From Gammaproteobacteria bacterium (lineage in GTDB: Bacteria > Pseudomonadota > Gammaproteobacteria > Arenicellales > Poriferihabitantaceae), in NCBI GenBank assembly GCA_011523765.1, contig WTGA01000072.1, positions 1,409-33,673 on the forward strand: a stretch of DNA of 32,265 bases, given 5' to 3'. The notes beneath the pieces were generated by a model that saw nothing but the letters and a program-made list of their open reading frames with translations, did not search any database and had not been told where the DNA came from. The stretch's first letter is position 1. Every line of letters begins with the position of its first letter. Made by a program: the position numbers and the translations under genes. Positions 1 through 32,265 of the stretch are shown piece by piece.

Positions 1-78
1 GGTTGCCGCCTATTCCACACGAAGGTTGCCGCCTATTCCACACGAAGGTTGCCGCCTATTCCACACGAAGGTTGCCGC
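1..78. repeat. 23-bp tandem repeat, at least 3.4 copies
   Basis: Three perfect head-to-tail copies of a 23-bp unit lie at 1-23, 24-46 and 47-69, followed by the first nine bases of a fourth at 70-78, after which the match breaks. The unit starts GGTTGCCGCC and ends CCACACGAA. Copies touch with no spacer, so this is not a CRISPR array. A 23-bp period is not a multiple of three, so it does not encode a regular peptide repeat. The array runs off the left edge, so its true copy number is unknown. The role is unknown. Confidence 0.9.
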
Positions 79-396
79 TCATCGGAGCGAAGCGACGCGG
101 GTCTTGTGTCGAGGTTTATGCTTGGATGTGCGTGGTGTTTGTCAAGGTTGAATTTTGTTTTTGTCGGGAGTAAATGGCCCGTTTCGCATTCTTTTCCCCG
201 GACCGGTACGATTGGCCGGTCTTGAGGGGAGCTTGTGAAGGGTGGGGACGAGCCTGGCTGTTTTAAAAAAACCCGTGGCAGCCGCCCGTCAGGGCGGAAT
301 CTCCGGGAGGGGTCATCGAAAGCGGGGAGACCCCGCCTCGGCACCCGGTGAACGGCGAAGACCCGGCCACAGGTGCAGCGGGGAGAAACGGCCTGT
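79..396. other. Gene-free stretch between the repeat and metG
   Basis: No open frame here resembles a protein; the short frames on both strands overlap one another and look like chance in GC-rich DNA. Two perfect short inverted repeats are visible: CCGCCC-GTCA-GGGCGG at 282-297 and GCGGGG-AGA-CCCCGC at 322-336. Both lie just beyond the metG stop codon. The part next to the repeat (about 105-180) is visibly more T-rich than the genes. I see no tRNA or known RNA fold. Confidence 0.5.
265..297 (-). terminator. Possible metG terminator
   Basis: Read on the minus strand, a 6-bp GC stem with a 4-base loop (297-282) is followed about 10 bases later by seven T residues (271-265). The distance between stem and T-run is longer than in a classical intrinsic terminator, so this is a weak candidate. 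The second hairpin at 322-336 has no T-run. Confidence 0.3.
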
Positions 397-2415
397 TTAC
401 CGGATTCTCATGCCGGGTTGTGCACCGCTGTCGGGGTCCAGCAGGTAGAGATCGTTGCCACCGGGTCCTGCGCACAGCACCATGCCTTCGGATACGCCGA
501 ATTTCATTTTTCGGGGTGCCAGGTTGGCCACCACCACGGTCAGTCTTCCCTTGAGCTCCCCGGGTTCGTAGGCTGATTTGATCCCGGCAAGAATATTGCG
601 GGTCTCCCCGCCCAGGTCCAGTGTGAGCTGCAGCAGCTTGTCTGCGCCCTCCACCTGGCTGGCATCCCGGATCCTGGCCACCCGCAGGTCCACCCTGAAG
701 AATTCATCAATGCTGATTTCATCGGCGATGGGATCATCCGCCAGCGGCCCGGTGGCCCGGCCTTTCACGTTTGCCGCCTTCGTTTCTTCCACCATGGCTT
801 CAAGCTGCCTGTTTTCGATTCGGGTCAGCAGGGGAGTGAACCGGTTGATTTCGTGGTCCAGCAGGGGCGAACGGCTGTCCTGCCAGGTCAGTGGAGGAAT
901 GTTCAGGAATGCCTCGGTGTTTTCAGCGGTTCGCGGGAGAACGGGTTTCAGGTAAGTGATCAGCACCCGGAACAGGTTCAGGCCCTGGGTACACACCTCC
1001 TGCGCCTGGCTCCGGGTCCCGGCATCCCTGACCAGTATCCAGGGCTTTTTCGCATCGATGTACTGGTTCGCCCGGTCCGCCAGGGCCATGACCTCGCGGA
1101 CGGCCCGGTTGTACCGGCGGGATTCAAAGGCGTCCGCGATGCGGTCACCCGCGGCAACAAATTCGTCGAACATGGCCGGGTCCGGCAGGCCGGCACTCAA
1201 TTTTCCGTCAAACAGTTTGTTCACAAAACCGGCGCATCGACTGGCGATATTGACCAGCTTGCCCACCAGGTCGGAATTCACACGGGTCTGGAAATCGTCA
1301 AGGTTCAGGTCCAGGTCGTCAATGCTGTTGTCCAGTTTCACGGCGAAATAGTAGCGCAGGTACTCCGGGTTCAGGTGATTCAGGTAGGTATTGGCCATGA
1401 TGAACGTGCCCCGGGACTTGGACATCTTCTGTCCGTTGACCGTCAGGAAACCGTGGACCCACACCCCGTCCGGGGTCCGGAAATCGGCCCCCTTCAATTG
1501 GGCGGGCCAGAACAGGGTGTGGAACCGGGCAACATCCTTGCCGATGAAATGGTAAAGCTCGCAATCGCTTCCCGGATTGAAGTATTCGTCGAAATCCAGA
1601 CCTTTCCGGTCACACAGGTTCCTGAAACTCGCCAGGTAACCAATGGGCGCATCCATCCAGACGTAAAAATACTTGTCCGTTTCTCCGGGAATTTCGAATC
1701 CCCAGTAGGGTGCATTCCGTGAAATGTCCCACTCGAACATCTCCTCTTCGAACAGTTCCTTTTGCTTGTTGGCAACCTCTTTCTGGGTGTGCTTCCCCAG
1801 CCATTTCGTGAGGAATTCCTCGAAGTCCCCCAGTCTGAAAAACAGCTGTTCGGTTTCCCGTTCCTCCGGGGTTGCCCCGGAAATGGCCGACCTGGGATTG
1901 ATCAGGTCAGACGGGGAGTAGGTGCTTCCGCACGCTTCGCAATTGTCACCGTACTGGTCTTCGGCCCCGCATTTCGGGCAGGTGCCCCGGACAAACCGGT
2001 CGGGCAGGAAAATCTGTTTTTCCGGGTCGAACAGGTGTTTGATGGTGCGACGGGTGATATGGCCCCGGTCATTGAGTCGCTGGTAAATCAGCTCGACAAA
2101 ATGCCGGTTCTCCGCAGAGTGCGTGGTGTGGTAATTGTCGAAAGCAACCAGGAAACCATCGAAATCCCGGCGGTGCTCGACCCCCACCCGGTCAATCAGC
2201 TCCTGGGGAGAGACCCCCTCCTCCTCGGCCTTGAGCATGATGGGTGTTCCGTGGGCATCGTCGGCACAGACATAGTAGCACTCATGGCCGCGATGACGCT
2301 GGAACCGGGTCCAGATATCGGCCTGGATGTATTCGAGCAGGTGGCCGAGGTGGATCTGTCCATTGGCATAGGGCAGGGCACCGGTGACCAGTAATTTACG
2401 GTTTGATTCGGTCAT
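397..2415 (-). CDS. metG: Methionine--tRNA ligase
   Basis: Charges tRNA-Met with methionine using ATP, in the cytoplasm. At 672 residues it matches the long E. coli-type enzyme. Visible parts: class I HIGH-type signature HLGH at residues 22-25; a zinc knuckle with cysteines 146, 149, 159 and 162; KMSKS at 330-334; the anticodon-binding helical domain after it; and a C-terminal EMAP-II/Trbp111-like tRNA-binding domain from about 565 to the end, which supports dimerisation in this family. The ATG start sits at the family's usual N-terminus ([15 protein letters not shown]); no clear Shine-Dalgarno precedes it. It is divergent from mrp, a common gammaproteobacterial arrangement. Confidence 0.98.
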
Positions 2416-2431
2416 GGGGAGGGTAAATTTG

Positions 2432-2462
2432 TTTAGAGCCCGTGGACTTGTTAAGCTACAAT
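2432..2462 (+). promoter_or_regulatory. Possible mrp-dcd promoter
   Basis: TACAAT at 2457-2462 followed by AGCGCCC resembles a sigma-70 -10 box with a GC-rich discriminator. The best upstream hexamer is TTTAGA at 2432-2437, a weak -35 with a 19-base spacer. It would give a leader of about 120 bases before mrp and would overlap the metG leader on the other strand. Confidence 0.35.
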
Positions 2463-2471
2463 AGCGCCCTG

Positions 2472-2502
2472 ATTATATTCAAACCCGGCCACAAACGGTC
2501 AA
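2472..2502 (-). promoter_or_regulatory. Likely metG promoter
   Basis: On the minus strand, TTGACC (2502-2497) is followed after 19 bases by a perfect TATAAT (2477-2472), then a GC-rich discriminator. The spacer is longer than the ideal 17. Transcription would begin near 2465, about 50 bases before the metG ATG. Confidence 0.5.
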
Positions 2503-2511
2503 AAATTGACC
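2497..2511. promoter_or_regulatory. Inverted repeat in metG-mrp intergenic region
   Basis: GGTCAA-AAA-TTGACC is a perfect 6-bp inverted repeat with a 3-base centre. Its left arm is the -35 box proposed for metG. It may be an operator half-site pair or simply two back-to-back TTGACC boxes. No bound regulator can be named. Confidence 0.35.
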
Positions 2512-2591
2512 CCGTACCGAACCGGTTCAGGATCACGGCCGGCAAGCCCGAGCCGTCCGGGAGCCAACACTGAAACATTGAACGCATTGAC

Positions 2592-3656
2592 ATGAATAAG
2601 GAAGCAGTTGAAACATTATTGGCCGGTGTGACTGACCCCCATACCCGGACCGACCTGGTTACCGGGAAATCGGTCCGGAAAATTGAAGTGGACGGCGATG
2701 CGGTGAGCATCGACATTGAACTCGGCTATCCCGCGAAGAGCTGGGAACCCGAGCTGGTCCGGATTGTACAGGATGTGATTCCCGGCGCCCGGGTGCAGGT
2801 GGCTTCCAATACCGCCTCCCATGAAGTGCAGGAAGGAGTCAAGCCTCTCAGGGGAGTCAAGAATATCATTGCCGTCGCCTCGGGAAAGGGAGGGGTCGGC
2901 AAGTCGACATTGTCGGTCAACCTGGCCCTGGCGCTGTCTGCGGAAGGGGCATCGGTCGGGATCCTGGATGCGGACATCTACGGACCCAGCCAGCCGCGCA
3001 TGCTCGGTGTCAGCGGGCAGCCGCAGTCCCGGGACGGCAAAAGCCTGGAGCCCATGAACAGCTACCACATCCAGGCGATGTCCATCGGTTTCCTGGTGGA
3101 TGAGGAGTCTCCCATGATCTGGCGGGGACCCATGGTCACGCAGGCGCTGGAGCAGCTGCTGAACGATACCCGGTGGAAAGACCTCGATTACCTGATTGTG
3201 GACATGCCTCCCGGCACCGGCGATACCCAGCTCACCCTGGCGCAGAAAGTGCCGGTTTCCGGTGCGGTGATTGTGACGACTCCGCAGGACATCGCCTTGC
3301 TCGATGCCCGCAAGGCCTACAAGATGTTTGAAAAAGTGGATATCCCGATTTTGGGAGTGATTGAAAACATGAGCACCCACATTTGCTCGAATTGCGGTCA
3401 TGAGGAGCATATCTTCGGTTCGGGGGGCGGGACCCGCATGGCGGAACAGTACGGGACGGATTTCCTGGGAGAGGTGCCGTTGGACCGGTCGATACGGGAA
3501 CAGGTCGACAGTGGACGCCCTTCGGTGGTTGCCGACCCCGATGGCCGGATCTCCGGGAACTACAAACGGATTGCGCGCAATGCCAGTGCCAAATTGTCCA
3601 TGCGCAAAAAGGATTTCAGCTCCCGGTTTCCCAATATTGTCATCCAGCAGAATTGA
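2592..3656 (+). CDS. mrp: Mrp/ApbC-family iron-sulfur cluster carrier ATPase
   Basis: Cytosolic P-loop ATPase of the Mrp/NBP35 family, which binds and passes on Fe-S clusters. The 354 residues hold an N-terminal MIP18/DUF59-like domain (about 1-80), then the deviant Walker A motif GKGGVGKST at 98-106, a Walker B-like LIVDMPPG at 201-208, and the cluster-binding CxxC pair C265/C268 (HICSNCGH). The ATG start gives the usual short lead into the first domain; no strong ribosome site is seen. Its stop codon overlaps the dcd start by one base (TGATG), implying translational coupling. An Fe-S supplier fits a genome with the nine or so clusters of complex I encoded nearby, although that link is inference. 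Confidence 0.96.
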
Positions 3657-4222
3657 TGGCGATCAAATCCGACAGATGGATTCGTCGCATGGCCGAATCC
3701 TGCGGCATGATTGAGCCTTTTGAGTCCAACCAGATTTCCCGGTCTGAACGCGGCCGGGTGATTTCCTACGGCACCTCCAGTTACGGCTACGATATCCGCT
3801 GCTCCAGCGAGTTCAAGATTTTCACCAATATCAATTCCGCGATCGTGGATCCCAAGCGGTTTGACGAAAACAGTTTCGTCGACTTCACCGGGGAGGTCTG
3901 TATCATCCCGCCCAATTCGTTCGCCCTGGCCAGCACGGTGGAATATTTCCGCATTCCCAGGGATGTCCTGACCATGTGCCTGGGCAAGAGCACCTACGCG
4001 CGGTGCGGGATTATTGTCAATGTGACGCCACTTGAGCCGGAGTGGGAAGGGTTTGTGACCCTTGAGTTCTCCAACACCACGCCTTTGCCGGCAAAAATCT
4101 ACGCGAATGAAGGGGTCGCCCAGGTGCTTTTCTTCCAGTCCGATGAAGAGTGCGAGGTTTCCTACCGGGACCGGGGAGGGAAATACCAGGGGCAGACAGG
4201 GGTGACCCTGCCCAAAGCCTGA
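3656..4222 (+). CDS. dcd: dCTP deaminase
   Basis: Deaminates dCTP to dUTP, the main route to dTMP in many gammaproteobacteria. The protein has 188 residues, close to the E. coli enzyme. The N-terminus ([12 protein letters not shown]) and the core [10 protein letters not shown] (residues 110-119) followed by [11 protein letters not shown] are typical. Ser112, Arg116 and the glutamate at 137 correspond to the catalytic Ser, Arg and Glu of the family. I chose the ATG at 3656 over the TTG one codon upstream because MAIKSDRW matches the family start and the ATG overlaps the mrp stop. It follows mrp as a second cistron. Confidence 0.97.
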
Positions 4223-4315
4223 ATCATTCCGGTGAACCGCTGGACGGAACCATGCCGCGCCTGTTCCCGCCCGGGACCCCTCCTGCCGGTCCGGTGAGTC
4301 CGCCGGGAACCGTCC

Positions 4316-4621
4316 ATGTATTCCGCCCGCAACATCCCTGAATTGCTGGAACTGGTGGATGAGGCGATTTTCGAACTCGAGGAAATGGCGTTTTGCATGG
4401 ACGAGGAGATGGAGGATGAGCTGGCGGATCTGGTCCCGCATTGCCGGCAAATGGCCGATTACCTGAAGTCATTGCGGCAGGATATCGGCAATGGAACGCA
4501 TCGGTTTGCCGAAAAGGAACTGGAATACGTGCCCCTGGTCCGCCGGCTCCGGCAGGTGCTGCCCTTTCATGCCCTGCTGGAGGATATCAACCGCATTCAG
4601 CTGTACGGTCGCTTGCGCTAG
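4316..4621 (+). CDS. Small acidic protein of unknown function
   Basis: I do not recognise this 101-residue protein. It is rich in Glu and Asp in its first half (LVDEAIFELEEM, MDEEMEDELADL), looks largely helical, and has two cysteines (about residues 27 and 43). There is no signal peptide or membrane segment. The second half is more basic and ends in an arginine-rich tail (YGRLR). It lies 93 bases after dcd on the same strand and may be read from the mrp-dcd transcript. Support comes from a codon pattern like its neighbours and from the lack of a better frame here; the minus-strand frames are less protein-like. Confidence 0.6.
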   Translation: MYSARNIPELLELVDEAIFELEEMAFCMDEEMEDELADLVPHCRQMADYLKSLRQDIGNGTHRFAEKELEYVPLVRRLRQVLPFHALLEDINRIQLYGRLR

Positions 4622-4654
4622 TGTGCGGCCCGGGTGCCGGGACCGGCTGCATCC

Positions 4655-5218
4655 CTAACCCAGGAGTTCCCGGGCAAATTCCAGGTAATAGCCGATCCCG
4701 GGCGTGCGGACGCCGGGGGTTTTTCCGCTGTCATCGTATTTGCGGAGGCGGATGATGGAATCCAGGTGGATGTTCTTCTCGAATTCAGCCACCTGGCCGG
4801 CATCCAGGGGTCCGCCCTGCAGAGCCAGGGTCCTGACCGAGGCGGAGGAGAGCGTGCCGAAGTAGTCGGGGTCAATGGCGCATAAATACCGTTTCGCATC
4901 GACGTGCCATCGAACGGGTTCCGTGACCTCCTCGGGAAAGAATTTTTCGAGGATCGCGGCTCCCAGGACTTCATGGTGGTTGTCCAGGCCAAGGTCCATG
5001 TGGTTTTCAGGGAATTCTCCGGCATAGTGCCCGATATCGTGGAACAGGGCGGCTGTGATCATCGCCCCCGATTCTCCGGCCCGTTCCGCATTCTGCGCCG
5101 TCTGCAGCATGTGTTCGGTCATGCTGACCGCTTCACCCAGGTAGGAATCCGTCCCCCTGCGGTTGAAAATATCCGCCAGGTATTCGAGGAGGTTCCCCCT
5201 GTCGACTTCAGGATGCAC
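4655..5218 (-). CDS. tmpB: HD-domain di-iron oxygenase, TmpB/PhnZ-like
   Basis: Predicted non-haem mixed-valent di-iron oxygenase that splits the C-P bond of a 1-hydroxyphosphonate, releasing phosphate. The 187 residues carry every position I would expect from PhnZ: Tyr26 and Glu29 (YLGE), metal ligands His36, His60-Asp61 (HDIGHY), His82, His105, and an Asp at 162/163 in RLRKYDD. In TmpB the product is glycine betaine; in PhnZ it is glycine. The start is GTG, and the first 11 bases overlap the end of the upstream oxygenase gene, so the two are translationally coupled. Pairing with a gamma-butyrobetaine-hydroxylase-like partner, rather than a PhnY (phytanoyl-CoA-type) partner, favours TmpB. 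No phosphonate transporter is nearby. Confidence 0.75.
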   Translation of the reverse strand: MHPEVDRGNLLEYLADIFNRRGTDSYLGEAVSMTEHMLQTAQNAERAGESGAMITAALFHDIGHYAGEFPENHMDLGLDNHHEVLGAAILEKFFPEEVTEPVRWHVDAKRYLCAIDPDYFGTLSSASVRTLALQGGPLDAGQVAEFEKNIHLDSIIRLRKYDDSGKTPGVRTPGIGYYLEFARELLG

Positions 5219-6374
5219 CCGGACCGGCCTCCTGTTTCAGGATGCGGATCTTGCTTCCCAGGGAATCCTTGTCGGCATAGGCCCCCTGCAGCCATCGGTT
5301 TCCCTCCCCGTGATAGGCCGTCCTGCCATGCAGCACCCGCGTGTTGTCGGTCACCAGAACATCGCCGGGCTCCAGTTTGAAAACCCCCTGCAGGTCGGCG
5401 GACTCCACCAGTTCGCCCAGCCTGCGGTAGGCGGTATAGTACGCCGCCATTTTTTCGAATGGAACCGCCGTCAAGGCGTCGCAGGAACGGTTGTTGAACC
5501 GGACACCGGCCAGCTGTCCATGGCCGGAGCATTCGATCATGGGGCGTGCAGATTGCAGATGGACTCCCTTCATTCCCCTGAATTCGAATTGTGCGGGATA
5601 GCGGGCAAGCAGCGCGAAACCCTCCGGGGATTCGTGCTGCAGGATTTCCGCTGCCCGGAACCCGTCGACCACCACGGACTCGCCCCCCTGGGCACGGTTC
5701 TCGATACAGCCCAGGAACTGCAGTCCGGGGACGGGGTCCCGATAGGGGTTGTCGGTATGGGGCTGCAATCCCCGCGGTGTGTAGGCCAGGTTGGCAGGAT
5801 TTGTTTCCGAACGGACCTCGAAATATTTCCCGTAGTTGGTTTCACGGACAAAACCAAACAGTGCGATGGCATCCAAAATGGCGGCATTTCTTTCGGGCAG
5901 CCCCTTCATCACCGAAACGCCGAAACGGTCAATGGTTTCCAGCCATTGCAGCAACCTGGCCGGGTCGGAACGGACGTCGTCGTACTCCAGCACGGGTATG
6001 CGATCGAAAATCCCGGAATCCCAGGTTGTCCTGTGGTCCGGAACCAGTCCCCGGGGGGGACTCCGGTCGTACCGGTGGTTCCACAGCCATTCCAGGTCAA
6101 TATGGGTGTGCCAATGGTCCGGGGCAAACACCAGGTCCAGCCGGCCGTTGCCATCCAGGGTGGCCGAACGAATGGAGGTTTGGGGCGGAAGATCCTGCAG
6201 CCTGACCAGTTTTTGCCGGTTTGACGGGTCTCTCGTCCGGTCATCCTGGCCATTGTCCCGCAGCCAAACGGCATGAAACCGGCTGGATGGCCGGCCGGGC
6301 CAGTGAATGTTCAACAGGTCCCCGTCGTGGGTAACCTGGAGTTGTGCACAGGGTTTGACTTGCACCTCCCGCAT
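5208..6374 (-). CDS. tmpA: Fe(II)/2-oxoglutarate dioxygenase, TmpA / gamma-butyrobetaine-hydroxylase-like
   Basis: Predicted to hydroxylate 2-(trimethylammonio)ethylphosphonate at C1, supplying the HD-domain partner encoded downstream. Over 388 residues it shows a gBBH-type N-terminal domain (about 1-105, WLRDN at 37-41), then the TauD-type fold with iron ligands His206 and Asp208 (QPHTDNPYRDP) and His349 (RVLHGRTAY), and Arg360 in the 2-oxoglutarate site. Aromatic residues in TNYGKYFEV and LAYT could form the trimethylammonium cage. The N-terminal zinc cysteines of true gBBH are absent (WLRDNGQDD). Such proteins are often misnamed carnitine-biosynthesis enzymes; the coupled HD oxygenase argues for phosphonate catabolism, but the substrate is inferred. 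Confidence 0.75.
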   Translation of the reverse strand: MREVQVKPCAQLQVTHDGDLLNIHWPGRPSSRFHAVWLRDNGQDDRTRDPSNRQKLVRLQDLPPQTSIRSATLDGNGRLDLVFAPDHWHTHIDLEWLWNHRYDRSPPRGLVPDHRTTWDSGIFDRIPVLEYDDVRSDPARLLQWLETIDRFGVSVMKGLPERNAAILDAIALFGFVRETNYGKYFEVRSETNPANLAYTPRGLQPHTDNPYRDPVPGLQFLGCIENRAQGGESVVVDGFRAAEILQHESPEGFALLARYPAQFEFRGMKGVHLQSARPMIECSGHGQLAGVRFNNRSCDALTAVPFEKMAAYYTAYRRLGELVESADLQGVFKLEPGDVLVTDNTRVLHGRTAYHGEGNRWLQGAYADKDSLGSKIRILKQEAGPGAS

Positions 6375-6404
6375 GGCGAATCTGTCGGAGCAGTGATCGG
6401 TTGA

Positions 6405-6433
6405 AATGTACCCCCAACGGCGGCAGCTGTAAA
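6405..6433 (-). promoter_or_regulatory. Likely promoter of the tmpA-tmpB pair
   Basis: On the minus strand TTTACA (6433-6428) lies exactly 17 bases before TACATT (6410-6405). This is a good sigma-70 match (5/6 and 4/6). Transcription would start near 6398, about 24 bases ahead of the ATG. No Shine-Dalgarno is obvious between them. Confidence 0.5.
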
Positions 6434-6559
6434 GTCGTATCGACCGCCGTCCTGACGGGACCGGGGACCCGGAATGCGAACCACCGGGGCCGCCTGTCCG
6501 GGATCATCCCCGGAGGCCGGGCCACCGGGTCAATCCGGCAGGCCCCGAGCCGGAAATAT

Positions 6560-6568
6560 TGATACACT
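6560..6568 (+). promoter_or_regulatory. Possible extended -10 promoter for the ferredoxin-like gene
   Basis: TGATACACT contains a TG-extended -10 box (TACACT, 4/6). No good -35 is visible. It would start a transcript about 36 bases before the ATG at 6610. The 235-base divergent region 6375-6609 otherwise shows only the tmpA-side promoter and GC-rich DNA. Confidence 0.3.
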
Positions 6569-6609
6569 AGGCACGGTACAGTAACCGATGACATGGCCGG
6601 ATACCGCGG

Positions 6610-7320
6610 ATGCCCACAACCACCCTGCTGGATGAGATAGTTGAATTCTCCGGGCGTTACGGCCTGGTGGTCCGGGGCGGGTTTCACCCCGGCCGTGATG
6701 ACGGTATTCCGGAAATTGCCGACGGCGTGCCCGCCGGGTCGCTGGTGTTGCTGGGCAATGCGGGCTCCTCGTTATGGGAGTGCTTTTCCGTCTCGCCCGA
6801 ATACTCGGATGGCCGGCCGGACCCGCTGGACCGCTGGAGTGAGGGGGTGGGCCTGGAACTGGCCAGACATTTTTCCGGCAGGGCTTTCTTCCCTTTCGGC
6901 GGACCGCCGCATCAGCCGTTCCTGGAATGGGCAAGAAAATCGGAATCACTGCAGTCCTCCAGGCTGGGAATGCTGATCCATCCCGAATACGGATTGTGGC
7001 ATGCCTACCGGTTTGCCCTGGCGCTGAGACCCCGCATACCGGAGTTTTCCGGGAAGCCCGCCGGGCCGGATATCTGCGCCAGCTGTGTCGAACAGCCCTG
7101 TCTGCAGGCCTGTCCCGTTGAGGCGTTTACGGGGACCCGGTACGATGTCGAATCCTGTTACGGGTATTTGAAATCGAACCGGGAATCGTCCTGCCGGCGG
7201 GAAACCTGCCTGGCCAGGGCGGCCTGCCCGGAAGGCGGGGCATTCCGGTACCAGGCGGAGCATGCAGGTTTCCATACCGGCAAGTACTTTGAGAGGCTGG
7301 TCCGAAGGTTCGAAAACTGA
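6610..7320 (+). CDS. Ferredoxin-like protein, QueG-related C-terminal region, orphan
   Basis: A 236-residue soluble protein with a C-terminal iron-sulfur region. Cysteines 156, 159, 164 and 168 form a ferredoxin-type set (C-x2-C-x4-C-x3-C-P), and a second group at 183, 195, 200 and 206 has unusual spacing. The stretch MLIHPEYGLWHAYR (121-134) before the cysteines recalls the segment ahead of the two [4Fe-4S] clusters of epoxyqueuosine reductase QueG, but the protein is shorter than QueG and I see no cobalamin-binding or HEAT-repeat part. Redox or electron-transfer role is likely; partner and substrate are unknown. It is transcribed alone, divergent from tmpA. Codon use matches its neighbours. 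Confidence 0.8.
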   Translation: MPTTTLLDEIVEFSGRYGLVVRGGFHPGRDDGIPEIADGVPAGSLVLLGNAGSSLWECFSVSPEYSDGRPDPLDRWSEGVGLELARHFSGRAFFPFGGPPHQPFLEWARKSESLQSSRLGMLIHPEYGLWHAYRFALALRPRIPEFSGKPAGPDICASCVEQPCLQACPVEAFTGTRYDVESCYGYLKSNRESSCRRETCLARAACPEGGAFRYQAEHAGFHTGKYFERLVRRFEN

Positions 7321-7383
7321 CCGGCCCCCGGCTTGCGTCCCCCTACCGGCCCGGGACGGGTATTTCACGGGAAGAAATTGAAT

Positions 7384-7409
7384 TAGAATCGCGCCTTTAA
7401 ACCGGAAGG
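7384..7409 (+). promoter_or_regulatory. Possible -10 box and ribosome site for the hydantoinase-like gene
   Basis: TAGAAT at 7384-7389 followed by CGCGCC looks like a -10 box with GC-rich discriminator; no clear -35 precedes it. GGAAGG at 7404-7409 is a good Shine-Dalgarno 11 bases before the ATG at 7421. If the -10 box is right the leader is only about 25 bases. Confidence 0.4.
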
Positions 7410-7420
7410 CCTGTTATCTC

Positions 7421-9427
7421 ATGTCTTGTCAACTGGGTATTGATACCGGAGGGACCTACACCGACGCGGTGATTGTCGATGAACGGCAATCCGTGGTTGC
7501 CAAGAACAAAAGCCTGACCACGAGCTTTGACCTGACCCTCGGCATTGCCCAGGCCATTTCCTCTTTGCCCCGGGCTCTTCTGGACCAGGTCAACCTGGTG
7601 GCGCTTTCCACCACGCTGTCCACGAATTCAGTGGTTGAGGGCCGGGGAGCACCGGTGGCCGTACTGTTGCCGGGTTACAGTGAGCCGCAGGTGATCAAGA
7701 GCGGACTGACCCGAATCATGGAGCGTGATCTCATCACCTTGCTGGACGGCGGCCACAACGCGACGGGCGATGAACTGGTGCCGCTGGACCTCGCCCGGGC
7801 GGAAGAGGCAATTGCCGGGCAAAACGACCAGGTCTCGGCGTACGCGATTTCCGGCATGTTCGGCACACGCAATTCCTCCCATGAAAAGGCACTGAGATCG
7901 CTGGTCATCGAATTGACGGGCAAGCCGGTGGCCTGCGGGCATGAACTCGCTTCGAATCTCGGTGCCCCCCGCCGGGCGTTGACCGCTGCACTCAATGCCC
8001 GGATGATCCTGTATATCCAGGCCCTGATCAATTCGGTGGAGTGCATCCTGGACCGGCAGGGCATTTGTGCGCCCCTGATGATTGTCAAGGGCGATGGTTC
8101 CCTGGTCAATGCGGAAACGGCCTTGCTGCAGCCGGTGGCAACGGTGCTGTCCGGGCCTGCGGCCAGTGTGATCGGGGCCTGTGCACTGAGCGGGCAGGAA
8201 AACGGCATCGTGGTGGATATCGGGGGTACGACGACGGATATCGCCATTGTCACGGATGGTCAGCCCGAATTGTGCGAAGACGGGGCCAGGATTGGCGACT
8301 GGCAGCCCATGGTGGAGGCGATCCGGGTTTTTTCCATCGGGCTTGGCGGGGACAGTGAGGTCCGTTTCCGGGCGAAACTCGATATTTCCCAACGGCGGGT
8401 AGTGCCGGTCAGCCTGCTTGCGAGCCAGTTCCCGGAAGTGTTGCCCGCACTCCGGCGCCAGTGGAGTGCTCCGCCCAGCCCCAGAAACAATAAATTTGCG
8501 CTGCCACTGCAGAAAAACGAGGTATTGATCCGCCATCTCAGTGAAATCGAACTGGAAGCGTGGAAACGCCTGCAGCTCGGCCCGATGGAACTGGAGGCCC
8601 TGGTCGACAACCGTCCCGTGCTTCGCGCCATTGCCAGAATGGAGCGGCTCGGCCTGGTGATCTACAGCGGGTTCACCCCTTCGGACGCGACCCATGTCCT
8701 GGGCATGAGCGATCACTGGGACGGCGTGGCAGCGGAAATCGGAGCGAAAATCTGGGCACGCCAGATGCGCAGCCTGTACGGGTGCGGGAGTTGGGAGCTG
8801 GGGGATGCCATCGCCCCCTGCAGGGAGGTCTTTGCACTGGTGACCCGGAATATCAGCCAGAAACTGATTGAAGCCGGACTGAACCAGCATGGGAAACTGG
8901 CCGATTCCAAGTCCAGGAATGTGACCCAATTGCTTGCCGACATTATCCTGAAACCGGACAATCCGGGGAAAGCCCTGCCGTTGTTTGAACTGGCATTTGC
9001 CCGCAATTACCCGATTATCGGGGTGGGCGGACCCGCCGGAGACTATTTCCCTGAAGTGGCCCGGCAACTGGGTGTGGATCTCCATCTTCCGGAGCATGCC
9101 GAGACCGCCAACGCCATCGGCGCCGTCATGGGAGCCGTTGTGCAGATTTCCCATGTCACGGTCACGCAACCTGAATTCGGGGTATTCTACCTGTTCCACA
9201 AGGGGGACCCCATCAAGTTTGATCACCTGGAGAAGGCCCTTGACCGGGCCGTCGCCATCGCAAGGGACGAGGCCCACGGAATGGCCGTGTCGGCGGGGGC
9301 CACCTCCATAGAAACCCGGATTACCCAGGACATCAACCACATCAAAAATGATATTGACGGCGAGCTTTTCGTCAGTACCCTGGTGACCGCCATTGCTTCC
9401 GGCCGGCCCGGCTGCCTGATGCCATAG
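7421..9427 (+). CDS. Hydantoinase/oxoprolinase A-type (HyuA-like) protein, solitary
   Basis: Member of the ATP-dependent hydantoinase/oxoprolinase family, whose N-methylhydantoin, 5-oxoproline and acetone-carboxylase members activate an amide or ketone with ATP. The 668 residues show the N-terminal ASKHA phosphate loop IDTGGTYTDAVI (7-18), LSTTLSTNSVVEG (62-74), SGPAASVIGA (244-253), the second phosphate loop VVDIGGTTTDIAIV (264-277), and GIGG-like GLGGDS (308-312). The length is normal for an A subunit. The usual B subunit gene is not adjacent: the next gene encodes a DNA-binding protein. The substrate cannot be assigned. A strong ribosome site supports the ATG. A 701-codon frame on the opposite strand is a shadow. 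Confidence 0.88.
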   Translation: MSCQLGIDTGGTYTDAVIVDERQSVVAKNKSLTTSFDLTLGIAQAISSLPRALLDQVNLVALSTTLSTNSVVEGRGAPVAVLLPGYSEPQVIKSGLTRIMERDLITLLDGGHNATGDELVPLDLARAEEAIAGQNDQVSAYAISGMFGTRNSSHEKALRSLVIELTGKPVACGHELASNLGAPRRALTAALNARMILYIQALINSVECILDRQGICAPLMIVKGDGSLVNAETALLQPVATVLSGPAASVIGACALSGQENGIVVDIGGTTTDIAIVTDGQPELCEDGARIGDWQPMVEAIRVFSIGLGGDSEVRFRAKLDISQRRVVPVSLLASQFPEVLPALRRQWSAPPSPRNNKFALPLQKNEVLIRHLSEIELEAWKRLQLGPMELEALVDNRPVLRAIARMERLGLVIYSGFTPSDATHVLGMSDHWDGVAAEIGAKIWARQMRSLYGCGSWELGDAIAPCREVFALVTRNISQKLIEAGLNQHGKLADSKSRNVTQLLADIILKPDNPGKALPLFELAFARNYPIIGVGGPAGDYFPEVARQLGVDLHLPEHAETANAIGAVMGAVVQISHVTVTQPEFGVFYLFHKGDPIKFDHLEKALDRAVAIARDEAHGMAVSAGATSIETRITQDINHIKNDIDGELFVSTLVTAIASGRPGCLMP

Positions 9428-9451
9428 TACCCGGGGGCATGGCCCGGATTG

Positions 9452-9470
9452 CCGGAACCATTTCCGGTTT
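9452..9470 (+). terminator. Possible terminator after the hydantoinase-like gene
   Basis: CCGGAA-CCAT-TTCCGG forms a perfect 6-bp hairpin (9452-9467) 25 bases after the stop codon, followed by only three T residues. The stem fits an intrinsic terminator, the short T-run does not. Confidence 0.35.
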
Positions 9471-9586
9471 GGAAGGGCCGGGGCACAGCCGGCCAGGGAT
9501 GAAGCCCGGTCCGGTGAAAAATCAACGGGTTGGGCGGGTCGAAAAATCCTCCTGCGCGACTTCTCCTCGAAAGCTCCCGTGAACCG

Positions 9587-9595
9587 TGTTATGAT
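9587..9595 (+). promoter_or_regulatory. Extended -10 promoter for the alpha-CTD/sigma-4 gene
   Basis: TGTTATGAT contains a TG-extended -10 box, TATGAT (5/6). No good -35 is seen, as is common for extended -10 promoters. Transcription would start near 9602 and leave a leader of about 120-160 bases, long enough for the small upstream frame at 9706-9762. The rest of the 9428-9724 gap shows no other gene. Confidence 0.4.
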
Positions 9596-9705
9596 GCTTT
9601 CCGGCACGGGTCTGTCCGGTGCGGGACCGCGCACCGGATCCATGTTCCCGGTTGCAGTCAAACTGTCGCCGGACCGTCCCCCGGCCCGTTGACCTGTTTT
9701 TACCC

Positions 9706-9762
9706 ATGATAGAAATGACCGGATTTGCAGCACCTGTTTTCACCGGGATACGGGCGGATTGA
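9706..9762 (+). other. Short upstream frame overlapping the start of the next gene
   Basis: An ATG-initiated 18-codon frame (MIEMTGFAAPVFTGIRAD) overlaps the first codons of the large gene in another frame. It stops at TGA 9760-9762, one base before an in-frame TTG of the large gene at 9764. This geometry would allow termination-reinitiation coupling. No Shine-Dalgarno precedes the ATG. It may be chance. Confidence 0.25.
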
Positions 9763-12004
9763 CTTGGCCGTATCCATCTTCGACATTCAACCATGGGGCC
9801 GGGCACCGACTCCCCTGTTGCCCGAGGTGATCGTTGCCGTGATCGGACACCTGCCCGCCCCTTCTTCGCTCAGGAAAGTCCTGGGCGAGCAGGCAACGCT
9901 GGGGATACTGAACCAGCATCTGTGGCAGGAGGTGGATTCGGTCGACAAGCATTGCCTGCAGGACCTTGTCAGGAAAGTCGGGCCGCGGTTGCTGGCGCTG
10001 TCGCATTTGCCGGTCCTGTCCGGTGAACCGTTGAACCAGCAGATTCAGTACCTGCCGCTCTCCACCCGCACGCGGACCTGTGTCAGAAAACACCAGGACC
10101 AATTGATATGGCATCCCCTCACCATCGCAGATGTCCTGTCCGTGCCGCGGATGGGCCACTCCTGTGCCATCGAATTCCTGTCGGTGGTGGAGGCTGCCGG
10201 CGAATTCCTGCTGGCGGGGGCGGCGAAGGACCCGCAGACCGGGCAACGGCCCCGGACAGCGGCTTTGCTGACCGAACAAATCGACTCCGCATTCCGGATG
10301 CTGGCCGCCTATGCCGCGGGGGAACAGAACCTGGAGACCCTGGAAGCGGTATTGCCCGCTGCCCGGGAAGACTGGCCCCCCGAGATCAAGCAGCAATGGG
10401 CATGGATCCGGAACGGCGGAGCCAGGGACCTGGCCGGGGACCTGGCCGACCGGTATTCGGTTCCGGCACTGATGTCCCGGGCACTGGGCGGGGTGAATGA
10501 CCGGTCACGGGAGATCTTGCTGAAACGCACCCTCAGTTCCGGAGAGGCGGTCAATCTCAAGGTGCTGGGAAGACACTATGGAGTCTCCAGGGAGCGGGTC
10601 AGGCAAGTGGAAAAAAAGGCACTTGCCTCCCTGAACCAGTTGAAAACCAGCCATTACGGGTCGGTTCTTCGACGGGCGCAAGTCGTGCGGGAGAAGCTGG
10701 GGGTCGGGGTGCCGGCCGGGGACCGCCTGATCCGGGAGGTCCTGGACGAGTCCACGAAGGACATGGAAGGCCTTCCGGCGGGGTTTGCCCGGGCCGTGAT
10801 GCTCTGGCTGGCGGGGCCGTACCGAAAAAGCCGGGACTGGCTGCGGGCGGAAGAGAATCTGGAACAGTCCACCAAAGAAGCGTTGCTGGGCCGTCGCAAT
10901 GAACGTGGCGTCGTGACCGCGGCGGTGGTCAATGAGACGCTGTCACAGTTTGGTTTCAACGAAGGATTTCACGATGCCTGGATTGCACGGCTTGACCACT
11001 TCACGCCGGTCGAGGAAGGGTATATCTGCATCACTGGCAATATCCCGGACAGGGCCCGGGCGCTGTTGCGTTACCATGACCGACCGGTGTCGGTGGAGGA
11101 GATGGTGGCCGTGCTGGGGGTCACCAGTGTTCGCAGCTTCCGGCAGCGCCTGATTGCCGACCCGGGATGCTGGAGGATCAACAAGCAGAGTGATTTTGTC
11201 CTGGCGGGGGCCGCAGGATATGAGGAATACACGGGGATCACGGGGGCGATCATGCGGGAACTGGAAGCCGGAGAAGGCCGGGTTCCCTATGCGCAGCTGG
11301 TTGAAAAACTGGCACGGGTGCATGGCGTGAAGCCGGGATCCGTGGCCGCTTACATTCATACGCCGTTCTTTGAGAAAGACGCAAACGGTGTGGTCCGGGT
11401 CAGGGATACGGGTGATTTCACCGTTTCCACCGACCTGGACAATACGGCGGCGTGCTACCAGGACGGGGACGGCACCTGGTATTGGCGGGTGGCGGTGAAG
11501 AAAAACCTGGTCAGGGGGAGCGGTTGCTCCGTTCCGAATGCGTTCTCCCGGGAAATCGGGTGCAACATTGGCGAGAAAATCGAGGCCGACACGGTGGTCG
11601 GGCCGTTGACGTTCAGTTGGCCGTTGACGTCCCTGCTGGGCGCATCCATCGGGTCGCTCCGGCTGGCCGCGGCCTCCTGCCAGGCGGAAGAGGGAGACTT
11701 CCTGTTTGTCCGGGCGACGAAACCGGTGATTACCTTCCGGCGACTGGGCCAAGAAGCGGTCGATGCCGCCGGAACGGACCTGATCCGTTTGAGCCTGCTC
11801 ATGGGGTGTGTCGAAGTGGACAATGAGTCCGACGCCCTCGCGGGAATCGCTTCTGTTCTGAAAATTTCATCCACTTCGGCGGGACAGACCCTTTTTGAAG
11901 CACAGCGCCGCCTGAAAGAGCGTGGCGAATCCGGGCTGGCGGCATTGTTGCCGTCCCCCAACCTGTCGATCGACGACTATATGGCCAGCCGGGACCGGCC
12001 CTGA
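9725..12004 (+). CDS. Large DNA-binding protein with alpha-CTD-like and sigma-70 region-4-like domains
   Basis: A 759-residue protein that I cannot name. Residues about 111-157 (LSTRTRTCV ... LTIADVLSVPRMGHSCAIEFL) resemble the helix-hairpin-helix alpha C-terminal domain of RNA polymerase. Residues about 257-306 are a clear sigma-70 region 4 with the HTH LGRHYGVSRERVRQVEKKAL (281-300). Two later segments look like small winged helices (about 443-494 and 505-560). The C-terminal 200 residues are unassigned. Sigma regions 2 and 3 are missing, so it should not melt a promoter on its own; a regulator that touches promoter DNA or polymerase is the inference. The start is uncertain: a stop lies just upstream of TTG 9725, TTG 9764 and GTG codons near 9826 are alternatives, and there is no early ATG. 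It is monocistronic and convergent with the next gene. Confidence 0.8.
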   Translation: MQHLFSPGYGRIDLAVSIFDIQPWGRAPTPLLPEVIVAVIGHLPAPSSLRKVLGEQATLGILNQHLWQEVDSVDKHCLQDLVRKVGPRLLALSHLPVLSGEPLNQQIQYLPLSTRTRTCVRKHQDQLIWHPLTIADVLSVPRMGHSCAIEFLSVVEAAGEFLLAGAAKDPQTGQRPRTAALLTEQIDSAFRMLAAYAAGEQNLETLEAVLPAAREDWPPEIKQQWAWIRNGGARDLAGDLADRYSVPALMSRALGGVNDRSREILLKRTLSSGEAVNLKVLGRHYGVSRERVRQVEKKALASLNQLKTSHYGSVLRRAQVVREKLGVGVPAGDRLIREVLDESTKDMEGLPAGFARAVMLWLAGPYRKSRDWLRAEENLEQSTKEALLGRRNERGVVTAAVVNETLSQFGFNEGFHDAWIARLDHFTPVEEGYICITGNIPDRARALLRYHDRPVSVEEMVAVLGVTSVRSFRQRLIADPGCWRINKQSDFVLAGAAGYEEYTGITGAIMRELEAGEGRVPYAQLVEKLARVHGVKPGSVAAYIHTPFFEKDANGVVRVRDTGDFTVSTDLDNTAACYQDGDGTWYWRVAVKKNLVRGSGCSVPNAFSREIGCNIGEKIEADTVVGPLTFSWPLTSLLGASIGSLRLAAASCQAEEGDFLFVRATKPVITFRRLGQEAVDAAGTDLIRLSLLMGCVEVDNESDALAGIASVLKISSTSAGQTLFEAQRRLKERGESGLAALLPSPNLSIDDYMASRDRP

Positions 12005-12048
12005 GAGCCGGGAGCCGGTTGCCCGGATTGTGCCGACGGGGGGCCGGG

Positions 12049-14121
12049 TCAGATTTGTACGTATTCGCGCCGGTAAGGCACCCGGTCCGGGTCGAGGTCC
12101 CGGCCGAACTCCCGGGCGAAACGATGGCCCTGGTAGACCGCGTCCGCGATGGTGGAGGGCGCCAGGCAATCGCCGATCCGGGATACGGACTTGATGCCAG
12201 CGGCTTCCAGGCCCTCCCGGTCCCCGTCCAGTTCAAAAAAGAGAGACTCCTGTGGCCGCCGTGCGGTCACCATGACCACGGAGCCGGCCTCCAGCGACTG
12301 GGTGGTTCCACTCACGCAATGCGCGATGAGGAGTGCATCGGGCGCAATGGACTTCAGTTCGTGTTTTTCGATGATCCGGACCCCGCAATCCAGCAGGTGC
12401 CGTTCAATGTAGCGCTGTTCAAGCGTGTTGTGCGTCCAGGTGGAGACATCTGCAGCCGGGGTGACCAGTGTGACCGCGGTATGGTGCCGGACCAGCGCTT
12501 CGGCAATCACGCCGCCCATGTAGTAGTGGTCGTCGTCATACACCACGACCGGTCCGCGGAAAGCGGTCGTGCCGGCCATCACGTCGTCGGGTGTGACGAC
12601 GCAGGCGTTCTGGCTGCGGGGGATGTCCTGGCGGTGTTGTCGACCGATACCGCCCGGGTCCCACCTGGAGCCGGTGGCACAGACGACATGCTGTACTCCG
12701 AGCGCCCCGGCAAATTCCAGGATCTGTGCCGGGGTCAGCGCGCTTTGCAGGTGAACCTCCACATTGTCCAGTTTTTCGATTTGGCCCATTCGATAGTCCA
12801 CCACCCGTTTCCATGCCGACAGTCCCGGCAGCCGGCTTTCCCGGTCAACGCGTCCACCGGGATTTTCCCCGGCATCGGCCACGGTCACCGGGTAGCCGCG
12901 TTTGCCCAGGGACATCGCAGCTTCCAGTCCGGCCGGGCCGGCCCCGACGATCAACACGGCATCCTTGCCGGTCCTGGGCTCTATCGATTCAGGATGCCAT
13001 CCCTTCCGGTATTCTTCCGCCATGGTCGGGTTCTGGGTACATCGGATGGGTGAGACCGTCATGTCTCCCGAGACACAGATATTGCATCCGATGCATTCGC
13101 GGATATCCTCCAACCGGCCTTCTTCAATTTTTTTCGGCAGGAAGGGGTCGGCAATGGAGGGCCGTGCCGCACCGATCATATCCAGAATGCCCCGTCTGAT
13201 CTGGGAAACCATGGTATCCGGGGAGGTGAATCGGCCAACCCCCACAACCGGTTTGCTGGTCACCTGCTTGACAAAGGCCGTGTACGGTTCCTGGAAGCCT
13301 TCCCCGGAAAACCGGGAGGATTGGGAATCGTGTTGCCAGTCACTGATATTCACGTCCCAGATATCCGGATATTCAGCGAGCATCTCGATGACCTCCCGGC
13401 CTTCGTTTTCCGCAACAATGCCCTGGTTGCCCATCATCTCGTCCACGGCGAAACGCAGGGCAATCCCGCAGGTGTCTCCCACGGCGTCTTTCGTGTCTTC
13501 CAGGATTTCACGCAGCAGCCGGACACGGTTTTCCAGGCTGCCGCCGTATTCATCGGTCCGGGTATTCCGGTTCGGGGAGATGAAATGAAAGGGCAGGGCC
13601 AGGTCATGGGCCGCATAGACATAGATGATGTCGAATCCGATTTCACGGGACCGCAGGGCCGCCCGCCGATGCCATCGCCTGACATTGGCAATGTCCTGCT
13701 TGGTCATCGCATAGCTCTGTACCGGGTCGTAGCCGTCGATGAGCATTTCAGCCACGGCCATGGTGGGAAGCCGGCTGTGCCGGTTGGTGCTGGCATGTCC
13801 GTTGTGGGTGATTTCGATGGCCGCCAGGGACCCGTGTTCGTGCACGGCATCGACCATCAGTTGCAACCGCTTCATGTCTTCCCGGTCCCACAACCGGCCT
13901 TCGATATAGGGGGAAACATCGGTGCTGGGGTGGATATCCACTTCCTGGGTGGAGACCACGGCCCAGCCGCCTTGTGCTTTCATGCCGCGCATGGACGCCT
14001 CCCCTTTTGGAAACAGGTGGCCCAGCCCGTTACAGTGAGGGACCTGGTAAAAGCGGTTTCTGGCCGTTACCGGGCCAATCCGGACCGGTTCAAACAAGAT
14101 GTCGTATCGTGGGTTTTTCAT
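12049..14121 (-). CDS. Trimethylamine/histamine dehydrogenase-family flavoprotein
   Basis: FMN and [4Fe-4S] amine dehydrogenase of the TMADH family, 690 residues. Order: OYE-like TIM barrel (1-about 330) with Cys30 for the 6-S-cysteinyl FMN bond (QVPHCNG), Tyr169 and His172, Trp262 and Asp265; iron-sulfur cysteines 343, 346, 349, 361; then a nucleotide-binding domain (VLIVGAGPAGLEAA) and a second Rossmann-like part. Compared with remembered TMADH numbering, the aromatic bowl residue Tyr60 is Glu60 and Trp355 is Asp353, while the third tryptophan is kept. This pocket is closer to what I recall for histamine dehydrogenase than for trimethylamine or dimethylamine enzymes, so a primary or cationic amine is more likely. 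It is the second cistron, 44 bases after the GS-like gene. Electrons probably go to an electron-transfer flavoprotein not seen here. Confidence 0.85.
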   Translation of the reverse strand: MKNPRYDILFEPVRIGPVTARNRFYQVPHCNGLGHLFPKGEASMRGMKAQGGWAVVSTQEVDIHPSTDVSPYIEGRLWDREDMKRLQLMVDAVHEHGSLAAIEITHNGHASTNRHSRLPTMAVAEMLIDGYDPVQSYAMTKQDIANVRRWHRRAALRSREIGFDIIYVYAAHDLALPFHFISPNRNTRTDEYGGSLENRVRLLREILEDTKDAVGDTCGIALRFAVDEMMGNQGIVAENEGREVIEMLAEYPDIWDVNISDWQHDSQSSRFSGEGFQEPYTAFVKQVTSKPVVGVGRFTSPDTMVSQIRRGILDMIGAARPSIADPFLPKKIEEGRLEDIRECIGCNICVSGDMTVSPIRCTQNPTMAEEYRKGWHPESIEPRTGKDAVLIVGAGPAGLEAAMSLGKRGYPVTVADAGENPGGRVDRESRLPGLSAWKRVVDYRMGQIEKLDNVEVHLQSALTPAQILEFAGALGVQHVVCATGSRWDPGGIGRQHRQDIPRSQNACVVTPDDVMAGTTAFRGPVVVYDDDHYYMGGVIAEALVRHHTAVTLVTPAADVSTWTHNTLEQRYIERHLLDCGVRIIEKHELKSIAPDALLIAHCVSGTTQSLEAGSVVMVTARRPQESLFFELDGDREGLEAAGIKSVSRIGDCLAPSTIADAVYQGHRFAREFGRDLDPDRVPYRREYVQI

Positions 14122-14165
14122 GGCTGGTTGTGGGGTTCGGTGTCATTCAAATCAGGAAGCACGGG

Positions 14166-15530
14166 TCAGAAATACCATTGGATCGGGGAATCGCCGGACT
14201 GGCTGAAAGCGTGGTATTCGTTCAGCTTGCACTCGGTGTAGGCCCGGATGTAGTCCGCACCGAGGTACCGTGACAGAAAGGCACTTTGCTGGCAGCGGGC
14301 CAGGGCGCGTTCGATATCCAGCGGGAGGTCGGGGTCGGCGGCTTTCCCCGCATTGCCCGCAGCGGGCTCCCCCGGGTCGACCTGGTTGCGGATTCCATGG
14401 TGTATGGCCGCGAGCAGGGTTGCCAGGGTGAGGTAGGGATTGGCATCTGCCCCGGCCACGCGGTGTTCAATCCGGCGGGCCTTCCCCGGGCTTTTCGGAA
14501 TCCTCATCGCCACGCTGCGATTCTCGTACCCCCAGCAGGGAGTGACCGGAACGAAGATATTGGGCACAAACCGATGGTAGGAATTCGCATTCGGTGCAAA
14601 GATGGCCATGGAATCCCCCATGGTTTCCCGGAGCCCGCCAATGCCGTGAAAAAGCAACCGGGAGCCGCAGGCCGGCGTTGCGTACCGGCCTCCTCCATCC
14701 AGTGCATTGGTTCCCCGGTCGTCCAGCAGGCTGATATGCAGGTGCAATCCGCTTCCGGCCTGGTCCGGGTAGGGTTTGGCCATGAAACTGGCCTGCAGCC
14801 CGTGTTTCCGGGCAATCCCCTGGACCGTTCTGCGGAAGATGACGCACTGGTCTGCGGCTGCCAGCGGGTCATCGCGGTGCTGCAGGTTGATTTCAAACTG
14901 GCCGGGCGCATATTCCGCGGAAATCGCGCCGGTGGTGATTCCCTGCATCGCGCAGGTGGTGGTGACTTCATCCAGGTACAGCGCAAACTCCTCCACCTCC
15001 TCCATGCTGTACACCTGGGCGGTATCGGGACGTCGTCCGGTCAGCGGTGACCGGGGCGGCAGGATCCCCCCCGACCCGCCGCGCCCGGCATCGGCCAGGT
15101 AGAATTCCAGTTCAAAAGCCACCACGGGACGCAGGCCCAGGTCATCAAACCGGTCGAGGACACGACGCAGGACATTCCGGGGTTCGTAGTAGAACGGGGT
15201 GCCGTCCAGGCTTTCCAGGGTCAGCATCACCTGGGCCACCGGTACCTGGGTCCAGGGTGCGGGGCCGAGGGTCGCGGGGATGGGCCGGCCGATTTCGTCC
15301 GGGTCGCCATCGGTGAATCCCATGCCTGCCGGGTCCATGGATTCTCCCGTCACCGCCAGCAGAAAACAGGAGCCGGGAGTCATCGCCCCTGAATCGAATA
15401 TTTTTTCCGCCTGTCCGATGGGGTATCGCTTGCCCCGGACGATGCAGGACAGGTCGCAGTAAAAAACATCGAGGTAGCGGGTGTCCGGATATTTTTTCAG
15501 GAACGCCTGGAGTGGATGGCTGGCAGACAA
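14166..15530 (-). CDS. Glutamine synthetase-family protein, PuuA-like gamma-glutamyl-amine ligase
   Basis: Predicted to join glutamate to an amine with ATP, as in gamma-glutamylputrescine synthetase. The 454 residues follow PuuA along their length: DLSCIVRGKRYP near the start, metal-site FELEFYL (Glu140, Glu142), EYAPGQFEINLQH (Glu206, Glu213), MAKPYPDQAGSGLHLHIS (His263, His265), NSYHRF, and RIEHRVAGADANPYL. This is nearer PuuA than GlnA or gamma-glutamylmethylamide synthetase. The start is TTG: a stop codon (15560-15558) lies in frame just upstream and no earlier ATG or GTG exists; no Shine-Dalgarno is visible. It leads a two-gene unit with the amine dehydrogenase, which suggests amine catabolism. 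The amine itself is not known. Confidence 0.87.
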   Translation of the reverse strand: MSASHPLQAFLKKYPDTRYLDVFYCDLSCIVRGKRYPIGQAEKIFDSGAMTPGSCFLLAVTGESMDPAGMGFTDGDPDEIGRPIPATLGPAPWTQVPVAQVMLTLESLDGTPFYYEPRNVLRRVLDRFDDLGLRPVVAFELEFYLADAGRGGSGGILPPRSPLTGRRPDTAQVYSMEEVEEFALYLDEVTTTCAMQGITTGAISAEYAPGQFEINLQHRDDPLAAADQCVIFRRTVQGIARKHGLQASFMAKPYPDQAGSGLHLHISLLDDRGTNALDGGGRYATPACGSRLLFHGIGGLRETMGDSMAIFAPNANSYHRFVPNIFVPVTPCWGYENRSVAMRIPKSPGKARRIEHRVAGADANPYLTLATLLAAIHHGIRNQVDPGEPAAGNAGKAADPDLPLDIERALARCQQSAFLSRYLGADYIRAYTECKLNEYHAFSQSGDSPIQWYF

Positions 15531-15559
15531 GGCTGGGATGTGGTGTGGATGGTTGCGCT

Positions 15560-15565
15560 ATTTTA
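15560..15565 (-). promoter_or_regulatory. Possible -10 box for the GS-like / amine dehydrogenase pair
   Basis: On the minus strand TAAAAT (15565-15560) is followed by AGCGCAAC, like other -10 boxes in this window. No -35 is evident. Transcription would begin near 15553, only about 23 bases before the TTG start. The 221-base gap 15531-15751 holds nothing else I can support. Confidence 0.35.
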
Positions 15566-15751
15566 CCGCAATTGGAGGCTGGGCCGGGACCTGGCGGGAG
15601 AAAGTCTCCCGTCAGGATGGCCGAATACCGGGCCCCCTGTCGCAAAAGGGCCGGCCGGTCCCGGAGCAGGTGGCCCCGGCACACACGGGAGCGCTGCCAA
15701 TGTCCTGGCTCCGCCGGCTGTCGCCATGGACGGGGACCGGGGCATCATTCC

Positions 15752-16882
15752 CTAAAATATTCGTTTGATCGATTGCCTGGAATGATGGCGTTCAAGAGCC
15801 AGTTGAATCAGGCGGTTGATGAGTTCAGCGTAGGGAACGCCGCTGGCGGCCCACAATTGCGGATACATGCTGATGGGGGTGAACCCGGGCAGGGTATTGA
15901 CTTCGTTCAGTGTGATTTCCCCGGTTTCCCGGTGCACGAAGAAATCCACACGTGCCAGCCCGCTGCCATCGATGGCCCGGAAAGCCGCGAGGGCCAGTGA
16001 CTGGACCCGTTCAGTGGCCTGGCGGTCCAGCGGGGCGGGAATGACCAGCCGGGACTTGTCATCCAGATACTTGGTCTCATAGTTGTAGAATTCAGCGCCC
16101 GGGATGATTTCTCCGGGTACGGAGGCTTCGGGGTCCTGGTTGCCCAGAACCGAACATTCAATCTCCAGGCAGTTTTCCATGGATTCCTCGAGGACAATCT
16201 TGTTGTCGAATTCGAAAGCCGTCCGGATGGCCCGGGTCAGTTCGTCCCGGTTTTTCGCCTTGCTGATGCCGACGCTGGAGCCGAGATTGGCGGGCTTTGC
16301 GAAGACCGGATACCCCAGCAACTGTTCCGTGGTGGACAGGGCCAGGTGCCGGTTTTCCCGCCAGTCGAAAAGGGTCAGGACGGCATACCTGGCCTGGGGA
16401 ATCCCGTTCGCCTCGAATACTTTTTTTGACAGGGCCTTGTCCATGGCGAGGGCGGACGCGGCAACGCCGCACCCGACATAGGGAATGCCCGCCATTTCCA
16501 GGACTCCCTGCAGGGTGCCGTCCTCCCCGAATGTGCCGTGCAGTACCGGGAAAATGACATCCAGTGCCGGGACGGACGGACGGTCCCGTTCTGCCAGGCC
16601 GGTCCCTTTCGCCGGACCGGTCAGATTCCCCTGGTGGTGGAGAGCCATGGAGACGGACGTGGAGGCAGCCGGGTCCCCGGCGAAAGGTTCCACGGCGCCG
16701 GAATGGGTGATCTTGTCGAGATCATCGGACAGGTGCCATCGACCGCCCTTGTCGATCCCGACCAGGTGAACCTGGTACCGGTTGCGGTCGATGGCCTTCA
16801 GTATGGACCGTGCCGACCGCACGGATACTTCGTGTTCACAGGAGCGACCGCCGAAAAAGATGCCGAGACTGGTTTTTTTCAT
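15752..16882 (-). CDS. ddl: D-alanine--D-alanine ligase
   Basis: Makes D-Ala-D-Ala for peptidoglycan using ATP, in the cytoplasm. From the ATG at 16882 it has 376 residues, the length of the DdlA type rather than the shorter DdlB. Motifs: FFGGRSCEHEVSV near the N-terminus, the ATP-grasp loop LGSSVGISKA, the omega-loop YETKYLDDKS with the tyrosine of D-Ala ligases (VanA-type D-Ala-D-Lac ligases differ here), and the metal-binding NEVNTLPGFTPISMYP. The frame extends upstream to 16948, but that extension is unlike the family, so I use the internal Met. It begins 75 bases after nuoN on the same strand and may be read through from the nuo operon, rather than sitting in a mur/fts cluster. Confidence 0.95.
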   Translation of the reverse strand: MKKTSLGIFFGGRSCEHEVSVRSARSILKAIDRNRYQVHLVGIDKGGRWHLSDDLDKITHSGAVEPFAGDPAASTSVSMALHHQGNLTGPAKGTGLAERDRPSVPALDVIFPVLHGTFGEDGTLQGVLEMAGIPYVGCGVAASALAMDKALSKKVFEANGIPQARYAVLTLFDWRENRHLALSTTEQLLGYPVFAKPANLGSSVGISKAKNRDELTRAIRTAFEFDNKIVLEESMENCLEIECSVLGNQDPEASVPGEIIPGAEFYNYETKYLDDKSRLVIPAPLDRQATERVQSLALAAFRAIDGSGLARVDFFVHRETGEITLNEVNTLPGFTPISMYPQLWAASGVPYAELINRLIQLALERHHSRQSIKRIF

Positions 16883-16957
16883 CGGGTCATGTGCACGCTG
16901 CGCCAGGGGGTCGTTTCCCTGGAACTCCGAGGGGGCGGTTCCGGCCAACAGCCATGC

Positions 16958-18409
16958 TCAGTAGACAAACCGGGCAATGGCCTGGTTGCACAGGCTGATC
17001 AGTTTTCCGATCCAGGGCAAAATGGCGACAATGAGGAAGACGTTCAGTGCCAGCGTGTATTGATGGTCGGCAGGGCTGTTGAGCGGCCGTTCAATTTCCG
17101 GCGGGTCGAAATAAACCAGTTTGATAATACGCAGATAGTAGTATGCACCGATCACCGCCAGGATGACCGCGGTCACGGCAACCCAGGCCAGGTTGGCATC
17201 CACCAGTGCCTGTATCACGGACAGTTTGGCGAAAAACCCGGCCGTCGGGGGAACCCCGGCCATGGAGAACATCAGGATCAGCACCATCAGCGCAATCCCC
17301 GGACTTCGCCGGCCCAGTCCCCTGAGGTCACTCAACCGGTCCGACTCGAAATCCTTTCCGGACAGGTACAGGATCAGTCCAAAGGCCGCACCGCTCATCG
17401 TCGCGTAGACCAGGACATAAAACAGCGATGCACTGTAACCGGCTGCGGTACCGCTGAGGATGCCGAAGAGGAAAAACCCCATGTGGGAAATGGCGGAGTA
17501 GGCAAGCAGCCGTTTCAGGTTCTTCTGCGCGATGGCGATGATGTTGCCTGCCGCCACGGAAAGAAGTGCGAGGATGACCAGCATTTCCTGCCACAGTCCG
17601 TGCTGGTCCCCCAGCCCGCCGATGAGCAGCCGCAGAACAATGGCGAACGCCGCGATCTTGGGGGCGGCACTGATGAAAGCGGTCGTGGAGGTCGGCGAGC
17701 CATGGTACACATCCGGTACCCACATGTGAAACGGCACGGCCCCGAGCTTGAACGCCAGGGCCACCACAACCAATACAACGGCCAGGGCCAGGGACAGGTC
17801 ACCGGGTTCGACTCCCGCAAGTTGCGTGGCGATGGCCGGCAGTGCCAGGGAACCGGTCATTCCGTACAACAGGGACATGCCGTACAGGAGGATGCTGGAG
17901 GCCAGGGCTCCGAGCACAAAATATTTCATCGCGGATTCCACCGCCAGCTGGTCATCGCGGTAAAATGCAATCATGGCATACAGGCACAAGGACATCAGTT
18001 CCAGTCCCAGGTACAGGGTGAGCAGGTGGTTGGCGGAACTCATGACCATCATCCCGCAAACCGCAAACAGGCCCAGCACATAGTATTCGTTCTTGAACAG
18101 GCCCCTTTGCCGGTTGTAGTCCCGGCCGTAGATGAACACAACGGCGGACAGGAGGCAGATCGCAACCTTGCACAGGTCCGCCATCGGGTCGTCAACGAAC
18201 AGGCCATTGAATGCGACCGCGGATTCGGTGGAAAAATCCGCGATCACCAGGAACGCCGTTGAAACCAGGGTCGCCACACTGAGCCAGTAGCAAAGGAGGT
18301 CGCGTTTCTTCTCGTCAGCAAACAGCCCGAGAACAAGAATGACGGAGGCCATGGCGGCAAGGAACAGGTCGGGAATCGCCAGTGCTGTTTGTAGGGTATG
18401 CAGGTTCAT
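16958..18409 (-). CDS. nuoN: NADH-quinone oxidoreductase subunit N
   Basis: Antiporter-like membrane subunit of complex I, part of the proton-pumping arm in the inner membrane. It has 483 residues and about 14 hydrophobic segments. Glu137 in YLGLELMSL matches the conserved glutamate of transmembrane helix 5, and the lysine-bearing helices of the family are present (LAFKLGAVPFHMWVPDVY). It is the last gene of the operon; its ATG lies 7 bases after the nuoM stop. Confidence 0.97.
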   Translation of the reverse strand: MNLHTLQTALAIPDLFLAAMASVILVLGLFADEKKRDLLCYWLSVATLVSTAFLVIADFSTESAVAFNGLFVDDPMADLCKVAICLLSAVVFIYGRDYNRQRGLFKNEYYVLGLFAVCGMMVMSSANHLLTLYLGLELMSLCLYAMIAFYRDDQLAVESAMKYFVLGALASSILLYGMSLLYGMTGSLALPAIATQLAGVEPGDLSLALAVVLVVVALAFKLGAVPFHMWVPDVYHGSPTSTTAFISAAPKIAAFAIVLRLLIGGLGDQHGLWQEMLVILALLSVAAGNIIAIAQKNLKRLLAYSAISHMGFFLFGILSGTAAGYSASLFYVLVYATMSGAAFGLILYLSGKDFESDRLSDLRGLGRRSPGIALMVLILMFSMAGVPPTAGFFAKLSVIQALVDANLAWVAVTAVILAVIGAYYYLRIIKLVYFDPPEIERPLNSPADHQYTLALNVFLIVAILPWIGKLISLCNQAIARFVY

Positions 18410-18416
18410 GGCTCGG

Positions 18417-19910
18417 TTACCGGCAGATCACGGGGCATTTGGACACTTCCACATGCTGTACCAGGTTGTCGATGGAAGCGTGCATGACTTCAAGAAACGG
18501 GTTGGGCCAGATGCCCACCAGCAGGACCATCCCTGCGAGGATGGACAGCATCAGGATTTCCCGGCCATTCAGGTCATCCAGGGCGGCCACCGCGTTGCTG
18601 GCCACCTTGCCGTACACCACGCGCTTGATCATCCACAGGGTGTACGCGGCCCCGAAAACCAGGGTCAGGGCGGCCAGGATGGCAAACCAGGGGTTGGCCT
18701 GGAATGCACCGAGAATCACCAGGAATTCCCCCACGAAACCGGAAGTGCCGGGGAGGCCTGAATTGGCCATGGCAAAGAGCACCATGAAGGCTGCAAAGAC
18801 CGGCATGGGTGTGGCAATACCGCCATAGCTTTCGATCAGGCGGGAGTGCATCCGGTCATACAGCACCCCGACACACAGGAACAGTGCCCCGGAGATGAAT
18901 CCGTGGGAGATCATCTGCATCATCGCCCCTTCGGCCCCCTGGGCATTGAAGACGAAGAGTCCGAGAGTGACAAATCCCATGTGGGAAATGGAAGAGTAGG
19001 CGATGAGCTTTTTCATGTCCTGCTGCACCAGGGCAACCAGGGCGATATACACCACTGCGATCAGGGAAAGTGCGATGACGAATCCGGCCAGTTCGTGGCT
19101 GGCATCCGGGGTGACGGGCAGGCTGAAGCGGAGAAATCCGTATCCTCCCATCTTCAACATGATGGCAGCCAGGATGACCGAGCCGCCGGTCGGGGCCTCG
19201 ACATGGGCATCGGGCAGCCAGGTGTGCACCGGGAACATGGGCACCTTGACGGCAAATGCGCAGAAAAAAGCCAGGAAAACCAGGATCTGCGGCTGGAGTC
19301 CGATCGGCAGTGCATGGTAGTCCAGAATACTGAAGCTGCCGCCGCTGGCGTTGTAGAGATACAGGATCGCGACCAGCATCAGCAGTGAGCCCAGCAGGGT
19401 GTACAGGAAAAACTTGATGGTGGCATAAATCCGGTTGGGTCCGCCCCAGATTCCGATGACCAGGAACATCGGGATCAGCATGGCTTCCCAGAAGACATAG
19501 AAGAGCACCGCATCCAGGGAGGCGAACACCCCGATCATGATGCCCTCCATGATCAGGAAGGCCGCCATGTACTGGGCGACACGGTCGGTAATCACCTGCC
19601 AGCCGGCAATGACGACGACGACGGTAAGCAGCGTGGTCAACAGGATCAGCGGCATGGAAATGCCGTCGACTCCCAGCGCGTAGTGGATGCTGAACGCGCT
19701 GATCCACGGGTAGTGCTCGGTAAACTGCATGTCCGGGGTCATGGTGTCAAAACCGGTATACAGCGGAATGCTGAGCAGGAAAATGGCCACCGAGAATCCA
19801 AGCGCCAGCTTGCGGGCGATGCCCGCCCTTTCGTCCCCCCCGGTCGCCAGGACCAGGATGCCGGCGATCACGGGAGACCAGATAAGCAGGCTGAGCAGAT
19901 TACTGTCCAT
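18417..19910 (-). CDS. nuoM: NADH-quinone oxidoreductase subunit M
   Basis: Antiporter-like subunit of the complex I membrane arm, 497 residues with about 14 hydrophobic segments. Glu142 in FYVFWEAMLIPMF corresponds to the essential helix-5 glutamate, and FAVKVPMFPVHTWLPDAHVE carries the conserved helix-7 lysine and the typical HTWLPDAH signature. It starts 39 bases after nuoL, one of the wider gaps of the operon, and ends 7 bases before nuoN. Confidence 0.98.
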   Translation of the reverse strand: MDSNLLSLLIWSPVIAGILVLATGGDERAGIARKLALGFSVAIFLLSIPLYTGFDTMTPDMQFTEHYPWISAFSIHYALGVDGISMPLILLTTLLTVVVVIAGWQVITDRVAQYMAAFLIMEGIMIGVFASLDAVLFYVFWEAMLIPMFLVIGIWGGPNRIYATIKFFLYTLLGSLLMLVAILYLYNASGGSFSILDYHALPIGLQPQILVFLAFFCAFAVKVPMFPVHTWLPDAHVEAPTGGSVILAAIMLKMGGYGFLRFSLPVTPDASHELAGFVIALSLIAVVYIALVALVQQDMKKLIAYSSISHMGFVTLGLFVFNAQGAEGAMMQMISHGFISGALFLCVGVLYDRMHSRLIESYGGIATPMPVFAAFMVLFAMANSGLPGTSGFVGEFLVILGAFQANPWFAILAALTLVFGAAYTLWMIKRVVYGKVASNAVAALDDLNGREILMLSILAGMVLLVGIWPNPFLEVMHASIDNLVQHVEVSKCPVICR

Positions 19911-19949
19911 GACTCATTGTGCGTGTTTCGTGTACGGTGGTTTCCCCGG

Positions 19950-21911
19950 TCAGAGCCAGACAAAAAACAGGATCAGCATGAACAGTCCGATGATCATGGC
20001 AAATGCGTAGTGATAGGTGAAACCGGTCTGGACCTGTCGCAGGATGGTGGAAAAAGCAGCGATGCCGTTGGCAGTCCCGTTGATCAGGAAGCCGTCAATC
20101 AGTCCGGCATCCGCATTCTTGTACAACCCTCTTCCCAGCAGGACGGTGGCCCGGGCAAAGACCGATTGATACAAAATATCGAAGCCGTATTTGTTGTCGA
20201 GGATGCGGTACAGCGGCAGAAAGGTGCGGGCTATTTTCCCGGGCAATTCGGTGTTTTTGCAGTAACAGTACCAGGCCAGGAAAATGCCGGTCACCGCCAG
20301 CCAGAAAGGAGGGGTGACGACACCATGCAGGATGGCCGAGAATACCAGGTCAATCCCGGTTTTCCCCTGGTAGCCCGCCGCCAGTTCCCGGGTGACATCA
20401 TGCTGGTCCAGGACGAATATCGAACTGCCGAAGAATTCGCCGTTCAGGACCGCACCAAAAAACCAGAACCCCGCAATGACGGACGGGACCGCCAGGCAGA
20501 CCAGCGGCGTGGTCACGACCCCGGGCGATTCCTGAAGATGGCGTTTGAGGGACCTCTTTGAGTGGTTTTTTCCGTGAAAGGTCATAAACAGCAGCCGGAA
20601 TGAATAAAAAGCGGTCACGAACACGCCGGCCAGTACCGCGTAGTAGGCATAGTGCGCCCCAACGGCCTCGCTGTGGCGGATGGCTTCGATAATGGCATCC
20701 TTGGAGAAAAAGCCGGCAAAGGGAGGGATGCCTGCCAGTGCCAGCGAACCGATCAGGCAGGTCAGGTACGTCACGGGCATGATGGTCCGCAGGCCGCCCA
20801 TCTTGCGCATGTCCTGTTCATGGTGGAGACTGATAATCACGGAACCCGCCGCCAGGAACAGCAGGGCCTTGAAGAAAGCATGCGTCCCCAGGTGGAAAAT
20901 CGCAATCTCGTAGGCCGACGCGCCGAGGGCGGCGGTCATGTACCCCAGCTGGGAAAGGGTGGAATAGGCCACCACCCGCTTGATGTCGTTTTGGACCAGT
21001 CCGACCAGCGCCATGAATATCGCCGTGGTGGCACCGATAATGAGCACGACCGACAGCGCCGTTTCCGAAAATTCAAAAATCGGCGACATTCTCGCCACCA
21101 TGAATATCCCGGCAGTCACCATGGTGGCCGCATGGATCAGGGCGGAAATCGGTGTCGGGCCTTCCATGGAATCCGGCAGCCAGACATGCAGCGGCACCTG
21201 TGCGGATTTTCCCATGGCGCCCACAAACAGCAACAGGCAGATGACCGTCAGCCAGTGCCACTCGCCGAAGGGAGACATCACCGTGGCATCCCGTGCCGAC
21301 TCGGCACTGTTGAAAACGGCCGTGTAATCCAGGGACCCGAACAGGTACAGGACGGCCGCAATGCCGAGCAGGAAGCCGAAGTCGCCGATCCGGTTCACCA
21401 GGAAGGCTTTCATGTTGGCAAAAATGGCGGTCTCCCTTTCAAACCAGAAACCGATCAACAGGTAGGACATCAGCCCCACCGCTTCCCAACCGAAAAACAG
21501 CTGCAGGAAATTGTTGGACATCACCAGCATCAGCATGGAAAAGGTGAACAGCGAGATATAACAGAAAAAGCGCTGGTAGCCCGGATCTTCGGCCATGTAC
21601 CCGATGGTGTACACATGCACCATGAGCGACACGAATGTCACGATCACCATCATGGTGGCGCTGAGCTGGTCGATCAGGAACCCGATCTGGAACGGGATGC
21701 CGCCGCTGATGCCCCAGGTATACACGGTCACATTGGCCGTGTTCCCGCTGCGGACATCCGCATAGACCCACACGGACAGGGCCAAGGCAACGGCAACGCC
21801 TGCGATGGTAATGGTGTGTGCGCCCCGCCGCCCGATCACTTTGCCGAACAGGCCGGCGACAATGGAAGCGGCCAGGCAGACCAGGGGAATGGCGAGATAG
21901 GTGCTGTTCAT
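19950..21911 (-). CDS. nuoL: NADH-quinone oxidoreductase subunit L
   Basis: Largest antiporter-like subunit, at the far end of the complex I membrane arm, 653 residues. Glu143 (FGWEAVGLMSYLLIGF) and Asp177 (NRIGDFGF) match residues needed for proton transfer; KSAQVPLHVWLPDSMEGPTP is the family signature. The C-terminal part is long enough for the lateral helix that braces NuoM and NuoN, and it ends in a hydrophobic anchor (GLFMLILFFVWL). It begins 8 bases after nuoK. Confidence 0.98.
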   Translation of the reverse strand: MNSTYLAIPLVCLAASIVAGLFGKVIGRRGAHTITIAGVAVALALSVWVYADVRSGNTANVTVYTWGISGGIPFQIGFLIDQLSATMMVIVTFVSLMVHVYTIGYMAEDPGYQRFFCYISLFTFSMLMLVMSNNFLQLFFGWEAVGLMSYLLIGFWFERETAIFANMKAFLVNRIGDFGFLLGIAAVLYLFGSLDYTAVFNSAESARDATVMSPFGEWHWLTVICLLLFVGAMGKSAQVPLHVWLPDSMEGPTPISALIHAATMVTAGIFMVARMSPIFEFSETALSVVLIIGATTAIFMALVGLVQNDIKRVVAYSTLSQLGYMTAALGASAYEIAIFHLGTHAFFKALLFLAAGSVIISLHHEQDMRKMGGLRTIMPVTYLTCLIGSLALAGIPPFAGFFSKDAIIEAIRHSEAVGAHYAYYAVLAGVFVTAFYSFRLLFMTFHGKNHSKRSLKRHLQESPGVVTTPLVCLAVPSVIAGFWFFGAVLNGEFFGSSIFVLDQHDVTRELAAGYQGKTGIDLVFSAILHGVVTPPFWLAVTGIFLAWYCYCKNTELPGKIARTFLPLYRILDNKYGFDILYQSVFARATVLLGRGLYKNADAGLIDGFLINGTANGIAAFSTILRQVQTGFTYHYAFAMIIGLFMLILFFVWL

Positions 21912-21919
21912 CCTCGGTG

Positions 21920-22225
21920 TTATCCCTTGAGAGAATCCAGGTCGTCGACGTTGATCGTCCGTCGGCTGCGGAACAGGACAATGAGGATGGCCAGGCCAAT
22001 GGCTGCCTCGGCGGCCGCAACCGTCAGGATGAAGAAGACAAAAATCTGTCCGGAGATGTCCTGCAGGAAGTGTGAAAAGGCGACGAAATTCAGGTTGACG
22101 GCCAGCAGCAGCAGTTCAATGGACATCAGCAGGATCACGACATTCTTGCGGTTGAGGAAAATTCCCACCACGCTGATCGCGAACAGGACGGCACCGAGAA
22201 CCAGGTAGTGGGAAAGCGGGATCAT
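21920..22225 (-). CDS. nuoK: NADH-quinone oxidoreductase subunit K
   Basis: Small membrane subunit of complex I (MrpC-like), 101 residues with three hydrophobic helices. Glu37 ([15 protein letters not shown]) and Glu73 ([10 protein letters not shown]) correspond to the two buried glutamates of the proton path, Glu36 and Glu72 in E. coli. The ATG overlaps the nuoJ stop by four bases. Confidence 0.98.
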
Positions 22226-22845
22226 GATTCCGCCCCCTCGCTGCCCGCCGGTTTTTCCGGTTTCATCGGCACGATCCGCAGCCGGTCGGCACGGCGGACC
22301 TGGACCTGTTCGCCGGGCGTATTGTGTTTGGTGTCCGGCCGCTTGCGCATGGTCAGTGCGATCGCCGCAATGATGGCGACCAGCAGTATGAACGCGGCGA
22401 TCTCGAAGGCGTAGACGTACTGCGTGTAAAGCTGCACTCCCAGGGCCTTGCTGTTGCTGTACTGCGCACCCTGCAGTGGCGGGTTGTGGAATTTGTCCGC
22501 GCCGAAGGAGCCGTACAGGACCAGGGCAATCTCAATCACCAACAGGACCGCAACCAGGCTGCCCAGGGGCAGGTACCGGGTGAAACCGGCCTGCAACCGG
22601 GCCAGGTCAATGTCCAGCATCATGACTACAAACAGGAACAGCACCATCACGGCACCGACATAGACCAGCACCAGGACAATGGCCAGGAATTCGGCCTGCA
22701 GGGTGATCCATATGCAGGCGGCGCTGAAAAAGGCCAGCACCAGGAACAACGCGGATTTCACCGGGTTGCGGATGGTCACCACCATGGTGGCGGCAAAAAC
22801 CAGCACCACGCTGAAGGCATAGAAAGAGAGTTGCAGGATGCTCAT
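22222..22845 (-). CDS. nuoJ: NADH-quinone oxidoreductase subunit J
   Basis: Membrane subunit of complex I, 207 residues with five hydrophobic segments in the first 165 residues ([34 protein letters not shown] and others). The loop [13 protein letters not shown] is the conserved third helix, whose distortion couples quinone reduction to pumping. The C-terminal 40 residues are basic and hydrophilic ([10 protein letters not shown]), a tail likely facing the cytoplasm. The start overlaps the nuoI stop by four bases. Confidence 0.97.
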
Positions 22846-23333
22846 CGGTAGGCGGAATCCTGTTTGCGGGCGGCGGCGATTTCAGGCTCGTACTGGTCGC
22901 CGATCTCAAGCAGCTGTTTCTTGTTGATGACCCGCTCGTCGTTTTCCTCCATGTGGAACTCGTGGATGTCCGTCATGACGATGGAATCCACCGGACAGGC
23001 TTCTTCGCAGAATCCGCAGTAAACGCACTTGAACAGGTCGATGTCATAGCGGGTGGTCCGGCGGGTCCCGTCTTCCCTTTCCTCGGAATCGATGGTAATG
23101 GCGAGGGCCGGGCACACCGCTTCGCACAATTTGCAGGCGATACAGCGTTCTTCCCCGTTGGGATAGCGCCGCAGGGCGTGCAGGCCGCGGAACCGGGGAG
23201 ATTTGGGGGTTTTCTCCTCGGGATACATGATCGTGGTCTTTTTCCGGAACAGTTGCCGCCCGGTTACCCCGAGGCCTTTTCTCAATTCCTTGAGGGTGAA
23301 GGTTTTGTAGAGCTGTTTGATGTCTAAACCCAT
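22842..23333 (-). CDS. nuoI: NADH-quinone oxidoreductase subunit I
   Basis: Ferredoxin-type subunit of the complex I peripheral arm that carries clusters N6a and N6b toward N2. The 163 residues hold two CxxCxxCxxxCP sets: C64, C67, C70, C74 and C103, C106, C109, C113. The N-terminal 35 residues form the amphipathic segment that lies on the membrane in this subunit. It begins 34 bases after nuoH and overlaps nuoJ by four bases. Confidence 0.98.
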
Positions 23334-23367
23334 TTTTCAGTACCTGTGGTTGCGGCCGAACTCCCGT

Positions 23368-24417
23368 TCACCCGAAGAAAAAGGAAAAGGGAGTATAGAA
23401 TTTACCGATGCCGATCACGACAATCCACACCAGGGTCACCGGAATCAGCACTTTCCATCCCAGCCGCATGATCTGGTCGTACCGATAACGGGGAAAGGTT
23501 GCGCGGAACCACAGGAACAGAAAGGCGACCGCCGCCGTTTTGGCCCCGAACCAGAACAGTCCCGGCAACCAGGTGAACGGGGCCAGTTCCACGGGCGGCA
23601 GCCAGCCGCCGAGGAACATCAGCACGGTCAGTGCCGCAATCAGGATCATATTGGCGTATTCGGCAAGGAAGAACACCGCAAAGCCCATGCCGGAGTATTC
23701 CACATGGAACCCGGCGACGATTTCCGATTCGCCCTCGGCGACATCAAAGGGAGCCCGGTTGGTTTCCGCCACGCCGGAGATGAAGTACACCACGAACAGG
23801 GGCAGCAATGGCAGCCAGTACCATTCCCAGAAACCGCCGGACTGGTGCAGCACGATTTCGCGCAGGTTGAGACTGCCCGCCACCATCAGCACGCCCACCA
23901 GCGCAAAGCCCATGGCGATTTCGTAGGCCACGATCTGGGCCGCCGAACGCATGGCCCCCAGAAATGCGTACTTGGAGTTGGAGGCCCAGCCGGCAACAAT
24001 CACGCCGTATACCCCCATCGAGGTCAGTGCCAGCACATACAGCAGGCTGGCATCGATGTCCGCCAGCACCAGGGTATCGGTAAAGGGAATCACCGCCCAG
24101 GCGGCCAGCGCAGGAGCCAGGGACAGGACGGGCGCAATCAGGAACAGGTACCGGTTCGACTTGTTCGGAATGATCACTTCCTTCATCATCAGCTTCAGCG
24201 CATCGGCGATCGGCTGCAGCCACCCTTTCGGGCCCACCCGGTTGGGACCCACCCGGGTCTGCATGTAGCCGATCACCTTGCGTTCGGCAAAGGTGAAGTA
24301 CGCCACGCAGAGCATCAGCGGCCCGATGATGAGTACGATCTTCATCATCGTCCAGATGAAATACTGCAGCGGCCCGGGTATCCAGCCGGTCAGGGAGAGG
24401 TAGTATTCGTGGATCAC
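23368..24417 (-). CDS. nuoH: NADH-quinone oxidoreductase subunit H
   Basis: Membrane subunit that joins the two arms of complex I and forms much of the quinone chamber. I place the start at GTG 24417, which overlaps the nuoG stop (GTGA) and gives 349 residues; the open frame runs upstream inside nuoG, but that part is not NuoH-like. Signatures: [20 protein letters not shown] near residues 43-62, [16 protein letters not shown], and the acidic loop [20 protein letters not shown]. About eight hydrophobic segments are visible. Confidence 0.97.
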
Positions 24418-26759
24418 GCTTTCTCCAGCGTCACCGGAACCTGCCCGCCCAGGGGCGTGGTTTCCGGGAATCCGGCCGGGATATAGGCGGCATTGCCCGG
24501 TACCCGGCGGTCGGCCCTGAGCGGCAACACCGCCTGTCCCGTGCCGTTGCGGACCCGGACCGTATTGCCGGCGGCGAGATTCAGCCGTTGTGCCGTGTCC
24601 GGATGAACGGTCACCGCGGGGGGCGGGTTGTCGGCGGTCCGCTGCAGGGCCCCGGCATGGCGCAGCGTCGGGTCCAGGCGGTACATCGGGGTCTCCGCAA
24701 TCCGCAGCAGGCCTTCGCCCCGGGGAGATTTCGGGTTCCCGGCCTGCCACCGGGTGAATCTTGCCGATGGTGAAATGCCGGAAAGATCGAGGGCGGATTC
24801 GAGTTCCCCGGAAACATCGTCCAGGGTGATGTAGTCAAACCCTTCCTGTCCAAGGAAATTGCCCAGCACCCGGAGGATTTTCCAGGCCGGGCGGGATTCT
24901 CCACGGGGAGAAGCGGCGACGCCGGCCTGCTGTACCCGGCCTTCGCAATTCACATACGTCCCGGCGGATTCTGCAAAAGCGGCCATGGGCAGCAGTGCAT
25001 CGGCATACTGCATCACGGATTCGCTTTTGAACGCACTGATCTGGACCACGAATCCGGCCTTTTCCAGGGCATTGAAGGCCGCTTTCCCGTGAAGGCTGTC
25101 CAGTTCCGGCTCGGTTCCAAGCAGGATCATGGCATCCAGCCCCGCATTCAGCATTTGCCCCGCGTTCAGGCCCCCGCTGCCGGGCAGGCAGTTGGCCAGC
25201 CAGCCCGCGGCGCTGTTGGCCGGGGCCAGGATGGCCAGCTTGCAGCCCGCGTGTTCGGCGATCCAGTGGGCGATCGCCTTGATGAGGCTCGCGTCGTCGT
25301 GTTGCTGGGCCAGGGCGCCAAGGACGATCAGGCCCTTTTCCCCGGCATCCACCAGGTTCTGCGCGGTCGTCTCCATGGGGCTTGCGGGGCCGATGCGGGC
25401 AATTTCGGGGGGCAGGGAGATCCCCTGGATCCCGGCCACGCTCTCGGCCAGTGCGCCCAGGTGGACGAGCATTTCCGCCCCCGGCGCCACCCGAAGTTCG
25501 GCGGTGTCAAAATTGAAGTCAAAATCCATCGGGTTGATCGCGCTCACCGAAGTGCCCGCTTTGAGTTGCCCCTGGCGCAACCGCAGGGACAGCAGGGGTT
25601 GTTCCTTGCGCAGGTTGGACCCCACCAGGACCACGGAATCGAGGTGATCGTATTCCCGGATGGGGACCTCTGATGCGGGGAACCGGGGGGCCACGGCATC
25701 GTCGCGAAAGTCACATTGCTGCAGCCGGTGATCAATGTTTTCGCTGCCCAGGCTGCGCAGCAGTTTTTGCAGCAGGTAAAATTCCTGCAGGGTTGACGCC
25801 GGGGAGGCCAGGGCCCCCACCGCGGAGGGCGAGGCAGTCTCGATCACGGCCCGGATTCCCTTCGCGGCATGAAGAAGGGCCGCCTCCCAGCCGGTCTCCT
25901 TCCATTCGCCGTCTTCCCGGATCATGGGCTGTGTGAGCCGGTTTTCACTGTTGACGGCTTCGTAGCTGAACCGGTCGCGGTCGGCCAGCCAGCAATCGTT
26001 GATGTCGGCATTTTCGAGGGGCAGCACCCGTTCAACCTGGTCGCGCAGTGTCTGGATATTGATATTGGTCCCCAGGCAGTCATGGGGGCTGATTCCGGGA
26101 TGGCTGCGCAGTTCCCACGAGCGGGCGGCAAAACGGTAGGGCCGGGAAGTCAGCGCCCCGACCGGGCACAAGTCAATGATGTTGCCGGATACTTCGGAGT
26201 CGATGGACCGGTTCAGGAAGGTATTGATGGTCATGGACTCTCCCCGTCCCGGTGCCCCCATCTCCATGACCCCGGCCACTTCCTCGCCGAAACGGACACA
26301 GCGCGTGCAGTGAATGCAACGCGTCATTTCGGTGGCGATCAGGGGCCCGATGTCGTGGCTGGGGACCGAGCGCTTGCGTTCCATGAAACGGGAATCATCC
26401 TTGCCGTACCCCATGGCCTGGTCCTGCAGCGGGCATTCCCCGCCCTGGTCGCAGACCGGGCAGTCCAGCGGGTGGTTGATGAGCAGGAATTCCATCGTCC
26501 CTTCCTGGGCCGTCCGCGCGATGTCGGACCGGGTGAACACCTTCATGCCGTCCATCACCGGGGTTGCGCAGGCCGGCAGGGGCTTCGGCGCCCTTTCCAC
26601 TTCAACCAGGCACATTCGGCAGTTGGCGGCGACCGACAACCGGTCGTGATAGCAAAAACGCGGAATGTAAATATCGTTGCGGTCGGTGACGCAAATCAGC
26701 ATTTCACCGGCTTCGGCTTCCAGCGGCCGGCCATCCACTTCAATGGTGACGGCACTCAT
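24414..26759 (-). CDS. nuoG: NADH-quinone oxidoreductase subunit G
   Basis: Large Fe-S subunit of the complex I electron-input arm, 781 residues, shorter than E. coli NuoG. Cluster ligands: [2Fe-2S] C36, C47, C50, C64; N5 His96, C100, C103, C109; N4 C148, C151, C154, C198. The off-pathway N7 cluster seems absent, since only C228 remains where a CxxCxxxC set is found in E. coli. The rest is the inactive molybdopterin-oxidoreductase fold, ending in the beta-barrel domain ([14 protein letters not shown]). ATG overlaps the nuoF stop by four bases. Confidence 0.97.
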
Positions 26760-28075
26760 GCGGCGTTCCGGTCCGGGATACCGTCCGCAATTTTCGCTTC
26801 GAATTCATGACGGTAATGTTTCAGAAAGCTTTGTACCGGCCAGGCGGCTGCATCGCCCAGGGCACAGATAGTGCGCCCCTCAATCCGGTTGGCCACGTCC
26901 AGCAGGGTATCCAGGTCCTGCATCGATCCGTGGCCACGGTTGATTCGTTTCAGGATCCGGTACAGCCATCCCGTGCCTTCCCGGCACGGCGTGCACTGTC
27001 CGCAGGATTCCTCATGGTAAAAATAGGCGATCCGTTCCAGGACGGCGACCATGTCGGTGGTTTCGTCCATGACAATGACGGATCCGGCACCCACCGCCGA
27101 GCCGTTGTCCCGGAGCGAATCATAGTCCATGTTCGATTTCAGGATATTCTCGGCGGGCATCACCGGGACCGAGGAGCCCCCGGGAATCACGGCCTTGAGC
27201 TTCCGGCCCTTCCACACGCCGCCCGCCCTGGCCAGCAGTTCGCGAAACGGCGTCCCCATCTTGATTTCATAGTTGCCCGGACGTTCGACATGTCCGGTCA
27301 CGGAAAAGACTTTCACGCCGCCGGAATTTTCCACACCGAGATATTTGAACCATTCGCCCTGCATCCATTGGCCGTTTGCCCGCAGGATCGCCGGGACCGA
27401 TGCGTAGGATTCCGTGTTGTTGATGGTCGTGGGCTTGCCGTACAACCCGAAGGCGGCGGGGAAGGGCGGCTTGAACCGCGGCTCCCCTTTCTTGCCTTCC
27501 AGGGAATTGAGCAGTGCGGTTTCTTCCCCGCAGATATAGGCCCCCGCGCCGAGGTGGGAATACAGGTCGAAATCGAATCCCGAACCGAGGATATTCCGGC
27601 CCAGGTACCCGGCCTCATAGGCTTCTTTCATGGCCACTTCCATGACTTCATAGGGTTCCCAGAATTCCCCGCGCATGTAGTTGTACCCCACGGTCGCCCC
27701 CATGACATACCCCCCGATGGCCATGCCTTCGATCAGCGCGTGGGGGTTGAGGCGCAGGATGTCCCGGTCCTTGCAGGTGCCCGGTTCTCCCTCGTCCGAG
27801 TTGCACACCACATATTTCTGCACCGCGGACTTCCTGGGCATGAAACTCCATTTGACGCCCACCGGGAATCCGGCTCCGCCGCGGCCCCGGATATTGGAGG
27901 TCTTGAGAGCTTCCACGATCTCTTCAGGGGGGACCTGTTCCGCCAGGACCCTGGTCAGTGCGGCGTATCCCCCGTTTGCCCGGTAACTTTCCAGGGCCCA
28001 GGGAGTCTCGATGGACCGGCTGGGCAGGCAGACATTGCAGGATTCGCGCAGGGAACTGAACCGGTCGGCAATCAT
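26756..28075 (-). CDS. nuoF: NADH-quinone oxidoreductase subunit F
   Basis: NADH-oxidising subunit of complex I; binds NADH, FMN and cluster N3. Of 439 residues, the glycine-rich [14 protein letters not shown] (63-76) and [19 protein letters not shown] (177-195) form the NADH/FMN site, and C358, C361, C364 and C404 bind the [4Fe-4S] cluster ([12 protein letters not shown]). Two extra cysteines near the N-terminus (13 and 16) have no assigned role. Start and stop overlap nuoE and nuoG by four bases each. Confidence 0.98.
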
Positions 28076-28566
28076 GCGAGTTCCTCCAGTACGGCATCGA
28101 CTTTTTCCGGAGTCAGGTTTTCATAGTAGTCCCGGCCGATCTGCATCATCGGCGCCCCGGCACAGGCGGCCAGGCATTCCACTTCCTTCAGGGTGAACCG
28201 CCCGTCTTCCGTGGTTTCCCCCCAGCCGACGCCCAGCCTGCTTTTCAGGTGTTCGGCGATGACATCGCAGCCCCGCAGCATGCAGGATATATTGGTGCAG
28301 ACGCTGATCTTGTGCCGTCCGACCGGATGCAGGTCATACATCGAGTAGAACGTGGCGACTTCATAGGCCCGCACCGGCGGCACCTGGATGAGCCGGGCCA
28401 CATATTCGATGGTCTCGCTGGACAGCCAGTTCCGTTCGTCCTGGGCAATGCGCAGGGCCGCAAGCAGGGCCGACTGTCGCCGGTCATCGGGATACTTGGC
28501 CAGTTCCCGGTCAATCTCCCGGAGGGCCGCATCGGACAGCGGGGGGGTATTTTCCGGGGTGCTCAC
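28072..28566 (-). CDS. nuoE: NADH-quinone oxidoreductase subunit E
   Basis: Thioredoxin-like [2Fe-2S] subunit (cluster N1a) that pairs with NuoF, 164 residues. The cluster ligands are C90, C95, C131 and C135 (CTNISC and CLAACAGAP). The N-terminal helical bundle is complete (about 10-75). The start is GTG and overlaps the nuoD stop in a GTGA; the stop overlaps the nuoF ATG. Confidence 0.97.
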
Positions 28567-29816
28567 CGGTCGATCTCCCCGAACACGATATCCTGGGTGC
28601 CGATGATGGCCACCATGTCTGCCAGCATGTGGCCCGTGGACATTTCATTCAGCGCGGCCAGATGGGCAAACCCGGGAGCACGGATCTTCACCCGGTAGGG
28701 CTTGTTCGCGCCGTCCGAGACCATGTAGATGCCGAATTCTCCCTTGGGGTGCTCGATCGACGCATAGGCTTCGCCCGCGGGAACGCAGAATCCTTCGGTA
28801 AACAGCTTGAAGTGATGGATCAGGGATTCCATGTCGCCCTTCATCTGCTCCCGGGAGGGCGGGCTGAGCTTGTGGTCATCCAGCATGACGGGTCCGGGAT
28901 GGTTGCGCAGCCACTCCACGCACTGCCGGATAATGCGGGTGGATTGCCGCATTTCCTCAACGCGTATCAGGTAGCGGTCATAGCAATCCCCGTTGGTTCC
29001 GACCGGGATGTCGAAATCCATCCGGTCATAGACTTCGTAGGGCTGTTTCTTGCGCAGGTCCCACTCGATCCCCGAACCCCGGAGCATCGGGCCGGTAAAC
29101 CCGAGTGCCTTGGCCCTTTCCGGTGCCACCACCGCGATATCGACGGTCCGCTGTTTCCAGATGCGGTTGTCACTGAGCAGGGTTTCGTACTCGTCCACGC
29201 AGGCCGGGAACCGGGCGGTGAACGCCTCGATAAAATCGAGCAGGGTGCCTTCGCGATCCGCATTCCGGGCCCGGGTTTCCGCTTCGGTATGCCGGTCGGT
29301 GGGAGCGTGCCGGGGCATGTGGTCGGGCAGGTCACGATAGACCCCCCCGGGCCGGTAATAGGTCGCATGCATGCGGGCCCCGGAAACCGCCTCATAGCAG
29401 TCCATCAGGTCTTCACGTTCGCGGAAGCAGTACAAAAAGACGGTCATGGCCCCGATATCGAGGGCGTGGGCCCCGAGCCACAGGCAGTGATTCAGGATCC
29501 GGGTGATTTCGTCAAACATCACCCGGATATACTGGGCCCGCAGGGGAGGCGTGACCCCCAGCAATTTCTCAATGGCCAGGACATACGCGTGCTCGTTGCA
29601 CATCATGGACACGTAGTCCAGGCGGTCCATGTAGCCGATACTCTGGTTGTAGGGCTTGGTTTCCGCCAGTTTTTCAGTCCCGCGGTGGAGCAGTCCGATA
29701 TGCGGGTCGCACCGTTCGATCACTTCCCCGTCCATTTCCATGATCACCCGCAACACGCCGTGGGCCGCGGGGTGCTGGGGTCCGAAATTCATGGTGTAGT
29801 TCCGGATCTCGGCCAT
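28563..29816 (-). CDS. nuoD: NADH-quinone oxidoreductase subunit D
   Basis: The 49-kDa-type subunit of complex I, descended from the NiFe-hydrogenase large subunit, which forms the quinone headgroup site next to cluster N2. The 417 residues include [27 protein letters not shown] with quinone-site histidines, and [13 protein letters not shown]. The hydrogenase metal cysteines are absent, as normal. It is separate from nuoC: the nuoC stop and the nuoD ATG share one base (TAATG). Confidence 0.98.
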
Positions 29817-30439
29817 TATCCGGCCTCCTCCGGGCGCGGGTTCCTGGCCGCTGAATCCTTCTGGATGGTCCGGGGGACCAGGATCCGGTCATCAATCTCC
29901 ACGGGTTCATACACGACGCGGCCCTTTTCCGCGTCATAGCGCATTTCCACGTGGCCGGACAGGGGAAAGTCCTTTCGGAAAGGGTGGCCGATGAACCCGT
30001 AATCCGTCAACAGGCGCCGCAGGTCCGGATGATCCGTAAAGAGGATGCCGTACAGGTCGAACGCCTCGCGCTCAAACCAGTCCGCTGCCGGCCAGATCTC
30101 CATGACGGAAGGAAGGGTCGGGTGGTCGTCGTCCAGTTCCGCCCGCAGGCGTATCCGGACATTGTGCCGGAGGGACAGCAAATGGTAGACGACGCAATAC
30201 CGCTTCCCGGGCCACGGCTTGCCGTTTTCTTCGGCACCGTAGTGGGAATAGTCCATTCCGCACAGGTCGATCAGCTGTTCAAACCGGGTGCGGGGATCGT
30301 CCCGGAGCGCCCGGCAAACCGACCGCACCGAAGCGGCCTCGATTTCGCAGGTGATCTCGTTCATGGCGGTGCGGACGGAAACCAGTGCCTCGCCGAGCAA
30401 TGGAGGCAGGTGCTCCCGCATTTGAGATAGACTGGCCAT
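29816..30439 (-). CDS. nuoC: NADH-quinone oxidoreductase subunit C
   Basis: The 30-kDa-type peripheral subunit of complex I, 207 residues from the ATG at 30439. The frame continues to 30523 but the extra residues are unlike the family and overlap nuoB. Signatures are the [16 protein letters not shown] strand region, [20 protein letters not shown], and [20 protein letters not shown]. It begins 40 bases after nuoB. Confidence 0.97.
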
Positions 30440-30479
30440 TGTGAACTGCTGCGTATTCCTGTTCGGGCGATCCGGTGGG

Positions 30480-30989
30480 CTAAGCCGGCCGCACCGGATC
30501 CGGGTCCGGCGCCGGGCGGGCAATGGTGTTGGTCTTTTTGATTTTCTTTTGCAGCTGCAAAATGCCGTAAATCAGGGCTTCAGCGGTCGGCGGGCAGCCC
30601 GGGACATAGACATCCACCGGAATGATCCGGTCGCATCCCCGTACCACGGAATAGGAATAGTGGTAGTAGCCGCCGCCGTTGGCGCAGGACCCCATGGAAA
30701 TCACCCAGCGCGGCTCCGCCATCTGGTCATACACTTTCCGCAGGGCGGGTGCCATCTTGTTGGTCAGGGTTCCGGCAACGATCATGACATCCGACTGCCG
30801 GGGGCTGGGACGGAAAATGATGCCGAAACGATCCAGGTCATAGCGTGCGGCCCCGGCCTGCATCATTTCGACCGCGCAGCAGGCGAGCCCGAACGTCATG
30901 GGCCACATGGAACCCGTGCGGGCCCAGTTGATCAGTTCATCCAGTTTTGCCGTCGCAAAACCTTCCTGCAGGGTGCCTTCAAGTGCCAT
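30480..30989 (-). CDS. nuoB: NADH-quinone oxidoreductase subunit B
   Basis: Subunit holding the terminal cluster N2, which passes electrons to quinone. The 169 residues include the tandem cysteines C37-C38 ([11 protein letters not shown]), C102 (MGSCANGGG) and C132 (VPGCPPT), the complete N2 ligand set. It starts 12 bases after the nuoA stop. Confidence 0.98.
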
Positions 30990-31001
30990 GTGTTTTCCTC
31001 C

Positions 31002-31358
31002 TCATTCCCAGTCCAGGGCGCCTTTCTTCCATTCGTAGATGAACCCGACCACCAGGACGCCAAGGAACAGCATCATTGCCCAGAACCCGAACACATCGAT
31101 TTCATCGAGCACGATGGCCCAGGGAAACAAGAACGCGATTTCAAGATCAAAAATAATGAACAGAATGGCCACCAGGTAATACCGGACATCGAATTTCATC
31201 CTCGAATCCTCGAATGCCTCGAATCCGCATTCATAGGGGGAGAGTTTTTCGGCATCCGGTTTGTGGGGCCCGAGAACCTGGCCGGCGGCGAGTGCAACGA
31301 TTCCGACACCCAGTCCCACGCCGATAAACAGCAGGATTGGCAGGTAGTTGGCAAGCAA
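31002..31358 (-). CDS. nuoA: NADH-quinone oxidoreductase subunit A
   Basis: First gene of the complex I operon; a 118-residue membrane subunit with three hydrophobic helices. The loop between helices 1 and 2 has the conserved [21 protein letters not shown], here seen as [10 protein letters not shown] and the acidic helix FLIIFDLE-like [13 protein letters not shown]. The start is TTG at 31358 (Leu codon read as Met). It is supported by GGAG nine bases upstream and by the family N-terminus ([10 protein letters not shown]). No ATG alternative exists upstream. Confidence 0.96.
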
Positions 31359-31524
31359 GGGTATCTTCTCCGGTCGCTGTGTGGACAGTTGTTGTGGGTA
31401 CCTGGGAATGTATCGCCAAATTCAGTCAAAAACCATTGGTTCAACCGGTCACTTCCGCGAACAGGCCGGGTGTCGGCATCCGAACCGGGGCCCGCCAGGG
31501 AAAGAACCGTCGAAATGAACGCCT

Positions 31525-31530
31525 ATTTTA
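31525..31530 (-). promoter_or_regulatory. Possible nuo operon -10 box
   Basis: On the minus strand TAAAAT (31530-31525) is followed by AGGCGTTC, a -10-like pattern. The best -35 candidate, CTGTCA, is 19 bases upstream and weak. The leader would be about 160 bases. The gap 31359-31602 holds no tRNA or secG, which often precede nuoA in relatives. Confidence 0.35.
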
Positions 31531-31602
31531 AATCATTTGCGGGGATTCGTGACAGCTTTCGGCCCCGTCAGAATGGAATTTATTTCCCCGGGAAAAGCGG
31601 TT

Positions 31603-32223
31603 TCATCCCGTGCCGCCTCCAGCGCGCGTCTTCGGCACACCCGCCTGTCCCGGGCCGGGGCCGAAGCGTTTTTTCAGGGCATTGAGCAGCAGCCCGTAGG
31701 CGGGCAGGAACAGGGCAATGGAAACCACAATTTTGAAAACAAGGTCCGCGTGGGCGATTTCCAGCCAGTGCCCGGCCATGAACGCATCGGCGGAACGGTG
31801 AAACGCCACCGCGAAGAAAGTGTAGGTGTCCAGGATATTGGCAAAGAACGTGGAGACCAGGGGGGCCGGCCACCAGGCTGTGGTCCTTTCCCGGATACGC
31901 TGGAAGACCGTGATATCCAGCAGCTGGCCCACCAGGTAGGCCGTGCCGCTGGCCAGGCCGATTCGCCAGTCGGCCAGCCAGGCGCTGACCAGGATGGCCG
32001 GGATGTACGCCAGTCCCACAATGGTCCTCGCGGTTTTCTGGTTCGACAGCCGGACGGTGAGGTCCGTTGTCAGGATCACCAGCGGGAACACGAACATGGC
32101 GTAGGTGAAGTGGTGGCCGAGCAGGGACGCCGGGAACTGCACGGTATAATTGGCCAGGGCAATGACGAGGATATGAAAAACGGCCAGTTTGGCGACCAGG
32201 CCGGGGTCCGTGTTCCTGAACAT
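31603..32223 (-). CDS. yhhQ: Queuosine-precursor transporter, YhhQ family
   Basis: Inner-membrane transporter that salvages 7-cyano- or 7-aminomethyl-7-deazaguanine for queuosine in tRNA. The 206 residues have six hydrophobic segments and follow E. coli YhhQ closely: FHILVIALANYTVQFP, TDLTVRL, GQLLDITVFQRIRE, STFFANILDTYTFF, RSADAFMAGHWLEIA and FLPAYGLLLNALKKR. The charged C-terminal tail (about 188-206) is not conserved. AGGA nine bases before the ATG supports the start. It runs in the same direction as nuoA but 244 bases upstream, so it may be a separate unit. Confidence 0.94.
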   Translation of the reverse strand: MFRNTDPGLVAKLAVFHILVIALANYTVQFPASLLGHHFTYAMFVFPLVILTTDLTVRLSNQKTARTIVGLAYIPAILVSAWLADWRIGLASGTAYLVGQLLDITVFQRIRERTTAWWPAPLVSTFFANILDTYTFFAVAFHRSADAFMAGHWLEIAHADLVFKIVVSIALFLPAYGLLLNALKKRFGPGPGQAGVPKTRAGGGTG

Positions 32224-32265
32224 GGGATGGAGTCCTGTTTGGGGGGTGGGCGTACGGGTGCCGGC

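Follow-up and report, generated by a model that had tools for sequence, protein, structure and literature searches.

A protein family combining RNA polymerase alpha-, sigma- and probably delta-like modules: a candidate docking subunit of helicase-nuclease defence systems, with an orphan copy in a gammaproteobacterium

What does a protein do that joins parts resembling several RNA polymerase subunits in one chain, and lacks the core of a sigma factor? The question is raised by a gene in a 32,265-nucleotide stretch of a gammaproteobacterial genome (contig WTGA01000072.1), the whole of which is called the window below. Our answer, to which we give a probability of about one half, is that the family provides an RNA-polymerase-type DNA-binding or docking subunit for helicase-nuclease defence machines, and that the window copy is an orphan, which may act as a solitary regulator. 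The gene, its parts and its neighbours are as follows:

7421-9427, forward strand: upstream neighbour, hydantoinase/oxoprolinase subunit A-like gene, conserved in the genome's family
9764-12004, forward strand: the family gene, complete, 746 aa from TTG 9764 (the listed ORF opens at TTG 9725, 759 aa)
9791-9823, forward strand: N-terminal motif PWGRAPTPLLP, residues 23-33, from alignments; common to the proteobacterial copies and echoed in actinobacterial ones (DAFPW)
10034-10198, forward strand: divergent alpha-CTD-like helix-hairpin-helix (HhH), residues 104-158, from profiles; homologues have clear alpha-CTDs at the same place
10481-10633, forward strand: sigma-70 region 4, residues 253-303, from Pfam; recognition helix SRERVRQVE
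10658-11044, forward strand: linker, residues 312-440, with conserved LGxxxP...AGPY..W in the alignment and no confident fold match
11045-11215, forward strand: probable HARE-HTH/RNA polymerase delta-like winged helix, residues 441-497, from the family profile and Pfam matches of homologues
11216-11410, forward strand: second helix-turn-helix-like domain (wHTH), residues 498-562, conserved
11432-11734, forward strand: C-terminal domain with an invariant RGSG motif, residues 570-670, conserved and predicted to be beta-rich
11735-11959, forward strand: C-terminal helical tail, residues 671-745, ending in a family LxxRGD-like motif (here LKERGES)
12049-14121, reverse strand: downstream convergent neighbour, Old Yellow Enzyme (OYE)/FadH-like oxidoreductase gene, from profile matches

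An earlier note on this DNA had described one 759-residue ORF at 9725-12004, and that frame is indeed uninterrupted, remaining intact across the 746 codons from TTG 9764; what changes is the start. The homologue P0004, from a genome (G046) within the same order, has the N-terminus MSKYKDQIKVWGRAPTPL, in which 10 residues precede the conserved W of the WGRAPTPL motif. Because TTG 9764 gives the same 10-residue spacing, the window gene probably starts there and not at 9725. Residues 20-738 of the window protein align with P0004 at 33% identity, and the codon-position GC of the ORF (0.66/0.46/0.75) resembles that of the neighbour genes; on both grounds we take this to be a real gene.

Sigma-70 region 4 can be recognized from the window protein by itself. 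Pfam PF04545 matches residues 253-303 with E=2.3e-10 and 40.3 bits, above the gathering cut-off of 24.1, and the match encloses the helix-turn-helix that had been proposed at residues 281-303. In E. coli sigma70, an R, an E, an R and a Q of the recognition helix touch the -35 element; aligned with it, the helix SRERVRQVE keeps R/E/R/Q at these contact positions, and in the G046 copies the set is no longer complete. All NCBIfam matches of the window protein are to the C-terminal end of sigma factors. Neither region 2 (core and -10 binding) nor region 3 was found in Pfam, NCBIfam and PDB scans, where sigma matches were confined to about residues 211-349; the earlier statement that both regions and the sigma core are missing thus holds.

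The alpha-CTD-like segment, placed by the earlier note at residues 111-157, is best seen at the level of profiles. With the window protein as the only query, Pfam gives no PF03118 match even at E<=1. When its segment and the two G046 copies are combined into a profile, the top PDB match is RNA polymerase alpha (E=0.016), and alpha makes up 10 of the 14 matches at E<=10. Among 24 proteins scanned, a set that includes a Clostridia protein in L083, nine match PF03118 (best 6.7e-46); the E-value is 7e-4 for Microbacterium P0003 and 8.5e-6 for Arthrobacter P0006, the latter passing the gathering score. A search with the profile built from the actinobacterial segments reaches RNA polymerase alpha at 1e-7. 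When the window-plus-G046 profile and the actinobacterial alpha-CTD profile are compared with hhalign, they align at E=8e-5 with a score of 25.9, the best of 40 column-shuffled controls reaching 13.5. Structural comparison used a single-sequence AF2 model of residues 104-158 (pLDDT 69), whose top seven Foldseek matches are polymerase complexes or alpha-CTD, none of them significant (E>=0.12). The VIA Z of the model is about 3-4, tied with other HhH/SAM folds, and RAD51 N-terminal and SAM domains rank level with alpha-CTD in VIA, which we attribute to an HhH/helical arrangement that is widespread. The window segment has diverged: it carries T and S where E. coli has N268 and K298. Residues 104-158 are taken here as a probable diverged alpha-CTD, a relationship that the profile, hhalign and homologue matches support over a slightly wider span than first proposed.

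Two winged-helix-like segments had also been proposed, at residues 443-494 and 505-560. For the first, a polymerase kinship emerges that the earlier note had missed: for the family profile of residues 441-497 the top PDB match is RNA polymerase delta, with an E of 0.053 that is marginal, and PF05066 (HARE-HTH) is matched by 7 of the 24 proteins scanned (best 5e-4), with no Pfam match to HARE-HTH for the window copy alone. This winged helix probably resembles HARE-HTH and polymerase delta. The second, now residues 498-562, is conserved and stays nameless; profile searches gave no confident match for it, the linker (312-440) or the RGSG domain (570-670). A likeness of the RGSG domain to a B3/EcoRII-like pseudobarrel had been suggested by eye, and a PDB profile search gave no match. 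Single-sequence AF2 of the full-length protein reached a pLDDT of 39, too low for use. Pfam and NCBIfam scans found no enzymatic domain in the window protein. One chain thus probably carries alpha-, sigma- and delta-like modules together with a second wHTH and the RGSG domain; the domain assignments and the family membership of the window protein are well supported.

To find further members, we searched with a C-terminal profile (A2) that leaves out sigma region 4 and so keeps out ordinary sigma factors. Two other profiles, A3 and A5, were pulled to the sigma region 4 motif and gave mostly true sigma factors; of their matches in the contig collection, only L048 and L083 were useful. The family is patchily distributed and uncharacterised. 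A2 matches occur in 2/109 genomes of the window's order, in 4/297 of the order of an Arthrobacter, in 7/118 of the order of a Nocardioides and, partial paralogues included, in 101/121 of the order of Planobispora; in a phylum sample of 398 genomes, the window's own genome is the single match. Within the window's family, one of 24 sampled genomes has the gene. In the Planobispora order, where it is nearly universal and chromosomal, the gene looks like a housekeeping gene rather than a part of mobile defence. Members are also found on actinobacterial plasmids, and none were found on viral contigs or in phage records, where the A5 matches carry sigma region 4 only. Both worries that the earlier note had raised about its own reading can be set aside: profile and Pfam searches matched the alpha-CTD as well as sigma region 4, and the homologues are not all fragments of known families, as full-length ones exist.

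How does this architecture compare with known proteins? Each polymerase-type module is detectably related to one RNA polymerase subunit, namely alpha (CTD), sigma70 (region 4) and delta (HARE-HTH); unlike these subunits, the family lacks the alpha N-terminal domain and sigma regions 2/3, and it places the modules, along with two other domains, in a single chain. A sigma region 4 within a large defence protein is also seen in MzaA, from the MZA anti-phage system, and a family homologue (L190) overlaps a Z1/MzaC-like gene; however, in 297/299 genomes RpoD-type sigma factors match the MzaA model over positions 237-716, so that a sigma core is present in MzaA and absent from the family. Membership of the window protein in MzaA was rejected, the NF041931 match being 27.7 bits over model positions 631-705 only, against a cut-off of 800 bits. 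In PglW of BREX, three wHTH modules come after an alpha-CTD-like domain, and the protein also has a kinase and a STAND-like domain that is inactive; BrxL joins a sigma-HTH to an AAA+/Lon core, and some DndH proteins join one to REase and HerA-FtsK (PMC12839542, PMC10853773). None of these three combines alpha-CTD with sigma region 4 as the family protein does.

The neighbours of the homologues give the family its link to defence. Eight of the loci gathered by homology search (L032, L035, L142, L146, L187, L188, L189 and L198), a count that stands without a background rate of defence genes, share the order sigma-like family gene, PbeA, PbeC and dnd_assoc_4 (TIGR04062). PbeA is here an HKD/PLD-SF2 protein (TIGR04095, PADLOC PbeA), the family gene is the first gene ahead of the Pbe genes, and the loci mostly adjoin dndE, dndD and dnd_rel_methyl. 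In L142, L187, L188 and L198 the stop codon of the family gene overlaps the GTG start of PbeA (GTGA). The family gene was ruled out as a replacement for PbeB: a PbeB-sized ORF lies between PbeA and PbeC in all three loci checked, and the family gene is therefore additional. In the tree the Pbe label needs three changes, and starred branches force at least two; probably, then, this partnership was gained or lost more than once. Other defence neighbours are a GmrSD gene 92 bp downstream of the family gene (L148), a DndB gene 9 bp upstream with Zorya genes nearby (L150), BREX genes (L143, L196), Z1 (L192) and type IIG (L191); no clear defence neighbour was seen in L033, L149, L151 and L193. For the Pbe-linked branch, conserved gene coupling is strong evidence of a defence partnership, and in this best-supported context the partner is a translationally coupled helicase-nuclease; this speaks for targeting or structure as the role, more than for mere regulation.

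The homologues thus precede pbeA-B-C-D beside dnd modification genes, in the setting of the Dnd-coupled PbeABCD system (CxC ABC-ATPase-DndE); the window genome, by contrast, is without PbeA and DndD. PbeA searches there gave matches only at the level of generic helicases, none above background; DndD was not found in that genome, and no defence gene lies beside the window copy, with neither PbeA nor PbeC nor DndD adjoining. An anti-invader regulator, as the earlier note had offered, is therefore backed for the family by its neighbourhoods and not for the window copy. In a relative (G004), the hydantoinase and OYE genes abut, 15 bp apart and with no gene between (the OYE match is short, as the contig ends), and in G001 and G015 other genes fill the interval. 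The window copy is a lone, horizontally gained gene without its usual partner. The hydantoinase-OYE interval (9428-12048 in the window, and likewise in L308, L310 and L315) is a variable site in this genome family.

We infer that family proteins bind DNA or polymerase and have a targeting and regulatory output. In the reading that we prefer, the protein would be the DNA-binding or polymerase-docking subunit of machines built on PbeA-type HKD-SF2, Z1, GmrSD or UvrD-like proteins; it would place the machine on promoters or transcribed DNA, or let the machine tell self from invader. As a general reading, this targeting mechanism has about even odds. The window copy most likely would still bind -35-like promoter DNA and/or polymerase and act in trans; a solitary regulator that may bind the -35 element is the leading guess for its role. 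A bolder version, which we consider unlikely, has the subunit imitate alpha-CTD, sigma region 4 and delta so as to dock on promoters, or directly on RNA polymerase, and thereby steer helicase-nucleases to actively transcribed invader DNA (transcription-coupled restriction), with phosphorothioate or another mark as the safety and lone copies as host promoter regulators.

What if the family had no targeting role at all? A stand-alone transcription regulator would set sigma region 4 on the -35 element and the alpha-CTD-like domain on nearby AT-rich DNA, and would compete with or help the holoenzyme, the defence links of homologues amounting to operon autoregulation. The intact -35-contact residues of the window copy suit this idea, as does the finding of no enzymatic domain; so does the most similar pair, window P0001 and G046 P0004, which form a 100/100 clade in the tree and are both without defence partners. 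The GTGA overlap with PbeA, however, is typical of complex partners, and five DNA-binding-type domains plus a conserved RGSG domain exceed what an operon repressor needs, so that we regard this account as possible, if somewhat doubtful.

Alternatively, the polymerase-type domains might be generic DNA binders in a protein that makes no contact with RNA polymerase, and the HARE-HTH, wHTH and RGSG domains would read modified or unmodified DNA on behalf of a restriction complex. HARE-HTH has been proposed as a reader of modified DNA and is found in Dnd-linked nucleases (PMC10853773), the alpha-CTD- and sigma-HTH-like domains of PglW, BrxL and the DndH variant have been read as DNA-binding parts (PMC12839542, PMC10853773), and the family adjoins phosphorothioation genes. 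Many members, including the window copy, nevertheless have no modification genes nearby, and chance recruitment of DNA binders alone hardly accounts for a chain that unites alpha-, sigma- and delta-type modules; we judge a pure reader distinctly unlikely. It is very improbable that the window copy is just a relic, once part of a defence system, which arrived without its partner and has little use today. Its gain as a single gene at a variable intergenic site in 1/24 sampled genomes of the family, in a genome with no PbeA or DndD, would agree with this, but the frame is intact over 746 codons, codon-position GC is normal, and the 33%-identical near-full-length homologue is a lone copy as well; lone copies therefore persist. 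If the docking-subunit reading is true, some Pbe/Dnd systems would have a fifth gene, a mimic of polymerase, and this would hint at how such systems pick their target; the polymerase parts that PglW, BrxL and DndH each show singly would also come under one theme, promoter or polymerase recognition by defence machines. The gene is a small, testable part present in culturable actinobacteria.

Aravind and Iyer reportedly described in 2012 bacterial HARE-HTH proteins 'combining features of RNA polymerase alpha subunit and sigma factors', the same domain trio, and are said to have given neither a Pbe/Dnd linkage nor a description of the family. A Clostridia protein of 576 aa (L083:730-2460, forward strand, MAG DTU065), in which sigma region 4 and more HTH-like sequence come after four alpha-CTD repeats, would fit that description; it stands by itself, the genes downstream being unrelated, and shows a similar architecture in another phylum. 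As a Pbe partner, the alpha-CTD/sigma region 4/delta-like combination appears undescribed: the main texts on the four-gene Pbe system (PMC6459918) and its re-analysis (PMC10853773) list no such protein among the components.

Some further loci are of interest in themselves. In L150 (1585-12660), ZorA, ZorB and ZorD are convergent with the DndB-like gene and the family gene, and in L196 (10361-18112) a complete sigma factor gene, which is convergent with the family gene, precedes BrxHI-, BrxD- and PglZ-like genes. PbeA on an Arthrobacter plasmid (L032:9506-11663) is split over two overlapping frames, which may reflect a decayed locus or a sequencing error. In L193 the family gene (6404-7807, reverse strand) and a type 2A encapsulin shell gene, which has a cNMP-binding domain, are divergently oriented. 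Nonomuraea has two family paralogues on either side of a UvrD/HelD-like SF1 helicase, a layout shared by L199 and L200. This three-gene unit (L031:3488-9476; also L141, L199 and L200) is probably inherited vertically and lies beside cysS-like genes; in L031 the helicase N-terminus is possibly RelE-like, judged by eye, and the first paralogue carries a long disordered insert.
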